Source of the DNA: Candidatus Poribacteria bacterium
GTDB lineage: Bacteria > Poribacteria > WGA-4E > WGA-3G
Direction of reading: 5' to 3'
Length of the DNA: 64,000 nucleotides
NCBI GenBank assembly: GCA_028824125.1
Contig: JAPPES010000127.1
Location: 24,070-88,069 of the forward strand
Shown: piece by piece, positions 1-64,000 of the stretch
How positions within the stretch are numbered: position 1 is the first letter of the stretch
Layout of the letters: each line of letters opens with the position of its first letter
Position numbers and translations under genes: made by a program
Notes under the pieces: model-generated
Seen by the model: the letters and a program-made list of their open reading frames with translations, nothing else
Databases searched by the model: none
What the model was told of the DNA's origin: nothing

Positions 1-193
1 CGGCATTCTTAAAAGCAGCGCATTCCCCTACTGTTCCAACCGTACTTTCATGAAGATACGATTCATTATAATCAATTAGGTTAATTTGAATAGGTTCTTC
101 CCGTTGTTCACCAACATAAACAAGCGTTCCAGGAGGAAGTCCAACCTTATGAGAGTATCTTTTAAATAGATTCGTCAGTAGTGGATTTCTCAA
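1..193 (-). CDS. corA: CorA-like magnesium/cobalt transporter, N-terminal fragment (runs off left edge)
   Basis: The reverse strand of the first 193 bases is open, running off the window edge, and reads as the N-terminus of a CorA-type divalent-cation channel. It contains KVGLPPGTLVYVGE followed by a segment like IDYNESYLHE and a TVGECAAF stretch, which is the usual start of the CorA cytoplasmic domain. It is not in the ORF track because it has no stop inside the window. An in-frame TAA lies a few codons upstream, so the start is probably the TTG at 193, preceded by an AGAAGG-like ribosome site. The membrane part with the GMN motif lies outside the window. The family call rests on about 64 residues only. 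It is divergent from the next gene, with a 285-base intergenic region between them. Confidence 0.75.
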   Translation of the reverse strand, partial: MRNPLLTNLFKRYSHKVGLPPGTLVYVGEQREEPIQINLIDYNESYLHESTVGTVGECAAFKNA

Positions 194-308
194 TTGATTA
201 GAACCTTCTTGTATTTAGAATTAAGTGATAGAAATACGATGCCTTACATTATACTTTAGTCATGAATTGTTTGTCAAATGAAATAACGAGCTGTTCTTGA
301 GGTTTTTC

Positions 309-337
309 TTGACATATCCGCCTAAATTTGATATGAT
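309..337 (+). promoter_or_regulatory. Sigma-70 type promoter
   Basis: A perfect TTGACA box (309-314) is separated by exactly 17 bases from TATGAT (332-337), one mismatch from the -10 consensus. It reads toward the acidic TPR-like gene that starts near 479, leaving a leader of roughly 135 bases. Within the leader, AACTACTT (395-402) can pair with AAGTAGTT (424-431), so a small hairpin may form ahead of the ribosome site. Confidence 0.65.
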
Positions 338-478
338 ATAGATATGTGTTTTATTTGGAACTGACACAAGGTAGCTATTTATGCTATATAAAACAACTAC
401 TTACACTGCAACGAAGGCACTTGAAGTAGTTCAACACTAAATTATGTGTTAAAGGATTTTACAAATGAGGAGAAGAAA

Positions 479-1051
479 ATGGATTTCAAACTTGACGAAA
501 TAGACGGTTTTGAGGAAGAAGAACTTGAACCTTTTGATAAAAACGACGATTTTACAGATGAGGATGAGTTCGATCCTTTGGGTTTTGACGATAAAACCGA
601 CGAGGAAGATGCGGATGACGCGGTTTATGAAGCAGAAGAGCCAGAAGATGCGGATGACGCGTATGACGACGAAGATGAACTGGAAGAAGAATCTTCCCCG
701 TTAGTTTTAGAACAACAGGAAGAAATAGCACCTTTTAATCCGCAAGAAGCAAATAACTTCGCTTATGCTGAAGCTGTTAGTGCCTACTATGAAGAAAGAA
801 ATTATGAACAAGCAATAGAAAAATTTTCAGAAGCTATCAAAAACGAGAAAAAGCAAACGAAAGGGAAACGGTCCTCAGCGAACGAAGTCGTTGCCAAATC
901 AATGTATTGGCAAGCAGAGGCTTATGTCAAAACCCAAGACATTCCAAAAGCGATTAAGACTTTTGAATCTCTTGTAAAAACCTGCCGCGAGCATTACCTT
1001 ACTCTATCGGCACAGCGCCGAGTAGAATTTTTGAAAGCAAAACACTCTTAA
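479..1051 (+). CDS. Acidic protein with TPR-like C-terminal half
   Basis: The ORF track starts at a GTG at 446, but the ATG at 479 has an AGGAG ribosome site just upstream and is the better start (about 190 residues). The first ~85 residues are extremely acidic (runs of D and E, including a repeated EDADDA unit) and look disordered. The second half has amphipathic helices of TPR type: an AYAEAVSAYYEERNYEQAIE segment and a later PKAIKTFESLVKTC segment. No signal peptide is visible, so it is probably cytoplasmic. It lies 23 bases before transketolase and may share its transcript. I do not recognise a named family; a role as a TPR adaptor is inference. Confidence 0.75.
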   Translation: MDFKLDEIDGFEEEELEPFDKNDDFTDEDEFDPLGFDDKTDEEDADDAVYEAEEPEDADDAYDDEDELEEESSPLVLEQQEEIAPFNPQEANNFAYAEAVSAYYEERNYEQAIEKFSEAIKNEKKQTKGKRSSANEVVAKSMYWQAEAYVKTQDIPKAIKTFESLVKTCREHYLTLSAQRRVEFLKAKHS

Positions 1052-1074
1052 AAAAGGAAGGAAACGCAAAATTT

Positions 1075-2913
1075 GTGGATACCTTGAAGAATCATCTCAA
1101 ACAGAAAGCGACTAACTTACGAATTCACTCTATTATCTCTACATCAGAGGCAGGCTCCGGACATCCGACAACGTGTCTTTCGGCAGCAGATATCGTCTCT
1201 GCTCTCTTTTTTCATGCAATGCGCTATGATTGTGCAGACGCGCAAAACCCGAATAATGATCGGTTTATCTTATCAAAGGGACACGCCGCCCCCTTGCTTT
1301 ATGCTGCGTACGCTGAGGCAGGTATCATTCCAGTAGACGATCTGCTGACATTACGGCAAATTGATAGCATCCTTGAGGGACACCCGACGCCTCGTTTCGA
1401 ATGGACAGAAGTGGCAACAGGTTCCCTTGGACAAGGTTTATCGCTCGGGCTGGGTATGGCACTCAATGGTAAATACTTAGACAAATCCGATTACCGTGTT
1501 TATGTGCTTCTTGGTGATGGCGAAACCGCTGAGGGAGGTGTATGGGAAGCAGCTGCCTTAGCATCGCATTATCAGTTGAATAACCTCATCGGAATTGTAG
1601 ATGTGAATGCCCTTGGGCAGAGTCAACGTACGATGTACTCCTTTGATGTTGATACCTACTGCAATCGTTTTGAGGCGTTCGGTTGGCAAACCATCGGTAT
1701 TGATGGACATGATTTTGATGAAATTTTATCCGCATTGGAGCAAGCCAAAGCCTCAACTGATAAACCCACAATGATTGTAGCGAAAACATTTAAAGGGAAG
1801 GGTGTTTCGTTCATGGAAGATGGAGATAATTGGCACGGGAAAGCTGTTCCTAAAGGGGAGCAACTTGACACAGCTTTAGCTGAACTCGGTCCGCTGCGGA
1901 CAGATATTCCGCTACAGATAGAACCCCCAAATCCTACAGAAAAGCGGGTTTCTACCCCTAAGGAATGTGAACCACCGAATTACCCATCTGATGAAGAGGT
2001 CGCGACACGCGGCGGTTACGGCACTGGACTTGCCAAACTCGGCATAGCGAATCCCAACGTTGTAGCTTTGGATGGTGACACTAAAAACTCTACTTACGCA
2101 GAACAATTCATGGAACTCCATCCAGATCGGTTTTTTGAGATGTTTATTGCAGAACAGAACTTAGTGGGAGCAGGCATCGGTCTGGCAAAACGCGGGAAGA
2201 TTCCGTTTGTTTCTACATTCGCTGCGTTTTTATCGCGTGCTTATGATCAAATTCGGATGTCTGCAATTTCACAAGCGAACATCAAATATGCTGGTTCACA
2301 CTGTGGTGTTTCAATCGGTGAAGACGGCCCTTCGCAGATGGGATTAGAAGACATTGCCATGTTCCGTGCAATTCCTGAGGCTGTTGTGTTATACCCAAGC
2401 GATGCAGTTGCTACCGAACGTCTTGTCGCTGAAGCCGCTGCGCACGAAGGAATTGTTTATATCCGCACTTCGCGCCCCAAAACCCCTATTCTTTATGATA
2501 CTGATGAGAGTTTTCCTATCGGAGGATGTAAGGTCATTCGGGAAAGCAGTGAGGATAAGGTGACAGTCGTTGCTGCAGGCGTTACGCTACACGAAACCTT
2601 AAAGGCACATGAAATACTCTCCGCAGAAGGCATTGCGATTCGCATCATTGACTTATATTGTGTCAAGCCGATTGACACGGAAACACTGCTGGCATCAGCT
2701 GCCGAAACCAACAACACCTTAATCACCGTTGAAGACCACTATCCTGAAGGTGGCTTAGGTGATGCTGTATTAGGTGCTGTCGCGGCTAACGGTGTGAATG
2801 TCCACAAACTTGCTGTTACAGGAATACCACGATCTGGTAAGCCTGATGAGTTATTGGAATGTCACGGCATTAGCGCAAATGCTATCGTACAAAAAGTAAA
2901 ATACATTGTCTAA
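1075..2913 (+). CDS. tkt: Transketolase
   Basis: This is a full-length, single-chain transketolase of 612 residues. It is thiamine-diphosphate dependent and transfers two-carbon ketol units between sugar phosphates in the pentose phosphate pathway. Visible motifs are SGHPTTCLSAADI near the N-terminus, the diphosphate/Mg-binding LGDGETAEGGVWEA near residue 147, and the pyrimidine-domain segment with FIAEQNLVGAG (activating Glu). A C-terminal transketolase domain follows. The length matches the shorter animal/archaeal-like form rather than the ~660-residue E. coli form. The start is GTG at 1075 with AAGGAAGGAA upstream; no ATG fits better. It overlaps the ORF-track start of the following gene, but that gene's better start is at 2960. 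Confidence 0.93.
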   Translation: MDTLKNHLKQKATNLRIHSIISTSEAGSGHPTTCLSAADIVSALFFHAMRYDCADAQNPNNDRFILSKGHAAPLLYAAYAEAGIIPVDDLLTLRQIDSILEGHPTPRFEWTEVATGSLGQGLSLGLGMALNGKYLDKSDYRVYVLLGDGETAEGGVWEAAALASHYQLNNLIGIVDVNALGQSQRTMYSFDVDTYCNRFEAFGWQTIGIDGHDFDEILSALEQAKASTDKPTMIVAKTFKGKGVSFMEDGDNWHGKAVPKGEQLDTALAELGPLRTDIPLQIEPPNPTEKRVSTPKECEPPNYPSDEEVATRGGYGTGLAKLGIANPNVVALDGDTKNSTYAEQFMELHPDRFFEMFIAEQNLVGAGIGLAKRGKIPFVSTFAAFLSRAYDQIRMSAISQANIKYAGSHCGVSIGEDGPSQMGLEDIAMFRAIPEAVVLYPSDAVATERLVAEAAAHEGIVYIRTSRPKTPILYDTDESFPIGGCKVIRESSEDKVTVVAAGVTLHETLKAHEILSAEGIAIRIIDLYCVKPIDTETLLASAAETNNTLITVEDHYPEGGLGDAVLGAVAANGVNVHKLAVTGIPRSGKPDELLECHGISANAIVQKVKYIV

Positions 2914-2959
2914 TAACCCAAACAAATTTCGGTCCGATGCAACCATAAGGAGAATAACT

Positions 2960-3229
2960 ATGCCACGCACCGATTATACCTCCGAAGTTATTGCTGTCCG
3001 AGGTAAAGAGATTTATCAGCAGCAGATTCGGGACAAGGTTGAACCAAAACACAAAGGCAAGTTCTTATCCGTTGATATTGAAACAGGGAACTACGAAATT
3101 GACACTGACGATCTGTCTCCAACGATACGGCTACTTGAGAAACGCCCCGATGCGGTTATTTATAGTTTACGAATAGGGTTTCAGGCTGCCCATCGAATTG
3201 GCTTTAAAATTTCACGCCCGACACAATGA
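2960..3229 (+). CDS. Small protein paired with clan AA protease
   Basis: This ORF encodes about 89 residues. The track begins at a TTG at 2906 inside transketolase, but the ATG at 2960 has AAGGAG upstream and starts MPRTDYTSEVIAVRG. It contains the segment GKFLSVDIETGNYEIDTDD, followed by a short C-terminal helix. Its stop overlaps the ATG of the aspartic protease gene (ATGA), so the two are translationally coupled. Small proteins of this type often sit directly upstream of clan AA aspartic proteases in bacterial genomes, where the pair behaves like a two-gene cassette. I know of no established function and call none. Confidence 0.75.
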   Translation: MPRTDYTSEVIAVRGKEIYQQQIRDKVEPKHKGKFLSVDIETGNYEIDTDDLSPTIRLLEKRPDAVIYSLRIGFQAAHRIGFKISRPTQ

Positions 3230-3603
3230 TTATAGGAAAAGTTACAACTAACTTGGAAGCTGTCATTGAATTGGAAGTTGGCAACTTAAATCAGTGGGAG
3301 AAAATTGAAAGCGTTATTGACACAGGATTCTCTGGTTATTTGGCGTTACCAAGTGATCTAATTGACCGCTTCAAACTTCCCCAAATTGATACTCAAGAAG
3401 TGATACTCGGTGATGGAACTACGGTCGTTCTGGAGAAATATCTTGTAAAAGTCCTATGGTATGGTAAAGAACGCAGCGTATCTGCGCTGCGGGCAGACGG
3501 TGGGCCATTGGCTGGGATGTCCTTGTTTTATGGGAGCCACATGATATTAGATGTTGTGGAAGATGGAAATGTGGAGATTGATGCTCTACCATTAATAGGG
3601 TAA
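3226..3603 (+). CDS. Clan AA (retropepsin-like) aspartic protease
   Basis: A 125-residue protein with the aspartic-protease hallmark IDTGFSGYLALP (catalytic D at residue 32 of the DTG). It also has a LGDGTTVVLEKYLVKV strand pair and a C-terminal LAGMSLFYGSHMILDV region that corresponds to the second psi-loop. Size and layout fit the bacterial clan AA family, which would work as a homodimer because a single chain has one DTG. No signal peptide is visible. The ATG overlaps the stop of the small upstream gene, so they form a coupled pair. Substrate is unknown. Confidence 0.85.
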   Translation: MIIGKVTTNLEAVIELEVGNLNQWEKIESVIDTGFSGYLALPSDLIDRFKLPQIDTQEVILGDGTTVVLEKYLVKVLWYGKERSVSALRADGGPLAGMSLFYGSHMILDVVEDGNVEIDALPLIG

Positions 3604-3629
3604 GTACAGATAACAAGGTTCACTAAGAG

Positions 3630-3998
3630 ATGCAGCAAACTATCGTTTGGATTGTAGTGTTAGGTGTTATTCTGCTGGTAGGCATTGGCATGATTTTCGC
3701 CTTACGCGCACCGCGCACTGTCGCTAAAACATACCCTGCCGATAAAGGACCAAACTATATTGATGTTTCTGAGTATCCACAGAAGATGCAAGAACGTTAC
3801 GAACTGTTTACTCGGAAATGTAGCCGATGCCATACCGTTGCACGCCCAATTAATTCTACCTTTACACCGGAAGAATGGCGAAAATATGTGCATAAAATGC
3901 GGCAAAAACCAGGCTCCGGACTCACCCTCAAAACAGCGGAACAGATAATAGAATTTTTAATTTACGATGCGAAACATCGGGAGAAAAATGCACCATGA
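3630..3998 (+). CDS. Membrane-anchored c-type cytochrome
   Basis: A 122-residue protein. Residues ~5-25 form a hydrophobic anchor (VWIVVLGVILLVGIGMIFAL), followed by an export-side domain with one haem-c site, CSRCH (residues 64-68). A possible distal Met lies in the YVHKMRQKPGSGLT region. One haem and ~95 exported residues suit a small electron carrier. Its stop overlaps the start of the thioredoxin-like gene by four bases (ATGATGA), so the two are translationally coupled. That pairing suggests a shared role in envelope redox or cytochrome maturation; this is inference. Confidence 0.82.
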   Translation: MQQTIVWIVVLGVILLVGIGMIFALRAPRTVAKTYPADKGPNYIDVSEYPQKMQERYELFTRKCSRCHTVARPINSTFTPEEWRKYVHKMRQKPGSGLTLKTAEQIIEFLIYDAKHREKNAP

Positions 3999-5071
3999 TG
4001 AAACTAATACTTACGACTTGTATAGTGCTGTCTTTTGCTGTAGGATTGCAAGCAGCACCTGTCAAAAAACTGCAAATTTCAATTGATAATCAACTCGTTA
4101 CATTTACCTCAACACCCATATTCAAAAACGGCGTGTGGTTAGTGCCGATAGAATCTATATGCCAACAATTAGGCTTAAAGATTGAAACGCCAGATGGCGG
4201 AGAGATGGTAGTTATCTGCGGCGAAGGTGAAGAAGCGGATTTGTGTGTGCCGCTACAATTTGGTGCAAGTGCATTTGACATTGATGGCGTTATTTACGCT
4301 AAACTTGAAAACATCACTGAACCGTTCGGATTTGAAATATACAAAGCCTCAGAAACCGAATTAGAGATTGTTCGACCAGAACAACTCGCCCCTCAATTTA
4401 CGCTACCTGATCTTGATGGGACACCAAAACGTTTACAGGATTTCCGCGGAAAGAAAACGCTCCTCTATATTTGGGGTTCATGGTGAGGCTGTCGTGGACA
4501 ACTGTCAGGATGGCAGAAATTTTACGCAAAACACAGTAATAAGCTAAACCTCATCTCCATTGCAATTGATGCGCAGGGCGCGTCTGTTGTGAAACCGTGG
4601 CACGATAAGGCTAACGCTGAATTCATCACGCTTGTTGACTCACAGAATATATTGGGCAACAGCTATAATCTCAAAGCGATTCCCTATGGCGTTATGATTG
4701 ATGAGGCAGGACGGATTGTCAAATCGCCTTTTAGCATAAATGTTGCGAAAAAAGAAACTATCGCAATGCTTGAGAAGTGGCTATCCGATACCACCTACAA
4801 CGCAACCCTCCTTCGTAATTTAAAACCGCTCAACAAATCGCAAAATCCGAAGATTATTGAGGCCAATGCCCGTTTTCAACTTGGACTTACCCTGTTGGAG
4901 ATAGGGAAAAAGGCGGAAGCGATGACAGAATGGCGAAAGGCACTTGCATTAGACCCCCAAAATTGGATTATCCATAAGCAAATTTGGGCAGTTGAGCATC
5001 CCAACAAATTCTATGATGGGAATGTGGATTATGGATGGCAAAAGGCACAGTTAGAAGCGGAAAAGAGATAG
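3995..5071 (+). CDS. Exported thioredoxin-like (TlpA/ResA-type) protein with in-frame TGA, probable selenoprotein
   Basis: Two ORF-track entries (3995-4486 and 4589-5071) are one frame broken only by TGA at 4484-4486; read through, the product is 358 residues. Order: signal peptide (ILTTCIVLSFAVGLQAAP), a ~100-residue domain resembling copper-amine-oxidase N-terminal repeats, then an AhpC/TSA thioredoxin fold from APQFTLPDLDGTPKRLQDF, and a C-terminal TPR-like tail (LGLTLLEIGKKAEAMTEWRK). The TGA is codon 164, within LLYIWGSW-TGA-GCRGQL. This is where family members have the first cysteine of the redox motif, so the product reads WGSW-Sec-GCR. Sixteen bases downstream begins a hairpin with stem CTGTC/GGCAG and loop AGGAT, placed like a bacterial SECIS. 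The frame and family conservation continue fully after the TGA. The alternative is a nonsense mutation or base error. No Sec machinery gene is in the window. Confidence 0.82.
4502..4516 (+). promoter_or_regulatory. Candidate SECIS hairpin downstream of in-frame TGA
   Basis: CTGTC (4502-4506) pairs with GGCAG (4512-4516) around a five-base loop AGGAT, one G-T pair included. The loop begins 21 bases after the TGA, and its second base is G. Both properties match what is known of bacterial SECIS elements, and the loop resembles the AGGTCT loop of the E. coli fdhF SECIS. A competing, longer stem (GCTGTC with GATGGC) is also possible. Five base pairs is short, so this is suggestive rather than proof. 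Confidence 0.4.
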
Positions 5072-5126
5072 AGATATTATTAACAAGCAAGTACAAATAT
5101 GATTTGTTATTGGAAGGAGTTAAACG

Positions 5127-5495
5127 ATGTTGAAATATATTCTCTGCTTCTCAGTTTGCTTGTTTGCTCTTGCTATGCCATCTTTCGCCGATTTGACGCA
5201 GCAAGACCTTAATGAGATTCGAAAGGTTATCAAAGAGGAAATTGAGAAGGAAATTACGCCAATTAAGACAGAAATAGCATCTGTTAAAAGAGAAGTTGTA
5301 CGGGTACGAGGCAAGCTTGACCGTTTTGGCAAAAATATAATATGGTTTGCTGCTATGTTTGTAGTAGCAGGGATTATCCCGCAACGCATTATCGCATGGC
5401 GTAAAAGGAAGGTTCGCTTACAAGAGAAGAAGATCCAAGCGGATCTCATAGCAGAGGCAGAAAAACTCAAGCAACAACAGACTGTAAACCCTTGA
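5127..5495 (+). CDS. Small exported coiled-coil membrane protein
   Basis: A 122-residue protein preceded by GGAAGGAG. It has an N-terminal signal peptide ending ...LFALAMPSFA, then a charged helical stretch (IRKVIKEEIEKEITPIKTEI) predicted to form a coiled coil. A transmembrane helix follows (NIIWFAAMFVVAGIIPQRII), then a basic, helical cytoplasmic tail rich in K, Q and E. I recognise no named family. It is the last plus-strand gene before a convergent minus-strand block, only nine bases from the stop of the PhyH gene. Confidence 0.75.
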   Translation: MLKYILCFSVCLFALAMPSFADLTQQDLNEIRKVIKEEIEKEITPIKTEIASVKREVVRVRGKLDRFGKNIIWFAAMFVVAGIIPQRIIAWRKRKVRLQEKKIQADLIAEAEKLKQQQTVNP

Positions 5496-5504
5496 AAGCC
5501 CAGT

Positions 5505-6395
5505 CTATCCCATCGCAAGTCGTTTTTTCTGCTCTTCTAACATTTTCTTTTGACGTTTGACACGTTCTGGTACCAATCGTTCCCGCGGTGCTGTCGGTTT
5601 GAAATCTAAGCGGTCTTTGCCCAATCCCGATAAGACAGCTAACTCTACTGGTGAGAAATCGTCCGGATTTTCACGATTGAAATTCATCGGCTCTTTCAGT
5701 GCAACTGGCGGATTTGTGATAAAGCGTGCGCGTCCCGATGGATTTTGTGATGCAGAGTGCAAGATGAACGGATGTAAGAGGACAACATCCCCCGCATTCC
5801 CAGTAATTTCCACAAAGTCTTTACACTTTTCATACAACTGACCGAAACCTTGTCCCGGTAGTAACCCTTCTGGATGTGCATATAGATGCTGTGCCACGTG
5901 TTGCACCGAATCGCAGGCAACAAACGTCCCACCGCTTTTCGGAAAAATATCTGACCAAACAACGATAGTAAGCAATCCCTGCTCTGGGCTATCTAAAAAA
6001 TGCCGAAAGAAATCACCGTCTTTATGCCAACCCGTGAAGTGCGACTCCGGCGGTTGCCATTCATCCTCCGCACCTAATTTAAAGTTGATGATAAAGCCAT
6101 CACCCCAAGAAGGTTCTGTATTTGCAATTCTGTCTTCACCACCGAGCAGGTCGCAGATAGCATCCCATGCTCTCGGCGCGATTTCCCGAATCGGCATACG
6201 ATTCATGGAGGGTAGATGGATGCGTGGTTCTTCCCAAGTTGTGGGGTCATCGGGGTCATAACCGAGCCGTTTAAAGGCAAATGCTCGCCATTCTGCTGCT
6301 AATTCTCGTGAAAAGCAGTCTTTCAGAACAACATGCCCCTTTTCAACGAAATGGTTTACATCTGATTCTGTAAGTGTCTTGTAAGTTTTTGGCAT
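5505..6395 (-). CDS. Phytanoyl-CoA dioxygenase (PhyH) family protein
   Basis: This 296-residue protein belongs to the Fe(II)/2-oxoglutarate-dependent oxygenase family that hydroxylates small organic substrates. The iron-binding facial triad is visible as HKD (H124, D126 in FTGWHKDGDFF) and the distal His in the VVLLHPFILHSAS segment. The Arg that binds 2-oxoglutarate is probably in NPSGRARFIT. It has no signal peptide. The UPF0261 gene lies 10 bases upstream on the same strand, so the two are likely co-transcribed. PhyH-family members are very numerous in Poribacteria and act on varied substrates, so the substrate cannot be called. Confidence 0.87.
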   Translation of the reverse strand: MPKTYKTLTESDVNHFVEKGHVVLKDCFSRELAAEWRAFAFKRLGYDPDDPTTWEEPRIHLPSMNRMPIREIAPRAWDAICDLLGGEDRIANTEPSWGDGFIINFKLGAEDEWQPPESHFTGWHKDGDFFRHFLDSPEQGLLTIVVWSDIFPKSGGTFVACDSVQHVAQHLYAHPEGLLPGQGFGQLYEKCKDFVEITGNAGDVVLLHPFILHSASQNPSGRARFITNPPVALKEPMNFNRENPDDFSPVELAVLSGLGKDRLDFKPTAPRERLVPERVKRQKKMLEEQKKRLAMG

Positions 6396-6405
6396 TTGTA
6401 TTCTC

Positions 6406-7614
6406 TTATTTTAGACTATCCAACAACGTTTCTGCAAGCTTCGTAGCGAATTCGTCATCGTTGATATGAGCGTCCATTTCAATGACCGTAACATTGTCAC
6501 CGATGTGTGCCTTTAGATTTTCTCGCCACGCATCTCGCGCTGTGGGTGAATCAAAAGGTTGTCCTGTTTTGTCAATTGCGGATACGCCTTGTGTTGGAAT
6601 GAGGACAGTTGTCTGCCCTTTCGCTTCACTGAGTTTACGTGCCATGATCTTGCCTAACTCGGCAGTCTCTTCAGGGGTCGTCCGCATGAGTGTGACTGTC
6701 GGATTGTGCTGATAGAAATGTCGGTCGCTAAACTTCTCTGGCACAGTGTCAGGAGGACCGAAGTTCACCATATCCAAAGCCCCAGGGGCAATAATTTGAG
6801 GTAAACTTGCTTGTCCTGCGGCTTCTAATCGTTCGGGGCCGGCACTGAGAATTCCACCTACCAATTCATCTGCGAGTTCTGTCGTTGTTACGTCTAACAC
6901 ACCAGCAAGGAATCCGCCTTTGACGAGGTCCTCCATGGCGCGTCCGCCTGTGCCGGTTGCATGAAAAACGAGGACTTCGTAACCGGCGGACTCAAGAATT
7001 TCACGCGCTTTTGTGACACATGGAGTTGTTACACCGAACATTGTGGCAGCGATTAGAGGTTTATCGTCTGCTGCCTCTGGTGCTTCTGCGATTACCATTC
7101 CGACAATTGCGCCAGCAGCGTTTGCGAGAATCTGTCGTGACAAGCGATTGATGCCTGCAATATCAACCACAGAATACATCATACTTATGTCTTTAGACTG
7201 CACATACGGACTTGTGTCGCCTGATGCCAGTGTTGAGACCATGAGTTTCGGAACGCCTACGGGTAATGCCTGCATCGCAGTCGTCCCAATCGTGGTGCCA
7301 GCAGAGCCACCGAGTGAGATGATGCCGTCAATCTCACCAGCAGCGTGTTTTTCAGCGATAAGCGTTGCTGCGCCTTGTGCCATTACAGCGACACTATTGC
7401 CTCTGTCACCTTCCTCCCGCAATGCCTTTAGCGATGAACCGCCAGCTTGTGCCACTTCATCGGCAGAAATATCGGGTGTCAACTGTGGTTCTCCCAAGAT
7501 TCCTGTATTGACAACACACGTTGAAACGCCACTTGATTCTATCTGTGCTTTGATGAAGCCAAATTCTATCCCTTTGGTATCCATTGTTCCGACAATACAA
7601 ACTGTTTTCGCCAT
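6406..7614 (-). CDS. Tm-1-like ATP-binding / UPF0261 family protein
   Basis: A 402-residue protein matching the UPF0261/Tm-1 family throughout: N-terminal VCIVGTMDTKGIEFGFIKAQ, a glycine-rich ISLGGSAGTTIGTTAMQALP nucleotide-binding region, and a C-terminal segment with LIPTQGVSAIDK. The plant relative Tm-1 binds ATP and inhibits a viral replication protein. Bacterial members are catabolic-locus proteins of uncertain chemistry. Length fits the family (~400). It precedes the PhyH dioxygenase in an apparent two-gene operon, which hints at degradation of a small organic compound. Confidence 0.88.
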   Translation of the reverse strand: MAKTVCIVGTMDTKGIEFGFIKAQIESSGVSTCVVNTGILGEPQLTPDISADEVAQAGGSSLKALREEGDRGNSVAVMAQGAATLIAEKHAAGEIDGIISLGGSAGTTIGTTAMQALPVGVPKLMVSTLASGDTSPYVQSKDISMMYSVVDIAGINRLSRQILANAAGAIVGMVIAEAPEAADDKPLIAATMFGVTTPCVTKAREILESAGYEVLVFHATGTGGRAMEDLVKGGFLAGVLDVTTTELADELVGGILSAGPERLEAAGQASLPQIIAPGALDMVNFGPPDTVPEKFSDRHFYQHNPTVTLMRTTPEETAELGKIMARKLSEAKGQTTVLIPTQGVSAIDKTGQPFDSPTARDAWRENLKAHIGDNVTVIEMDAHINDDEFATKLAETLLDSLK

Positions 7615-7702
7615 CGGCAGAAACCTCCGTTATGTTTGTTGAATTGTGTTGGCAATTATACGGTGATGTGTAAAATGTGTCAAGTTAAAAGGCACTCCAC
7701 AC

Positions 7703-7862
7703 CAGAGGCATTCAATTGTCGATTTTCGCTATTGTTGGAGTGCATCAACGCAGCATGCGCGTTTGGCATGCTGCGGGTTTGTAACCCCTATTTGAGATAT
7801 ACAGCCTGAAAATCGGGGGTACAAACCCCTCAAAGATGTTTTGCGACAATTGAATGCCTCTG
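7703..7862. repeat. Inverted-repeat element (MITE-like, ~160 bp)
   Basis: A perfect 19-base inverted repeat, CAGAGGCATTCAATTGTCG (7703-7721) and its complement (7844-7862), bounds a noncoding stretch. Inside is a second strong palindrome (GCAGCATGC ... GCATGCTGC) and a pair of GGGTTTGTA-type arms. There is no ORF. It sits between the UPF0261 gene and the WD40 remnant, and the layout fits a non-autonomous terminal-inverted-repeat element. Confidence 0.6.
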
Positions 7863-7921
7863 CCGCCAGCAGGCTACCTGTCTGTTGTTATTCGGACTGG
7901 TAAGTGCTGCATGATTTGACT

Positions 7922-8044
7922 CTAATGACACATGGGATCGGGAATGGGAGAATACCCTGGCGGTAAATCTTGGGCAAGACTGTTAAATGTAAATGTGAGT
8001 GTTATCAACAGTGCTGGTAAAATTAAAAACAACCTGTTTTTCAT
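7922..8044 (-). pseudogene. Remnant of a WD40 paralogue (signal peptide only)
   Basis: A 40-codon frame begins MKNRLFLILPALLITLTFTF and reaches an Ala-Gln signal-peptidase site, the same N-terminus as the WD40 genes at 8041 and 9241. After NSLAQDLPPGYSPIPDP it stops, with no propeller. The stop and the following ~55 bases (about 7870-7930) match the region after the stop of the secreted gene at 10848 (CCTGTCTGTTGTTATTCGGA in both). The remnant therefore joins the 5' end of one family member to a duplicated 3' end of another gene. Its ATG overlaps the stop of the WD40 gene upstream. Confidence 0.65.
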
Positions 8045-9189
8045 CGGTGAGTTTCCCATTTATTCTGTTCTAACGGGACTCTTTGGATTTGTTTACCCGT
8101 TTTCATATCCCAAAGATCAATTTCCTGGCTACCGCAAACTGCAAGAGTCCTGCCATCCGGACTAAATACCACCAAACTGCTGCCATGACCGCCGTTCCGC
8201 TCTCTGAATTTTCTTAGGAGTCGTCCCCTTTTCACATCCCATAAATAAACGCCCAAAAGATTGGAACTTACGAGAGTCCTGCCGTCCGGACTAAATGCAA
8301 CGCAATTAGCCGGACCGAAAGAACCGCTAAGTCTTCCTCCTTCCAGATCCCTCGGACCCGTAGAATACCTCCACCGCCCTTCTTCGAGTGCTCGGATTTG
8401 TTGCCCCGTTTTCACATCCCATAAGCGGACGGGTTTGTCATGACCGCCACTTGCGAGCAGCGTTCCGTCTGGACTAAACGCCACGCTATGGACATTATGC
8501 GTATGCCCTGTAAGTGTTCGGAGGTGTTCTCCCGTTTTCACATCCCACAAACGCACTGTGCTATCACCCACAAAACTGCCCGTAGCGATCATCCTGCCAT
8601 CCGGACTAAACGCCACTGAACTGGGAGGTCTCGTATGTCCTGTGAAAGTTCGGAGGCGTTTCCCTGTCTCCACATCAAACAGATGGAAACCGAACACACT
8701 GAGGGTATAGTCAGCATTCCCACCAGTTACCATCGTCTTGCCATCCGGGCTAAACGCTACCATACCTGAAGCCCCTATTGTTTGGAGGGATTGTCCCGTT
8801 TTGGCATCCCACAGACGAAGGGACCCAGTAGCATTGAGAGTTGCAAGTATCTTGCCATCCGGGCTAAACGCAACCCGCCAGCCTCTCCCCTGATGTCCTT
8901 CCAATTTAACAGGATTATCAACTTTCTGAACCTTTTTACCACGCATCTGAACATCGTAGAGCAAAATACCGAAGTTCCCTGCCACCACGAAACGCGTGCC
9001 ATCGGGGGAAAACTTCATATCATTAATTCTATACTTGTGCATTTTCACGCCATCACGTAAACTCTCTCGCCTTGCATCCTCTTTTGCATCCTCTATTGCA
9101 TCTTGTAGTGAATCTTGGGCGAGACTGTTAAATGTAAATGTGAATGCTATCAACAGTGCTGTAAAAATAAAACACAATCTATTTTTCAT
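8041..9189 (-). CDS. Secreted seven-bladed WD40 protein
   Basis: A 382-residue protein with signal peptide (MKNRLCFIFTALLIAFTFTF, cut after SLAQ), a short charged linker, and seven WD40 units. Each unit has the pattern FSPDG...LWDVKTG. Blade signatures run from ILLYDVQMRG to IDLWDMKTGK, which is the number needed for one closed propeller. These repeats are protein-binding scaffolds; no catalytic domain is attached. It is a clear paralogue of the downstream-numbered gene 9241-10338. Export of WD40 proteins is uncommon in most bacteria but seen in Poribacteria and cyanobacteria. Confidence 0.88.
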   Translation of the reverse strand: MKNRLCFIFTALLIAFTFTFNSLAQDSLQDAIEDAKEDARRESLRDGVKMHKYRINDMKFSPDGTRFVVAGNFGILLYDVQMRGKKVQKVDNPVKLEGHQGRGWRVAFSPDGKILATLNATGSLRLWDAKTGQSLQTIGASGMVAFSPDGKTMVTGGNADYTLSVFGFHLFDVETGKRLRTFTGHTRPPSSVAFSPDGRMIATGSFVGDSTVRLWDVKTGEHLRTLTGHTHNVHSVAFSPDGTLLASGGHDKPVRLWDVKTGQQIRALEEGRWRYSTGPRDLEGGRLSGSFGPANCVAFSPDGRTLVSSNLLGVYLWDVKRGRLLRKFRERNGGHGSSLVVFSPDGRTLAVCGSQEIDLWDMKTGKQIQRVPLEQNKWETHR

Positions 9190-9250
9190 TAGTTAGTTCC
9201 TTAGTGTTGTTAAAATAAAACACAATCTATTTTTCATCGGTTAGTTCCTT
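9163..9250. repeat. Short tandem duplication of a gene start
   Basis: About 39 bases (AAAATAAAACACAATCTATT through TTAGTTCCTT) occur twice, at 9163-9202 and 9212-9250. The unit contains the ribosome site, ATG and first codons of the WD40 gene at 8041-9189. The upstream copy therefore makes an abortive mini-frame (MKNRLCFIL then stop) just before the real start at 9189. Confidence 0.7.
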
Positions 9251-10338
9251 TGGAATGATCGTACATCAGTGCCTTTGGGGTGACTTATGAGTTTTCGGAG
9301 CAGTTGTCCCGTCTTCACATCCCACAAATGGGCTTCAAATGGACCAGCACTTACGATCATCCTACCATCCGGACTAAACGCAATCAAGCGTCCGATAGCA
9401 AGTGGAGAAACTCGTCTGTAGGGCTTTATGACTCTTGGTAAGCGTTGTCCCGTGTTCACATCCCATAGATCGATAATACCAGAACCAACGATACATGCGA
9501 TCATCCTGCCATCCGGACTGAATGCAAAGTTGAAGGTAGGAGACGTATATATTGTTCGTAGGGGTTGTCCTGTGTGCGTATCCCACAGACGCACAGTTCT
9601 ATCATTACTTGTACTTGCTATCATTTTGCCATCCGGACTAAATGCTACCCACCATACCCTTTCCGTATGCCCGGTGAGTGTTCGAAGATTTTTGCCCGTG
9701 TGCGCATCCCACAGACGCACAGTTTTATCTTCACCAGCACTTACGATAGTTTTGCCATCCGGACTAAACGCAACACTTGGTATCGTTTTCGTATGTCCTT
9801 TGAATGTTCGGAGGATTTTTCCTGTGTCCACATCCAACAGATAGAAGGTTTTGCCAAAATTCCCATTTACGATAGTTCTACCATCCGGGCTAAACGCTAC
9901 GGCCCCCCCGCCCAATTCTTTCCTGCGTCCTTTAAATGTTCGGAGGTTCCTACCTGTGTGCACATCCCATAAACGAACGGTATTGTCCTTCATGCTCCCT
10001 ACCAACATATTGCCATCCGGGCTAAATGCAATGCTACCGGCTGAATTCGTAAATTCTGTTATTTTGATGAATTGCATAAGTTCTTCACCTGTCTGGACAT
10101 CCAAGAGCCAAATACCGCGGCTTCTCGCCACTGCAAGCCGTGTGCCATCGGGAGAAAACTTTATATATTTGATGCCACCTTGCCCAGGCCCGGACAGCAC
10201 TTCCGCGCCATCAGGGAGATCCCTCTGTTGTGGATCCCCCTGTTGTGGATCATCCTGCGGGGTTTGAGCAAGGCTGCTAAATGTAAATATGAGTGTTATC
10301 AATAGTGCAGGTAAAATTAAAAACAATCTATTTTTCAT
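9241..10338 (-). CDS. Secreted seven-bladed WD40 protein
   Basis: The ORF track starts at 10371, but the ATG at 10338 follows AGGAG with good spacing and begins the signal peptide MKNRLFLILPALLITLIF. After the cleavage site (SLAQ) comes a Q/D-rich stretch (DDPQQGDPQQRDLPDG), then seven WD40 units ending in LLDVQTGE, LWDVHTGR and similar. That makes a single propeller of about 365 residues in all. The DLPDG...GPGQGGIKYIKFSPDGT opening is shared with the large WD40 proteins at 34-40 kb. Likely periplasmic or secreted binding scaffold; partner unknown. Confidence 0.88.
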   Translation of the reverse strand: MKNRLFLILPALLITLIFTFSSLAQTPQDDPQQGDPQQRDLPDGAEVLSGPGQGGIKYIKFSPDGTRLAVARSRGIWLLDVQTGEELMQFIKITEFTNSAGSIAFSPDGNMLVGSMKDNTVRLWDVHTGRNLRTFKGRRKELGGGAVAFSPDGRTIVNGNFGKTFYLLDVDTGKILRTFKGHTKTIPSVAFSPDGKTIVSAGEDKTVRLWDAHTGKNLRTLTGHTERVWWVAFSPDGKMIASTSNDRTVRLWDTHTGQPLRTIYTSPTFNFAFSPDGRMIACIVGSGIIDLWDVNTGQRLPRVIKPYRRVSPLAIGRLIAFSPDGRMIVSAGPFEAHLWDVKTGQLLRKLISHPKGTDVRSFQRN

Positions 10339-10512
10339 GGATGTGTTCTCCTTTTTTGTTGTGCAAAACATCTATTTGGGTAGAAAAACGTGGACTAAAT
10401 ATAAATCATTTTAACGTTGCATTTATTCTACTATGGGTTGGATTAAATGTCAAGTGTCCTGTCTGAATCGCGGATTTATCGGATTTCACAGATTTCGCGG
10501 ATTATCCCTTCA

Positions 10513-10779
10513 TATAGTAGATTTTAGAATTACTTTGACATTGTTATCGGTGCTGTAGCACAAACTATATGAAGATTAAAAAATAAATTGGGTAATTTGG
10601 CGAGGTTAGGAAACCTCGCCAGCAGAGATGTACACCTGCTGCTGGCGAGGTTTCCTAACCTCGCCCCTTACCGAAATATTTATTTAAACTTCATACAGTT
10701 TGTGGGACAACATCCGCGGTAGGTTCGGTTTCCTAACCGAACCGAACATAATGTTCAATTAATTCTAAGGTCTACTATA
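10513..10779. repeat. MITE-like element, TATAGT family, copy 1
   Basis: The left end TATAGTAGATTTTAGAATTA (from 10513) is matched in inverted orientation by the right end (10753-10779). The ~267-base interior is noncoding and carries two palindromes of the GGTTTCCTAACC family. The larger one pairs GGCGAGGTTAGGAAACCTCG-type arms (about 10599-10665); the second is near 10720-10746. The other copies in this window share the ends but not the interior. Confidence 0.6.
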
Positions 10780-10781
10780 AA

Positions 10782-10820
10782 AGAGAAGACAGGTAACTGT
10801 AAAGCCACCTGTCTGTTGTT
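10782..10820 (-). terminator. Rho-independent terminator candidate after the sigma operon
   Basis: On the minus strand, GACAGGT and ACCTGTC form a 7-base stem around a 12-base loop, followed by a T-rich run (CTTCTCTTTT). It lies 28 bases after the stop of the secreted gene ending at 10848, the last gene of the sigma-factor operon. A diverged copy of the flanking DNA lies at about 7870-7930. Confidence 0.45.
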
Positions 10821-10847
10821 ATTCGGACTGATAAGTGTGACATGATT

Positions 10848-11672
10848 TTACTCTAACGACACAGTTGCAGTATAAGTCTCCTCATACTGAGACTGATCTG
10901 ACCACCGGTAAATAACCGCGGTTATCAGAAAATCCCCAGTATGCATCGCACCACTTGGGTACGTATAAGACATCGTTGCCTCAGTCGTAGTACCGTCACC
11001 AGAGTCCCCCTCTATATATTCTCCGCGTTCACTTGTATGCCAAGGTGCCTTGACATACCAATCCACCCAATAATAGGGATCAGCTGTGTAAAGCACATAC
11101 CCGTGTGTTTCGCCGGGGGAAGGAGTATCAGTTGGATCTATGGGGAATATGCCCAATTGTGGTTCGGGTTCGAGTTCGGGATTTGGTTGTGGTGGAAACT
11201 CACGAGGAGGATCAGGCATCGGTCCCACAACGGCGAAAGTAGACGCTGAATGCGAAACGCCGGCTGACGTTTCTCCGTCAGAATCTGCCTCAACAAGACA
11301 TTGATGTTTTTCACCAAAAAGGGGTAGATATTTAGAATCGTAGAACTCTCCATCAACCTGGCCAAATTCATCTAGGACAAGATTAGGATTATCCGCTTGC
11401 GTTTTCTCAAAAATTGTTTCACCAGGAAAAGGTGCAGCGGCTGTTATTCTATAGAATTTTAATTTATAACTACCGTCTCTTGCAAAGGGATCAGTACATT
11501 GAGCGCTTGCAAACAAATGTACATGTAATCTGTTATTATAAATTCCGCCAGTGCGATAGGCCGATGCGGAAGCTTTATAGGGACCGTCTTCAGCATAATT
11601 TGCTGAGATATCACTAACGAAGAAAATTACGCATAAAAAGACAATTAGTAAAAGAACATTGGACAATTTCAT
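10848..11672 (-). CDS. Secreted protein of unknown function in ECF sigma operon
   Basis: A 274-residue protein with a clear signal peptide (LLLIVFLCVIFFVSDISANY). The first ~140 residues look beta-rich (HVHLFASAQCTDPFARDGSY). A proline/glutamate linker (PPREFPPQPNPELEPEPQ) follows, and then a second beta-rich domain with many Trp/Tyr residues (YYWVDWYVKAPWHTSERGEY). An Ig-like or CARDB-like fold is possible but unproven. It is the third gene of the operon with the sigma factor (12443-13075) and the membrane protein (11683-12446), so it may be a target or a cell-envelope partner of that sigma system. I recognise no named family. Confidence 0.78.
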   Translation of the reverse strand: MKLSNVLLLIVFLCVIFFVSDISANYAEDGPYKASASAYRTGGIYNNRLHVHLFASAQCTDPFARDGSYKLKFYRITAAAPFPGETIFEKTQADNPNLVLDEFGQVDGEFYDSKYLPLFGEKHQCLVEADSDGETSAGVSHSASTFAVVGPMPDPPREFPPQPNPELEPEPQLGIFPIDPTDTPSPGETHGYVLYTADPYYWVDWYVKAPWHTSERGEYIEGDSGDGTTTEATMSYTYPSGAMHTGDFLITAVIYRWSDQSQYEETYTATVSLE

Positions 11673-11682
11673 TATATTCTCC

Positions 11683-11887
11683 TTACCTCGGTAAATCGAG
11701 GAATTTGTAGGGGTCTATACCCCCATCTGGATATTCATAAACTTTTATATCTGATGTCTCAAAATCACTATTTACGTCTGTGCGTTCAAACCCTTGGTCA
11801 GTTAGGTTTGCAGATTTCCACTTTTCAGTAGTATCAGGGTTACCCATGACTCGTGTGGCATACCTTTGCCCTACGTACTCTGGGGGC
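11683..11887 (-). pseudogene. C-terminal extension of the sigma-partner protein in the -1 frame
   Basis: This stretch is open in the -1 frame relative to the 11871-12446 gene: PEYVGQRYATRVMGNPDTTE and on to a DPYKFLDLPR end with TAA at 11683. It fills the whole gap up to the ribosome site (AAGGAG) of the secreted gene at 11672, as expected if it is the real end of the membrane protein. It was most likely separated by loss of one base in the G/C homopolymer. A separate small gene starting at the internal ATG is less likely because there is no ribosome site. Confidence 0.6.
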
Positions 11888-12446
11888 CTTCTTCAACGTA
11901 ATGCCATTGGACGTAAAGGACACCAGGAATAGTCGGATAAATGAGACCATTGCTATTATTAAAGATGGCACCTGTAGTTTGTGTGCCCTGTTTCCATAAC
12001 TTAATACGGACTCGGACTAACAGCTCATGCTCTGGCGTGGCATTATCCCAAAGCTGTACCCTCGCCCGATTCGGATAATCGGCAGGAACTTCAGGATACG
12101 GGCCAAATCCAAAGGGAGAGGTCCGCGCGTCCGCAGCTAAGTCTATATTTTTCTGATATGTGTCGGTTTTTTGTGTTGTCGTCTCTGTGGGAACCGACAT
12201 ATCTTCCACAGATTCAGACCTACTTTCTACAAATTCAAAGGATTCTGTCGGTGGCACGTCTGTTTGGTTAGATTTCTGTGCCTTTTGCGACATATCCCCT
12301 TGAAGGGTAATATCATCGGTAGCCGATAACTGTTGTTGAAATGATGCTACATCGTGTTTGTACCAGAGGTGGCATAGCACTGCGAAAACAATCAGAAAAA
12401 CGAAACCACCGATACACCATCTGTTTGTTAAGATGTCGCGAATCAT
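11871..12446 (-). CDS. Membrane protein paired with ECF sigma factor (N-terminal part; frameshifted)
   Basis: The start overlaps the sigma-factor stop (ATGA), so the two are coupled. Residues ~13-30 form one transmembrane helix (GGFVFLIVFAVLCHLWY), then a Ser/Thr/Glu-rich linker and an exported domain (YPNRARVQLWDNATPEHELL). In this position a single-pass protein may be an anti-sigma factor, although no zinc-finger motif is seen. The frame ends at TAG 11871, but the -1 frame continues for about 60 codons to TAA at 11683-11685 without a start of its own. The switch coincides with a run of five Gs (11882-11886). One more base there would give ...EEGPPEYVGQRYATRV and a ~254-residue protein. Confidence 0.7.
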   Translation of the reverse strand: MIRDILTNRWCIGGFVFLIVFAVLCHLWYKHDVASFQQQLSATDDITLQGDMSQKAQKSNQTDVPPTESFEFVESRSESVEDMSVPTETTTQKTDTYQKNIDLAADARTSPFGFGPYPEVPADYPNRARVQLWDNATPEHELLVRVRIKLWKQGTQTTGAIFNNSNGLIYPTIPGVLYVQWHYVEEGPQST

Positions 12447-13075
12447 ACTATCCCTCTGTTTATTAAATCGTCGAGTACCTCTGGATATTCCGCCTTAAGC
12501 CAGGTTCTCATTTTCTTTTTTGCCTTATGTATTCGAACGTTAACGGTACTCGCTTTAATTCCCAATTTCTCGGCAATCTCTGTGTTTTTCATCCCATCAA
12601 GGTACAACCAAAACGCTTCGTTTTCGGATGGTGGAAGTTGTTCTATCAGGTTGAAAGCAATTTGCAGATGTTCTTTGTTAATCGCTTTTCGTTCTGGTAC
12701 CTGATGTGTATGAGTGCTTAACTCGCCTATTTCCATCAGGTTATTAATGACACCAAGCGATTCTTGGACCTCTCGGCGTCTGTCCGCTTTCTTAAGCCAT
12801 TCCCCCATTTTTCCTAAAGCAATTCGATTAAGCCACCCCGGAAAACTTTCGGGTTTTTGAAGATCGTTTATTTGGACCATTGCCTCAAGGAGTGTTTCTT
12901 GTACGAGATCGTTCAAATCCTCAGCGTTTGTGATTCCCCAATTGAAGAAAAATCCACGAAGTCTATCACTGTGTCGCAAGTAGAGGATATCCCATGCTTC
13001 TTTGGCACCGTGTCGATATGTTCGGACAAGGTCTGCATCGCTCCAATCTGGATTGGGTTCCACCCGATTTTGCAT
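12443..13075 (-). CDS. ECF-type RNA polymerase sigma factor
   Basis: An RNA polymerase sigma factor of ~210 residues when started at the internal ATG (MQNRVEPNPDWSD); the track start at 13135 adds 20 unlikely residues. Region 2 is seen around DILYLRHSDRLRGFFF and LNDLVQETLLEAMVQI. Region 4 is seen in IEQLPPSENEAFWLYLDGMK plus the helix-turn-helix NTEIAEKLGIKASTVNVRIH. It sits first in an operon with a single-pass membrane protein and a secreted protein, so it probably responds to an envelope signal. The upstream 300 bases contain no other gene. Confidence 0.88.
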   Translation of the reverse strand: MQNRVEPNPDWSDADLVRTYRHGAKEAWDILYLRHSDRLRGFFFNWGITNAEDLNDLVQETLLEAMVQINDLQKPESFPGWLNRIALGKMGEWLKKADRRREVQESLGVINNLMEIGELSTHTHQVPERKAINKEHLQIAFNLIEQLPPSENEAFWLYLDGMKNTEIAEKLGIKASTVNVRIHKAKKKMRTWLKAEYPEVLDDLINRGIV

Positions 13076-13135
13076 TTTGGGAAGGATTCCCTTTTCATAA
13101 GAATTAAGTGCCAAAATTGGGCAAAAGATTACCAA

Positions 13136-13402
13136 TTTTCTCCCACTATTGAACTTTTATGCATAAAATGTTATAAATAGTTACATTCCTACATTTTTGT
13201 ATTTATAGACACACATTTTATGTGTTCATGAAGTATGTGCATAAATCGGGGAAAAGTTACCTTAAGATTTCATTTTTTTCTAAAAACTCAAATATTCCGA
13301 AAATTTTCTCCTCCTTTTTCGGTAAATATACGCTCCATTTTTGTACTTGCCTAATCTGTTAAAGTTGTGCTAAACTATAGCAAAAACCGAATTGAGAAAT
13401 AG
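13136..13402. other. AT-rich divergent intergenic region
   Basis: This is a non-coding gap between the divergent sigma factor and cupin genes. It is strongly AT-rich, with many T and A runs, and must hold the promoters of both. I see no convincing full -35/-10 pair, operator palindrome or RNA gene. The closest is TTGCCT near 13346 with TAAACT 18 bases later, ahead of the cupin gene. Confidence 0.4.
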
Positions 13403-13777
13403 ATGTCCTCTATAACAGATCCATCTAAAGTGCTATCAGAGATATTGATGACAGAAAAGCCGTGGGGGCGTTTTATCCAATATGTCCTGAACCAACCGGT
13501 AACCGTCAAAATTTTAGAGGTCCATGCTGGCGAACAGGTAAGTTATCAATACCATCTCCATCGGAGTGAACTGTGGATCCCGCTTGACGAAGGCGCATGT
13601 ATTCGGCTTGAGAATGAAGTGCTACATCCTGAGCCGATGGAGCCGGTTTTTATTCCGCAAGGTGCAAAACATCAACTCATTGGTGAATCTCACAGCTACA
13701 GAATACTGGAAATCGCTTTCGGGCATTTTGATGAAGAGGACATTGTCCGACTTGACGATAAATATGGACGGGTTTAA
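13403..13777 (+). CDS. Cupin protein, type II phosphomannose isomerase-like
   Basis: A 124-residue single-domain cupin that matches the C-terminal domain of mannose-1-phosphate guanylyltransferase/mannose-6-phosphate isomerase. It has KPWGRFIQYVLNQPVTVKIL, then YQYHLHRSELWIPLDEG (metal-binding His pair), and FIPQGAKHQLIGES (second cupin motif with His). The isomerase family uses this fold with a bound metal to interconvert fructose-6-P and mannose-6-P. A free-standing domain of this size may be an active isomerase or a sugar-binding relative. It is about 950 bases before pgi, consistent with hexose-phosphate metabolism, but it is not tightly linked. Confidence 0.8.
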   Translation: MSSITDPSKVLSEILMTEKPWGRFIQYVLNQPVTVKILEVHAGEQVSYQYHLHRSELWIPLDEGACIRLENEVLHPEPMEPVFIPQGAKHQLIGESHSYRILEIAFGHFDEEDIVRLDDKYGRV

Positions 13778-13833
13778 AAGAAAGGTTTATAGTCCACTTT
13801 AAAAAAAACAATATATTTTTTAAGGAGACAACC

Positions 13834-14613
13834 ATGAATCACCTGATACGTTTTCGCTTATGGATATGTGTTGTTCTGTTTTTTAACTTGATTATGTTAG
13901 GGTTTGGACAGGGAGAAAAAGCAGAAACCCTTGTAGGACATTGGACGTTTGAGAAAGGTGTTGAACTGGAAGATATAACAGGCAACTTTGCTGATATTAC
14001 ACTCATGGGTGCTGAAATTAAGGATGGACAATTGAACGTTGCTCTCGGCAAATGGGCAATCGCCAGTGGCTATGACGGGCCGGATATTGAGGTAAAAACG
14101 CTGGTGTCGTGGGTTATCATGGATGATCTTGATGTGCAAGCAGGTTCAATATTAACCATTGATCGTCTCTCCGATCCGACATTTGACGGAATTGTTTTTG
14201 GGGAACGCCAGCATCATCGTTGGATGGCAGGGAGCGGATGGTTTCACCGTACCCAAGACCCGGAACCCGGTTTTGAAGAAAAGGAAACAGGGGTGTTGAT
14301 TATGATGGCGATCTCGTATGAAAATGATAACGGCACTGCACACATGAGAATATACCGTAACGGAGACAAAATTGGTGACTACAAACTTGGCCAATTCGTG
14401 TCGTTTGCAAACAACGATGCTGAGGCTATTTGGGGTAAACGCCATGGCGGTGTAGCTGGAGGCCCTGGCGATCTTGACGTTCACATCGAAGATTCACGAA
14501 TCTATGCTGCTGTTCTCAGTCAAGCAGAGATTAAGAAGTTGTTGCCAGACACGCTTGAAGTGGAAGCACATGGCAAACTCACCACTACCTGGGCAGGGCT
14601 AAAGATAAGGTAA
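13834..14613 (+). CDS. Secreted LamG/concanavalin-like protein
   Basis: Preceded by AAGGAGACAACC. It has a signal peptide (IRFRLWICVVLFFNLIMLGFG), then a domain opening LVGHWTFEKGVELEDITGNF and closing with DLDVHIEDSRIYAAVLSQAE and a final IKKLLPD. This pattern is typical of laminin-G-like/concanavalin-type jelly rolls, in which the final strand reads xLSxxEIxxL. Length is 259 residues. These domains usually bind carbohydrate or act as modules of secreted enzymes; here it stands alone. Substrate unknown. Confidence 0.8.
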   Translation: MNHLIRFRLWICVVLFFNLIMLGFGQGEKAETLVGHWTFEKGVELEDITGNFADITLMGAEIKDGQLNVALGKWAIASGYDGPDIEVKTLVSWVIMDDLDVQAGSILTIDRLSDPTFDGIVFGERQHHRWMAGSGWFHRTQDPEPGFEEKETGVLIMMAISYENDNGTAHMRIYRNGDKIGDYKLGQFVSFANNDAEAIWGKRHGGVAGGPGDLDVHIEDSRIYAAVLSQAEIKKLLPDTLEVEAHGKLTTTWAGLKIR

Positions 14614-14722
14614 ACGTTTGTAAACGCAGTTTTCAAATCAAGCCTATAAGAGGACATTCACATATTTTGGGTATTACTTGTAAAAGAAATCGGATTTTTG
14701 GAGGTAATAAGGAACAATATCA

Positions 14723-16156
14723 ATGAATTCAAGTGTAAAACAGATAGAATTGGGTAACGATTCAGGTTTGAGACTCAAAATGCTTGTCTGTGCAGGGACA
14801 GAGGAGCAAGATGAAGGGGGTTTAGTTGATGAACGTTTGGACAATATACAAGCACTCTTCACAGAGGAGGTGGACGCGCCGCTCTCTGTCTTAGAACAAC
14901 ACCTGCGTGCATGGACTCGCAGCCATCTTCAAAAAGAACATATTCAACAGGTACTTGCCTTGTCTACCAAAGCGAGAGACGACTTTTCTGTTTTTGTAAC
15001 TGTCGGCATAGGCGGGTCTGATTTAAGCGCACGTGTGTTTCACGAAATCGCCAATCATCCGTATCACAATCTATTGTCAACTTCTGAACGGGGTGGGGCA
15101 CCAGAGGTCTACTTTATAGGTGATACGTTTGATCCTTTTCGGTTGAAAGCATTGCTTGAGATGTTGAAATCGCGCAACCTGTTAGACAAAACGCTTTTCA
15201 ATGTCATCAGCAAATCGGGCAAAACAGGTGAACCCTTCGCGACGTTAATGATTATTCGGGATAGACTTCAACAAGAATTTGGGGAATGGCGAAACCAGAT
15301 TATCGCAACTACAGGGTTAACTGAAAAAAGTATTCTCTATCAATTCCATCAGGAATCTCCGTTTTACGGTATCCTTCCTGTTCCCGAAGGTGTCGGTGGT
15401 CGTTTTTCCGCTTTTTCACCTGTCGGTTTATTCTTTTTGGCGATGACAGCAGGGATTGAAGAGACTCCAGAGGATAGAATAAACGCTGCGATTGACGGTG
15501 TCCAACGCGCAGCTGAAAGTTTTCAGCTGCCTTATGCGCATCCCAATAACACCGCGTACCACTTTGCCCTATGGCTTGACTCCGTTGAGAAATATTATGG
15601 GGCAAGTAGCATTGTTTTCTATAATTACGCTGACAACAGTCGACTCGGTGAATGGTTTGTTCAACTCTATACCGAATCAATTCAGGAACGAGGTATCGGT
15701 TCTAACGTTATTGCTGCAAAAGGTCCCACGAGTAATCATTCTATCCTCAACGGTATCCTTGCTGGTCCGAGGGATAAGGCAGTTATGTTTATTCATTGGG
15801 AGGACCTTGGCACTGACTTAACAATCCCGTGTGGAAATGAAGAAAGTGGATTAGAGGCATTTGAAGGACTTTCAATGAACGAGAGTCAGACTGCCTCCTA
15901 TCGTGGAACAGAGATGGATTTTACCGAGAAGGGAATTCCGACTGTTACGTTAACGCTCCCCACACGAAATATCAGCAATGTGTGTCAATTGATGCGAACC
16001 TTAATGGATACCGTCGCTGTAAAAGGTAGGTTACAGGAACTTCATTTTACCGATGGTGTCCCAATGCTTGCGGAAGAGTTAACTTACCATCAATCGGCTG
16101 TTGAAGGATATAAACAGCGCACTGAACAAATTGCACGTGAAATGAAAAGGTATTAA
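14723..16156 (+). CDS. pgi: Glucose-6-phosphate isomerase
   Basis: A 477-residue glucose-6-phosphate isomerase that interconverts glucose-6-P and fructose-6-P. The SIS-fold sugar-phosphate site is VTVGIGGSDLSARV and NVISKSGKTGEPFATL. The family signature is GVGGRFSAFSPVGLF, and the region with the catalytic Glu is in WFVQLYTESIQERG. The C-terminal Lys region is around HQSAVEGYKQRTEQ. Slightly shorter than the ~550-residue E. coli enzyme, within range for the compact bacterial form. GGAGG lies upstream at about 14700. Confidence 0.9.
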   Translation: MNSSVKQIELGNDSGLRLKMLVCAGTEEQDEGGLVDERLDNIQALFTEEVDAPLSVLEQHLRAWTRSHLQKEHIQQVLALSTKARDDFSVFVTVGIGGSDLSARVFHEIANHPYHNLLSTSERGGAPEVYFIGDTFDPFRLKALLEMLKSRNLLDKTLFNVISKSGKTGEPFATLMIIRDRLQQEFGEWRNQIIATTGLTEKSILYQFHQESPFYGILPVPEGVGGRFSAFSPVGLFFLAMTAGIEETPEDRINAAIDGVQRAAESFQLPYAHPNNTAYHFALWLDSVEKYYGASSIVFYNYADNSRLGEWFVQLYTESIQERGIGSNVIAAKGPTSNHSILNGILAGPRDKAVMFIHWEDLGTDLTIPCGNEESGLEAFEGLSMNESQTASYRGTEMDFTEKGIPTVTLTLPTRNISNVCQLMRTLMDTVAVKGRLQELHFTDGVPMLAEELTYHQSAVEGYKQRTEQIAREMKRY

Positions 16157-16254
16157 CGGTATTTTATAGTCAAATTTATAAATGTCTGTCCGCTTTGTTC
16201 GAAATAACCGCGTTCGTAGTGGTCCAATTTATTGTGTCTTTCAGGAACGTATAT

Positions 16255-18177
16255 ATGTATATGAGATATGCGGAAAAAATACTTAACAAATTATCTTCCC
16301 TACGGCTCCAGAACAAGATTTTTTTTACTTATAGCCTGGTATTTCTGCTGATGTTTGTTGTCATCTTTGGGATTGCCAGCTTTCTGATTGACCGCACTTT
16401 TAGTAAGCAACTTGGTGAAGACGTAATTACCTTAAGATCTATCATTTCCCGTCTGTATGCGCAGTTTGTCGATACTGTGCGAATCGAGGTAAAGGCCAAA
16501 GGTGAAGATCAAGATGTACGTAGTGCTGTCCAAAGAGCAGAGAGAGGGGGTGGTAGAGTCTTTCCCGCGGCGAATTTAGATGTTTTTGAATGCGGGAACA
16601 CTGAGGGAATATTGGTGCTAAGTAAGCGGATAGATGAGCCACGTATTGGGAGTAAAGATACAGATGTAGCACAGGCAAAAGAAGATACAGCATTCAAAGA
16701 GGGAAAAGGCACAATTCGTGAGCGGATTATTGAAACCGATGAGGAACCGCAGTTGGTTGTTGAAGTTACGCAATGGTTAGATTGGGGGTTTGTCACAGGG
16801 GGCAAGTCTCTCCAAAAATGGTTAGTAGGAGCTATGCTCAGTCAACCAGAGGAACATCCAATTTTTCTGGTTAAAGGAAAGGAGGAACAGGAGGAGTGGC
16901 TTCCTTTAAACAAAGCCGCGTATCTTACACCGACTTTAAAGACTGAATGGGAACAGCAGATGCAAACGAATGAGGCAGAAGGGAAACCTATTGCGGATTT
17001 GGCGGTCACTTTGAAGGGACTTCAGCAATCGGATGCCACAGAAGCATCAGATGAAGTTTTACGTACTTCCATTTTTACAGTTGTCCGTGCTGATATTCTG
17101 AGTACCCCTTTTTCGGATACAGACCAATTGCCTTTTGTGGAATTGATCATCGCCTACTCACATGAAAATCGGATCCAATGGCAGAGTCAAATGAGGGTGA
17201 TATTATTGTTGAGTATAGGCGGCGGGGCTGTTCTTGTATACTGCAGCAGCTACCTTGTAAGCCGGCGTATCACTCGCCCCATCGCTCAACTTCAGCAAGG
17301 GGTGAATGAGATCGGCGCGGGGAATCTTACTTATCAGATCGCGGTTCAATCTAAAGGCGAAGTTGGAACACTTGCTGATGGATTTAACCAGATGGCACTC
17401 GCGTTGAAGCAGAGTTTAGAAGAGCATAAGGCAGCTGAAAGGATCGCTGTGTGGCAGGATGTCGCGCGCCAACTCGCGCACGAAGTCAAAAATCCACTAT
17501 TTCCGATTCGACTCTCTGTTGAGAACCTGCAAGCAGCGAAAGATCAACCGGAAATTTTTGAGAAAATTTTTGATGAATGCACAGAAACAATTATTGAAGA
17601 AGTTGACCGTATTCGTGGACTAATAGATGAGTTTCACCAATATGCAAGATTACCTGCTCCTGCTCGGCACCCCGTTAATTTGAACGATGTTGTCCATGCT
17701 GTTTTGAAATTATATATGGAGTTGTCTCAGGCGCAGAATATTAAGGTTGAAAAACATTTGAGCCCGCTGCCACTACTCTCATTAGATCAAGAACAGATGG
17801 AACGCGCAGTCGGAAATCTTGTAAAAAATGCGATTGAAGCGATGCCAGACGGGGGAACGCTCACCCTTGGAACTTTTTCTGCACCATTTGAAAAGGACAG
17901 AAATATCTCGCTTGAAGTCAAAGATACAGGACATGGCATGTCCGAAGAAACCCAACAAAACCTTTTTGCTGCTGATTATACAACGAAATCTTATGGAACG
18001 GGTCTCGGAATGGCAATCGTACGCCGTATTATCACTGTCCACGGCGGAGAGATAACAGTTGAATCAGAAGAAAACGTTGGAACAAAGATACGGATTACCT
18101 TTAACGAATCATCATATCTCACCGAGAGTCCACCTGCTCTGATGCTGCCTGAAACTGAACCAACAACTGACGTGTAA
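16255..18177 (+). CDS. Sensor histidine kinase, NtrY-like
   Basis: The ORF track uses a TTG at 16195, but ATG 16255 or 16261 after AGGAACG is more likely. Order: transmembrane helix (FFTYSLVFLLMFVVIFGIAS), a ~270-residue extracytoplasmic sensor domain, a second helix (VILLLSIGGGAVLVYCSSYL), HAMP (RRITRPIAQLQQGVNEIGAG), the phospho-acceptor His in ARQLAHEVKNPLFPIRLS, and HATPase boxes (NLVKNAIEAMPDGG, DTGHGM, GTGLGMAIVRRI). The HEVKNPL box is typical of NtrY-type kinases. It is followed 53 bases later by an NtrC-type regulator, clearly its partner. The sensor domain is unlike known ones that I recognise, so the signal is unknown. Confidence 0.9.
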   Translation: MYMRYAEKILNKLSSLRLQNKIFFTYSLVFLLMFVVIFGIASFLIDRTFSKQLGEDVITLRSIISRLYAQFVDTVRIEVKAKGEDQDVRSAVQRAERGGGRVFPAANLDVFECGNTEGILVLSKRIDEPRIGSKDTDVAQAKEDTAFKEGKGTIRERIIETDEEPQLVVEVTQWLDWGFVTGGKSLQKWLVGAMLSQPEEHPIFLVKGKEEQEEWLPLNKAAYLTPTLKTEWEQQMQTNEAEGKPIADLAVTLKGLQQSDATEASDEVLRTSIFTVVRADILSTPFSDTDQLPFVELIIAYSHENRIQWQSQMRVILLLSIGGGAVLVYCSSYLVSRRITRPIAQLQQGVNEIGAGNLTYQIAVQSKGEVGTLADGFNQMALALKQSLEEHKAAERIAVWQDVARQLAHEVKNPLFPIRLSVENLQAAKDQPEIFEKIFDECTETIIEEVDRIRGLIDEFHQYARLPAPARHPVNLNDVVHAVLKLYMELSQAQNIKVEKHLSPLPLLSLDQEQMERAVGNLVKNAIEAMPDGGTLTLGTFSAPFEKDRNISLEVKDTGHGMSEETQQNLFAADYTTKSYGTGLGMAIVRRIITVHGGEITVESEENVGTKIRITFNESSYLTESPPALMLPETEPTTDV

Positions 18178-18230
18178 GCGGGTTAATACATGGATAACTT
18201 ACGAACTACCCTGATTTAGAGACGAAGAAT

Positions 18231-19610
18231 ATGAATACTATCCTTATTGTAGATGACGAAAAGAATATTCTGAAAATGCTTTCCCAAGGTCTAAGCATCA
18301 AAGGGTACAAGACCTTGACGGCAGCGAGTGGAGAAGAAGCGTTACAACTGTGTATGTCTGAGGATATTGATCTTGTACTGTTAGACATTATGATGGAAAA
18401 CGGCATAGATGGTCTCGAAACGTTGACAAAATTACTTGAGCAGCACCCGCATCTCAATGTCGTAATGATGTCCGCACAGCAGGATATTGAAATTGCTGTT
18501 AAAACGATGGCACTCGGCGCGAAGCAGTACGTCACAAAACCGGTGAGTCTGGATAAAATCCTATCCAATATCGAACCGTTTTTAGAACTCTCGCGTTTAG
18601 CAAAAGAAAATGAGATTCTCAAGTCGCAAATTGTTGTTGATGACGAAATGGTGGGTGAAAGTGAGGCGGTTTTCAAACTTCGCTCCGAAATTCGTCAAGT
18701 TGCTGCAAGTGATCTTGGCGTCCTTATTTCTGGCGAAAACGGTACCGGTAAACAACTTGTCGCAAATGCAATCCATAGACAGAGCAAACGTGCTGACAAC
18801 CCTTTTATCCCATTAAACTGTGCAGCCCTGCCTGAAGAACTGGTTGAAAGTGAACTTTTTGGACATGAGCGGGGCGCGTTTACAGGTGCTGATTCTATGC
18901 GGCAAGGACGATTTGAACTCGCTGATGGCGGCACACTTTTCCTTGACGAAATAGGCGATATGAGTTTAAAAGCGCAGGCAAAAGTGCTACGCGTACTTGA
19001 ATATGGAGAAGTGGAAAGACTTGGCAGCCAACAGATTCGCAATGTTGATGTTCGAATCATCGCCGCAACAAACAAGAATCTTCCTTTAGAAATTGAGCGC
19101 GGGCAATTCCGAACAGACCTCTATTATCGCCTCAAAATTGTACCTATTGAGGTGCCACCACTGCGGGAACGGAATGAGGATATCCCAATACTCGCAAAAT
19201 ACTTTGCTGAACGGTTACAGATGAATATGGCATCTACACCGAAAGTTTTTGCTTCAGAAGCATATCCTGTTTTCCAATCTTACCGCTGGCCCGGCAACAT
19301 TCGTGAGCTCAAAAACATCGTTGAACGTCTACTCATTATGGTGAACAGGGAAATTATTCTGCCAACTGATGTCGCTGATGTTTTACCGATCGAAAAGGAT
19401 GAAATACAGATATTAGACACTACGGCAGCTTATCAGTCCAATACACCGCTAAGTACAATGGTTGATTCAGTAGAGGCAAAATGTATTCTGGCAGCTTTAA
19501 AAGAGAATGATTGGAATATCCGACGTACTGCTGAAGTGTTGGAAGTTGAGCGAAGCAATCTTTATAAAAAGATGAATAAATACAGTATCGCCCGCCCCGA
19601 GTCTGACTAA
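18231..19610 (+). CDS. Sigma-54-dependent response regulator (NtrC family)
   Basis: A 459-residue regulator. A receiver domain comes first, with the phospho-acceptor Asp in DLVLLDIMMENGIDG and a conserved Lys in KQYVTKP. The AAA+ domain has Walker A (ISGENGTGKQLVANAI), the sigma-54-contacting GAFTGA loop, Walker B (TLFLDEIGD) and RIIAATNKNL with RWPGNIRELKNIV. A C-terminal Fis-type helix-turn-helix follows (NIRRTAEVLEVERSNLYKKM). All parts needed for activating RNA polymerase-sigma-54 are present. Together with the upstream kinase it forms a two-component pair; the pilin-type genes just downstream could be targets, but no -24/-12 promoter was identified. Confidence 0.93.
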   Translation: MNTILIVDDEKNILKMLSQGLSIKGYKTLTAASGEEALQLCMSEDIDLVLLDIMMENGIDGLETLTKLLEQHPHLNVVMMSAQQDIEIAVKTMALGAKQYVTKPVSLDKILSNIEPFLELSRLAKENEILKSQIVVDDEMVGESEAVFKLRSEIRQVAASDLGVLISGENGTGKQLVANAIHRQSKRADNPFIPLNCAALPEELVESELFGHERGAFTGADSMRQGRFELADGGTLFLDEIGDMSLKAQAKVLRVLEYGEVERLGSQQIRNVDVRIIAATNKNLPLEIERGQFRTDLYYRLKIVPIEVPPLRERNEDIPILAKYFAERLQMNMASTPKVFASEAYPVFQSYRWPGNIRELKNIVERLLIMVNREIILPTDVADVLPIEKDEIQILDTTAAYQSNTPLSTMVDSVEAKCILAALKENDWNIRRTAEVLEVERSNLYKKMNKYSIARPESD

Positions 19611-19696
19611 TTACTTGGGATTGTAGAGGGCGCTGTGCCTGCCCATGCTCCAAAACTGATAACTGACTGCTAATAACTGATAGGCACATTGAAAAT

Positions 19697-20116
19697 ATGC
19701 AAAAAAACAGTGGTATGACTCGTATTCAACTTCTTATACTGGTTGCAATAGTAATTATCATTGGGGTGCTTTCGTATCCACCTTGGGCAGAATATCGCAA
19801 AGTTGGTCAAGCAGATGTAGATGTTGAAATGCTTACCGTAGCAATAAAGAAATTCTACAAATACACCCAGACATATCCAACAAGTTTGGATCAACTCGTA
19901 ACCGATCCTGATGTAGAAGGGTGGCGCGGCCCCTATCTGAAATCCATTCCAAAAACACCTTGGGGAGGGGACTATGCTCTGATCCAAGAAAACTATAAAG
20001 TCGGAATTGCGAAAGATCATCCGCGTGTACCAACAAAATATCGCATTGGTGGCATTGCAGAAATCAGTAGGGTTTATCACGCGGACGCTGCACAAGGTGA
20101 AAAATATTGGTGGTAA
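19697..20116 (+). CDS. GspG-like pseudopilin lacking Glu5
   Basis: A 139-residue protein with a type IV pilin-like N-terminus: short leader MQKNSG, then MTRIQLLILVAIVIIIGVLS. That is a Gly cut site followed by a ~20-residue hydrophobic helix. The C-terminal part (SLDQLVTDPDVEGWRGPYLK and PKTPWGGDY) follows the GspG major pseudopilin pattern, including the calcium-loop region. Position +5 is Gln instead of the Glu that is nearly invariant in pilins. Four bases before a prepilin peptidase gene, so processing by that enzyme is likely. No other secretion-system gene is in the window. Confidence 0.8.
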   Translation: MQKNSGMTRIQLLILVAIVIIIGVLSYPPWAEYRKVGQADVDVEMLTVAIKKFYKYTQTYPTSLDQLVTDPDVEGWRGPYLKSIPKTPWGGDYALIQENYKVGIAKDHPRVPTKYRIGGIAEISRVYHADAAQGEKYWW

Positions 20117-20119
20117 TCT

Positions 20120-20932
20120 GTGGACGGCATCTGGATACAAATCACTGTTTTTATCTTAGGTTTAGCAATTGGTAGCTTCCTCAATGTGTGTATCTACCGA
20201 ATTCCCCGCTCAGATATGTCGATTTATTCACCGCGTCGTTCCTTTTGCCCCGAATGTAATCAATCAATAAAGTTTTACGACAATATTCCGCTTTTGAGTT
20301 ATCTACTTTTACGCGGAAAGTGCAGGCATTGCAAAGCAAAAATCTCCGTTCTCTATCCGATAGTTGAACTGTTAACAGCAGTGCTATTCCTCGTGATGTA
20401 TTACTATTTCGGTCAATTTGGAAAAACACTTAACTTTTTGCACGCACTCATTTTTGTGTCTGTGCTGATACCGATTGCTTTCATTGACGCGCAACACTAT
20501 ATCATTCCGAATGTTATAAGCCTTTCGGGATTGATACTTGGGTTGGGAATAGTATGTGCAATAGCGTATCAGAATCAAGATTTAGATTATCTAAAAATGC
20601 GACTTATCGGGTTTGTAGCAGGTGGGTTGGGGTTATGGTTAATAGCACTTATTGGTAGTGCAATTATGCGTAAAAAGGCGATGGGCGGCGGAGACGTGAA
20701 ACTGATGGCGATCATCGGATTGTTTCTCGGTGCGTGGCCCGCGCTGCCGATGGTGATAGCGTTGTCTGCTTTCAGTGGCGCGGTTATCGGGACGCTGCTC
20801 ATCGCAACTGGCAAAAAAAGTCGACAGAGTCCAATCCCTTATGGTCCCTTCCTCGCTGGTGCTGCTGTGGTTGTGTTGCTGTGGGGTGAACCGCTCTGGG
20901 AAAAGTACTTGCAATTGGCTGGATGGAATTAA
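20120..20932 (+). CDS. Prepilin peptidase (leader peptidase/N-methyltransferase, A24)
   Basis: A 270-residue polytopic membrane protein beginning at GTG, four bases after the pseudopilin stop. It has the N-terminal GSFLNVCIYRIPRS, the paired CPEC and CRHC zinc motifs of the methylase part, and the two aspartates of the A24 aspartic peptidase: FIDAQHYIIPN and AMGGGDVKLMAIIG (the GxGD motif). It would cleave prepilin leaders at the inner face of the membrane and methylate the new N-terminus. Known as PilD or GspO depending on the system; which one cannot be decided here, so I leave the symbol empty. Confidence 0.93.
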   Translation: MDGIWIQITVFILGLAIGSFLNVCIYRIPRSDMSIYSPRRSFCPECNQSIKFYDNIPLLSYLLLRGKCRHCKAKISVLYPIVELLTAVLFLVMYYYFGQFGKTLNFLHALIFVSVLIPIAFIDAQHYIIPNVISLSGLILGLGIVCAIAYQNQDLDYLKMRLIGFVAGGLGLWLIALIGSAIMRKKAMGGGDVKLMAIIGLFLGAWPALPMVIALSAFSGAVIGTLLIATGKKSRQSPIPYGPFLAGAAVVVLLWGEPLWEKYLQLAGWN

Positions 20933-20965
20933 TATGGTAGCAGGCACGCTCCGCGTGCCGTAGCC
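20925..20965. repeat. Direct repeat left of the Phd antitoxin gene (palindromic core)
   Basis: This ~41-base unit (GGAATTAATATGGTAGCAGG, then GGCACGCTCCGCGTGCC and TAGCC) recurs nearly unchanged at 21311-21351. The core GGCACGC-TCC-GCGTGCC is a perfect palindrome. It overlaps the last codons of the prepilin peptidase gene. Confidence 0.7.
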
Positions 20966-21057
20966 ATTACTATAAGTTGATATTCTAATTCTAAATGTGT
21001 TGTATTCCTTAAGTGTATGTAGTACAATATTATGCAAACGGACAAGAGGTAAGACAA

Positions 21058-21300
21058 ATGCATATTGATATACATGAACAGTCAGAAGATTATTTAGCAC
21101 AGTTAGTCAAACGGGCTGTTGCGGGAGAGGAGATTATATTTGATAGCAAAGGCACCTCCGTTGCCAAACTGGTCCCTTTAAAGCAAGGTGATAAGAAACC
21201 TCGCCGTGGTGGACAGTGGAAGGGTAAAGTTAAGATTGCCCAAGATTTTGATGAACTGCCTGAATCATTTATGGCTGCTTTTCGTGGAAAAGAAGAATGA
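21058..21300 (+). CDS. Phd/YefM-family antitoxin, no adjacent toxin
   Basis: About 80 residues from the ATG at 21058 (AAGAGGTAAG upstream); the GTG at 21013 used by the track is less likely. It reads MHIDIHEQSEDYLAQLVKRA, then GEEIIFDSKGTSVAKLVPL, the DNA-binding fold of Phd/YefM antitoxins. The tail with PRRGGQWKGKVKIAQDFDEL is the part that normally grips a PIN-domain (VapC-type) toxin. The next gene is a large unrelated fusion protein, so the toxin is absent. The gene sits exactly between two copies of a ~41-base repeat, as if it were a small mobile cassette or the remains of one. Confidence 0.85.
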   Translation: MHIDIHEQSEDYLAQLVKRAVAGEEIIFDSKGTSVAKLVPLKQGDKKPRRGGQWKGKVKIAQDFDELPESFMAAFRGKEE

Positions 21301-21310
21301 ATCTGTTATT

Positions 21311-21351
21311 GGAATTAACATGGTAGTAGGCACGCTCCGCGTGCCGTAGCC
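21311..21351. repeat. Direct repeat right of the Phd antitoxin gene
   Basis: Second copy of the 41-base unit at 20925-20965, differing at only two or three positions and in the same orientation. The two copies are separated by 345 bases that hold only the antitoxin gene. Confidence 0.7.
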
Positions 21352-21372
21352 GTAAGGTGCAAAGGAGAAGAT

Positions 21373-24300
21373 ATGAATAGAAACTTTAATATTTTTGGCA
21401 CAATTTCCTGTTTACTAATACTTCTTTTGAATTGTCAAATAGTATATGCACAACAAAATATTGCACAGCAAGCGTTCACTATTTTTGAACAACACTGCTT
21501 CGACTGCCACGGTGAATTCGGGTCATACAGCGATGTGCTCACGATCAAGCATGCAAATTTAATCGAAGACAAATCAGTCCTTCCGCGCCAACCTGATGCC
21601 TCTGAATTCTATCTGCGTTTACTTGGTGATACAGACAAAGGTTCACAGATGCCGTTAGGGCAAGACCCGTTAGACGCTGAGTCAATTGCTACGATTCGCC
21701 GTTGGATTGAAGCTGGCGCGCCAGATTGGGAGGCAATTCCCAAACCCAAACGCGACTTCATCACTACCGAGGCGATGCTCAAATCTATCCATACCCATGT
21801 AACATCCCTCTCTGACTTTGACCGTTCCTTTGCACGTTATTTTACACTGACGCATCTTTACAATGCAGGCGTAACAGATGCAAACCTCCGCGCTTATCGG
21901 ATCGCTTTATCAAAACTCATCAATAGTCTCTCTTGGGGTGCAGAAGTAATCAAACCGAAACCGATTGACCAAGAGGAGACCATCTTTTACATTGACCTCC
22001 GCAACTATGAGTGGGACATCAAAACTGATAAGTGGTATAAAATTGAGCAAGCATATCCCTATGGTGTTCAGTTAAAATCTGCAACATTCACAACGTTATG
22101 TGAAGAGACAGACTGCGAATTGCCGTTTATCCGTGCCGACTGGTTCATCGCCACTGCTTCACTGCCACCGCTTTATCACGATATCCTTGACCTACCAAAA
22201 ACAGACCGAGAATTAGAAGCACAACTTGAGGTTAACATTGCCGAAAACCTTAAAAATGCACCGGGGGTTCGCGTGTGGCGTGCCGGTTTTAGCGAGTCTG
22301 GTGTATCAGTCAACAATCGTATTGTGGAACGCCATAAATCGCGGTACGGTGCATATTGGAAATCTTATGACTTTGCAGGGAATGTCGGTAAACAGAATAT
22401 CTTTACACATCCGCTTGATTTTACGCATGATGGAGGCGAGATTATCTTCAACCTGCCCAACGGATTGCAGGCATACTATCTGTCCACGGCGACAGGTGAG
22501 CGGCTTGACGAAGCACCGATTAACATTGTGTCAGATGCGGGGGCAAGAGACCCTGTTGTCCGTAATGGGCTATCGTGCATGGGCTGCCACACAGAAGGAA
22601 TGAAGACGTTTGCAGATGGGATACGCACGGTTATTGAACAGAATCCAAAACCGCCTTATGATAAAGCACAAGCGTTGCGTCTCTATGCAGAAAAGTCAAC
22701 GATGGATCGTCTTGTCAGCGCGGATATTGCGCGGTATCGGCAAGCAATTGAAGCAGCGGGCGGTGTGTTCGGTGGAAGTGAACCGATACAGCAACTCGTT
22801 ACGCAGTTTGAGGGACCGCTTGATGCTGCACACGCTGCAGCGGAGGTGGGATTAGAAACCGATGAATTTCTGAAAAAGATCCGTGAGAATAGTATATTGC
22901 AGAATGCGGGGTTGTTGGTGCTTGGGGTTGAGAATGGGAGTGTTAAGCGGGATGCATGGGAATCACAATTTGAAACGGTGGTGTCTACACTAAATTTTGA
23001 TAAACCGAGTAATCTTGAACCTTCCGAGGCGTTGATAACTCCTCCAGAAGAATCCTCTGAAGATTTTGTTCAATTGAACATGTCTTTGAAAGAAGCACTA
23101 ACCAAAATCACTTTCATTGTTACACATTTAAGTGGTGATTCAAACGAAGAAGTCGTTTTTGAGGGTGAAGGCGTAACTCATCACGAGGATCGTATAGTCC
23201 GGACTCAGACGTTGAAATTTGAAGGGCTTGAACGCACTTATTACACTTATGATATCCTTCTGTCTCAGTATGCAGTTGAAGGAAATCGATATATCTTTGT
23301 GCCGTTAGCAGCTGCAAGTGGAGACGGAGTAGGCGTTTTTTATGATCTCAATGTGGTTGATAAAAAAACGCTCAGAACTGTTGACGAGGTCGTATTAGGA
23401 GACCGTGTGAACATCAGAGAAGTTACTTTGCCTTTTCCTCATGGGGACACTGTATCCATTAAATACATTGCGCGGTCAATTGGTGAAAATCCGGGAAAAA
23501 CAATAAAGAGACACTTTAGAATGGAGCATGGAACACTTCAAGAAATAGAAACTCCTTTGAGCCCATCCAATCCTAATATAGTTTTGGCTCCTGATCAAAA
23601 GGTAGAAGTACCTAATAGAACTCAAATACTTTTGAACCCATCCGATCTCAACATGGTTTTGATTCCCGCAGGTGAGTTTCAAATGGGGAGCGACGATGGT
23701 CAGGAAGATGAAAAGCCGGCGCACACCGTTTATGTAGATGCGTTCTATATGGACAAGTACGAGGTAACCAATCTTGAATACCAACAGTTCCTGCTTGAGA
23801 ACCCGCGTTGGCAGAAAGACCAGATTGAGAAAAAATTCCATAATGGGAATTATCTCGCGGACTGGAACGGAAATAACTATCCGGAAGGAAAAACCAACCA
23901 TCCGGTGACTTATGTCAGTTGGTATGCGGCAATGGCGTACGCACAGTGGGCGGGCAAACGTCTGCCGACAGAAGCAGAATGGGAAAAGGCTGCGCGCGGA
24001 GGCTTAGTCAATGCAAAGTATCCGAACGGCAATACACTCACAGTAAAGGATGCAAACTATGGTAGCAATGTAGGTGGGAGTACTGCCGTGGGTAGATATC
24101 CTGCAAACGGTTACGGTTTGTATGATATGGCGGGTAATGTGTATGAATGGTGCCTTGATGAATATGATGAAAATTTCTATTCTGTCGCTCCGCGTGAGAA
24201 TCCGTTGTCGGATATGAACACTATGGATTATATAAATAAAAATTTTACAAATGTTAATGATGATCGTGTTTTGCGTGGAGGTTCCTGGTTCACTCCCTCA

Positions 24301-24393
24301 TATAACGCACAGGTCGCCAAGCGCGACAGCAACGGATCAATAATAGCACCCACCATCATAGGATTTCGTTGTGTGAGGGATGTAAAGCCTTAA
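21373..24393 (+). CDS. Secreted cytochrome c / formylglycine-generating-enzyme-like fusion protein
   Basis: A 1006-residue exported protein (signal peptide with LLILLLNCQIVYAQ). N-terminal planctomycete-type cytochrome c domain: HCFDCHGEFGSYSDV as the haem-binding CxxCH, and a second CMGCH near residue 398 (NGLSCMGCHTEGM). The middle ~200 residues are beta-rich and unassigned. From about residue 755 there is a formylglycine-generating-enzyme/sulfatase-modifying (SUMF1-like) domain: VLIPAGEFQMGSDDGQEDEK, AFYMDKYEVTNLEYQQF, GKRLPTEAEWEKAARGG and a final VLRGGSWF...GFRCVRD. Such C-type-lectin-fold domains may be enzymatic or simply binding modules. The fusion suggests a surface redox or binding function; it is unlike the standard oxidase. 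Confidence 0.85.
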   Translation: MNRNFNIFGTISCLLILLLNCQIVYAQQNIAQQAFTIFEQHCFDCHGEFGSYSDVLTIKHANLIEDKSVLPRQPDASEFYLRLLGDTDKGSQMPLGQDPLDAESIATIRRWIEAGAPDWEAIPKPKRDFITTEAMLKSIHTHVTSLSDFDRSFARYFTLTHLYNAGVTDANLRAYRIALSKLINSLSWGAEVIKPKPIDQEETIFYIDLRNYEWDIKTDKWYKIEQAYPYGVQLKSATFTTLCEETDCELPFIRADWFIATASLPPLYHDILDLPKTDRELEAQLEVNIAENLKNAPGVRVWRAGFSESGVSVNNRIVERHKSRYGAYWKSYDFAGNVGKQNIFTHPLDFTHDGGEIIFNLPNGLQAYYLSTATGERLDEAPINIVSDAGARDPVVRNGLSCMGCHTEGMKTFADGIRTVIEQNPKPPYDKAQALRLYAEKSTMDRLVSADIARYRQAIEAAGGVFGGSEPIQQLVTQFEGPLDAAHAAAEVGLETDEFLKKIRENSILQNAGLLVLGVENGSVKRDAWESQFETVVSTLNFDKPSNLEPSEALITPPEESSEDFVQLNMSLKEALTKITFIVTHLSGDSNEEVVFEGEGVTHHEDRIVRTQTLKFEGLERTYYTYDILLSQYAVEGNRYIFVPLAAASGDGVGVFYDLNVVDKKTLRTVDEVVLGDRVNIREVTLPFPHGDTVSIKYIARSIGENPGKTIKRHFRMEHGTLQEIETPLSPSNPNIVLAPDQKVEVPNRTQILLNPSDLNMVLIPAGEFQMGSDDGQEDEKPAHTVYVDAFYMDKYEVTNLEYQQFLLENPRWQKDQIEKKFHNGNYLADWNGNNYPEGKTNHPVTYVSWYAAMAYAQWAGKRLPTEAEWEKAARGGLVNAKYPNGNTLTVKDANYGSNVGGSTAVGRYPANGYGLYDMAGNVYEWCLDEYDENFYSVAPRENPLSDMNTMDYINKNFTNVNDDRVLRGGSWFTPSYNAQVAKRDSNGSIIAPTIIGFRCVRDVKP

Positions 24394-24448
24394 GCTTCTA
24401 CCGCTTTAAGTTCTGTGTAAAAACCTTTTTATACTATTGGAGAAATGA

Positions 24449-26827
24449 ATGAATACCAAAAACCGAGCTGCATCCCAAAACAAGCCAAGAACGGTTGATG
24501 AAATTATTGATGAGATCGAGGAGAGATCCACAGATGGTGACTATATTTTTCGTGGCGAAGCTGAATGCTATGAAAAAGTCTCCTCAAATCTCTACCGTGA
24601 AATTAAGTCTATTATTGGATTTGAAAATGTTGATATCGGAAATTTTCAAGGTGAAATTATCGAACAAGCTAAAGATTATACCGATACAACGGGTAGTTTT
24701 GAAATTTTAACTGAACTCCAACACTATGGCGGTAAAACAAATTTGATTGATTTTACGCAAGACTATAAGGTTGCCCTTTTCTTTGCTTGCTATGGGACCC
24801 TCAACAAGCCCGGTAGAGTTATTATTTTACGAATAACCGATAAAATAAAAAAGATGCTTAGAGAACCACAGCATCCAAAGAAACGTGTCCTTGCCCAGAA
24901 AAGTGTGTTTATTCAGCCTCCCAAAGGTTATATTGAACGTAAAAAATACCATGTAATCTGTATTCCAGCATCTCTCAAATTTTTAGTATTACAGTATCTT
25001 CTTGAAGATCACGATATAGAACCTAAAACTATTTATAATGATATCCACGGGTTTATTGGTAGTTATAACAACCAATGGAAGTCTTATAGAGGTTTCTATA
25101 ATGGACTCACCTTACAAGATAGAGGAGATAAAGCAATGGATCCGAAGGAAAAACTGGAATCTTATGAGAAGGCAGTAGAGTATTATACTAGTGCTTTAGG
25201 GTTAGAAGTAGATGATGCTGCCGTCTATATGAACCGAGGCAATACTTACCTTGAACTAGGCAAAGTTGACAAGGCAATCGAAGATTTTAACACTGCGATA
25301 AATATGTATCCTTATTTTTCTGATGCCTTTTACAATCGAGGCACTGCCTATCTCAATTTAGACAAAATTGACAAAGCTATTGAAGACCTAAACACTGCAA
25401 TAGAACTCGAGCCAACTGATGCAGATGCTTATAGTAATCTTGGAAAAGCATACAGCATTAAAGGAAATATGGGTAGATCGATTGAAAATTATAACAATGC
25501 AGTACAACTGAAACCAGATGATGCTAATACTTACTGTGATCGTAGCCTTGTTTATATTGACACAGACGAAATTAGTGAAGCTATTAAAGATTTGGATACT
25601 GCGCTAAAATTGGATCCTGATAATGTAAAAGCCTATTATAATCGCGGGAGAGCTTACAGTATAAAACGTGACTACGAAAAGTCTATTAAAGACTATACGA
25701 AAGCGATAGAATTAGATATAGAATCTACTGGTCCTGATGGTCCAGCTGGGCCTAATGGTTCCTACCACAAACGAGGCCTTGATTACCTCAGCAGAAATGA
25801 ATTCGGCAAGGCTATTGCAGATTTTACTAAAGTTATAGAATGTAATTCTGAATTTGCTGATGCTTATCGTAAACGCGCTTTGGCCTATTTCGCAAAAGGT
25901 GAGTATGACTATGCTATCGCTGATGACACTAAATCTATAGAGTTAGGGCCCAATGATGCAGACATATATAATTCACGTGGTCTTACGTACTTTATGAAAC
26001 ATGAGCATGATTTAGCAATAGCAGACTATACTGAAGCAATTGAACTTGATCCGAATGATGCTAAAATCTATAATAATCGAGGTAATGCTTATGAATTCAA
26101 AGGCAACCATGACCTTGCTATTAAAGACTTTACCGAGGCAGTAAGAATCAATCCAAATTTTGCCACACCCTATAATGGTCTAGGTAATGTATATTATGGA
26201 AAAGGACAATTTGATAAGGCAATCACAAACCATACGAGAGCAATAGAACTTGATCCGAATAATGCTAGACTCTATGAAGCTCGCGGCAATGCTTATTCGC
26301 GAATAGGAGAAGTTGATAAAGCCTCCATGGATTATACTAAAGCTGCAGAACTTAAAGATAGTGAATTAGAAAAGACGATTGCTGACTGTACTAAAGCGAT
26401 TGAGTTTTATCCAAGTGAAGTAAATCATTATCAGAAACGGGCAAATTCTTATTTCAAAAAAGAGGAATACGATAAGGCTATTGTTGACTATACCAAAGTG
26501 ATAGAACTCAGTTCTGCAAATGCTAGAATATATTGTCAACGAGGCCTTCCCTATTTTCTCAAAGGTGAATACGACAAAGCAATTGATGACTTTAGCAAAG
26601 CGATAGAATTAGATCCAGATTTTGCAGGTGCCTATTGCTTCCGGGGAATAGTGCGGTTGCACACACGAGAATGGGATAAAGCTAAAGAAGATATAGATAT
26701 TTCCATAAATATGGGGGTGGATATTGTCAATGGGTTTCGTAGTGTCTATCAAAGCATTGAAAACTGTGAGCAGATAATTGGTACAAAGTTACCGGAAGAC
26801 ATTGTTACAATGTTAACACAGTCATAG
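24449..26827 (+). CDS. FRG-domain protein with long TPR array
   Basis: A 792-residue cytoplasmic protein without a signal peptide. Residues ~15-215 form an FRG domain, named for its conserved F/Y-R-G: DGDYIFRGEAECYEKVSSNL, then LTELQHYGGKTNLIDFTQDY and ALFFACYGTL. From ~230 to the end lie about 15 TPR units of the form NRGNTYLELGKVDKAIEDF. One unit is interrupted near residue 428 by a collagen-like Gly-X-Y insert (GPDGPAGPNGS). FRG domains occur in phage-defence and toxin-like loci, but their chemistry is not settled, so a defence role here is inference. No defence partners are adjacent; a nitroreductase gene follows. Confidence 0.85.
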   Translation: MNTKNRAASQNKPRTVDEIIDEIEERSTDGDYIFRGEAECYEKVSSNLYREIKSIIGFENVDIGNFQGEIIEQAKDYTDTTGSFEILTELQHYGGKTNLIDFTQDYKVALFFACYGTLNKPGRVIILRITDKIKKMLREPQHPKKRVLAQKSVFIQPPKGYIERKKYHVICIPASLKFLVLQYLLEDHDIEPKTIYNDIHGFIGSYNNQWKSYRGFYNGLTLQDRGDKAMDPKEKLESYEKAVEYYTSALGLEVDDAAVYMNRGNTYLELGKVDKAIEDFNTAINMYPYFSDAFYNRGTAYLNLDKIDKAIEDLNTAIELEPTDADAYSNLGKAYSIKGNMGRSIENYNNAVQLKPDDANTYCDRSLVYIDTDEISEAIKDLDTALKLDPDNVKAYYNRGRAYSIKRDYEKSIKDYTKAIELDIESTGPDGPAGPNGSYHKRGLDYLSRNEFGKAIADFTKVIECNSEFADAYRKRALAYFAKGEYDYAIADDTKSIELGPNDADIYNSRGLTYFMKHEHDLAIADYTEAIELDPNDAKIYNNRGNAYEFKGNHDLAIKDFTEAVRINPNFATPYNGLGNVYYGKGQFDKAITNHTRAIELDPNNARLYEARGNAYSRIGEVDKASMDYTKAAELKDSELEKTIADCTKAIEFYPSEVNHYQKRANSYFKKEEYDKAIVDYTKVIELSSANARIYCQRGLPYFLKGEYDKAIDDFSKAIELDPDFAGAYCFRGIVRLHTREWDKAKEDIDISINMGVDIVNGFRSVYQSIENCEQIIGTKLPEDIVTMLTQS

Positions 26828-26880
26828 CATTGCCTAGGGTCAATATTCGGTAAACTATAATCTAACAAGGAGGAACTTTC

Positions 26881-27450
26881 ATGGACGTAAAAGACGCAAT
26901 ACTTTCAAGACGAACCATTTTTAAATTCAAACAGGAACCCGTGCCGAACGATGTAATTGAACAAATCTTCAGTTACGGAATATGGGCACCGAATCACCAT
27001 GTCACCGAACCGTGGCGGTTTACCGTCATCGGTGAAAAAACAAAGTTGACCCTTGCACAACGTTACCGAGAAATTAAGATGGAGGACACACCCGACCACG
27101 TTGATGCGGAGAATCTGGCAAAGATAGGCGAATTGGCTTACGAAAAATTTATGTCCAAGCCAACGATTATCACTGTGTCCTGCATACAAGATGGTGACGA
27201 ACAACGGCAACGGGAAGATTACGCCGCTGCCTGTTGTGCAATGCAGAACGTTCAACTTGCTGCGTGGGATGCAGGAGTCGGCATGCAGTGGAGCACGGGC
27301 AGAATCACGATGGAAGAAAAGACCTATCAGTTGCTTGGGATAGATTCATCACAGGAATACATCATCGGTTTTTTCTATACCGGTTATCCTGCAGAGATAA
27401 AAGAACCGAAACGCAAACCCGCAGCGGAGTTTATCCGATGGGTGGCTTAA
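26881..27450 (+). CDS. Nitroreductase family protein
   Basis: A 189-residue FMN-dependent nitroreductase-fold protein. The N-terminal MDVKDAILSRRTIFKFKQEP holds the family's RRTxR-like FMN-binding arginines (here SRRTIFKF). It also has IWAPNHHVTEPWRFTVIGE, a mid-region CCAMQNVQLAAWDAGVGMQW and the C-terminal YIIGFFYTGYPAE. A GGAGG ribosome site lies just upstream. These enzymes use NAD(P)H to reduce nitro compounds, quinones or other substrates. The physiological substrate is not evident. Convergent with the amidohydrolase gene 26 bases away. Confidence 0.87.
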   Translation: MDVKDAILSRRTIFKFKQEPVPNDVIEQIFSYGIWAPNHHVTEPWRFTVIGEKTKLTLAQRYREIKMEDTPDHVDAENLAKIGELAYEKFMSKPTIITVSCIQDGDEQRQREDYAAACCAMQNVQLAAWDAGVGMQWSTGRITMEEKTYQLLGIDSSQEYIIGFFYTGYPAEIKEPKRKPAAEFIRWVA

Positions 27451-27475
27451 ACCGAAGATGCACAAACTGGAAAGT

Positions 27476-28315
27476 TTATGCTACATTTAACTGATATGCT
27501 GTTTTTGCATTTTGCCAGAAGAACTTTGCCTTGACTTCATCACCTTTCGGACTGAAGTAGTCGTCCACAATTTTTTGTACGACTTTATACTGTGCGAAAC
27601 GTTCAGATACAGGCCAGTTGCTTCCGTAGATCAGTCTATCTTGCCCAAACGCTTTCCATAAGACATCTATTGTTGGGGTGTAGTAGGTGACATCTTCGGG
27701 AGCAGGTGTTTGTCCTGTATGTTCCGCTAAACCCGATACCTTGCAGTAGACATTCGGATAGCGCGCAACTTCCTGGATTGCTGAAACCCACGCTGCATCA
27801 GGGGGATTACCGTCAACTCTAACGCCAGCGATGTGGTTAATCATAACGCGCATTGTCGGTGTATGTTCAACCAAGGCAGGCACGTTCCGCAGCGCATCAG
27901 GATTTATGAGGAGATCTAAAGTCAGTTCCTTTTCTGCTAATTTCTCAATATTCTTCATGAAGTTTGTATTGCTGAGTGACTGCAGGTGTCCGCCGCCAAG
28001 TCGTATCCCTCGGAAAAGCGGATTGGCAGAAAACCGATTCAGATTATCTTCAAAATCGGCATCGTTTGGGTTTAAATTGCCAACGAACCCGACAATAAAC
28101 GGTTCATTTGCAGCAAGGTCGAGAATCCACTGGTTGTCTTCAATCCACTTGCTTGCCTCAACGACTACAGTTCCCGTTACGCCTTCAGGCACAGCAAGTT
28201 TTTTATAGTCATCTGGCATAACGGTGCGGTAAAGTAGTTCATCATTGGGGTTTGGCCACGGCACATCTTCTGGGCGTGTCGGGTCATAAAAATGTGTATG
28301 TGTATCAATAATCAT
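27476..28315 (-). CDS. Amidohydrolase (fuconolactonase-like, amidohydrolase_2)
   Basis: About 279 residues from the ATG at 28315, which follows GAGGAGGAG; the track start at 28363 adds 16 residues in a region that overlaps the next gene. It opens MIIDTHTHFYDPTRPEDVPW, with the metal-binding HxH motif. It has a central GIRLGGGHLQSLSNTNF and LINPDALRNVPALV, and closes RLIYGSNWPVSERFAQYK. The acidic residue that binds the metal in the TIM barrel lies in the closing SNWP region. Related enzymes hydrolyse sugar lactones such as L-fucono-1,5-lactone, but the exact substrate is unassigned. It is divergent from the TPR lipoprotein gene. Confidence 0.85.
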   Translation of the reverse strand: MIIDTHTHFYDPTRPEDVPWPNPNDELLYRTVMPDDYKKLAVPEGVTGTVVVEASKWIEDNQWILDLAANEPFIVGFVGNLNPNDADFEDNLNRFSANPLFRGIRLGGGHLQSLSNTNFMKNIEKLAEKELTLDLLINPDALRNVPALVEHTPTMRVMINHIAGVRVDGNPPDAAWVSAIQEVARYPNVYCKVSGLAEHTGQTPAPEDVTYYTPTIDVLWKAFGQDRLIYGSNWPVSERFAQYKVVQKIVDDYFSPKGDEVKAKFFWQNAKTAYQLNVA

Positions 28316-29212
28316 CAATACTCCTCCTCTAAAATTGTAAGGAAACCAGACCGCTTTTCCCACCTGATAAGGGGGGCAGGGGGGTTACCAAGTGTCTCAA
28401 CGCTGCTATTCATTCTACTGCTAACCTGTTTTCTGTCCGGATGTCCTGCTCCCGATGAAGCGCAACAGCAGCGGAGAGAACTCCAGCGCGAGGCTTTAAA
28501 ACTTGAAATGGGGCAAGAACTCAATCCGATTGATCCGGAAGGGCATGTTGCGTTAGGAAAAATCTATTATCAGTTAAGGGAACATGAAAAAGCGATAGAA
28601 TCCTTTCAAGCAGCACTTTCGCTTGACGACAAACATCAACATGCATATAACAATTTGGGTTTAGTTTACATTGATCTTCGCCTATTTCTCCTTGCGATAG
28701 ATATGTTTCAAGCTGCACTTGAAATTGCCCCAGAGAACCCTGCCTTTTATAACAATCTTGGTTACGCTTACGATCTGTCGGACAGATTTGCCGAAGCATT
28801 GGAGGCTTATCGCAATGCCTTAGATGCCGACCCTGCGTTTGTGGATGCTTATTACAACCTTGCGGATGCGTTTCTAAACCGAGAATCTTATCAGGAGGCT
28901 ATTCAGTATTATAAGGCAGGAATAGAACTTGATGGCGGTGATGCTACGGTCTATTTTAACCTCGGACTTGCCTACCAAGAAACCGATGAACAACTCAATG
29001 CTATCCGAGCGTATGAAAAGGGTGTATCTCTTGATGCTGATGAAGTAGAAGCTTATTATCGCCTTGCGCTGGCATACCAAAAAAAAGGTGATCACGTCAT
29101 GATGCACCGCTATTTAGATACGTTTCTTGAAAAGGCTGAAGGTGTCCCTCAATTTGAAAAACAATATCTCGCTGCAAAACGGATGCGTCAACAAATATCG
29201 GAAGATAGGTAA
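28292..29212 (+). CDS. TPR-repeat lipoprotein
   Basis: A 306-residue protein. The lipobox is CFLSGC, so it should be lipid-anchored and face the periplasm. Six or more TPR units follow (ALGKIYYQLREHEKAIESFQ, YNNLGYAYDLSDRFAEALEA). The ATG at 28292 overlaps the divergent amidohydrolase start by 24 bases and gives an oddly long, charged N-terminus before the signal peptide. The upstream stretch (CACCTGATAAGGGGGGCAGG) looks like inserted repeat DNA, so the true start may be a non-ATG codon closer to the hydrophobic core. Likely scaffold for an outer-membrane or cell-wall complex; partner unknown. Confidence 0.75.
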   Translation: MCMCINNHQYSSSKIVRKPDRFSHLIRGAGGLPSVSTLLFILLLTCFLSGCPAPDEAQQQRRELQREALKLEMGQELNPIDPEGHVALGKIYYQLREHEKAIESFQAALSLDDKHQHAYNNLGLVYIDLRLFLLAIDMFQAALEIAPENPAFYNNLGYAYDLSDRFAEALEAYRNALDADPAFVDAYYNLADAFLNRESYQEAIQYYKAGIELDGGDATVYFNLGLAYQETDEQLNAIRAYEKGVSLDADEVEAYYRLALAYQKKGDHVMMHRYLDTFLEKAEGVPQFEKQYLAAKRMRQQISEDR

Positions 29213-29235
29213 ACCTACGAACTGCGCTTTTCAAC

Positions 29236-30756
29236 CTACAGAATATACCTACTTAAATCCTGATCCTTAACGATTTCTGCCAATTCACCTCTGACATAAT
29301 CTGCGTCAACAGTAACGCTCTTCTCCTCAAGATCGGGGGCATCAAAAAATAGATTTTCAAAAAGTTTTTCCATAATGGTGTGCAGACGACGGGCACCGAT
29401 ATCTTCCACAGACTCGTTCACCTGAAACGCAAGCGCAGCGATTTCGTCAATCGCATCTTCCGTAATATCTGCTTCTATTCCTTCTGTCTGCAGAAGTGCC
29501 GTATACTGCTTAACTAAAGCGTTTTTCGGTTCTGTCAAAATAGATTGAAAGTCGCTTTTATTTAGACTTTTGAGTTCAACACGGATAGGAAACCTCCCCT
29601 GAAGTTCAGGAATGAGGTCTGACGGATTAGAGACATGAAAAGCACCCGCAGCGATGAACAAGATGTGATGTGTCCGCACCGCACCATATTTCGTTGTGAC
29701 GGTACTTCCTTCAATAATCGGCAGAATATCGCGTTGCACACCCTCGCGTGATACGTCCGGCCCCTGCCGAGATTCGCGCCCCGCGATTTTATCAATTTCA
29801 TCCAAGAAGACGATCCCAGAGTTTTCAACACGTTCAATCGCTTCGCTGATGACAGTATCCATATCAATCAGTTTTTCCGCTTCCTCTTGCATCAGAATTT
29901 GTCGTGCTTCGGACACATTCACCCGCCGTTTTTTTGTTTGGTTCGGGAGAATGTTGCTGAACATATCTTTAAAATTAATATCCATCTCCTCAATACCACC
30001 CGGCGAAAATATCTCAACAAACGGCATACTTCGACTTTTCATGTTGATTTCAACGTCTTTGTCTTCGAATTTACCATCCTTCAGTTGCTGCCGTAACTTT
30101 TCACGCGTCTTGAGGTGTCGTTCGCGTTGTTTCTCTAAAGCTTCACTTTGCTCGTCAGCTGTGTCTACTAAATCAAACGGAAATGGGATGTCGTCATCAT
30201 CTATATCAAGGTCATCATCTATATCAAGATCATTATCTATATCAAGGTCATCATCTATATCAAGGTCATCAGGGGTTTCTTGATTGCGTTGATTTTTTAA
30301 AGACCGAGGCATCGGGAATAAGCAGTCTAATAAACGTTCTTCCGCTAATCCTAATGCTTTTTCTTCAACAGAAGCGGTTTGTTCTGCTTTCACTCTGCTA
30401 ATTGAAAGTTCTGTAAGATCGCGAATCATTGATTCAACATCACGTCCAACGTAACCGATTTCCGTATATTTAGATGCTTCAACCTTGATAAACGGTGCAT
30501 CAACAAGGCGCGCAAGCCGCCGTGCAATTTCTGTTTTACCTACACCCGTTGAGCCGATCATAATGATGTTTTTTGGTGAAACTTCATCTTGCATATCGTC
30601 CGCAAGCATCTGCCGACGGGCGCGATTACGCAGCGCAATCGCAACGCTCCGTTTCGCTTCAAACTGCCCAATAATATACTTATCAAGCTCTTCAACAATT
30701 TGTCGTGGCGTTAGCGCGTCTGCTAAGATTTTCGTTTCAACAGTTGATTTCTCCAA
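29236..30756 (-). CDS. hslU: ATP-dependent protease ATPase subunit HslU
   Basis: A 506-residue AAA+ unfoldase that pairs with HslV. N-terminal [20 protein letters not shown], Walker [18 protein letters not shown], the pore motif [11 protein letters not shown], Walker [17 protein letters not shown], sensor region [11 protein letters not shown], and a C-terminal YIL end that fits the activation of HslV. The I-domain (residues ~155-200) contains four copies of an acidic six-residue unit (DDLDID), encoded by an 18-base tandem repeat at about 30196-30270. That makes it longer than the usual ~440-460 residues. hslV ends 68 bases upstream, so they are an operon. Confidence 0.95.
30196..30270. repeat. 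18-base tandem repeat inside hslU
   Basis: The unit CATCATCTATATCAAGGT recurs about four times in tandem, with one variant (AAGATCATT). It encodes DDLDID repeats in the HslU I-domain and keeps the frame because the unit is a multiple of three. Copy number could vary by slippage between strains. Confidence 0.8.
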
Positions 30757-30824
30757 TGTAACCTCCTAAAAGATGGTGGCACACGCCTCTGTGCCGCAAC
30801 CAAAATAACAGAAATTTGAGTATC

Positions 30825-31385
30825 CTATTCTTCAGTTTCAATTGATTCAATTTCAATCTGCGCGTTTGTGTAGATGCAGATTTCACTTGTAATTTTTAAT
30901 GCTTCAGCGACAACTTCAGCGGCGGTCAGCTTTGAGTATTTGAGTAGTGCTCGGGAAGCAGAGAGCGCAATAGAACCACCTGAACCGATAGCGAGAATGT
31001 CGTCGTCAGGAATGATGAGATCGCCGTTGCCGGAAATTAGGTAGCTATCGTTTTCATTGATCGCTATCATCAAAGCATCCGTACGTCTAAGAATGCGATC
31101 ACTACGCCAATCTCTTGCGAGTTCCACCGAAGCTTTCTGCAGGTTGCCTCGGTACTGTTCCAATTTTTTCTCTAAATTTTCATAGAGTGTGAGGGCATCT
31201 GAAGCAGAACCGGCGAACCCGATAAGAACGCTATCCTGGTAAATTTTGCGAATTTTACGAGCACTGTGTTTAATAGCAGTATCGCCTAACGTAACCTGAC
31301 CGTCCCCGCCAATAGCGATTTGCCCGTTTCGGCGCACCGCCAATATGGTTGTTGAACGTATCCTTTTCTTTTTAAGTAGGTCCAT
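30825..31385 (-). CDS. hslV: ATP-dependent protease peptidase subunit HslV
   Basis: About 186 residues from the ATG at 31385; the track start at 31457 adds 24 residues that lack homology. It starts MDLLKKKRIRS and then TTILAVRRNGQIAIGGDGQV, so after removal of a short propeptide the new N-terminal residue would be the catalytic threonine. The proteasome-like fold continues with GFAGSASDALTLYENLEKKL and DDILAIGSGGSIALSASRAL. HslU follows on the same strand 68 bases later. The gap holds a small palindrome (GGTGGCACACGCCTCTGTGCC) of the dispersed-repeat type. Confidence 0.93.
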   Translation of the reverse strand: MDLLKKKRIRSTTILAVRRNGQIAIGGDGQVTLGDTAIKHSARKIRKIYQDSVLIGFAGSASDALTLYENLEKKLEQYRGNLQKASVELARDWRSDRILRRTDALMIAINENDSYLISGNGDLIIPDDDILAIGSGGSIALSASRALLKYSKLTAAEVVAEALKITSEICIYTNAQIEIESIETEE

Positions 31386-31565
31386 ATCTTTCCTAATATT
31401 ATAATACCTAATTAACGTGATCCATCTTGTTAAGTGTGCAGTTAGGAAACCGCACACGCAGAATACTACACGCGTATTCAGCGTTGATTCACCGTCGGAA
31501 AAAGATAAATCCCGTATGTCTCATCTGTAATTTGTTAAACGTTAACTATACTTATCTTTTTTTAC

Positions 31566-32261
31566 TTATAGTCTCCAAAAGATGAGAAAACTCGAAAACA
31601 TCACTATTCCCATGAAAAGCCCACACCGTATTCCAGCTATCAATGCATGTTGCTTACGGTGAAAGTAATAAGGATATAGGGTGTAAGTAAGCAAAAATGT
31701 AATTGGGATAAAAATTGGAACGGTAGCAATGTGTGAAATATTATCAACACGCAGAACATTCCATTCCCATAGTTCTTTTCCAAGTCCGTAAATAGCGATG
31801 CTTCCAATCGCAGCGACAATCCCTGTTATTCCTGAAGCAGCGAAACAGTGCAGGCCGAACATTTCAAGCCGATGGTAGCAGTAAACGGCTAATGTCCCGA
31901 AAAGCACCCAAGTCATTATCAAGCCAATAGGTGTCGTTACATTTATCCCAAAATCGGAACTGGTGTAGACGATAAACTGCAATTTTCTTGAAAATAACCA
32001 GTCCATCGGCAGGTATGTTGCTGTAGCTGCCGATCCAAATAGAACACTATGGAATAGTAGCTGGGACGATCCATCCTTAGCAGTATTTCGATTTAATTGA
32101 ATGAGATAACCGAACCATCCGATTGCAAATAATAAATTTGGGTAAAGCCACCAAATAGCTCCAATTCCAAACGACCTGATCGGCAATAAAAACAGTAATA
32201 AGAACGTTAAAAATGTGGTAAAGACTACAGTAAGTACGGCTTTATCTGTTTTGATACTCAT
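31566..32261 (-). CDS. Polytopic membrane protein of unknown family
   Basis: A 231-residue protein with about six or seven hydrophobic helices, for example FLTFLLLFLLPIRSFGIGAI, ILMTWVLFGTLAVYCYH-like and GLFMGIVMFSSFLIFW at the C-terminus. Conserved-looking residues within the helices include WWLYPN and ELWEWN. No signal motif or enzymatic signature is recognisable. It lies 48 bases after the start of the ArsA-like ATPase gene, same strand, and could be co-transcribed with it. I do not assign a family. Confidence 0.75.
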   Translation of the reverse strand: MSIKTDKAVLTVVFTTFLTFLLLFLLPIRSFGIGAIWWLYPNLLFAIGWFGYLIQLNRNTAKDGSSQLLFHSVLFGSAATATYLPMDWLFSRKLQFIVYTSSDFGINVTTPIGLIMTWVLFGTLAVYCYHRLEMFGLHCFAASGITGIVAAIGSIAIYGLGKELWEWNVLRVDNISHIATVPIFIPITFLLTYTLYPYYFHRKQHALIAGIRCGLFMGIVMFSSFLIFWRL

Positions 32262-32309
32262 TATTGTTCTCTAAAAGCGCAATTTGAGACGTGTAACTTT
32301 ACCGAAAGT

Positions 32310-33488
32310 TTATTGAAAGGTGATGACAAGTTGCTGTTCCATAAGTTTTGCACCTGTGGCTTTAGTGTTTGCAAGGCTGCGTGGTAAGGCAACATGTCGC
32401 TTGAAACCGCCAATTGTAACGATTAACTCATCGCCATGCTTCGCAAGGTTAACTTCTTGTTTCGTTAAAAATGGAAGTTGCATCACAAGTTGATAAATAC
32501 CGTCAACTTTCCGAAATTGATATGGACTCTGTTCAGAAAATCTTTCTGCAGGATCAATGTCAGGATAGAGGACATCTCCCAACCTGCGGAGTCCCGTTTC
32601 CCCAACAATTTGATCGTCAAAAAGATTAACCTTCCAAATTGGTACATCCGAAAAATAGTTCTCGGCTTCTGCAATATATTGATGTTGTGTCTGTTTCCAA
32701 GCTTCAAAAAACTTTACATCAATCCCTTCAGGGAAAATACGGTTGATAATGATCGCGTCAATACATAATCCGTAAAGACAGAAGTACATAAATGCCCGTT
32801 GTGTCTCTTTGATGACGATTTTTTCTGGATTTGTTACCAAACGCACTGTCGTAATTTTTGGGTCCGTTAGCACTGTGTCTATACCTTCCAGTTTATCAAA
32901 GAGGTTCTGAATATTTTGGAAGTAAGTATCCTTGGGTATCGGGACAGAACTGACCTTTTCAATCACAGGTCCTGCGATTCTTGCAAGATTCCGTTCTAAT
33001 TTGAAGATACGATTCATATACCATTCAAGTGTAGTGGGGATGCTAACAAACCGCAACGATTCACCAGTCGGCGCACAGTCAAGGATAATAACATCATACG
33101 TGTTTTCACGGACATACTGGTTGATGTAAAGCAGCGCACAGATCTCTTCCATCCCCGGAAATACAGCTATCTCCTCTGCAACGAGGCTTTCTAAACCAGA
33201 ACGGTTCAGTAATGAACGGATATAGTTGTAAACCTCATCCCAATATTCAACAATTGCGTCTTGAACGTTAATTTCCTGTATCCAAAGATTGTCGCTGATT
33301 TGTATCTGTTTTTCGGTAGGTTGTGCTATAAGGTATGCTTCACTATCAAACGAGTCGCGGAGCGAATGTGCTACGTCAAGTGAGATGACAAGCGTCTTAT
33401 ACCCAAGTGATGCCAGCTTCATGCCTGTCGCAGCAGAGATAGTCGTTTTGCCGACACCTCCTTTACCCGTATAAAAAATAATTCGCAC
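32310..33488 (-). CDS. ArsA/Get3-family ATPase with HSP20-like C-terminus
   Basis: A 392-residue P-loop ATPase. Its deviant Walker A is YTGKGGVGKTTISAATGM. Switch I is at SLDVAHSLRDSF, and the switch II region is VIILDCAPTGESLRF. The last ~65 residues (QLPFLTKQEVNLAKHGDELI and HVALPRSLANTKATG) form the ArsA_HSP20-like domain found in many bacterial and plastid members. A single ATPase half and no arsenite-cysteine motif argue against a classic arsenite pump; a Get3-like chaperone role for tail-anchored or membrane proteins is possible. No arsB or ars regulator is present. Confidence 0.87.
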   Translation of the reverse strand: MRIIFYTGKGGVGKTTISAATGMKLASLGYKTLVISLDVAHSLRDSFDSEAYLIAQPTEKQIQISDNLWIQEINVQDAIVEYWDEVYNYIRSLLNRSGLESLVAEEIAVFPGMEEICALLYINQYVRENTYDVIILDCAPTGESLRFVSIPTTLEWYMNRIFKLERNLARIAGPVIEKVSSVPIPKDTYFQNIQNLFDKLEGIDTVLTDPKITTVRLVTNPEKIVIKETQRAFMYFCLYGLCIDAIIINRIFPEGIDVKFFEAWKQTQHQYIAEAENYFSDVPIWKVNLFDDQIVGETGLRRLGDVLYPDIDPAERFSEQSPYQFRKVDGIYQLVMQLPFLTKQEVNLAKHGDELIVTIGGFKRHVALPRSLANTKATGAKLMEQQLVITFQ

Positions 33489-33617
33489 TGTTCAAAATCC
33501 AATTTATCTGTTTGTTTTTTGTTAAGTATATCTTAAAATATAGCGGATTTGCAATAAGTTATTGATAGGGATATAAATATAGTGAAGAATGACGTAGTCC
33601 AATCGCAAGTAATATCT

Positions 33618-33784
33618 TATAGTGAAATTCGAAAATATGTGGACATCTCAATGAACAATTCCCACACCATCTCACTGGCAAGGCGGGGAATCATGGCGAA
33701 TACCGGACGCGTATTCGCCATGATTCATACCGTTGATTTCTTCCTAACCTCACCAATGTCCAGGTAATTGTGGATTTCACTATA
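33618..33784. repeat. MITE-like element, TATAGT family, copy 2
   Basis: The 167-base noncoding element has 29-base terminal inverted repeats that begin TATAGTGAAATTC and end in ATTTCACTATA, with a few mismatches. The internal palindrome is perfect, AATCATGGCGAATAC (33689-33703) with its complement at 33711-33725. The ORF listed at 33582-33767 lies inside it and is not credible as a gene. A nearby fragment at 33572 begins with a similar left end (TATAGTGAAGAA). Confidence 0.65.
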
Positions 33785-33787
33785 AAA

Positions 33788-34293
33788 TTACTGTATGCTA
33801 TCTGTTGTGTTTGTTATGGATGCGATATCCCATAGCAGCACCGTACCATCTACAGCTGCACTTGCAAGTGTTTTGCCATCACGACTAAACGACACACTAT
33901 AAACCCAATGCTTATGTCCTGTAAGCGTTTTTTTGTGTTCGCCTATTGGCACATCCCACAGGCGGATAGTTGTATCCCAACTCCCACTCCCAAGTGTTTT
34001 TCCATCCGGACTGAATGACAAACTTTTAACAATAGAAGTATGTCCCTTGAGAGTATTTAAGTGTTCGCCCGTGGCAGAATTCCACAATTTAACATCATTT
34101 TGGTCACTACTTGCGAGGATGCTTCCATTTGGACTGAACGCCACGCTTGAAACACCAGATGTATGACCTGTGATGGTCTTTTTATGTTCGCCAGTGGCAA
34201 CATCCCACAATCTGATGGTATTGTCATTTGTGCCACTCCCACTTACGAGGATACTTCCATCTGGACTGAATGTAATAACTTCTGACAGCATCT
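33788..34293 (-). pseudogene. C-terminal part of the same frameshifted WD40 gene
   Basis: The downstream frame supplies four more WD40 units (TIRLWDVATGEHKKTITGHT and similar) and the family C-terminus VLLWDIASITN. The start in the ORF track (34387) is fortuitous: its first ~30 residues are out-of-frame translation of the upstream portion. Only one frame change is needed to fuse it to 34288-35708. It is therefore a broken or mis-sequenced gene, not two genes. Confidence 0.8.
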
Positions 34294-35708
34294 GTATGTC
34301 CAGTGATAGTTTTCTTATGTCTCCCTGTTCTTGCATCCCACAATCGGATTGTCCTGTCGTTACTTGAACTTGCAAGAATTTTTCCATTTGGACTGAACGC
34401 TACACTTCTGATATGAGAATAAATATTTTTCTCAGAGACATGACCCTTTATAGTTTTTTTACGCCTACCTGTGACAGCATCCCAAATACGGATAGTTTCA
34501 TCCACACTGCCACTTGCGAGGGTAGGTCCATTAGGATTAAACGCTATACAATCAACAGCTCCTTTGTGCCCTGTGAATGTTTTCTTGTGTATACCTTCGA
34601 TTGTATCCCACAGTAGTACCTCTTTGGAAGCTCCAATTGCAACCGTCTGTCCATCGCTGCTGAATGATACACTCGAGATAGATGCTATATGTCCCGTGAT
34701 AGCTTTCTTGTGTTTCCCAGCGACAACATCCCAGAGGTGTAGGATATGATCGTAGCTCCAACTTGCAAGTGTTTTGCCATCAGCACTGAACGCCACGTGC
34801 TTCACATCAGCCGTATGCTTTTTAAATGTATACTTGAGCTTACCTGCATCAACATCCCACAATCGGACGGTGTCATCTCGACTTGCACTCGCCAACAACC
34901 TTCCATCAGGACTAAACGTCACGCTATTGATACTTTTCTTATGTCCCTTTAACGTTTTCTGATGTTCACCTGTACCAACGTTCCATAATCGAATAGTTGT
35001 GTCCCAACTTCCACTGGCAAGCGTCTGTCCGTCAGAACTAAAGGATAAACTCTTAACATTTTTCTTATGTCCCTTCAGTGTTTGCTTTTCCTCTTTTGTG
35101 TTTGGATCAGATAAGTGAATATTTTTATTGCTTCCAGATGCAAGTGTCACTCCATCGCCGTTGAGCCATAACGTATTTCCCAGAGCATGATATCCATGGA
35201 ACCTATCTTTATGTGTACCAGTGGTAACATCCCATAGATTAGTATCATGGATACATACGCTTGCGAGTGTTTTCCCATCACGACTAAAAAATACCTTAAA
35301 AATACCTCTCGTATGCCCTACAAAAGATTGCTTGCGTCTGCTTGTGGCGACATCCCACAAGTAGACGATTCTGTCTGCACCTCCACCCGCCAAAGTCTGA
35401 CCATCTGGACTGAACGAGATGCTTGCGATACCGTAGTTGTCCCCTGTCAGTAGCGTGCGCACCTCATAGGAGGAAGCATCATAAAGCCAGATGCCGATAG
35501 AGGTCGCAACTGCTAAAACAGTGCCATCTGGAGAATATTCTATATCGCCTACACTGCCTTTACCGATACGTACTTTTACTCCCTCAGGCAGATTCCGTTG
35601 CGAAGATTCGTGAAGGATTGTCTCTCGTTGAAATTGCGTAAAAACAATACTCAGAATTAAAATAGCAAAGACGATCCCCAGACTTAAATAAATTAAACGT
35701 ATTTTCAT
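34288..35708 (-). CDS. Large WD40 propeller protein, N-terminal part (frameshifted gene)
   Basis: This N-terminal portion has a membrane anchor or signal (IRLIYLSLGIVFAILILSIV) followed by the family opening RNLPEGVKVRIGKGSVGDIE and ten WD40 units (for example TIRLWNVGTGEHQKTLKGHK). It continues in frame to about 34288, where the sequence changes from GHTDAVRS to nonsense (the ORF goes on to 34224). A base added near that point restores GHTDAVRS-V-ITFSPDGSIL and continues into the frame at 33788. With the C-terminal part, the intact protein would have about 14 blades, enough for two seven-bladed propellers. Confidence 0.8.
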
Positions 35709-35738
35709 TTTACTTGACTAATCTCCTTGTGGCACTTC

Positions 35739-35772
35739 TATAGTGTACACCAGATTTCTGGTGTACACTATA
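35739..35772. repeat. Perfect 16-base inverted repeat between WD40 genes
   Basis: TATAGTGTACACCAGA (35739-35754) is followed after two bases by its exact complement (35757-35772). It lies just after the stop of the 35777-38053 WD40 gene and ahead of the next one. It has no T-run, so it is not a classical terminator. Its TATAGT ends suggest a shrunken relative of the MITE-like family. Confidence 0.6.
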
Positions 35773-35776
35773 CATT

Positions 35777-38053
35777 CTACTCTGTTACATCCAAATCTTG
35801 GATAATAGATGTCAAATCCCACAGAAGCACTGTATCATCAAAACTTAGGCTGGAAAGGGTTTTACCGTCAGCACTAAACAGTAAACCGGTAACCCACGAT
35901 GCATGACCAGCAAGCGTTTTTTTGAGTTCTCCCGTACGTAAATCCCATAAACGAATTATTTCGTCATCAACACCTCCGATTTCGCCTTTAATATCACTTG
36001 CTAACACCAATCCATTAGGATAGAATTTCACGTGCCAGATAGTCTTTTTATATGCCGTGAGTGACTGTTTTTGTTTTCCTGTGGCAACATCACACAAACG
36101 GGCGGTCCCATCTTTGCTCGTACTCGCTATGGTAAGCCCATCAGAACTGAAGGATACAGAAGATATAGCATCCGCATGCCCTCTGAACGTTTGCATCAAA
36201 TTTCCTGTGGCAACATCCCATAGATAGATGGGACCATTCCTATGACCACTTGCCAATACACTCCCATCTAAGTTAAACGAGACGGTAGTAACAGCAAGCA
36301 ATTGTTGTGTTTGATTATTAGTCAAGCGTTTATCCGTGAAAACTTGGATCTGTTTACCTGTCCCCGCATCCCACATACGGACTGTGCCATCTAATCCTCC
36401 ACTGGCAAGTGTTTTTCCATGTGGACTGAAAGTGACACTTTCGACCAAATCTGTATGTCCTGTAAGGGTTTGCCTGTGTTTGCCCGTTGCAACATCCCAT
36501 AGACGAATAATCCTTTCCTCGTATGAACTCCAACTTGCAAGCGTGCCACTATCTGGACTGAAAACAACACGCTTAATCAACGCTTTATGTCCTCTTAGAG
36601 TTTTCTTGTGTTTTCCTGACTCCACATCCCATAGCCGAATAATTTTGTCTTCGTGCAAACTCCAACTTGCTAATGTTTCTCCACCCGGACTGAACAACAC
36701 GCCTCTGGATGGCAAATCTTTGTGGTTATAAACCTCTCCAGCAAGAGGTTGTCGCTGTTTCGTGTTTGTATTCCACAAGTATATGGTTCCATCAGAATTA
36801 CAAGTAGTAAATTTCTCCCCATTCGGCGTGAGAGACATATTATTGGTATCATACGGACCATCACGTCTCGCTCTTAAGTTTGTAATTGTCTTTTTGTGTT
36901 TGCCAGTATCAACATCCCATATACGAATAATTCCACCAAAAATCCCAGTAGCAAGTGTTTTTCCATCCGGACTAAACGTGCCATTTGTAACATAACCTGG
37001 ATATTCAGCCAAGTGTTTGCGCTTTCCTGTAGCAATATCCCATAAGCGTATTTTGCCACTTCCAATTAAACTCACAACAGTCCGATTATCCGGACTGAAC
37101 AGCACGTTTTCTATCTTTTTCAAATGGTCTCCTTGTTTTATATCTGTATCTTGACTGATGAAAGTTTGCTTGAGTGTGCCAATCGTTGTATCCCACAACC
37201 GTATCGTATTGTTGAATCTCACAGTCGCGAGAGTTTTTTTATCTGGACTGAAAAACACTTTTTCAATTGTTTCTTGCTTTTCAACCTGTTCGCTTATTAA
37301 TCCTTGATTGGCAAGTGTCTTTATACGTTTTCCTGCGTTTGTATCCCATAAATAGACTGTCTTGTCATCACTGACACTTGTAAGCGTGCTACCATTTGGA
37401 CTGAACGAAATTCTGGTGACAGGTGCTGGATGTCCTGTTAAAGTTTTCTTAAATTCCCCTGTAGCAACATCCCACAGACGAATCGTTTGATCTTTACTCC
37501 CACTTGCGATCATTTTTCCATCCGGACTGAATGATAAACTCTGAATAAAATCTGTATGTTTCTTGAGGATATGTTTGGACTTGCCTGTGGCTACATCCCA
37601 TAGATGAATATCTTTGTAATCCACACTTGCAAATGTCCGCCCATCTGGACTGAACCGTAAAATATGGTAAATAGAAGAACCATCTGGGAGTGTTTTCTTG
37701 ATTTTACCAGAAACAACATCCCATAGTGTAATACCCTTGAACCTTTCCGAACTGGCGAGGACTGTTCCTTCCGGGTTGAATAAGATTTTCTCAACACCCT
37801 TATTATTATGAGCGAGCAAGGCGCGTTCTTGATATGTCTCTGTATCATATATCCAAATACCGATTGTAGTCGCTACTGCCAGTATAGCCCCATCTGGGGA
37901 ATATCGCATATCATTGATACGTCCTTTACCGAGACGCGCGATCGTGCCTTCGGGCAATTCCCATTGCGTATAGTTTTGGGCAGATGTGTCCGATTGACAA
38001 AACATTGTAACAATAAGCAGCATCCCAAAAATCGGAAAGATCGTTTTATTCAT
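35777..38053 (-). CDS. Large exported WD40 protein, ~15-16 blades
   Basis: About 758 residues from the ATG at 38053, which follows AAAGGAGATGCTTCA; the track start at 38146 adds 31 residues. Signal peptide TIFPIFGMLLIVTMFCQSDT, then the shared opening WELPEGTIARLGKGRINDM. I count some 15-16 repeat ends (GITLWDVVSGK, IRLWDVATGE, IRIWDVDTGK and so on to VLLWDLTSI), enough for two propellers of seven or eight blades. No enzymatic module. It is the only intact one among the three long paralogues at this locus. Probably a periplasmic or surface interaction scaffold; partner unknown. Confidence 0.88.
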   Translation of the reverse strand: MNKTIFPIFGMLLIVTMFCQSDTSAQNYTQWELPEGTIARLGKGRINDMRYSPDGAILAVATTIGIWIYDTETYQERALLAHNNKGVEKILFNPEGTVLASSERFKGITLWDVVSGKIKKTLPDGSSIYHILRFSPDGRTFASVDYKDIHLWDVATGKSKHILKKHTDFIQSLSFSPDGKMIASGSKDQTIRLWDVATGEFKKTLTGHPAPVTRISFSPNGSTLTSVSDDKTVYLWDTNAGKRIKTLANQGLISEQVEKQETIEKVFFSPDKKTLATVRFNNTIRLWDTTIGTLKQTFISQDTDIKQGDHLKKIENVLFSPDNRTVVSLIGSGKIRLWDIATGKRKHLAEYPGYVTNGTFSPDGKTLATGIFGGIIRIWDVDTGKHKKTITNLRARRDGPYDTNNMSLTPNGEKFTTCNSDGTIYLWNTNTKQRQPLAGEVYNHKDLPSRGVLFSPGGETLASWSLHEDKIIRLWDVESGKHKKTLRGHKALIKRVVFSPDSGTLASWSSYEERIIRLWDVATGKHRQTLTGHTDLVESVTFSPHGKTLASGGLDGTVRMWDAGTGKQIQVFTDKRLTNNQTQQLLAVTTVSFNLDGSVLASGHRNGPIYLWDVATGNLMQTFRGHADAISSVSFSSDGLTIASTSKDGTARLCDVATGKQKQSLTAYKKTIWHVKFYPNGLVLASDIKGEIGGVDDEIIRLWDLRTGELKKTLAGHASWVTGLLFSADGKTLSSLSFDDTVLLWDLTSIIQDLDVTE

Positions 38054-38126
38054 TGAAGCATCTCCTTTAAAAAATCCATAGATAGTGAGAATTAGGTATG
38101 GCAAATTTCTTTTGTAAGTTGTCCTA

Positions 38127-38850
38127 TTATTTACGGTTCGTCGCATTAGATATGGATGTCAAGTCCCACAGTAACACTGTACCGTCCCCACTCGCGCTTG
38201 CAAGTGTCTGTCCATCCGGACTAAACGCTATACCATCAACAATAGACATGTGTCCTTTAAGAATTTTCTTAAGTGTGCCTGTGTTTACATCCCATAGACG
38301 GAGGGTCCGATCCCAGCTGGCACTTACCAGAGTGCGCCCATCCGAGCTGAACGCTATACTATCAATAAAATGTGTATGCCCCTTAAGTGTTTTCTTTTGT
38401 TCTCCGGTGACGGCATCCCACAATTGAACATCAGTCTGATTGTAACTCGCGAGTGTCTGACCATCTGGACTAAACATTACACTAAAGGCACTATTCTTAT
38501 CCCCTGTAGAACTTTGTATATTTTGTCCCGTGCTGAGATTCCACAACCGGATTATACTGTCTTTTGATCCGCCGCCGCTGGCAAGAGTGCGTCCGTCCGG
38601 GCTGAATGCTACGCTCCTAACATCAGACGTATGCCCAGTTAAGGTTTGCTTGTGGATGCCAGTGACGACATCCCATAGCCTGACAGTTTTGTCGTAACTT
38701 CCACTGGCAAGGGTGCGTCCATCTGGACTAAACGAAACATCTCTAACAGATTCCGTATGTCCGGTGAAGGTTTGTTTATGTGTGCCCGTGTTTACATCCC
38801 ATAGTCGGATTGTGTTGTCACTACTCAAAACTAACGAAAGTTTTTCCATC
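38127..38850 (-). pseudogene. C-terminal part of the same frameshifted WD40 gene
   Basis: This frame continues the previous gene with SSDNTIRLWDVNTGTHKQTF, five further WD40 units and the family-typical end VLLWDLTSISNATN. The upstream part listed in the ORF track (to 39125) is out-of-frame translation of the N-terminal portion. One base in the T-run separates the two halves, so this is one gene, either truly broken or with a sequencing error. Confidence 0.8.
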
Positions 38851-40164
38851 TGGACTGAACGATATATTATAGATACCATCCGTATGTCCTTTAAGGATTT
38901 TCTTGGATTTCCTTGAATTTGCGTCCCATAGACGGATTGTTTTGTCATCACTTCCAGTAACAAGTGTTTTCCCATCCGGACTAAATGAAAAGCCAGCAAC
39001 CCGTTTCTTATGTCCTTCAAGTGTTCTCTTGTGTTTTCCAATGTTGACATCCCACAAGTGGATCTCTCCAAAACTTCGGCTTGCCAGGGTTTTTCCATCT
39101 GGACTAAACCATAAACTATAGGCATTCTGAATATGTCCTGTGATTGCTATCTGATGTTTTCCAGTGTTGACATTCCACAAGCGAATGGTTCCGTCGGTTG
39201 CCCCACTTGCGAGCGTTTTTCCGTCCGGACTAAATGATAAATGATAAACAGAAGACTTATGCCCTTTAAAGGTTTTCTTGTGTTTCCCTGTGTTGACATC
39301 CCACAAACAGATGGTATCGTCCCAACTTCCAGTAGCGAGTATTTTCCCATCTGGACTGAACGTTAAACTTTGAATTACAGATTTATGACCTTTAAGTGTT
39401 TTTTTATGTTTTCCAGTGTTGACGTTCCACAAATATATCTTTGTGTCCACGCCCACACTTGCAAGTGTTTTCCCATCTGGGCTGAAACATATCCCTCTAA
39501 TGGATTTTGCATGTCCTTTGAGAGTTTTCTGTTGTTTCCCTGTGATAAGATCCAACATCTGAACGGTATCACCGCTCACACTTGCAAGCGTCAATCCATT
39601 TGTGTTGAACGACATACGAGAGACATGATATGTAGGCCGTCTGAATGTATGTTTGTGCGTGCTTTTACCAATATCCCACAGATTGATTTCATGGATACTT
39701 GCGCTTGCGAGCGTTTTCCCATCCGGACTGAACGCCATGCTAAAGATCTCTGCGTTATGTCCTATAAAGGTTTGCTTATGTGTCCCTATAGCAACGTCCC
39801 ATAAGCGAATGATTTTGTCTTCACCCCCGCTTGCGATTGTTTTTCCATCTGGACTGAACACAATACATTCAATATTGGATGTGTGTGGTACTAATAGTGA
39901 AAGTGTGTCAGTATTATTTATATCATAAAGCCAGATGCCAATTTGGGTCGCGACTGCTAACATAGCACCGTCAGGTGAATACGCTATCTGATTGATTTTG
40001 CCTTTACCGAGTCGAACTTTAACGCCATCAGGTAGATGCCATTGTGGAGAATCATGCATGAAGGTCTCTGGATAGTTACGATCTCGCCTTGAAACGGTAC
40101 TCAGCAGCCAGACAGTGAAACCTATACCGATGACTAAAAAGATGGAAAACAACACTTTTTTCAT
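38828..40164 (-). CDS. Large WD40 propeller protein, N-terminal part (frameshifted gene)
   Basis: This N-terminal part has a signal/anchor sequence (VLFSIFLVIGIGFTVWLLST) and the shared opening WHLPDGVKVRLGKGKINQIA. Nine or so WD40 units follow, often identical to one another (IRLWDVNTGKHKKTFKGHKS type). The frame ends at TAG right after SPDGKTFVSFE. There, the four-T run (complement at 38827-38830) contains one base too many: removing one T gives FVSLSSDNTIRLWDV and joins the frame at 38127. Complete gene: 38127-40164, about 15 blades. Confidence 0.8.
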
Positions 40165-40205
40165 CTAAAAATTTTCCTTTTAACATTTCTATATTGTAGT
40201 GACGT

Positions 40206-40295
40206 GCTTGAACTCTGTGCGGTTAGGAAACCGCACCTACCAAATAATGGTTCTATAATCTGTAGAAACGATGTTTCGTTCCTACAGATTATCGG
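40206..40295. repeat. Two palindromes between WD40 and dehydrogenase genes
   Basis: The first is GTGCGGTTAGGAAACCGCAC, a perfect hairpin with loop AGGA (complement TCCT) and a member of the dispersed GGTT-TCCT-AACC family. The second pairs ATAATCTGTAG with CTACAGATTAT around a loop with AACG-type arms (about 40255-40292). Both are non-coding and lie just after the stop of the minus-strand dehydrogenase and before the WD40 gene start. Confidence 0.6.
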
Positions 40296-40302
40296 GAGTC
40301 CG

Positions 40303-41271
40303 CTAATCAATAGACACCTTTGTCTTCTCTTTTGCCGATTCGTAAGTAGCTAAGACAATTGCAACTGCATGCTTGCCGCCTCTACCGTCAATCATCGGGG
40401 TTTTGTTGTCTCGGATACATTCGACAAAATGAGTCAGTTCACCTACGACATGGCTCGGACCAGAACGGTCAGGGACAATCTCTTCCCAATCGCCACCACG
40501 TTTTTTGAGATACGCGATGTCCGCTGCCATGTCAAGACGGAGCGATCCTTCGGTCCCGTCAATGATTGTTTCGTTTGTGCCGCGTGCCCCAAGGAAACCA
40601 CCCCAACGGAGAATACCGACAGTGCCTGTATCATAACGAATCAGTGAGACGGTATAGTCCTCCCAGTCATCATGCCCAGAGAAACTGCCAACTTCTGCGG
40701 CAACGGTGAGTGCGGTACCACCAAACCAATTAATCAAATCAGATTTATGGATGCCGTTCTCTAATAATCCACCGACGGTACCATACCAACTATCCGGCCT
40801 ACCGCGCGGTGCATTATAAGGACCCGTATAATCAGTTTCAATATAGACAACATCGCCAATGTCGCCATTATCCACCATCTTTCTGCCAAGTTCGTGCACA
40901 GGATAGAAGCGGAGGACTTGACCCACCATCAGATGTGTACCAGCTTTGTCCGATGCTTCGATCATTTCATCCGCCTCTTCAAGTGTTAAAGAGAGCGGTT
41001 TTTCACAGAAGGCGTGTACGCCTGCTTCTGCCGCATCAACGACAACTTTGGTATGTGCCACAGGCGGTGTAGCAACGACGACACCGTCAACGAGTGGGAA
41101 GAGTTCTTGATAATCCTGGAATGCACGGATGTTATGCCTTTCGGCGACAGCTTTTGCCGCGTCGAGTCGTAGATCCGCTACACCTACGAATTCACAATTT
41201 TCTACATTGGGGAGTGAGTTACAATGGCCATTACCCATGCCACCTACTCCGATAACACCTATCCGAATCAT
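40303..41271 (-). CDS. Gfo/Idh/MocA family oxidoreductase
   Basis: A 322-residue NAD(P)-dependent dehydrogenase of the family acting on sugars, inositols and related polyols. N-terminal Rossmann motif IGVIGVGGMGNGHCNSL; the catalytic Lys in the EKP motif is AFCEKPLSLTLEEADEM. A C-terminal alpha/beta sheet domain follows (GGLLENGIHKSDLINWFGGT with the conserved His). No transport or kinase gene is adjacent to indicate the substrate. It is the first of a run of minus-strand housekeeping-like genes. Confidence 0.88.
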   Translation of the reverse strand: MIRIGVIGVGGMGNGHCNSLPNVENCEFVGVADLRLDAAKAVAERHNIRAFQDYQELFPLVDGVVVATPPVAHTKVVVDAAEAGVHAFCEKPLSLTLEEADEMIEASDKAGTHLMVGQVLRFYPVHELGRKMVDNGDIGDVVYIETDYTGPYNAPRGRPDSWYGTVGGLLENGIHKSDLINWFGGTALTVAAEVGSFSGHDDWEDYTVSLIRYDTGTVGILRWGGFLGARGTNETIIDGTEGSLRLDMAADIAYLKKRGGDWEEIVPDRSGPSHVVGELTHFVECIRDNKTPMIDGRGGKHAVAIVLATYESAKEKTKVSID

Positions 41272-41417
41272 AATTCTATTCCTTTATATAAGGGATAATA
41301 TGTTGTTGTGTAAAGAATTTACCTAAAAGTGTGATTGATGTCAATTGGTTTATGACTATTGGTGTTTCGTTGGGCTGATGTGCTAAGCAAGGATAGACAT
41401 AAAATCTTAATCTTGCG

Positions 41418-42092
41418 TTAATTGGAATGGTTCCGACCCTTCACTAACCATATTACAATTGAAACAGATATCACAACACCGAAACCGAAAAGCATTAATT
41501 TTGTATGCGTAGAAATTCGGTTGCCAAGGTAGGTATAAACAGCAGTTGCGGGGAGTTGCCCCATGCCAGTGGCAAGCCAGAAACCGATGAATCGTATTCG
41601 CGTTAAACCTGCAGCATAACTGACAACATCAAATGGGATATACGGGATAAGGCGGGCAATCAAAATCGCATAGTTGCCGTACTTTTGAATGAACTGGTCA
41701 GTTTTGTTTACAACGGGTTGACTAACGATTCGAGCTACATGTTTTGCTCCGAGAAAACGGGCGATGTAGAAGCAGAGGGCAGCCCCGAGCATCGCGCTGC
41801 TCCACGATAGCAACATACCCCACCAGAATCCAAAAAGCGCACCGTTCGCTATTGTGATAAGGAATGCAGGTAACGGCGCGATAACACTCTGAAAGATCAT
41901 GAGAATTACCGAGATGAATGGGGCAAATAAACCGTAACCTGCAATATATTCACGTATCGTTTCAATACTTTGGAACGCGGCGATAAATTCAAGAAGAAAT
42001 TCTTGAATCTGCTTAGAGAATAGGACCAAGCAGAGAATTGCAATTCCGACTGTGAGGAATGTTAACGTGTTACCTGGGAGTTTTTTGGACAT
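41418..42092 (-). CDS. TVP38/TMEM64 (DedA-superfamily) membrane protein
   Basis: A 224-residue polytopic membrane protein with the SNARE-associated/VTT-domain pattern. The core reads APLPAFLITIANGALFGFWW and AMLGAALCFYIARFLGAKHV, with a later YAILIARLIPYIPFDVVSYA. The FxxRxxP-like re-entrant helix of the family is visible as ARLIPYIPFD. These proteins are lipid scramblase or flippase-like, though individual roles are uncertain. It ends with a basic tail. The 3-hydroxyacyl-CoA dehydrogenase gene precedes it by ~80 bases on the same strand. Confidence 0.85.
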   Translation of the reverse strand: MSKKLPGNTLTFLTVGIAILCLVLFSKQIQEFLLEFIAAFQSIETIREYIAGYGLFAPFISVILMIFQSVIAPLPAFLITIANGALFGFWWGMLLSWSSAMLGAALCFYIARFLGAKHVARIVSQPVVNKTDQFIQKYGNYAILIARLIPYIPFDVVSYAAGLTRIRFIGFWLATGMGQLPATAVYTYLGNRISTHTKLMLFGFGVVISVSIVIWLVKGRNHSN

Positions 42093-42175
42093 TTATTGAT
42101 AGCCCAGAAATGTTACAGATCGAGTAGCAAACTTGTTCACAGGGGCAACCGCTTAGCCGATAGAAATGCTAACAA

Positions 42176-43117
42176 TTACCCATCTTGCTGAATAGCACGA
42201 ATCAATGCCTGACTCATTCGATCGCGAAGTGCTTGCTGTCGCTCTTCAGACCATTCATAAAAACCTTCACCTGATTTCACCCCGAGCTTACCAGATTCAA
42301 CCATTTCTCGGAGGAGCGGATTGATGTCGGGGGCACTGTTCAAGTCTTTGTAGAGTTCTTCAAAAGCATCAAGGACCAAATCCCATCCTGCAAGTTCGAA
42401 AACTTCAAATGGACCTGCAACGCTGAGTCGCCTCCCGAAACTGTTGCGTACAACAAGGTCAACCGTCTCGGCACTTGCGATGCCCCGCTCCACGATGGCA
42501 AACGCTTCTCGGATAAGTGCAGCTTGTAGCCTCGGCCCCACAAAACCGAGTGCCTCTTTTTCTATAAGCGCAGGTGTTTTGCCGATAGCCGTTAGGAGAT
42601 CAAACGTCACGGACACAGTTTCATCGGATGTATTCGGACTACGGATCAGTTCAACGAGCGGAATCAGGTAAGGTGGATTAAAATAATGGGTATTGAGTAT
42701 CTTATCGATGCGTTTTGTGTTTACCCCAATCTGGCTGGGCATCAGTGCTGTTGTGTTGCTTGCCAGAATTGTATGCGGTTGGCATAGAGAATCTAACTTT
42801 TCAAAAATCTGTTGTTTTAGCGGTAGATTCTCGGAGACAGCCTCAACGACAAAATCAGCGGTTTCCGCGGCTTCGGCGAGTTCGGTTGTGGTCTGAATGT
42901 ACTGCATTGTTTCGGGGATGCTTGCCTTTTCAATAACACTGTTTTCTGCAAGGAGTGTTAGGTTTTTGCCAATTTGGACAAGCGCATTATTCAGTTTTTC
43001 TTTCGTGATGTCGTGGAGATGGACACGGTAGCCTGCACATGCGAATTCTTGTGCAATACCGTGCCCCATCAGTCCTGCACCGATTACGGTAATGTTTTCA
43101 ATTTTGTTGTCTGACAA
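42176..43117 (-). CDS. 3-hydroxyacyl-CoA dehydrogenase
   Basis: A 313-residue NAD-dependent dehydrogenase of 3-hydroxybutyryl-CoA type. It has a Rossmann motif VIGAGLMGHGIAQEFACAGY, the catalytic-site segment ILASNTTALMPSQIG and HYFNPPYLIPLVEL (His), and a C-terminal helical domain (AGWDLVLDAFEELYKDL). The length fits the single-function short form (~290-320) rather than the fused beta-oxidation enzyme. rsmI ends two bases upstream of its start, so the two are probably co-transcribed. Substrate chain length cannot be told. Confidence 0.88.
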   Translation of the reverse strand: MSDNKIENITVIGAGLMGHGIAQEFACAGYRVHLHDITKEKLNNALVQIGKNLTLLAENSVIEKASIPETMQYIQTTTELAEAAETADFVVEAVSENLPLKQQIFEKLDSLCQPHTILASNTTALMPSQIGVNTKRIDKILNTHYFNPPYLIPLVELIRSPNTSDETVSVTFDLLTAIGKTPALIEKEALGFVGPRLQAALIREAFAIVERGIASAETVDLVVRNSFGRRLSVAGPFEVFELAGWDLVLDAFEELYKDLNSAPDINPLLREMVESGKLGVKSGEGFYEWSEERQQALRDRMSQALIRAIQQDG

Positions 43118-43119
43118 TT

Positions 43120-43800
43120 TTATACTCCAATCACAATAGTAAATTCTCCGCGTGGTTCGGTAGATCGAAATTTTTCCAATGCTTGGCTGATATTTCCACG
43201 GAATATCTCTTCAAACCGTTTTGTGAGTTCACGGGCGATAACTATCTCGCGTTCTCCCATCACAGCAAGTGCATCCTCAAGAAAACGGCAGAGCCGGTGT
43301 GGTGATTCAAAAAGAATTAACGTTCGTTCTTCATCCGCAAGTTGTGTTAATTGACGTTTCCGTTTACCCGATTTAGGAGAGAGAAAACCTTCAAAGATAA
43401 AGTTGTGTAGCGGTAAACCTGAAACTGCTGCAGCTGCGAGGATAGCTGACGGGCCGGGTATTGGTATGATCGGCACAGCTTCAGCGATACACTCTTGTAG
43501 GAGTGGATAGCCCGGGTCAGAGATTGTTGGGGTGCCAGCATCTGATACAAGTGCAATGGATTCTCCTGCCTTCAACCGTGCAATAAGTTTTTCGGATTTT
43601 GCCTGTTGATTGCCTTCAAAATAACTCGTGAGTTGGGTTTTGATTTCATAATGTGTTAACAATCTGCGTGTTTGTCGGGTGTCTTCAGCAGCGATAAGGT
43701 CTACCTCTTTGAGAATGCGTAGTGCGCGTAGTGTAATATCCTCTAAATTCCCGATCGGTGTGCTGACGAGGTAAAGGGCGCCAGGGTCAATGTTATGCAT
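43120..43800 (-). CDS. rsmI: 16S rRNA (cytidine1402-2'-O)-methyltransferase RsmI
   Basis: A 226-residue SAM-dependent tetrapyrrole-methylase-fold enzyme that 2'-O-methylates C1402 in the decoding centre of 16S rRNA. Motifs: YLVSTPIGNLEDITLRALRI at the N-terminus, EDTRQTRRLLTHYEI, the SAM-site ALVSDAGTPTISDPGYPLL, and PGPSAILAAAAVSGLP. It is a little shorter than the E. coli protein (286) because the family's small C-terminal extension is missing. It precedes the 3-hydroxyacyl-CoA dehydrogenase gene. Confidence 0.93.
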   Translation of the reverse strand: MHNIDPGALYLVSTPIGNLEDITLRALRILKEVDLIAAEDTRQTRRLLTHYEIKTQLTSYFEGNQQAKSEKLIARLKAGESIALVSDAGTPTISDPGYPLLQECIAEAVPIIPIPGPSAILAAAAVSGLPLHNFIFEGFLSPKSGKRKRQLTQLADEERTLILFESPHRLCRFLEDALAVMGEREIVIARELTKRFEEIFRGNISQALEKFRSTEPRGEFTIVIGV

Positions 43801-43909
43801 TGTTTTTTATTAGATTTAAAGTATTAGAATACTGCCTTTGTTATTGATTGGGTATTTTAGCAAAAGTTGTGGATTTTGGCAAGAAGTGTGGGAATGTCTG
43901 TACTGCAGG

Positions 43910-44040
43910 ACTTACGCAATATCCATTTTCAAAGTAGGTGATTATATCTGTTGGCGTAGAAAATCAGAATACGGTTCATTTTTGACTTGATAAAGCGTTT
44001 GTCCCATTTCATTTGCTTTTTGCATCAGGTAAGTCCTGTT
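43910..44040. repeat. IS- or MITE-like remnant with AGGACTTACG ends
   Basis: GCAGGACTTACGC (43910-43922) is matched in inverted orientation by GGTAAGTCCTG near 44027-44038, enclosing about 100 bases without a convincing gene. The same AGGACTTACGCAG end occurs alone at 46509. A minus-strand 27-codon frame (MQKANEMGQTLYQVKNEPYS) lies within it but has no ribosome site that I trust. Confidence 0.5.
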
Positions 44041-44089
44041 CTTGATCCCGCCAACTTATTGAAGTTTCGGATTTTTGATGTGCCGTTCC

Positions 44090-44435
44090 TCATCCCGGTC
44101 TGTTTTTTAACATTGACTTTTTGAACGCTTCCTCAAGCTGAACTCCTGTTTGATTTGCCAAACAGCAGGACAAACAGAATGTTCGCCATTTCTTCAGCCA
44201 GGTCCAAATCTGTCTCATTCTCTTTAAAACTCTGTTCCCCATATTGGCGCGCCATAATCCTTGCTAACTCGCCCACCTCTTCCATAAGAATAGCAGTATT
44301 GGTCAATTCAGAAAAATAACGCACACCGAACGTGTTAACCCATTCGTCTACAATTTTTTGGCAGTTTTCAAGTGTATAGTCCATTAAGTTGTCCATTTCA
44401 TTCATAGCATCTGTTGGTATTTTAGCCGCATTCAC
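44090..44435 (-). CDS. MazG-like nucleotide pyrophosphohydrolase, frameshifted and metal-site changed
   Basis: The frame from 44435 reads TLENCQKIVDEWVNTFGVRY, the EEVGE metal motif in ILMEEVGELARIMARQYGE and DLAEEMANILFVL; then it ends early at 44133. In the +1 frame the sequence goes on as CLANQTGVQLEEAFKKSMLK and stops at 44090, precisely the tail expected for this family (~112 residues). A one-base insertion or two-base deletion thus splits it. In addition the ExxD of the second metal motif is ExxN (EEMAN), which would impair Mg binding. Both changes suggest a decaying gene. Active relatives hydrolyse NTPs to NMP and pyrophosphate. Confidence 0.75.
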
Positions 44436-44857
44436 AACAGAAGTAAACTATTTTTGGTTCTAAAACGTTTAGTTAACGTGAGTTTCTCGTCCTGGTTTTT
44501 CAATTTCTATTCAAGCCAACCTACAGCAACGGGTGTGTGAATATTTTGTTACATAGGTGTCAATTTAACATAAAAAAACTCATTGTTCTCTGTAGGTGCG
44601 AACTCCGATTCCCAACGATCTGTCGCGATTCGGAAATCGCTCCTACGGATATGTGGTTAATGTTGAAAACTTTACACACCCTACAGAACTAAATTTGAGT
44701 CCTTATTTTGAAATCCCGTTTTTTAGATAACACTTTTAAATGTATGACGTTACATTGAAGATTATTCGTAATCCTAACGCATCGAAACTTTATTTATGAA
44801 CTCTTCAGTTGATTTACGTTAGGTGAGAATGCTTAAAACGTTCGCAAGAGAGGAACT
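44436..44857. other. Intergenic region with dispersed-repeat fragments
   Basis: No gene was found. It contains a single CATAGGTGTCAATTTAACAT end (44550-44569), also seen at 50370 and in inverted form at 50532 and 56172. It also has a palindromic unit of TGTAGG(T)GCGA type near 44593-44652 that ends TCGCTCCTACGG. It is AT-rich near the start of the radical SAM gene. Confidence 0.5.
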
Positions 44858-46486
44858 ATGAAAAAGTTACGTGTCGGAATTATTGATCTTGCTGCCAAAA
44901 GTCAGACAAAATCATGGTGGAACCGTGTTGTTTACCCTAATTATGCAAGTATTATGCCACAAGCTATCGGCGTGTGGTGTGAAGAACAAGGTCATCATGT
45001 CACACTCGTGTGTTACACTGGGCTTGAGAATCTGGTTGAGGAGTTACCCAACGATGTTGATGTTGTCTTTATCGGTTCGTTTACACATACAGCACAACTG
45101 GCATACGCATTAAGCAATATGTTCCAAGAAAAGGGTGCTGTTACGGTGCTCGGTGGACCACATGCTCGATGCTTTCCGCAGGACGCACAACAGTATTTTA
45201 ACTACGTTTTAGGATTCACTGACAAGGAGATAATCTGCGATGTGTTGAATGATTGCACACCGCACCGCCCAATTGGTGTACACCTTTCTGCCAAACAGCA
45301 ACCTGCAGCACTTCCGGGTGTAAGGGAACGCTGGAAATTCATTGAACCGACACTTAATAAAGCACTCTTTATTAAATGTGTCCCGATGCTTAACAGTTTG
45401 GGGTGTCCCTATACTTGTAATTTTTGTATTGACTCAGTTGTCCCGTATCAACCGTTGCCATTTGATGTAATCAAGGAAGACCTACAATTTCTCTTAAGTA
45501 AGTTTAAACGACCTCATGTGAGTTGGCATGACCCGAACTTTGGTATCCGATTCAACGATGTCATGTCCGCCATTGAGGAAGCGGTGCCTCCAGATAGGAT
45601 CAGTTTCATTGCCGAAAGTAGTCTGTCGGTCCTAACGGAACCCCATCTGAAACGGCTACAAAAAAATGGCTTCAAGGCAATCCTACCCGGCATTGAATCG
45701 TGGTATGACATGGGTAATAAGTCAAAATCTGGAAAGAACACAGGTATCCACAAAGTTCGCCAGGTCTCTGAACATGTCAACACGGTTCTCAGATATATTC
45801 CTTTTGTTCAAACGAATTTCGTGTTTGGTCTTGATTTTGAAGAGGGACCTGAACCGTTTGAACTCACGAAAAAGTTTGTAGATCTTACTCCTGGTGTGTA
45901 TCCATCCTATCTGCTCCTCACAGCCTACGGAGAAGCAGCACCTTTGAATCTCGAATACCAACGTAATAATCGTGTTTTATCTGTTCCTTTTCATTTTCTG
46001 AACAACCAACATGCTACAAACGTGGTGCCGAATCAATATTCATGGTTGGAGCTTTACGACAATTATATTGATCTGTCAAAGTATTCTTTGTCATGGCGTG
46101 TTGCCCGCCGCCGTTTTCAAGCTAACAAAGTTGCTACTGTCCGTTGGATGAATCTGTTGCGGGCAATGTCAGCAGGTCCTGAAGTAATTAATCACCATAT
46201 AGAGATCCGTAATCTACTTAAGACTGATAAACAGTTCCGTAGTTATTATGAGCAAGAAACCACGGAACTACCGTTGTTTTATACTGACTGGATCCGCAAG
46301 GACTTGGGGACCTTATGGGAATGGTTGCCTGATGGTGCGATGCATCACGACCCTCTGGCATATCTAAAGTCAACACTTGAAAAACCAACTGTGTCAGACT
46401 CAATACCGATCAATACAACGGCGGGCAAAAAGCAGGTTGAGAATCCAGAAGGGACAGAAGCAGTTTCAACAATAGGTTCTGATTAA
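44858..46486 (+). CDS. B12-binding-domain radical SAM protein
   Basis: A 542-residue protein. The N-terminal ~160 residues form a Rossmann-like cobalamin-binding domain (VVFIGSFTHTAQLAYALSNM, VTVLGGPHARCFPQDAQ). A radical SAM core follows, with the 4Fe-4S motif CPYTCNFC (CxxxCxxC) in MLNSLGCPYTCNFCIDSVVP, then the SAM-binding region with PRISFIAE-like strands. The His of the B12 DxHxxG motif is not seen, so cobalamin may bind base-on or not at all. It lacks neighbours that reveal its pathway. Related enzymes methylate unactivated carbons or remodel lipids and natural products; no substrate is called. Confidence 0.85.
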   Translation: MKKLRVGIIDLAAKSQTKSWWNRVVYPNYASIMPQAIGVWCEEQGHHVTLVCYTGLENLVEELPNDVDVVFIGSFTHTAQLAYALSNMFQEKGAVTVLGGPHARCFPQDAQQYFNYVLGFTDKEIICDVLNDCTPHRPIGVHLSAKQQPAALPGVRERWKFIEPTLNKALFIKCVPMLNSLGCPYTCNFCIDSVVPYQPLPFDVIKEDLQFLLSKFKRPHVSWHDPNFGIRFNDVMSAIEEAVPPDRISFIAESSLSVLTEPHLKRLQKNGFKAILPGIESWYDMGNKSKSGKNTGIHKVRQVSEHVNTVLRYIPFVQTNFVFGLDFEEGPEPFELTKKFVDLTPGVYPSYLLLTAYGEAAPLNLEYQRNNRVLSVPFHFLNNQHATNVVPNQYSWLELYDNYIDLSKYSLSWRVARRRFQANKVATVRWMNLLRAMSAGPEVINHHIEIRNLLKTDKQFRSYYEQETTELPLFYTDWIRKDLGTLWEWLPDGAMHHDPLAYLKSTLEKPTVSDSIPINTTAGKKQVENPEGTEAVSTIGSD

Positions 46487-46674
46487 GCATACGAGAGTTT
46501 TACCTAACAGGACTTACGCAGTTTTATAAGATGGTGTATACTATTCTATTTATTGTCAATTTTTGTTAGCAAGTTTCACTAACATCGGATTGTAAACTTA
46601 TGGCAGAATAGGATTTCCATCGCAACATGAGATAGATTTTATGCCTGTATTTAAAAACCATCACCGAGATAACG

Positions 46675-47517
46675 ATGATTGAAATGAGGTTATCGGGACG
46701 CTATATCCAGAAACCTCACGTTTCTGTTTTCGCTGTCTGTTTCCTTTTGCTTACAGGACCAGCATTGGGACAGACAGAATTTCCGTTTGAAACTGCGCGT
46801 CCGCTTTATGTAGGTGCCCGCGCCTTAGCGATGGGGAACGCTTTTACCGCTGTCGCTGACGATGCGACCGCGGGTTTTTGGAACCCTGCTGGACTAATTC
46901 AGTGGCAAGGTGTTAAGCTTTTCGGCGTTACCAAATTTCATGTTCAACACTATTATCGGTTCGACCCGAAAGGCATCGGTTATAGTTGGCGCGGCTACAG
47001 TCTTTATTGGGGAAACAAGATCGCTCTTGACGTGGGAAGTGGTGTTCCTGACTTTAATTACTACAGTTTTGCACGCCAACTCGGTGCGTATCTTGCTGCA
47101 GGATTAAGCCTCAAATTCAAACGGCGGCACCCTTCCGATTACTACCAATTCTTCGGTTACCATACATCTTACGACATCGGTTTGCTTTTCAAACCGCGTC
47201 CGGAACTCAAATTCGGGTGTTTGTTGCAAAACCTTGATGGACGCGGTATTCAGTGGATAACGCTCGGCACCGCTTACCGTCATGCATCCTATCAATTCTC
47301 CGCAGACATTGCACTCTCTACCGAGGATGCCGCGCCAGAGTTTTATTTCGGTGTTGAATGGGCCCCGACACCTTTTTTTTCTATACGAGCTGGCAGTTCA
47401 AACGGTGCGTTAACAGGCGGTATTGGTCTGCGGATCATTAATGTCTATATTAATTATGCCCGAATTTATGAAGAACGGTTTGCATCGGATTTTATCTCTG
47501 CCGAATTGTGGTTTTAA
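46675..47517 (+). CDS. PorV/UPF0164-like outer-membrane beta-barrel protein
   Basis: A 280-residue exported protein with signal peptide (VFAVCFLLLTGPALGQ) and the signature PLYVGARALAMGNAFTAVAD followed by DDATAGFWNPAGL. This is shared by PorV/PorQ and FadL-related barrels. The rest is a string of short amphipathic strands ending in an aromatic residue (SDFISAELWF). The family is associated with type IX secretion and lipid or hydrophobe transport in other phyla, but no Por/Spr gene is nearby. It likely lies in the outer membrane, which would suit a diderm cell. Two in-frame ATGs lie close together; the first is used. Confidence 0.82.
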   Translation: MIEMRLSGRYIQKPHVSVFAVCFLLLTGPALGQTEFPFETARPLYVGARALAMGNAFTAVADDATAGFWNPAGLIQWQGVKLFGVTKFHVQHYYRFDPKGIGYSWRGYSLYWGNKIALDVGSGVPDFNYYSFARQLGAYLAAGLSLKFKRRHPSDYYQFFGYHTSYDIGLLFKPRPELKFGCLLQNLDGRGIQWITLGTAYRHASYQFSADIALSTEDAAPEFYFGVEWAPTPFFSIRAGSSNGALTGGIGLRIINVYINYARIYEERFASDFISAELWF

Positions 47518-47565
47518 AGGCAAACGTACTACAGGAGAAACCCCTCTGATGTTCACTAAACCTGC

Positions 47566-48981
47566 TTACTCAATCACTTTCTCCCAATCTAACTTCTCAG
47601 AATCCCATTCAAATTGCTGCAATGGGCCGAATTTAAGGTTGACCGTTAAGCTTTTTGGTGTAGGTGAGCTATCAAACAAATTAAAATCTCGGATAACGAC
47701 GTAGGTGTGTTGACCGTCGGTAATGGTTTCGCACGCCTCAATAAAATCGTCCAGATTTCTAATCTGCTTTCCATTTATATTAAGGATAACCACTTTTGAG
47801 TTTCCATTTCGTTCTTGTACACCGACCCGCGAAAAACTACTGCCAGCTGCAGCATGAGGCAGATAAACACCGTCCGCTTCAAGGTAAAGTAACCGACGCA
47901 ACTGCGGTGTTATGTCATGAAACACAGCTCCACCAAACCGAACAAATCTTTGAACTTTCTTTTTTTCTAAATTTTCCACAGGCACCTGAAGACTAAGATT
48001 TTCACCATTACGGTAGATGTCCAAGGTTACCTCCTTGCCGACATTTTGATTTAGAATAGCGTCAAAGGTGTATAAATCATCGCGGATGAGTTTATCGTTG
48101 ATGCGATAGATAATATCAGATGCTCGAAGAGTGGTTTCACCTGTTGTCCTCGGCACCATGGATTCAATCTGAATAACCTTAGGTGTCCCAGCTTTGGAAG
48201 GACCGATCTCTGTGCGTAGGGCCTCGGGAAAATTGAAGTGTTTTATCGCTTCTCCAATAGAGATGAGTTCCAGATCAACACCGATTTCGCCACGTTGAAT
48301 AGGCGTCTCGTTTTGAATTAATTTCAACGCATCAATGAGATAATCAATAGGCAGTTCAAAACTGGAAGTATCTGTGCCACGCGCATGGATAGCGATAACC
48401 TCCCCAGCAGTGTTCCACACAGGACTGCCGCTTGACCCACCTGTTCTGTCAAACGTGGTATGGATGTAGCTTGAATGTCTATTACCTTTATTGACATTAA
48501 GGTTCGCAATCGTTCCAAATTTGATGGAATATTCCTCTTTCTCGTTGTTGCCAATCAGCAGCAGTTCATCACCGAGAGAAAGTTTACCCCATTCACCCAG
48601 TTCAACGGCTTGCAGTTCAAAGTCAACTTCCGCAGGATCAATCTTGTAAAATCCAAAGTCGTGTGTCGGGTCGTAGTAAAGAATATGTGCTTCGGTGAAA
48701 CTGCCATCGTGAAAGTTGATTTTAACATAGGCAGGGCTGCTACCTGTAACATGCCGGTTTGTAGCGATTATTCCTCGTTCAGCATCAACAACGAAACCGG
48801 TCGCGAAACTTGTGCCTTTTGATTCTGTTTCAAAGACGACCTCAGAGGCAGTTTCGACATTTACTACCATTGGTTTAAAACTGGCAATCTGTTCTGTCCA
48901 GTTGTGTGCTGCATTAACGTTTGCTGTAATAAATGTGAAAAGCAGTAAAAGGATGGATGTTTTTTGAAGTATATGTTTCAT
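47566..48981 (-). CDS. Periplasmic HtrA/DegP-like serine protease
   Basis: A 471-residue S1C-type protease with an N-terminal signal peptide (LLLLFTFITANVNA). The trypsin-like catalytic triad is His in IIATNRHVTGS, Asp in YYDPTHDFGFYK and Ser in TGGSSGSPVWNTAGEV. Two C-terminal PDZ-like domains follow (RASDIIYRINDKLIRDDLYT and NSKVVILNINGKQIRNLDDF), ending without a membrane anchor. Structure and size agree with envelope quality-control proteases. It is convergent with the PorV-like gene (49 bases between stops), which may be a coincidence. Confidence 0.88.
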   Translation of the reverse strand: MKHILQKTSILLLLFTFITANVNAAHNWTEQIASFKPMVVNVETASEVVFETESKGTSFATGFVVDAERGIIATNRHVTGSSPAYVKINFHDGSFTEAHILYYDPTHDFGFYKIDPAEVDFELQAVELGEWGKLSLGDELLLIGNNEKEEYSIKFGTIANLNVNKGNRHSSYIHTTFDRTGGSSGSPVWNTAGEVIAIHARGTDTSSFELPIDYLIDALKLIQNETPIQRGEIGVDLELISIGEAIKHFNFPEALRTEIGPSKAGTPKVIQIESMVPRTTGETTLRASDIIYRINDKLIRDDLYTFDAILNQNVGKEVTLDIYRNGENLSLQVPVENLEKKKVQRFVRFGGAVFHDITPQLRRLLYLEADGVYLPHAAAGSSFSRVGVQERNGNSKVVILNINGKQIRNLDDFIEACETITDGQHTYVVIRDFNLFDSSPTPKSLTVNLKFGPLQQFEWDSEKLDWEKVIE

Positions 48982-49249
48982 GATGCTCCTTGTTGTTTAG
49001 AAACGAAGTAAATTTATTCAGAATTCTAACATTTAGGGCAAGAAATGTCAACTTTTTTGGTGTCTTAATTTAAGTGTCCAAATTCAGCACACCAATGGTC
49101 ACAATTTGAACACGAGAACCTTATATCACAACCATGTAGCGTGTTAGTGCTGATTCGCAATTGGCACGGAATTTGCTACAGTAAAAATAAAACGATCCAT
49201 AAGAAATCGACAAAAGGTCCAATCTCTTCCACAAACAAGGAGTTTACTC

Positions 49250-50296
49250 ATGCGTAGGCTTATTGTAAGTTTTTTCTGCTTCATGCTACTCTTTTTTACT
49301 AATTTTGTGAGTGCCAAAATTGTTTTTAAATCAATACGCGGAGATGTCAAAGGTATCTTCGTTATGGACGATGATGGCAGCAATGTCAAGCTACTGACCG
49401 ATGAACTGAAACCTTGTGCTGCAAGCTGGGCACCAAACGGTAAGCAGATTGTGTTTGAAAGATGGATAAACCCAGTGGATTCAAAAAGCCAGCATCTTTT
49501 CCTGATGAATGCGGATGGCACAAATATCCGACAACTCACAGAACCACATGATGGGAGTGATAAACATCCTTCATTTTCACCAGATGGGAAGTCAATCCTA
49601 TTCACAAGGTTTGAGATAACAAACAACTCAAGACCTGTTTTGTCAAAATCCCTTTGGGAAATAGGCAATCACAGCATCTGTGTGATGGATATTGAGACTG
49701 GAAAAATTAAAAAAATCGCGAATCTTGGTGCAAACAACCCTGTTTGGTCACCAAACGGTAGACAAATTGTGTTTTCAAACCGTGCTGTCGTGGGGAAGAG
49801 TGGAAGCAACATCTGGATGATGGACGCTGATGGGAATAATCCACGCGAACTTTTTCCGCTTCCATCAAACGGGCAATCGAATATTAACCGAGTATATCCC
49901 AGATGGTCACCAAATGGAAGACAGATACTGTATTTGCAGCTTGAAAATAAGTTTGCGAAAATAAAAGGGGTGGGACATTTCGTTCCGCACGCGTATCGCT
50001 ATTTCATTTACGATCTTAACAAAAAGCAGGTTCATCAATTGGAGATACCGAAGAATTGGAGACCTGCAGGTATTGATTGGATGGATAACGGCAAATCGGT
50101 GATTTTCAGCGCAGTCAAAATAAAATTGGGTAAACCGTTTGGTCGCACACAACACCGCTATAATATCTATAAATATCATATAGCAACTGGTAAGCTCACG
50201 CGCTTGACGAAGCATTCGGGGCAAGATTATTCGCTAAATTGGATTAGTGATCATGCAAGTAAAATGTCTTTTAGTAGTTCCCAACACAATGAATGA
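49250..50296 (+). CDS. TolB-like beta-propeller protein (PD40 repeats)
   Basis: A 348-residue exported protein (signal peptide LIVSFFCFMLLFFTNFVSAK). Repeats of the WD40-like PD40 type follow: ASWAPNGKQIVFERW, SFSPDGKSILFTRFE, PVWSPNGRQIVFSNRA, PRWSPNGRQILYLQLE, and a final YSLNWISDHASK. These six-bladed propellers occur in TolB and in many secreted proteins. The absence of a TolB N-terminal domain and of tolA/pal neighbours means it is not TolB itself. The ribosome site AAGGAGT is clear. Confidence 0.85.
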   Translation: MRRLIVSFFCFMLLFFTNFVSAKIVFKSIRGDVKGIFVMDDDGSNVKLLTDELKPCAASWAPNGKQIVFERWINPVDSKSQHLFLMNADGTNIRQLTEPHDGSDKHPSFSPDGKSILFTRFEITNNSRPVLSKSLWEIGNHSICVMDIETGKIKKIANLGANNPVWSPNGRQIVFSNRAVVGKSGSNIWMMDADGNNPRELFPLPSNGQSNINRVYPRWSPNGRQILYLQLENKFAKIKGVGHFVPHAYRYFIYDLNKKQVHQLEIPKNWRPAGIDWMDNGKSVIFSAVKIKLGKPFGRTQHRYNIYKYHIATGKLTRLTKHSGQDYSLNWISDHASKMSFSSSQHNE

Positions 50297-50311
50297 TGGA
50301 AGATAAGGTTG

Positions 50312-50340
50312 TATAATAGATTTTAGAATTACTTTGACAT
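50312..50340. repeat. Left end of the TATAGT MITE-like family (copy 3, truncated)
   Basis: TATAATAGATTTTAGAATTA followed by CTTTGACAT matches the left end of the element at 10513 nearly base for base, and the next 10 bases (TGTTATCGGT) also agree. No matching right end is found within the intergenic region, so the element is truncated or was overwritten by the next repeat. Confidence 0.6.
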
Positions 50341-50370
50341 TGTTATCGGTCCAGCTGGGAACAGCACTAT

Positions 50371-50549
50371 AGGCGTCAATTTAAGAAGACAAGCGTTCGT
50401 AGTCGCGAATTCATTGCCAAACGCGCGTTTGGAATTTGGCACTTCGGACATGCTGTAGGAGCGAGCTTTGCTCGCGACCGTTCGTCCGATGTCGCGAGCA
50501 AAGCTCGCTCCTACAAGAAGAAAATCGGGCGCTAAATTGACACCTATGG
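50371..50549. repeat. Nested palindromic element with TAGGTGTCAATTTA-type ends
   Basis: The left end TAGGCGTCAATTTAA and right end AAATTGACACCTA are inverted copies of each other. Inside, TGTAGGAGCGAGCTTTGCTC and its complement form a long near-perfect hairpin with a short loop. The element is flanked by an 18-20 base direct repeat (CCAGCTGGGAACAGCAC before, CCGGCTGGGAACAGCAC after). It lies in the gene-free region 50297-50650 together with a second hairpin of AACTGTTAGTTTGTG arms near 50580-50638. Confidence 0.55.
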
Positions 50550-50650
50550 TCCGGCTGGGAACAGCACCTACCGTATATTCTGTAGCGCAAACTGTTAGTT
50601 TGTGTCTCATTATGCACAAACTAACAGTTTGTGCTACATTCGGGAGCAGT

Positions 50651-51478
50651 TTAAGATTTGTTCATCTCTAATTCCGCCATAGACCTGAGATTCAGCAACG
50701 GTGTCATCACACCGCCAGAAGCAGGCAGAACAACTCCTGTATCGTAAAGCCGCATCGCAGCAACAGTCGCATGTGCAACATCTTCAGGCGTGCCGGGACG
50801 TACCATAAAGATATACCCCTTTTCTGCTGCCTCTTCGTAATCAGGAATACGGACACGTGACAGGTCGGTATCTATAACACCTGCAGCGATGCCATTCACC
50901 TTAATACCGTGCATTGCTAACCTTCCAGCGTAAGCACGCATGCTCATCTCTAATCCTGCTTTTGAAATACAATAGGCGGTACGATTGTCAGATGCCATCA
51001 TGTCCGAAATGGAAAGGGTGTAGATAATGCATCCGCGAATCTCGTTCTCCACCATGTAATTTGCAACGCGCTGCGTGAGGAAATGGGGCGCTTTGAGATT
51101 TGTGTTCAGCAGTAGGTCAAACTGTTCTGGTGTCTCTTCAAGAATGTCTGCAATACGGGTAATACCAGCATTGTTAATAAGGATATTTACCTTTCCGAAT
51201 GCATCATGTGCTGTTTCGAGCAGTTTCGCATGAGCGTTTAAGTCGCTGATGTCTGCTTGGATAATAACCGCTTTTCTACCGAGTGACTCAACTTCGCGCT
51301 GCACTGCTTCGGCTGCATCACGATTCTGATTATAATTGATGAGCACATCGGCGCCTTGGCGTGCCAATTCAATAGCGATTGCGCGTCCAATGCCGCGACT
51401 GGAACCTGTTACGATTGCAGCGCTATCTTCAAATGAAACATCTGTCGCAAAAAAACCGAGGTCTGTGTATGTTGGCAT
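50651..51478 (-). CDS. Short-chain dehydrogenase/reductase
   Basis: About 275 residues from the ATG at 51478, which follows AAAGGAAC at good spacing; the 51496 start is less likely. Classical SDR: cofactor motif AAIVTGSSRGIGRAIAIEL, NNAG in ILINNAGITRIADI, and the Ser-Tyr-Lys catalytic set in IIYTLSISDMMASDNRTAYC-ISKA (YCISK is YxxxK). The Arg in SSRG and the NYNQNR stretch favour NADPH. It is similar to 3-ketoacyl-ACP reductase (FabG), but so are many sugar and alcohol dehydrogenases. Last gene of the DppD-DppF-MNT/HEPN operon. Confidence 0.85.
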   Translation of the reverse strand: MPTYTDLGFFATDVSFEDSAAIVTGSSRGIGRAIAIELARQGADVLINYNQNRDAAEAVQREVESLGRKAVIIQADISDLNAHAKLLETAHDAFGKVNILINNAGITRIADILEETPEQFDLLLNTNLKAPHFLTQRVANYMVENEIRGCIIYTLSISDMMASDNRTAYCISKAGLEMSMRAYAGRLAMHGIKVNGIAAGVIDTDLSRVRIPDYEEAAEKGYIFMVRPGTPEDVAHATVAAMRLYDTGVVLPASGGVMTPLLNLRSMAELEMNKS

Positions 51479-51492
51479 ATTGTTTGTTCCTT

Positions 51493-52461
51493 TCAAGCAT
51501 CCTCTTGATGTTGCACAAGAGAATCGGTAAACATATTGAGGTCATCAGAAAAACTTTTAAAAAGTTTTTCGATGTTTTTTGCATGCTCCTCTGTTCTTTC
51601 ATAAATGAGTTCATCTGCATAGATGTTATTCACTTTATGGCGAAATTCTAAGAGAGCTTCTAAAAGTAGAAACGTTTCCTGCGAAATCACAGGTGGTCTT
51701 TCGGGACGACGTTCTGTCATCTGTTCAAGTAGGTTTTTATGCCATCTACTTCCTCTCGGTAAATGTCCATCAACTTCGTTGGCAATTCGCTCAAAAATCC
51801 GTTCAATTCCACTATAAATATCGGCAAGTTTATTGGCAATTGACTCCTCTATGTATTGTCTCGCCGCAACAGGAAGTACTTCAATATCTTCCAATGCCTT
51901 TGCGGTTGCTCCAACAGTCGTTTCAATTTTTGCAGATTCGTCGCTGATACGCTGAGTGAGTTTTTTTCTATTCATTTCGTAAATTTCTTCTGCTACGATA
52001 GGAAAAACGTGGCGGTTTAGATGCCGATAAAGTGTTTTCCATAATGTAGGTTGTTCCCCCTTTTTTATAGGAATTGCTTGCTGCTGGATTCTTTCTTGGA
52101 AAAGCCCTTTCGTTATATCAAAATTGATCAGGTCTATTTTGAACCCCGTATCAATATCCCAGACTTTGCGATTTGCCCTTGTGTGTACTTTGTCTGTGAG
52201 TCCCCACACTGCAATATCAATATCTGATGACTTTGTGAAATTGATCGGTTCCGCAAGGGATCCGAAAACAGCAACCCGTGTTGCCCCGAATTCGTCATAG
52301 AGTAGTGTGGCAATCTCATAAACGACATGCCACGCACGTTCCAGCAACGCCTCATCAACTTTTCGGCTTTTCCAACGGCGTTCAAGCTGCTGCCTACAAG
52401 ATGCAAGTTCTTCTGGTGACATCTCTTTAGCTGTTCGCTGTGTGCTTGTCGCATGTTGCAT
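51493..52461 (-). CDS. Fused nucleotidyltransferase-HEPN protein, copy 2
   Basis: About 322 residues from the ATG at 52461, one base after the stop of copy 1, which provides the GAGGAGG ribosome site; the track start at 52554 lies inside copy 1. N-terminal MNT-type nucleotidyltransferase: [20 protein letters not shown] (GSx10DxD), with IDLINF as the later acidic strand. The C-terminal half matches the HepT-like HEPN domain: [20 protein letters not shown] and the motif RHKVNNIY, where the RNase His of RX4HXY is Asn. It is 3' to copy 1 and shares long identical DNA stretches with it, so it arose by tandem duplication. Role as an AMPylation-linked toxin-antitoxin is inference. Confidence 0.85.
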   Translation of the reverse strand: MQHATSTQRTAKEMSPEELASCRQQLERRWKSRKVDEALLERAWHVVYEIATLLYDEFGATRVAVFGSLAEPINFTKSSDIDIAVWGLTDKVHTRANRKVWDIDTGFKIDLINFDITKGLFQERIQQQAIPIKKGEQPTLWKTLYRHLNRHVFPIVAEEIYEMNRKKLTQRISDESAKIETTVGATAKALEDIEVLPVAARQYIEESIANKLADIYSGIERIFERIANEVDGHLPRGSRWHKNLLEQMTERRPERPPVISQETFLLLEALLEFRHKVNNIYADELIYERTEEHAKNIEKLFKSFSDDLNMFTDSLVQHQEDA

Positions 52462-52462
52462 T

Positions 52463-53413
52463 TCAAACGTCCTCCTCATGCTGCGCAAGAGAAGCAGTGA
52501 AGATATTGAAATCCTGTGAAACTGCTGCAAACAATTCATGGATTGTCTCTGCATGCACTAATGTGTTATCATACTTCAATTCCCGCCCGTAGATGTTGGT
52601 TACTTTGTGGCGAAACGCTAAAAGTTCCCCTAATTGGAGAAATGTATTTTCAGAAATAACAGATGGTCTCTCAGGGCGCTGTTTTGTCATCTGTTCAAGT
52701 AGGTTTTTATGCCACCTACTCCCTCTCGGTAAATGTCCATCCACTTCGTTGGCAATCCGCTCAAAAATCCGTTCAATCCCACTATAAATATCGGCAAGGT
52801 CTGTCGCAATCGTATTTTCGATGAATTCTCTTGCTTGCTCAGGTAGAACATCAATTTTTTCTAATCCTCTCTGTATTCTTGCAAGTGTATCCTCTATCTT
52901 TACAAGTTCATCGTTGATACGTTGTGTGAGTTTTTTTCTATTCATTTCGTATATTTCTTCTTCTACGGTAGGGAAAACTTGACGGTGTAAATGCTCGTAA
53001 AATGTCTTCCATAATGTAGGTTGCTCCCCTTTTTTGATAGGAATCGCTTGCTGCTGGATTCTTTCTTGAAAAAGTTCCTTTGTCATGTCAAAATTGATCA
53101 GGTCTATTTTGAACCATATATCAATGTCCTGAACTTTCCAGTATGCATCTGAATGTTGCTTATCAGAGAGTCCCCACACTGCAATATCAATATCTGATGA
53201 CTTTGTGAAATTGATCGGTTCCGCAAGGGATCCGAAAACAGCAACCCGTGTTGCCCCGAATTCGTCATAGAGTAGTGTCGCGATCTCATAAACGACATGC
53301 CATGCACGTTCCAGCAACGCCTCATCAACTTTTCGGCTTTTCCAACGGCGTTCAAGACGCTTCCTGCAGGATGCAAGTTCTTCTGGTGAAATCTGATTTG
53401 ATTTTGGCATCAC
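52463..53413 (-). CDS. Fused nucleotidyltransferase-HEPN protein, copy 1
   Basis: A 316-residue protein with the same arrangement as copy 2. Helical N-terminus ([20 protein letters not shown]), MNT active site [20 protein letters not shown], linker rich in charged residues, and a C-terminal HEPN-like domain with [20 protein letters not shown] and [13 protein letters not shown]. In separate-gene MNT/HepT toxin-antitoxin systems the MNT AMPylates the HEPN toxin at its RX4HXY tyrosine; here both domains are one chain, and the His is replaced by Asn in both copies. ATG overlaps the stop of the DppF gene, so it is translated in that operon. The middle (residues ~185-225) differs most between copies. 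Confidence 0.85.
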
Positions 53414-54411
53414 GAGACTCCTTGTAATTCCAACGTTTCACTCAAATGACACGCAACTTTGACACCGGGTGCAATCTCACGAAGTTCTGGTGTCTCCTGT
53501 TTACAAATATCTGTTGCATAGCGGCACCTCGGATGGAAATGGCATCCAGTTGGCGGCTGAGACGGATCGGGCACATCCCCTTCAAGATGGATTAGTTCGC
53601 GTTTACGTTGCACCTTCGGATCCGGCAACGGCACAGCAGATATCAACGCCTCTGTATAAGGATGTTTCGGCAATTGATAGAGTGTTTTTGCATCGCTGAT
53701 CTCTACGATCTTGCCAAGGTACATAACTGCTACGCGGTCACTAATATGCTTAACAACGCTCAAATCATGTGCGATAAAGATATAGGAAAGTTGGAATTTC
53801 TCCCGCAATTCTGCCAGAAGATTAAGAATTTGCGCTTGCACGGAGACATCAAGTGCCGACACCGGTTCATCTGCTACGACCAGCTCGGGGTTAAGTGCTA
53901 ACGCACGTGCGATGCCGATACGTTGACGTTGCCCACCACTGAAGGCATGCGGGTAACGCCGCATGTCCTGCGGTTTCAACCCGACAGATTCCAATAGTTC
54001 TACAATATGATCCTGCAGTTCATTTCTCTTTGCAATTCGATTAACACGTAGCGGTTCACCAACTATATCTCCCACCGTTTTTCGTGGGTTAAGGGATGAT
54101 TGTGGGTCTTGAAAGACCATCTGGATACGTCGACGAAAGGGACGCATCTGTTGAGGTGTCAACTGCGTTAAATCTACCTGTTCATCACCGAAAGTAAAAC
54201 TACCATCTGTAGGTGAAATTAAACGGAGGAGACACCGACTCGCAGTCGTCTTTCCACAACCACTTTCACCAACCAAACCGAGTGTTTCACCGCGTTCTAC
54301 GTCAAAGCTTATACCGTCCACCGCTTTCACATGTCCAATAACGCGCCGAAAAATTCCTTTTCGTATCGGAAAATATTTTCGAAGATTTGTGACCTCAAGC
54401 AGTTTCGGCAT
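53410..54411 (-). CDS. Oligopeptide/dipeptide ABC transporter ATP-binding protein (DppF/OppF type)
   Basis: A 333-residue ATPase. Walker [19 protein letters not shown]-loop [21 protein letters not shown] signature [20 protein letters not shown] and Walker [15 protein letters not shown] are intact. The C-terminal oligopeptide-specific tail has the Cys cluster of this subfamily ([18 protein letters not shown]), which can bind an Fe-S cluster. It overlaps DppD by 17 bases. The permeases and substrate-binding protein are not in the window. Confidence 0.9.
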
Positions 54412-55471
54412 CGGTTTTTTCCTGATAGAGCCAGCATCTCACCGCGTGCTTTCTGTTCTCGTCAGTGATGTTTTTTGAGGTGTCAATTGTGTTGAGTGCA
54501 GGCATTTGTTCACAAATCGGCATTCGTTCAGTACAACGCGGCTGAAACGAACACCCGATAGGAAGTGCCAATGGGTGAGGTACTGTTCCCGGAATAGACG
54601 GAAGCGTTTTTTGCTGGCTATCACCGAATGTTGGAATTGAATTGAGCAATCCTCGCGTATAAGGATGCAAAGGAGTATAAAAGATATCATCTACACTTCC
54701 TTTTTCAACAACGCGTCCGGCATACATAACAACAACCTCGTCCGCCATGTCAGCGATAACCCCTAAGTCGTGTGTAATCAACATAATCGCCATTCCAATC
54801 TCCGCTTGCAGTTCCTGCATGAGTGCAAGCACTTGTGCCTGAATTGTAACGTCAAGTGCCGTAGTCGGTTCATCCGCGATAAGAAGCGCGGGCGCACAAC
54901 AAAGTGCCATCGCAATCATCACGCGTTGCCGCATCCCTCCAGAGAGTTGGTGTGGATATTCATCAATGCGTTGTTCAGGTGTAGGGAGCCCGACGCGTGA
55001 GAGCATCTCAATAGCGAGTTCGCGTGCCCATTTCGGTGGTGTTTGTAAACCAAAACGGACAAGAGACGAGCGCTCCCCTTCTTGGTGTAACACAATTGCT
55101 TCAGCAATTTGATCGCCAACGGTATAAACAGGATTAAGCGATGTCATCGGTTCCTGAAAGATTATAGCAATTTCGTTGCCACGGATCTGACGCATCAACT
55201 CACTTCGCGGTGATACTTGCGTTATATCTAAAGGTTCATTTACGTCATCACGATAGAACAGAATCTCACCCGCTTCGATCCTACCCGGATTCGGCACAAG
55301 TTGGAGAAGGGATAACCCCGTAATACTTTTTCCACAGCCACTTTCTCCTACAATACCGACCGTTTTGCCGCGTTCAATCGAAAAACTGACATCGTTTACT
55401 GCATTTACAACACCACTATCTGTATGGAATACGGTTTTCAAATTAGAAACTTCAAGTAAGGGTTGTGTCAA
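54395..55471 (-). CDS. Oligopeptide/dipeptide ABC transporter ATP-binding protein (DppD/OppD type)
   Basis: A 358-residue ATPase, first gene of the operon. Walker [20 protein letters not shown]-loop [20 protein letters not shown], signature [21 protein letters not shown] and Walker [17 protein letters not shown]. It carries the typical C-terminal Cys motif ([19 protein letters not shown]). Its final codons overlap the DppF start. The pair normally forms a heterodimer that powers uptake of peptides, nickel or sugars; substrate cannot be told without the binding protein. Confidence 0.9.
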
Positions 55472-55726
55472 TTTTTTGCCCGATATTTTGTAGGTTTGAT
55501 TCTATGAATGTGTGTATATATTTTACCGCAAAAAAGACTGCTGGTCAACTTTTTTAGATTGGAAAGGGCGCAGCGATAAAAGCTTATACCATTTCTAAAT
55601 GATAATGTCCCATTACTAATTGGAAGAACCCCCTAATATCAAATTAACGCGATTCGTCTCGGTAGATGCGGTTTCCTAACTGCACCTTTCTTCAATAAAA
55701 CAAGATAAATTCCGTTAATTTGGTAT

Positions 55727-55892
55727 TATAACCCAAGTTGCTACCTATAAGTTTTAGACATGGAAACACCGTCTTTAATGAAAAACATGCTGATAATTAG
55801 CCAATATTTGTAGCGCAAACTGTCAGTTTGCGCACTTGCAGGCACAATCTAACAGATTGTGCTACATAGTGGCAACTTGAGTTATTATAGTA
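55727..55892. repeat. Repeat element R1, left of sigma/anti-sigma pair
   Basis: A ~160-base noncoding unit with terminal inverted repeats ATAACCCAAGTTGC and GCAACTTGAGTTAT. Inside are two hairpins (GCGCAAACTG/CAGTTTGCGC and GCACAATCT/GATTGTGC). A near-identical copy in the same orientation lies at about 57762-57924 on the other side of the 56397-57692 gene pair. The preceding stretch (55610-55730) also has AATATCAAATTAACG with a complementary ATTTGGTATTA end. Confidence 0.65.
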
Positions 55893-56297
55893 AAGCTTAT
55901 AATTACTTGGACATTTCTGAGCATCAACCTATTAGGTTGTGCAGAAACGGAACACAACCATAACTGTCAATTTAAATTCCAGTCCCGTAGGGACGATATG
56001 TTTATAGATATGAGATGTATATATGTCTTCAGTCCCGTAGGGACGATATGTGTATCCCAACGACATATTTTATACATATCGTCCCTACGGGACTAAAGAG
56101 ACGTTGTTCAACGTTTTCTATAAATATATCGTCCCTATGGGACTGAAGAAGGTTCCCATGTTTAGAAAGTCCTAAAATTGACACCTATAGTGCAGAAACG
56201 TAGCACAACCTGTTAGGTTGTGCTACAACACACGCAGTCCGTTAGGTTTGCTAAACGCATGGATAAAAGTGTTCAGGTAATTCTAAAATCTACTATA
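55886..56297. repeat. MITE-like element, TATAGT family, copy 4
   Basis: The left end TATAGTAAAGCTTATAATTA (55886-55914) is matched in inverted form by GTTCAGGTAATTCTAAAATC and TACTATA (56271-56297). The 412-base interior differs from all other copies and holds the GTCCCGTAGGGAC cluster and hairpins around GGTTGTGC. No ORF. Confidence 0.6.
55978..56156. repeat. Cluster of four GTCCCGTAGGGAC palindromic repeats
   Basis: AGTCCCGTAGGGACGATAT occurs in direct orientation near 55980 and 56032, and as the reverse complement near 56077 and 56131 (the last with one change: CTATGGGAC). Spacing is ~45-55 bases. This motif is widespread in bacterial genomes as a dispersed palindrome. Mixed orientation and short length rule against a CRISPR array. 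Confidence 0.7.
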
Positions 56298-56319
56298 TAA
56301 GTAGCAACTTGAATTCAAA

Positions 56320-56349
56320 AAAAGAGGCACAACCAATTGTGCCTCTTTT
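56320..56349 (-). terminator. Rho-independent terminator of the sigma/anti-sigma operon
   Basis: AAAAGAGGCACA (56320-56331) and TGTGCCTCTTTT (56338-56349) form a perfect 12-base stem with a six-base loop. On the minus strand the 3' arm runs into a T tract (CTCTTTTTTTGAATTC). It lies ~48 bases after the stop of the anti-sigma gene, which is the expected place. Confidence 0.7.
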
Positions 56350-56396
56350 ATGAATTACTCTCATATATTTGAATATCAGATAAATGCATATCCTCC

Positions 56397-57077
56397 TCAC
56401 AGATTTGTTTTGATGTCACTCCAAAATAGGGCGAGTTTTTCGCTTGCTGTTTTCGCAAAATGTCTATCAACGTCTTCTGTGACTTTATTAGTAGCGCGGG
56501 CATGCCACATATCTGCTGACTCATTGCCAACAAATGGACTAATAGGGTTCACGTGACTCTCTCTCAGTGCTTCTGTAGAAAGTGACTTCTCAACTTTCGC
56601 GCTACCGTGTTTCAGTGATGCCCAAGGTGATGGGGAAATTCGTGCGTTTCGGAGACGCGCTTCTTCCATTGCGGTCAAACCGAACTCCTGTTTTGGGGCC
56701 TCAGTAAAGAACGCAAATTTCACCAAGAAGACTGATGCGATCAGGTAGCAAAGTAACGCAACACAATTCACAAACAGCGGAGATATATCTAACTTAAATT
56801 TACCGAAAAGCCAGGTGATCGGAGCCGCGAAGAAGGCGGTGCTATCTGTTCTATGGACTTCTCGTATTTGACGTTGGATATTTCCCAGCAATTCTGGGGA
56901 CGGTTCCGGTGCTTCAAGACTACCGAGCACCGTTGCAGTATGCCATAATCCTTCATATTCGACTTGGCACGCCTTGCAACTACGCAGATGTTGAAAAAAT
57001 TCGCGCCGCTCCGTCCCTTTTAAAATGGGATCCTGACGGTGTAAAACCAAGTTTTCACGAGTCTGTTTACAATTCAT
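56397..57077 (-). CDS. Membrane anti-sigma factor with zinc-finger (zf-HC2) domain
   Basis: About 226 residues from the ATG at 57077; the track start at 57116 is less likely. The N-terminal ~55 residues contain the anti-sigma zinc motif HLRSCKACQ (HxxxCxxC) after NCKQTRENLVLHRQDP. One transmembrane helix follows (FVNCVALLCYLIASVFLVKF), then an exported tail of ~90 residues. It follows the ECF sigma gene by 58 bases and is its natural inhibitor. Release of the sigma factor presumably depends on an envelope signal sensed by the C-terminal part. A strong terminator follows. Confidence 0.85.
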   Translation of the reverse strand: MNCKQTRENLVLHRQDPILKGTERREFFQHLRSCKACQVEYEGLWHTATVLGSLEAPEPSPELLGNIQRQIREVHRTDSTAFFAAPITWLFGKFKLDISPLFVNCVALLCYLIASVFLVKFAFFTEAPKQEFGLTAMEEARLRNARISPSPWASLKHGSAKVEKSLSTEALRESHVNPISPFVGNESADMWHARATNKVTEDVDRHFAKTASEKLALFWSDIKTNL

Positions 57078-57134
57078 TTTAACAATCCTCGCTTTATAGG
57101 GTAAAAATTTATTCACATAGCAACAAGTAATCTC

Positions 57135-57692
57135 TCAAAAGTAGTATTTTCCCAACTTCGTTTTGAGATTCTGTATTGCTTTATTTAACCGTGAGGCGAC
57201 AGTTCCGAGAGAACAATTAAGGATCTCAGCAATCTCTTTGTATTTGAGTTGTTGCATATAATACAACGTCACAACTTCACGTTGCTTCGGTGGCAAACGA
57301 TCAATAGCAGCTTGAACAACCTCACGTTGTTCAGCCTTAATTGCCATCCGATCAGGAATTTCCTGTTCCTCTGCCAAGCCGTGAGACGCTGTCTCTTCAG
57401 TGTAAGCATCCAACATTCTGTTACGGGCTTTGCTTTTGCGGATATATTGATTGCAAGTGTTTAGACCGACCCTATACAGCCACGTTCCGAATTGCGACTG
57501 GAATCGAAACGTTTTAATTGACTTATAAGCCTCTAAAAATGTTTCTTGCGTAGCATCCTCGGCATCCTCGGCATTGCCGAGCATCCGGTATGCAAGCCCA
57601 TATATTTTGGTATGATGGCGATTGACCAATTCGTTAAATGCTTCAACATCGCCTTCTACTGTTTTGTGCACATAAACATCATCTGGAATCAT
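57135..57692 (-). CDS. ECF-type sigma factor (RpoE-like)
   Basis: A 185-residue sigma factor with region 2 (FNELVNRHHTKIYGLAYRML, then GNAEDAEDATQETFLEAYKS) and region 4 (DRLPPKQREVVTLYYMQQLK with YKEIAEILNCSLGTVASRL). It is the common size and shape for an ECF factor. Paired with an HxxxCxxC anti-sigma downstream, it should control a cell-envelope or stress regulon. The two-gene unit lies between copies R1 and R2 of a ~160-base repeat, so it could be duplicated or lost as a block. Confidence 0.92.
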   Translation of the reverse strand: MIPDDVYVHKTVEGDVEAFNELVNRHHTKIYGLAYRMLGNAEDAEDATQETFLEAYKSIKTFRFQSQFGTWLYRVGLNTCNQYIRKSKARNRMLDAYTEETASHGLAEEQEIPDRMAIKAEQREVVQAAIDRLPPKQREVVTLYYMQQLKYKEIAEILNCSLGTVASRLNKAIQNLKTKLGKYYF

Positions 57693-57761
57693 AAAATGTC
57701 CGCCTCGTGCAGATGTTACTAAATTAGTTGCCTCGGAATTATAATTTCTTCATTTTTTATT

Positions 57762-57924
57762 TTAATCCAAGTTGCTACTTATAAGTTTTTAGACATGGAA
57801 ACACCGTCTTTGATGAAAATATGCTGATAATTAGCTAATATTTGTAGCGCAAACTGTCAGTTTGCGCACTTGCAGGCACAATCTAACAGATTGTGCTACA
57901 AGGTGGCAACTTAGGTTATTGTAG
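57762..57924. repeat. Repeat element R2, right of sigma/anti-sigma pair
   Basis: A direct-orientation copy of R1 with only scattered differences, including the shared segments AGACATGGAAACACCGTCTT and GCGCAAACTGTCAGTTTGCG. Starts TTTAATCCAAGTTGC and ends GGCAACTTAGGTTAT. No ORF. The rest of the gap to 58132 holds a possible terminator and nothing else recognisable. Confidence 0.65.
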
Positions 57925-58005
57925 TGAAAATTATACGGTGTCACATGCTCCACAGACCAGCGCGAAACGTTATTTTCTATCTGTAGGTCTATTACATGAC
58001 ATGAT

Positions 58006-58032
58006 AAAAAACCTCCTCACCAAAGAGTGAGA
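58006..58032 (-). terminator. Possible terminator after the MacB-like gene
   Basis: On the minus strand TCTCAC and GTGAGGA-type arms form a short stem (five to six pairs) around TCTTTG, followed by a run of six Ts. It lies ~100 bases after the stop of the 58133 gene. The stem is weak, hence low confidence. Confidence 0.35.
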
Positions 58033-58132
58033 TTTGATTCAGAGAGTCACCCACTAATGTGTCTGACTGGGATGGCTGCAGCATTCTTGTTTTAGAGAGT
58101 AATCTAAATTTGATGGTAGTACAAACGGTTGC

Positions 58133-59374
58133 TTAATCATGGCGTAGTGCTTCTGTGGGGGCGAGACTTGCAGCCTTGTTTGCTGGATAAATTCCAAAAA
58201 ATATACCAATGAACGCGGAAACACAAAAAGCAATTGCTGCTGCCTGAACAGATACAACGGCAGGCCAAGTTGCATCTTTAATCATGAATTTTGAGATAAC
58301 CCAACCAGAGCCGGTAGCAAGTGCACTACCGATAAAAATACCGATAAGTCCACCACATACGCTTAAGACAATCGATTCAATCAAAAATTGGATTAGGATG
58401 TCGGTGCGTCTTGCGCCGATGGCTTTACGTAAACCGATTTCACGAGTTCTCTCTGTTACAGAAACTAACATGATATTCATGATACCGATACCACCGACGA
58501 ATAGGGCAATACTGGCGACAGCACCGAGGAGTATCTGAACAATTCGACTGACATTGCCTACCTGCTTTATTATCTCCTTAGCGGTGAAAAAATCAAAGTA
58601 TTTTTCATCACCGTGTTGCTGTCTGAAGGCAACTTTGATTTCAGCGACAGCTTGCTCAACTTTTTCATAACTTTCCGCTACCGCAAACAGCATGATCCAG
58701 CCTTTTCTTTTCCCGATAAAATGGGTGCCCATTGTAGAAAGCGGCATAATTACTCTATTATCCCATCCTTCGCTTGCCATCTTATTGCCTTTTGCTTCCA
58801 TGACTCCCACGACGGTGAAACGTTTCCTATCAATCCTCAATTCACGCCCAATTGGATCCTCCATCTCAAAAAAGTCTTTATGTACTTCAGAACCGATCAA
58901 ACAGATAGGGTCTCCCCGTTCCATATCGTCCTCAGTAAAAAAACGCCCTTTTTCAACGTACCAGTTATTGACATCTTGAAAATAAGGGGTAACACCATGC
59001 ACTTGGAGAGATTGATTTACGTGTCTGTGTGATACACGGCGTACCATACCAGATTGTGCAGCCGCCGTTTTAATAGATGGACATGTTTCAAGTATAAAGG
59101 CGAGATCTTGATACTCAATGTATTCGGGATGTTTGTTTTCCATATACGAACCATCTGCTTTGCGAATATGTTCTTTCCGGAAGCAGACGATCATGCCTGC
59201 ACCACCGACCCGTTCCAATTCTATCAGAATGAGGTGTTCGGCGCCACCACCAACCGAAACAACGGCAACAACCGCCGCAATGCCGATGATGATTCCAAGC
59301 GTTGTAAGCACGGAACGTAACTTGTTTCGTCTGAGTGCTGCTAAGCCAACACTGATACCTTGTGTAATCTGCAT
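58133..59374 (-). CDS. MacB/FtsX-family ABC transporter permease
   Basis: A 413-residue permease. An N-terminal helix (SVLTTLGIIIGIAAVVAVVS), a ~230-residue periplasmic MacB-PCD domain (RFFTEDDMERGDPICLIGSE), then three C-terminal helices including the FtsX core (GGIGIMNIMLVSVTERTREI, GLRKAIGARRTDILIQFLIE) and the end NKAASLAPTEALRHD. Such permeases couple ATP hydrolysis to movement of substrates or signals across the periplasm. The ATPase partner and a membrane-fusion protein are not in this window, since the next gene upstream is a dehydrogenase. Confidence 0.88.
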   Translation of the reverse strand: MQITQGISVGLAALRRNKLRSVLTTLGIIIGIAAVVAVVSVGGGAEHLILIELERVGGAGMIVCFRKEHIRKADGSYMENKHPEYIEYQDLAFILETCPSIKTAAAQSGMVRRVSHRHVNQSLQVHGVTPYFQDVNNWYVEKGRFFTEDDMERGDPICLIGSEVHKDFFEMEDPIGRELRIDRKRFTVVGVMEAKGNKMASEGWDNRVIMPLSTMGTHFIGKRKGWIMLFAVAESYEKVEQAVAEIKVAFRQQHGDEKYFDFFTAKEIIKQVGNVSRIVQILLGAVASIALFVGGIGIMNIMLVSVTERTREIGLRKAIGARRTDILIQFLIESIVLSVCGGLIGIFIGSALATGSGWVISKFMIKDATWPAVVSVQAAAIAFCVSAFIGIFFGIYPANKAASLAPTEALRHD

Positions 59375-59401
59375 AGTTCAAATTCGCGTGAAAGATTACT
59401 G

Positions 59402-60469
59402 CTACTCAGGTTTCATGGATTCTCCGTGTAGCAAAAACGCTCGTATATCATACCTTCCTGGACGTTCAATGAGTAAATCACCGTTTTCAATCATCAGATC
59501 TAATGGATTTGCATGTGTACGCAGTGGCAATTGTACCACTTCATGCATACGCGCGGATTCATAGATCGCCATGATAATTTCAACAGCAGCGCGCCCGTGT
59601 TTCGCTTCCCCACGGTGTTCCGGTCCACCATCAAGCCACTCAACTAATTCTTGTGCTTGTGCAACGTGTTGATTAGTCCCATCAGAAGGACGTTCTTCCC
59701 AATCCGTAGATTTATTGTTTAGGAGGCGAACGCGTCCTTCTGTTACGTCTGCGATACCATCTGTACCGTAGACGATACCACCTTGATAGTTAGGTCTGCC
59801 AATTTCTTGAAGTAACATTCCGATACACCCATTTGAAAATCCCACAATTCCTGCGCTTCGATCTTCAATCTGAATATCGCGTTCGTAACGTTCGGTTTTG
59901 CGTTCAACGTTGCCAATGACCCATTGTGGGGCGGGATCACTTAGCACATACCGCATCATATCAAGGAGGTGGGAACAGTCATTCAACAATCCTTGTCCAC
60001 CGTGGCAGATAATTTGCCGTGGTTCACCAATAGCGCCTTCAGCGATAAGATTGCGTGCATCTGTCCATGCGGAATTAAACCGGCGTTGATGGCCGATTAC
60101 AACCTTGACACCGTTTCGGTTTGCAGCGATTAACATCTCATCACACTCACCGAGACTGACACCCATCGGTTTTTCACAAAGAACAGCTTTTGGACTTCGG
60201 GCACACGCTGCAATTGTCATCGGTGCATGAAGTTTGTGCCAGGTAGCAACACTGATAATATCAAGATTTTCGTTATCCAGCATCTCACGTGGATCCAAAT
60301 AACAGTTTTCTTTCGCTACACCGTAGGTATTTGCGAACTTGTCAAGAGCAGCTGGGACAGGATCGGCGAGCGCGACAATTTCTGCCTGTTCAACACCCTC
60401 ATAACCGCGAGCATGAGCATTGGCAATTCCACCACATCCAATAATACCAACCCGATATTTTGACGCCAT
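59402..60469 (-). CDS. Gfo/Idh/MocA family oxidoreductase
   Basis: About 355 residues from the ATG at 60469 after GGAGAAGAAA; the track start at 60493 adds eight residues. Rossmann motif VGIIGCGGIANAHARGYEGV, catalytic lysine motif AVLCEKPMGVSLGECDEM, and a second-domain segment with HGGQGLLNDCSHLLDMMRYV containing the conserved His. The C-terminal part has DIQIEDRSAGIVGF. Its closest paralogue here (40303-41271) shares the fold but not the details. Substrate probably a sugar or inositol derivative; not determinable from context. Confidence 0.88.
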   Translation of the reverse strand: MASKYRVGIIGCGGIANAHARGYEGVEQAEIVALADPVPAALDKFANTYGVAKENCYLDPREMLDNENLDIISVATWHKLHAPMTIAACARSPKAVLCEKPMGVSLGECDEMLIAANRNGVKVVIGHQRRFNSAWTDARNLIAEGAIGEPRQIICHGGQGLLNDCSHLLDMMRYVLSDPAPQWVIGNVERKTERYERDIQIEDRSAGIVGFSNGCIGMLLQEIGRPNYQGGIVYGTDGIADVTEGRVRLLNNKSTDWEERPSDGTNQHVAQAQELVEWLDGGPEHRGEAKHGRAAVEIIMAIYESARMHEVVQLPLRTHANPLDLMIENGDLLIERPGRYDIRAFLLHGESMKPE

Positions 60470-60531
60470 TTTCTTCTCCATAAGGATAGGCACGCTAAAA
60501 AGCGCGCCTATTCGATTATTTCTAAAGTGAA

Positions 60532-63500
60532 CTATTGATTCGCTTGGACAATTTCTGCTTGTGTTTTACCGAAATAGGAGGTAACCTGAACAAGGTCAAG
60601 GATATTTACCTCTCCATCCATGTTCACATCACCGGAAAGTCCTTCACCAGATTCGCCGATTTGGTTTGCAACCAACACTAAATCCTGGATATTCACCGTG
60701 CCATCGGCATTGATATCCGATGGTACTGGTTTTATCGTAGTTACGGTTGTGATTTCAGCAGTTTTCGTGTTATCTGTCTGTGAAGTTGCCGTAACTTTGA
60801 TTTCATATTCACCCGGTTTTGTAAAGAAATCACCTGCGGCTGTAAATGTTATCTCAGCAGAAGCCCCAGCGGCAAGTTCAATCTCTAACTGTCCCATTGG
60901 CACTTGATCGTCTGATTGACGGAACGATCCGAGAACACTCCCTTCAATCCCAATCTCTGCGGAAGAACTAAGCACTATCGTATCGTCAGTATTACCGGTA
61001 TTTGTGATTGTCAATGTATAATCGACACCTGCCAGTGTATCCATGGTTTCACCTTTCAGGTCGCCTTCACCTATCAACGTAATCCCATAAACCGGTAGAA
61101 TAGTTGTCTTTGTAGCAACTTCAGCAGTTTTTGTGTTATCGCCTTGCGAAGTTGCTGTAACTTTGACTTCGTAATCCCCTGCTGTTGATAGAGCTCCACC
61201 TGCGATTGTCAATACTACTTCTGCTGAAGCACCAGAGGCAAGCGATATAGCGGTTTGACTGAGTGTAGCAGAATCATCTGACGTTGCTAAGTTTATCGTG
61301 TCACTTGTGTTACCGGTGTTTGTGATTGTGATCGTATAAGTGACGCCTTGCGAAGCATCCGCTGTTTCGGTTGTCAAATCGTCTACACCTGCTAACATCA
61401 CACCGTAAACCGGTAGAATAGTTGTCTTTGTAGCAACTTCAGCAGTTTTTGTGTTATCGCCTTGCGAAGTTGCTGTAACTTTGATTTCATATTCACCCGG
61501 TTTTGTGAGAAGATCACCTGAAGCAGTAAACATCACATTCGCTGATGCGCCTGCGCCAAGCATAATCTCTAACTGGCCTGTAGCCGGTTCTTCGGTGTCA
61601 GGTAGCCTGAACGAACCGAGAACACTACCGCCAATTCCCACTTCCGCAGAAGAACTGAGACTAATCGTATCATCCGTGTTACCAGTGTTTGTCACTATGA
61701 GGGTATAAGTGACACCTGCCACCGTATCCATCGTTGTCCCAGTGAGTGCCCCTTCACCTGCTAACATAACGTCGTAAGCAGGCAGAATAGTTGTGGTTGT
61801 AGCAACTTCAGCAGTTTTTGTGTTATCGCCTTGTGAGGTTGCTGTAACCTTGACTTCGTAATTACCCGCGTTTGCCAGCACATCACCCGCGATTGCCAAT
61901 ACTACTTCTGCTGAAGCACCAGAGGCAAGTGATACTGAGGTTTGACTTAAAGTGGCATTATCTGATGTAGCTAAATCTATTATGTCGTCAGTGTTACCTA
62001 TATTCGTAACATTGATCATATAAGTGACACCTGCACTTGCATCCGCTGTTTCGGTTGTTAAATCGCCTACACCTGCTAACGATAAACTATACACAGGTAG
62101 AATAGTCGTAGTCGTTGAAATTTCAGCAGTTTTTGTGTTATCGCCTTGTGAGGTCGCTGTGACCTTGACTTCGTAATTACCTGCGTTTGCCAGCACATCA
62201 CCCGCGATTGCCAATACTACTTCTGCTGAAGCACCAGAGGCAAGTGATACTGAGGTTTGACTTAAAGTGGCATTATCTGATGTAGCTAAATCTATTATGT
62301 CGTCAGTGTTGCCGATGTTTGTGATTGTGAGCATATAAGTGACACCTTCGCTTGCATCTGTTGTTTCGGTTGTTAAATCGCCTACACCTGCTAACATCAC
62401 ACCGTAAACCGGCAAATTAGTAGTTATAGCAGTAATCTGGGCAGTTTTTGTGTTATCGCCTTGTGAGGTCGCGGTAACTGTGGCATCATATTTCCCAGCA
62501 GTAGCAAGCACATCACTCGATACTGTCAATATCACTTCTGCTGAAGCACCCGAAGCAAGCGATATAGCGGTTTGACTGAGTGTAGCAGAATCATCTGATG
62601 TAGCTAAATCTATTATGTCGTCGGTGTTACCTGTGTTTATAACGCGAAGTGTATAATTGATACCATCATCCGCATCGACTGTACTCTTAGCCAATGCTCC
62701 AACGCCATTTATCATTACGCCATAAACGGGCAGGATAGTTGTGGTTGTAGCAACTTCAGCAGTTTTTGTGTTATCGCCTTGTGAGGTCGCTGTGACCTTG
62801 ACTTCGTAATTACCTGCGTTTGCCAGCACATCACCCGCGATTGTCAATATCACTTCTGCTGAAGCACCAGAGGCAAGCGACACAGAAGCCTGACTCAAGG
62901 TGGCATTATCTGATGTAGCTAAATCTATTATGTCGTCAGTGTTACCTATATTCGTAACATTGATCATATAAGTGACGCCTTGCGAAGCATCCGCTGTTTC
63001 GGTTGTCAAATCGCCGACACCTGCTAACATTACACTATAAACTGGGGTAATAGTTGTAGTTGTTTTAATCTCAGCAGTTTTTGTATTATCGCCTTGTGAG
63101 GTCGCTGTAACCGTGACTCCATACTCACCTGCTGTTGCTAAAGCAGTGCCGGGAATCGTCAAAGTTACGTTGGTAGAAGCCTTTGATGCAAGGGATACAG
63201 AGGTTTGGCTCAAGGTGGCAGCATTTTCTGACGTTGCTAAGTTTATCGTGTCACTTGTGTTACCGGTGTTTGTGATTATGAGCGTATAAGTGACGCCTAC
63301 ACTTGCATCTGCTGTTTTGGTTGTCAAACTACCTACACCTGCCAACGACACATCATAGACTGGCAGAATAGTCGTAGTCGTAGCAACTTCAGCAGTTTTT
63401 GTGTCATCCCCCTGTGAGGTTGCTGTAGCTTTAACTTCGTAATTACCTGCGTTTGCCAGCACATCACCCGCGATTGTCAATATCACTTCTGCTGAAGCAC

Positions 63501-64000
63501 CAGAGGCAAGCGACACAGAAGCCTGACTCAAGGTGGCATTATCTGATGTAGCTAAATCTATTATGTCGTCAGTGTTACCTATATTCGTAACCTTGAGCGT
63601 ATAAGTGACACCTTCGCTTGCATCTGCTGTTTTGGTTGTCAAACTACCGACACCTGCTAACATTACACTATAAACTGGAGTAATAGTTGTGGTTGTTGTA
63701 ATCTCAGCAGTTTTTGTGTCATCCCCCTGTGAAGTTGCGGTGATTATGACATCATATTTGCCTGCAATCGCAAGTGCATCAGCGGAGATAGTTAAAGTCA
63801 CTTCTGCTGAAGCACCTGAGGCAAGTGATACTGAGGTTTGACTTAAAGTGGCTGCTTCATCTAATGTGGCTAAATTTATTACATCATCTGTATTCCCATT
63901 ATTCGTAACCTTGAGCGTATAACTGATGCCTGCACTTGCATCAGGTGTTTCGGTTGTCAAATCGCCGACACCTGCTAACATTACACTATAAACTGGGGTA
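60532..64000 (-). CDS. Giant modular protein with >=10 repeats and C-terminal dockerin (5' end outside window)
   Basis: The open frame continues past the right edge (GTNAVYSV-like codons precede the track's first Met), so the N-terminus is missing. The visible 1149+ residues are ten ~100-residue modules that begin (V)YxVMLAGVGDLTTETADAS, continue TYTLxVTNxGNTDDxIDLATS and end with AEVATTTTILP. They look like CARDB/NEW3-type Ig-fold repeats. Modules 8 and 10 have an extra SSAEVGIGGSVLGSFR insert. The C-terminus is a type I dockerin with two calcium loops (DINADGTVNIQDLVLVANQI, DVNMDGEVNILDLVQVTSYF). Modules share nearly identical DNA, indicating homogenisation. Probably a secreted surface protein that docks to a cohesin; no cohesin gene is visible here. 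Confidence 0.88.
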   Translation of the reverse strand, partial: TPVYSVMLAGVGDLTTETPDASAGISYTLKVTNNGNTDDVINLATLDEAATLSQTSVSLASGASAEVTLTISADALAIAGKYDVIITATSQGDDTKTAEITTTTTITPVYSVMLAGVGSLTTKTADASEGVTYTLKVTNIGNTDDIIDLATSDNATLSQASVSLASGASAEVILTIAGDVLANAGNYEVKATATSQGDDTKTAEVATTTTILPVYDVSLAGVGSLTTKTADASVGVTYTLIITNTGNTSDTINLATSENAATLSQTSVSLASKASTNVTLTIPGTALATAGEYGVTVTATSQGDNTKTAEIKTTTTITPVYSVMLAGVGDLTTETADASQGVTYMINVTNIGNTDDIIDLATSDNATLSQASVSLASGASAEVILTIAGDVLANAGNYEVKVTATSQGDNTKTAEVATTTTILPVYGVMINGVGALAKSTVDADDGINYTLRVINTGNTDDIIDLATSDDSATLSQTAISLASGASAEVILTVSSDVLATAGKYDATVTATSQGDNTKTAQITAITTNLPVYGVMLAGVGDLTTETTDASEGVTYMLTITNIGNTDDIIDLATSDNATLSQTSVSLASGASAEVVLAIAGDVLANAGNYEVKVTATSQGDNTKTAEISTTTTILPVYSLSLAGVGDLTTETADASAGVTYMINVTNIGNTDDIIDLATSDNATLSQTSVSLASGASAEVVLAIAGDVLANAGNYEVKVTATSQGDNTKTAEVATTTTILPAYDVMLAGEGALTGTTMDTVAGVTYTLIVTNTGNTDDTISLSSSAEVGIGGSVLGSFRLPDTEEPATGQLEIMLGAGASANVMFTASGDLLTKPGEYEIKVTATSQGDNTKTAEVATKTTILPVYGVMLAGVDDLTTETADASQGVTYTITITNTGNTSDTINLATSDDSATLSQTAISLASGASAEVVLTIAGGALSTAGDYEVKVTATSQGDNTKTAEVATKTTILPVYGITLIGEGDLKGETMDTLAGVDYTLTITNTGNTDDTIVLSSSAEIGIEGSVLGSFRQSDDQVPMGQLEIELAAGASAEITFTAAGDFFTKPGEYEIKVTATSQTDNTKTAEITTVTTIKPVPSDINADGTVNIQDLVLVANQIGESGEGLSGDVNMDGEVNILDLVQVTSYFGKTQAEIVQANQ

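What the first reader, a model, noticed from the sequence alone, without database searches (positions are those of the whole stretch)
3995..5071. In-frame TGA exactly at the redox cysteine of an exported thioredoxin-like protein: selenocysteine candidate
Seen: one TGA (4484) interrupts an otherwise continuous 358-codon frame at WGSW-TGA-GCRGQ, the catalytic position of TlpA/ResA-type thioredoxin folds. A hairpin with loop AGGAT begins 16 bases downstream. Known: bacterial selenoproteins place Sec at redox cysteines and need a SECIS just after UGA. Inference: the product has a Sec-Gly-Cys site and works with the haem protein encoded immediately upstream (overlapping genes). Unlike the four frameshifts in this window, this is a single codon in a functional position with conserved sequence on both sides.
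Basis: partly seen in the sequence, partly recalled or inferred. Interest (0 to 1): 0.9.

Follow-up and report, generated by a model that had tools for sequence, protein, structure and literature searches.

The report
Poribacterial UGC-type ResA-like selenoprotein
A Poribacteria bacterium reads a TGA "stop" codon as the rare amino acid selenocysteine in the active site of an exported thioredoxin-like protein; every relative examined does the same, so the gene is real, but it belongs to a selenoprotein type that has already been described.

Summary
Confirmed. The frame 3995-5071 is interrupted only by TGA 4484-4486, and comparative evidence makes that TGA a selenocysteine codon. All 59 Poribacteria genomes matching the active-site DNA pattern have TGA there; none has TGC, TGT or TGG. 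Relatives in a second phylum (Armatimonadota) also have TGA. The genome encodes tRNA-Sec directly downstream of selB, plus selA and selD. A 5-bp stem-loop 16 nt after the TGA forms in 56 of 56 distinct sequences, against a mean of 13.6 expected from protein and codon use. In three lineages both bases of its outer pair changed together (C-G to U-A) by paired synonymous changes. The protein is ResA/TlpA-like (AlphaFold2 pLDDT 88.9; ResA is the closest solved fold), with a C-terminal TPR part. Its site is Sec-Gly-Cys, one residue shorter than CxxC. A membrane-anchored CxxCH (haem-type) gene lies just upstream in 41 of 44 loci. The type is known: "Prx-like (UGC-containing)" (2008), "UGC-containing TlpA" (2026 review), NCBIfam WAxxUGC_long. 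This protein scores 144.7 bits against that model's cut-off of 300, so it is a divergent Poribacterial member. Most likely function: a periplasmic seleno-thiol-disulfide oxidoreductase, perhaps serving the neighbouring haem protein (inferred).

The parts
3995..5071 (+). Selenoprotein gene, 358 aa with one Sec; ResA/TlpA-like UGC protein
   Evidence: Frame and translation; families; orthologues; fold
4484..4486 (+). TGA read as selenocysteine (Sec164)
   Evidence: TGA in 59 of 59 pattern-matching Poribacteria genomes and in Armatimonadota homologues
4490..4492 (+). Cys166, presumed resolving partner of Sec164 (U-G-C)
   Evidence: Invariant column in a 28-sequence alignment; TGT or TGC in 56 of 56
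4502..4516 (+). SECIS-like stem-loop CTGTC-AGGAT-GGCAG, 5-bp stem, loop with GG at positions 2-3
   Evidence: Full stem in 56 of 56, null mean 13.6 and maximum 24; outer pair covaries CG/UA; partners slid by 1-6 nt give at most 17 of 56
3995..4057 (+). Probable signal peptide (MMKLILTTCIVLSFAVGLQA-A)
   Evidence: Read from the sequence, inferred; no signal-peptide program was run; low model confidence there fits
4217..4246 (+). Invariant Cys75 (4217-4219) and Cys84 (4244-4246) in the N-terminal domain
   Evidence: Invariant in the 28-sequence alignment; this domain matches Cu_amine_oxidN1 just below its cut-off (23.5 of 24.2 bits); the domain is absent from shorter Armatimonadota homologues
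4382..4735 (+). Thioredoxin-fold domain, about residues 130-247, with conserved Pro230 as presumed cis-Pro
   Evidence: AhpC-TSA 5.3e-15; PDB sequence matches; Foldseek to ResA, TM 0.84-0.86 by target length
4862..4963 (+). C-terminal TPR-like helical part
   Evidence: TPR_2 2.2e-5, 24.7 bits, just below its cut-off of 27; helices 285-357 in the model
3630..3998 (+). Upstream membrane-anchored protein with one CxxCH (KCSRCH) motif, stop overlapping the selenoprotein start
   Evidence: Weak Dehyd-heme_bind match (21.3 bits, cut-off 25.2); homologue upstream in 41 of 44 loci

Best explanation
The gene encodes an exported, ResA/TlpA-like selenoprotein. Shown by comparison: the single in-frame UGA is a conserved Sec codon, followed by a conserved stem-loop, in a genome with a full selA/selB/selC/selD set. 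Inferred from known families: SelB with Sec-tRNA binds the stem-loop and inserts Sec at the position of the nucleophilic cysteine of a thioredoxin fold. Inferred: Sec164 attacks substrate disulfides and Cys166 resolves the intermediate, giving a selenenylsulfide across a single Gly, so the protein is a periplasmic thiol-disulfide oxidoreductase, possibly re-reduced by the genome's DsbD. Inferred with less certainty: its main client is the neighbouring CxxCH protein, or cytochrome c maturation in general.
For: tRNA-Sec 80.1 bits, called by ARAGORN with anticodon tca, next to selB (TIGR00475, 350 bits against a cut-off of 242); selA 611 bits; selD, itself with an in-frame TGA. TGA in 59 of 59 pattern matches in Poribacteria, in a wider pattern that allowed TGC, TGT and TGG. 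TGA in all 7 Armatimonadota homologues read. Stem-loop in 56 of 56 against a codon-usage null of 13.6 (maximum 24); CTG/CAG becomes TTG/CAA together in L091, L099 and L106, from three families. Invariant U164, C166 and P230. ResA fold. One DsbD and three cytochrome c assembly hits in the genome. Poribacteria G003, G004 and G010, in which selA, selC and selD were not found, also lack the gene.
Against: No protein, ribosome-profiling or selenium-labelling data exist here, so Sec insertion itself is not shown. Single-sequence folding of the window RNA prefers a different hairpin, and Rfam gives no match. Redox function and partner are inferred. The CxxCH neighbour is missing near the gene in L086, L088, L091 and in class-level relatives. 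Several genomes have the sel genes but no copy of this gene, and a few incomplete assemblies have the gene but miss one sel gene.
Confidence: 0.95

Rival explanations
1. Sequencing error or a pseudogene: the TGA is a mistaken or decayed TGC/TGT codon.
For: Metagenome assembly; such errors exist in principle.
Against: Same TGA in 59 of 59 Poribacteria pattern matches and in Armatimonadota; dN far below dS downstream of the TGA.
Confidence: 0.005
2. TGA is a genuine stop and the downstream part is translated separately by re-initiation, or as its own gene.
For: A GTG-started ORF 4589-5071 exists.
Against: The TGA cuts a thioredoxin fold at its active site; U-x-C-R and the bases up to the GTG are conserved as codons in phase in all relatives; no +1/-1 gaps around the TGA; the fold is confident across the site.
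Confidence: 0.015
3. UGA is read as another amino acid (reassigned code or Trp suppressor) rather than Sec.
For: Any UGA-decoding tRNA would open the frame.
Against: TGA ends other genes, including the upstream neighbour; the genome has tRNA-Sec and SelA/B/D; a SelB-type stem-loop follows the codon; the site aligns with the catalytic Cys of ResA/TlpA proteins.
Confidence: 0.01
4. It is a selenoprotein, but a peroxidase-like (peroxiredoxin-type) enzyme rather than a disulfide oxidoreductase.
For: Pfam AhpC-TSA and Redoxin are the top families; the 2008 survey calls the type Prx-like (PMC2398784); Sec is a good peroxidatic residue (general knowledge).
Against: The best structural and PDB sequence matches are ResA and other thiol-disulfide oxidoreductases with CxxC at the aligned place; the weak thiol-peroxidase model scores 24.4 bits against a cut-off of 140.
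Confidence: 0.15

Closest known systems
NCBIfam NF041054 WAxxUGC_long, ResA-like WAxxUGC motif-containing protein
   Same: Same W-x-x-W-U-G-C motif, and similarity from the N-terminal domain through the thioredoxin domain; best NCBIfam hit (4.1e-42)
   Different: 144.7 bits against the curated cut-off of 300; here WGSWUGC; the other Poribacteria and Armatimonadota homologues tested also fall below the cut-off
Prx-like (UGC-containing) / UGC-containing TlpA disulfide reductase family selenoprotein (Zhang and Gladyshev 2008, PMC2398784; reviews PMC9312934 and PMC13188914)
   Same: pfam00578 or cd02966 thioredoxin fold with a U-G-C motif
   Different: Neither the 2022 nor the 2026 review text mentions Poribacteria; the extra domains, the haem-protein neighbour and the covarying stem-loop are described here
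ResA / StoA / TlpA thiol-disulfide oxidoreductases (e.g. PDB 1st9, 4nmu, 3erw)
   Same: Exported thioredoxin fold, WxxWC site, cis-Pro, fold match
   Different: CxxC replaced by UxC, one residue shorter and with Sec; extra N-terminal domain and C-terminal TPR part
CGC peptides (CXC motif; Woycechowsky and Raines 2003, as reported in PMC4316792)
   Same: Two chalcogen residues separated by a single Gly; [quoted passage not shown]
   Different: Here natural and with Sec in the first position; no potential has been measured

Membership tests
Bacterial selenoprotein | In-frame UGA conserved across orthologues with coding sequence on both sides | tested here: met
Bacterial selenoprotein | Host has selA, selB, selC and selD | tested here: met
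Bacterial selenoprotein | bSECIS: stem-loop after UGA, G in the first two loop positions, UGA-to-loop distance 16-37 nt (model as given in PMC13188914) | tested here: met
   Loop AGGAT with G at position 2, 20 nt between UGA and loop; stem in 56 of 56, loop GG in 55 of 56
Bacterial selenoprotein | Sec physically present in the protein | not testable with these tools
   Needs mass spectrometry or 75Se labelling
Bacterial selenoprotein | Cys-containing orthologues at the Sec position (usual, not obligatory) | tested here: not met
   The pattern allowing TGN found only TGA in Poribacteria; in Armatimonadota the three TGC matches read (and the one TGG match read) lie in short unrelated frames; two TGT matches and one further TGG match were not read. 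CxxC paralogues exist
UGC-containing TlpA/Prx-like selenoprotein | AhpC-TSA/TlpA thioredoxin fold with U-G-C motif | tested here: met
   family definition
NCBIfam NF041054 WAxxUGC_long (equivalog) | Score at or above the curated cut-off of 300 bits | tested here: not met
   144.7 bits
ResA/TlpA (CxxC thiol-disulfide oxidoreductase) | CxxC active site | tested here: not met
   U-G-C, with one intervening residue, invariant spacing in 28 sequences
ResA/TlpA (CxxC thiol-disulfide oxidoreductase) | ResA-type thioredoxin fold | tested here: met
   Foldseek E 1.6e-10, TM 0.84 by target length

The most novel reading that the evidence does not exclude
Poribacteria keep an obligatory Sec (never Cys) version of a thioredoxin with a one-residue-shortened U-G-C site, joined to an N-terminal domain with a second invariant Cys pair (C75/C84), as the dedicated reductase or isomerase of the CxxCH protein encoded directly upstream: a selenium-dependent haem-protein maturation or redox pair.
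Probability: 0.2. Interest if true: 0.55.

Novelty: new member of a known kind. Interest (0 to 1): 0.35.

Why it matters
Standard gene callers cut this protein in two, so a widespread selenoprotein of a largely uncultured phylum is likely to be annotated as two fragments. The case gives a clean comparative proof of Sec coding, with covarying synonymous changes in the stem-loop. It also points to a natural thioredoxin-fold site with Sec and Cys separated by one Gly, whose chemistry can be tested directly.

Tried and rejected
Sequencing error, real stop with re-initiation, and code reassignment were considered and rejected (see rivals). Cys versions of the motif: none found in 85 Poribacteria genomes; the TGC matches read in Armatimonadota were chance, in short unrelated frames. 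Rfam gave nothing for 4400-4650. Other TGA-joined frames in the window were listed and none shows a redox motif at the TGA. Literature searches for 'WAxxUGC' and for UGC motif with ResA found nothing useful; Woycechowsky and Raines 2003 is not held and is cited through PMC4316792. A small DNA alignment used one wrong coordinate and was not used.

Full report
Observation. The frame 3995-5071 on the + strand is open except for TGA 4484-4486 and gives 358 residues when TGA is read through. The TGA is codon 164 in YIWGSW-U-GCRGQLSGWQ. The gene overlaps by its start codon the stop of the upstream 122-aa CxxCH protein. The window lies in a Candidatus Poribacteria metagenome-assembled genome (G000, 5.59 Mb, 94.4% complete); the named close relatives are all Poribacteria MAGs.

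Is the TGA conserved? A protein search of 85 genomes of the phylum found relatives in 60 at E <= 1e-20; every match that spans the site carries a single TGA. A DNA pattern for W-[AG]-x-W-TGN-[GA]-C-R, which would also accept TGC, TGT and TGG, hit 59 genomes, all with TGA and none with Cys or Trp; the backwards control pattern gave no hits. An Armatimonadia genome holds a relative with TGA at the same place (L088). A pattern scan of 291 genomes of that phylum gave 11 TGA matches. The six of these that were fetched and read are homologues, all TGA, as is L088. Three TGC and one TGG match were also read and lie in short unrelated frames; two TGT matches and one further TGG match were not read. 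Sequencing error is excluded, and purifying selection acts on both sides of the codon.

Machinery. tRNA-Sec scores 80.1 bits against a cut-off of 47, is called by ARAGORN with anticodon tca, and lies directly downstream of selB (350 bits, cut-off 242). selA (611 bits) and selD (369 bits, itself with an in-frame TGA) are present. In the phylum, three genomes with no selA, selC or selD found (G003, G004, G010; G003 and G010 are incomplete) also lack the gene. Many genomes with the machinery lack this gene, so the link is one-way. SelA and SelB in sponge symbionts had been noted before (PMC5649159).

SECIS-like element. Bases 4502-4516 form CTGTC-AGGAT-GGCAG. In 56 distinct sequences the five pairs form in all 56, and the loop keeps GG in 55. 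Replacing codons after the TGA by synonymous codons from each gene's own usage gives the full stem in a mean of 13.6 and at most 24 of 56. Sliding the 3' arm by 1 to 6 nt gives 0 to 17 of 56. The Leu codon at +6 is only CTG (53) or TTG (3), while other conserved Leu columns use four to six codons. The Gln codon at +10 is CAG (53) or CAA (3), and the three TTG and the three CAA are in the same sequences: L091, L099 and L106. These come from three families (f8, f7, f3) whose other members keep CTG/CAG where seen, so they look like three separate paired changes. In a permutation that ignores relatedness, 1 of 20000 reached the observed pairing. Loop position and distance fit the published bSECIS model (PMC13188914). 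Caveats: the minimum-energy fold of the window's own segment is a different hairpin, and Rfam has no match.

Protein. Pfam: AhpC-TSA 5.3e-15 and Redoxin, plus sub-threshold Cu_amine_oxidN1 (N-terminal) and TPR (C-terminal). PDB sequence matches are ResA/TlpA-type proteins. AlphaFold2 on 28 family sequences: pLDDT 88.9, pTM 0.83. Foldseek: top matches are ResA structures, TM 0.84-0.86 by target length. Invariant residues include C75, C84, W160, W163, U164, C166, R167 and P230. Against ResA, StoA and the genome's own paralogues (WATWCGPC) the site is one residue shorter: U-G-C in place of C-x-x-C. A CGC disulfide has a potential of -167 mV and mimics PDI (Woycechowsky and Raines 2003 as reported in PMC4316792). 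How Sec shifts this is not known here. The signal peptide is read by eye.

Neighbourhood. The CxxCH gene is upstream of the selenoprotein in 41 of 44 loci from named genomes, but not in the more distant Poribacteria L086 and L091 or in Armatimonadia L088. It has an N-terminal hydrophobic segment and one KCSRCH motif. The genome has a full-length DsbD and three cytochrome c assembly matches, so a periplasmic electron supply and haem attachment are both possible. That the selenoprotein reduces the CxxCH of its neighbour is an inference from position and fold.

Comparison with the known. The type was recorded as Prx-like (UGC-containing) in the Global Ocean Sampling survey (PMC2398784), kept in the 2022 review (PMC9312934), and listed as UGC-containing TlpA disulfide reductase family in the 2026 review (PMC13188914). 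NCBIfam holds it as NF041054 WAxxUGC_long. This protein is that model's relative (144.7 bits) but well below its cut-off of 300, as are the other Poribacteria and Armatimonadota homologues tested. The two papers found that mention both Poribacteria and selenocysteine were not about such a protein as far as read: one was searched, the other was not opened.

Verdict. The kind is already known, so this is a new, divergent member in a phylum where the literature searched does not describe it. Function beyond 'exported seleno-thiol-disulfide oxidoreductase' is inferred.

Noticed in passing
L047 (G000:C140:63000-69000), + strand, around 2943 and 3815: Two neighbouring redoxin-type lipoprotein frames, each with one in-frame TGA at GGW-TGA-PFC and GGW-TGA-GSC: probable further selenoproteins with UxxC motifs.
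   Followed up: partly
L048 (G000:C104), + strand, frame from about 2453: Another redoxin-type frame with in-frame TGA at ATGG-TGA-PHC, a third UxxC selenoprotein candidate.
   Followed up: partly
G000:C40:806-1732 and selD of 75 other Poribacteria genomes: selD matches carry one in-frame TGA in every genome where selD was found, so selenophosphate synthetase is probably a selenoprotein across the phylum.
   Followed up: no
window 4217-4219 and 4244-4246: Cys75 and Cys84 of the N-terminal domain are invariant in all 28 aligned relatives, a possible second redox pair or structural disulfide.
   Followed up: no
G002 and G078, G011 and G050: More than one selA or tRNA-Sec match in a genome; some are fragments at contig ends (G050, G078), but G002 has two distinct long selA matches and G011 has two full-length tRNA-Sec genes.
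   Followed up: no
window 3226-3603: Small 125-aa protein (IDTGFSGYLALP motif, resembling a retroviral-type aspartic protease by eye; no Pfam hit) between the transketolase-like gene and the CxxCH gene; present in only some relatives.
   Followed up: no

Follow-up and report, generated by a model that had tools for sequence, protein, structure and literature searches.

The window, meaning the whole 64-kb stretch of DNA analysed here, contains six copies of a 24-nt hairpin (hereafter REP) of asymmetric build, in which a 4-nt head (GCTG or GTAG) accompanies an 8-bp stem with a TCCT loop. The preliminary description had placed dispersed hairpins with an invariant TCCT loop at these sites; we confirmed the motif at each of them, and it was unchanged at most, the copies at 31436 and 55662 being degenerate, with AACT replacing AACC. 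Specifically, two GCTG-headed REPs stand head-to-head in a 41-nt register, one at 10600-10623 on the minus strand (stem GCGAGGTT, loop TCCT), which is the commonest 24-mer in our genome sample (41 of 112), and the other at 10641-10664 on the plus strand. Both are held by a 126-bp miniature element with ATGAAG...CTTCAT ends (10569-10694, no strand assigned), and this element sits in the loop of a host hairpin whose left arm, GTAG plus CACAAACT, occupies 10555-10566 (plus strand) and whose right arm, AGTTTGTG, occupies 10697-10704 (plus strand). A further GTAG-headed REP at 10719-10742 (plus strand), with the stem GTTCGGTT and a TCCT loop, forms part of another repeat, about 86 bp long (10695-10780). 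The remaining three stand singly, and no miniature-element end of either type occurs within 130 bp of them: a degenerate REP at 31436-31459 (minus strand), with the head GCGT, which is neither GTAG nor GCTG, and one G-T pair in the stem; a REP at 40217-40240 (minus strand; head GTAG, stem GTGCGGTT), which has an orthologous copy in the sister species G045, the synteny around the site being broken; and a degenerate REP at 55662-55685 (plus strand; head GTAG), with one mismatch and one G-T pair.

Folded as single-stranded DNA, individual hairpins reached z scores of -4 to -6 (10641-10664, -10.6 kcal/mol, z -6.3; 10719-10742, -9.8 kcal/mol, z -4.4; 40217-40240, -9.3 kcal/mol, z -5.6), and the 126-nt element about -15 (-47.3 kcal/mol, z -14.7). 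Two neighbouring features were also recorded. The longest open reading frame of a proteasome-subunit gene (30825-31457, minus strand) starts inside the REP at 31436-31459, so the actual start codon probably lies farther inside the frame. Upstream of the head-to-head pair, positions 9700-10516 are 87% identical to a second place in the same assembly (G000:C137:305-1090), either a paralogue or a strain variant, with the similarity stopping just before the repeats.

Copy number and stem covariation

The REP core GGTTTCCTAACC occurs in 464 exact copies across the 5.59-Mb draft genome (162 contigs), as compared with 0 and 1 for reversed controls. Our other statistics for this genome derive from a 1.18-Mb sample, comprising the window and further sequence of the genome, in which 112 exact cores have their full context, 63 with a GCTG head and 30 with a GTAG head. 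Relaxed criteria returned 135 copies in the sample and a single one in shuffled sequence. The copies are almost all intergenic, with 9 of 133 inside open reading frames though these make up 82% of the sequence, and 15 head-to-head pairs share a spacing of exactly 41 nt. Within the genus, the number of core copies ranges from a background of 2-3 to the 464 reported here.

The claim that the stems covary was borne out. We compared 45 distinct 24-mers for which an exact 12-nt core was the sole criterion, leaving the outer stem free of any selection for pairing. Here, 90.6% of outer-stem cells pair (80.7% when shuffled), the covariation score is 0.285 (shuffled 0.129, sd 0.018, reached by 0 of 500 shuffles), and 42 cells carry double changes, as opposed to 13 after shuffling; the four outer pairs also score above slid controls. 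Stem changes are thus compensated beyond the shuffled expectation, although most of the signal is supplied by a few subfamilies, with seven perfectly complementary outer-arm pairs, so that the independent events are fewer than the copies. The four inner pairs are constant in this set owing to the core-based finding of copies, and compensatory change of the inner stem is seen in a sister-species core, GATA-TCCT-TATC.

Miniature elements and their IS630-family parent

About 70% of REP copies lie in or beside the ends of miniature transposons. An end of the ATGAAG...CTTCAT type falls within 130 bp of 63 of 133 REPs (both ends in 52), a TATAGTRAAATCC-type (TATAGT) end falls within the same distance of 33 others, and 37 of the 133 have neither. 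The ATGAAG elements measure 115/116 or 126/127 bp, and between identical ends they hold one GCTG REP, one GTAG REP or two GCTG REPs. The REPs are set back from these ends by about 30 bp, and single-REP versions have the same ends, a layout that does not match a mobile unit consisting of the REP doublet. The closest relative, G030, whose flanks are 92-98% identical, provided filled and empty site pairs: one site holds a TATAGT element with a lone GCTG REP here and is empty in G030, where a single TA stands, and another holds a two-REP ATGAAG element in G030 and is empty here. From these sites we infer that REPs move as the cargo of miniature transposons. Such natural site pairs bear on how REPs spread, the REPs being cargo in a genome with no detectable RAYT. 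The TATAGT element itself is about 113 bp long, and its TATAGTRAAATCC ends number 127 copies in the genome (control, 0); one full copy lies at L052:2918-3030, and most of this and some ten more full copies hold one REP.

Among the matches listed, intact IS630-family elements of 1234-1240 bp with ATGAAG ends are present in G038, G040 and G046. They encode a transposase of 382-384 aa that matches NF033545 at 178.6 bits (cut-off 100), and the miniature and full-length elements have ATGAAGATTAA...(C/G)GGTAAT ends in common. The full-length elements show no REP core near them; in G046, a GTAG REP lies just within the end of a frame-broken copy of 1186 bp, in a region 97% identical over 36 nt to a miniature element. 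Judged by this shared sequence, the ATGAAG miniature family is demonstrably derived from an IS630-family element, probably by deletion. In its own genome, no IS630-family transposase of this type was found above threshold.

Insertion into hairpin loops

Counting as host any hairpin whose stem has 7 bp or more, we found 17 of 19 ATGAAG elements here, and 11 of 15 in G030, lodged in a hairpin loop; with Watson-Crick pairs only, the count here was 16 of 19. Random sites fell in such loops in 38 of 2000 cases with G-T pairs allowed and in 9 of 5000 without them (about 0.2-2%). The host stems comprise many unrelated sequences, and for 12 host hairpins the genome sample contains twins that lack the insert, the loop being 3 nt long in most cases. 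At the junctions, 30 of 35 hairpin-lodged cases show a 1-bp duplication (p 7e-14), such that a triloop xyz becomes xy-element-yz, the last left base equalling the first right base. Host loops include AAC, GTT, GGA, TGT and others. IS630 transposition as studied uses a TA target and duplicates the TA (PMC2170065); a TA target with a 2-bp duplication was not what these junctions showed, and TA was seen for the TATAGT family alone, at the one empty site examined. Of six full-length IS630 copies, two (G040 and G038) also lie in a hairpin loop with a 1-bp duplication, another is within an AT-rich palindrome, and the remaining three are flanked by half-hairpins on each side instead of a complete hairpin, possibly as a result of recombination between copies.

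The element at 10569-10694 has the junction AT|AC and is among the 5 of 35 without the 1-bp duplication; insert-free hairpins with its host's CACAAACT/AGTTTGTG stem occur elsewhere in the genome, with loops of 2-4 nt. That host belongs to a hairpin family, GTAGC(A/G)CAAACT with a 3-nt loop, of 29-39 copies per 1.18 Mb (for example, 55813-55833 and 10555-10566/10697-10704), which is shaped like a GTAG-headed REP (4+8+3+8) and is a frequent host of ATGAAG elements. In G030, an ATGAAG element (L248:900-1014) interrupts the loop of a REP-like hairpin of the GTTCGGTT type, so that a carrier of REPs is nested within a REP. Our search of open-licence PubMed Central found no paper on IS630 elements in hairpin loops.

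RAYTs in this genome and in sister species

The preliminary description took the hairpins for REP elements used by TnpA-REP transposases and pointed to a search for a REP-associated tyrosine transposase (RAYT). That search found none in the genome's own assembly, a draft that is 94% complete and whose contigs often break at REPs, so that it could lack a RAYT or IS630 gene that lies between REPs. Only three Y1 transposases are present in the genome: L031 and L032 are IS200-type by NCBIfam, and L033 is nearly identical to L032. None of the three has REP hairpins close by, the copies at L031 being 4-6 kb off. A candidate RAYT relic (G000:C115:53226, E 0.066) was rejected, as it reads as a DUF503-like protein and not as a transposase; we take its product to be DUF503-like and the neighbouring gene to be RbfA-like. 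Both copies of one IS200-type TnpA (L032:1388-2060 and L033:1290-1960, in G000:C93 and C153) are flanked by another abundant palindrome, TTTAGTCCCGTAGGGACGATATGTTTATAGA, present at about 60-68 copies per 1.18 Mb, in a layout that resembles a REP array around a non-RAYT transposase; this palindrome was not found around most of the TnpA relatives checked in sister species.

RAYTs do survive in sister Poribacteria. They match NCBIfam NF047646 at 112-118 bits (cut-off 80), score below the cut-off of the IS200 model, and are invariant in the alignment for HxH, WQ and YxNP. An AlphaFold model (pLDDT 88) has as its best PDB match 4er8 (E 2.6e-9, TM 0.74), the structure of TnpA-REP bound to a REP hairpin. 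Headed hairpins occur in the flanks of 18 of 28 poribacterial RAYT loci, often no more than a few hundred bases from the gene and either inverted on two sides or arrayed; inverted copies stand on both sides at L129, L132 and L133. No RAYT locus of the GCTG clade is bounded as a unit by ATGAAG/CTTCAT ends. A RAYT in G034 is flanked by a GTGCGATA-TCCT-TATCGCAC hairpin, and the core predicted from its flanks, GCGATATCCTTATCGC, has 105 copies in G034, 76 in G032 and 7 in G043, with 0 copies in 15 other genomes, the present one included; G034 and G032 hold the GGTTTCC core at background number only. The number of GGTTTCCTAACC copies is linked to RAYT presence (median 84 vs 43, p 0.0016, a statistic that ignores kinship). 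A TTT-loop core from G031 was rejected as an abundant REP, given only 9 copies, most of them at that genome's own RAYT. Together, these comparisons support the identification of the hairpins as REP elements with cognate RAYTs in sister species. The earlier reading thus stood as regards REP identity and the flanking of RAYTs in sisters, and was not supported for this genome, where no RAYT was found in the assembly and miniature transposons carry most copies. A 272-aa RAYT-like protein of a different subclass is encoded in the closed genome G046 (L341:3890-4706); its gene ends repeat a YHNLPDC-coding stretch, likely as terminal repeats, and the 10 kb fetched around it contain no GGTTTCC hairpins.

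The type of hairpin follows the clade of the RAYT. GTAG is the general head across the tree, and GCAG (L256) and then GCTG heads (L249-L254) belong to one nested clade, with branch supports of about 0.7. Perfect discrimination by a RAYT position is confined to 111, which sets apart the GCAG+GCTG clade, and to 109 and 155, which set apart the GCTG clade; in comparison clades, the positions that differ lie elsewhere. The changes matching the head shift are T/S to R at residue 111 and G to E at residue 109. In E. coli TnpA-REP, the parts that contact the guide include residues Q95, E100, H101 and R104 as well as the C-terminal tail (PMC6006769, PMC8266576). Judged by the WQ...R spacing, which is conserved, these four residues map to 107, 112, 113 and 116 in poribacterial RAYTs, and residues 109 and 111 therefore fall among them. 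We hypothesize that residues 109 and 111 may set guide head preference, each change being represented by one lineage. The nested GTAG, GCAG and GCTG series, with its two matching residues, makes a RAYT recognition code directly testable.

Origin and spread of the REPs

In our judgement, these hairpins are very probably REPs whose RAYTs survive in sister species and which, in this genome, are mostly passengers in IS630-derived miniature elements that insert into hairpin loops. RAYTs, as HUH tyrosine transposases, would bind the folded single strand via the head, and they would have founded the repeat population. In the present genome, where no RAYT was found, most REPs ride in miniature inverted-repeat transposons, the main one being a deletion derivative of an IS630-family element that is still intact in sister species. 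This miniature would insert into the loops of existing DNA hairpins, other REP-like palindromes among them, duplicating the middle loop base, and the pair at 10600-10664 belongs to an element of this kind, lodged in a GTAG-CACAAACT hairpin loop. Set against this account are the 1-bp duplication in place of TA, the 37 REPs with no miniature ends and the three full-length IS630 copies outside a complete hairpin.

A reading as classical REPINs, in which the head-to-head pair itself replicates, moved by a RAYT that is in an unassembled gap or was recently lost, with the outer arms being extended spacers, is unlikely. The fixed 41-nt spacing of GCTG pairs, the cognate RAYTs of sister species and the contig ends at REPs are all in its favour, but ATGAAG/CTTCAT, 30 bp beyond the REPs, marks the ends of the inserted units, and those same ends bound elements with two GCTG, one GCTG or one GTAG REP as well as full-length IS630 elements without a nearby REP core. 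We give very little credence to a role at the RNA level, as transcription terminators or otherwise, with selection having spread the hairpins at gene ends. The hairpins are stable and nearly all intergenic, as terminators would be, but a T-run (at least 6 T in the next 10 nt) follows only 1 of 133, convergent gene pairs show no clear excess (19 of 107, vs 14% at random), an Rfam search with the hairpins gave no match, and copy number varies from background to its maximum within one genus; we rejected this reading on the T-runs and the convergent-gene count. As for chance palindromes or an assembly artefact, we found nothing in favour, and the copy controls above, together with the occurrence of the hairpins in independent assemblies, closed chromosomes among them, refute an idea whose probability we consider negligible.

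Beyond the passenger account, we advance a broader proposal that we rate as an even bet: the IS630-family transposase and its miniatures would pick the middle base of a hairpin triloop, probably in an extruded cruciform and whatever the stem, and would thereby spread captured REPs into REPs, while in parallel the RAYT guide would have shifted from GTAG to GCAG to GCTG with residues 111 and 109. Hairpin-loop targeting instead of TA would, if true, be a new target rule for the IS630 family.

Comparison with known systems

We found no paper on Poribacteria REPs in open-licence PubMed Central. The hairpins resemble the REP and RAYT/TnpA-REP systems of E. coli, Pseudomonas and Stenotrophomonas (PMC2817692, PMC3733652, PMC8266576) in their head tetranucleotide and short hairpin, in hundreds of intergenic copies, in RAYT genes flanked by cognate copies, and in RAYT and REP diverging together; those of Stenotrophomonas and Marinomonas are likewise perfect short palindromes. 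They differ in that the host is a member of the Poribacteria, its own assembly has no RAYT, and most copies lie inside other transposons. The main head, GCTG, does not fall within the range published so far (GTAG/GTGG and GYAG/GYRG/GTRG/GTMG), although RAYTs flanked by GCTG hairpins exist. REPINs (PMC3116915) are also inverted REP doublets of about 100 bp that fold into one long hairpin, whereas the mobile unit here is bounded by inverted repeats of the IS630 type, about 30 bp beyond the REPs, and holds one or two REPs of either head.

The miniature elements are similar to IS630-derived MITEs such as Correia and RUP (named in PMC2817692) in being short (about 115-127 bp), non-autonomous and intergenic, with IS630-family ends; they differ in carrying REP hairpins and in sitting in hairpin loops with a 1-bp duplication and not TA. 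The second family, with TATAGTRAAATCC ends, has TA at the one empty site examined, unlike the ATGAAG family. Insertion into palindromic repeats is shared with the REP-targeting insertion sequences IS1397, ISKpn1, IS621 and ISPpu9, which have been reported from the IS3, IS110, IS4, IS256 and IS5 families (PMC1525189); here, by contrast, the elements are of the IS630 family, and the host stems are of many unrelated sequences.
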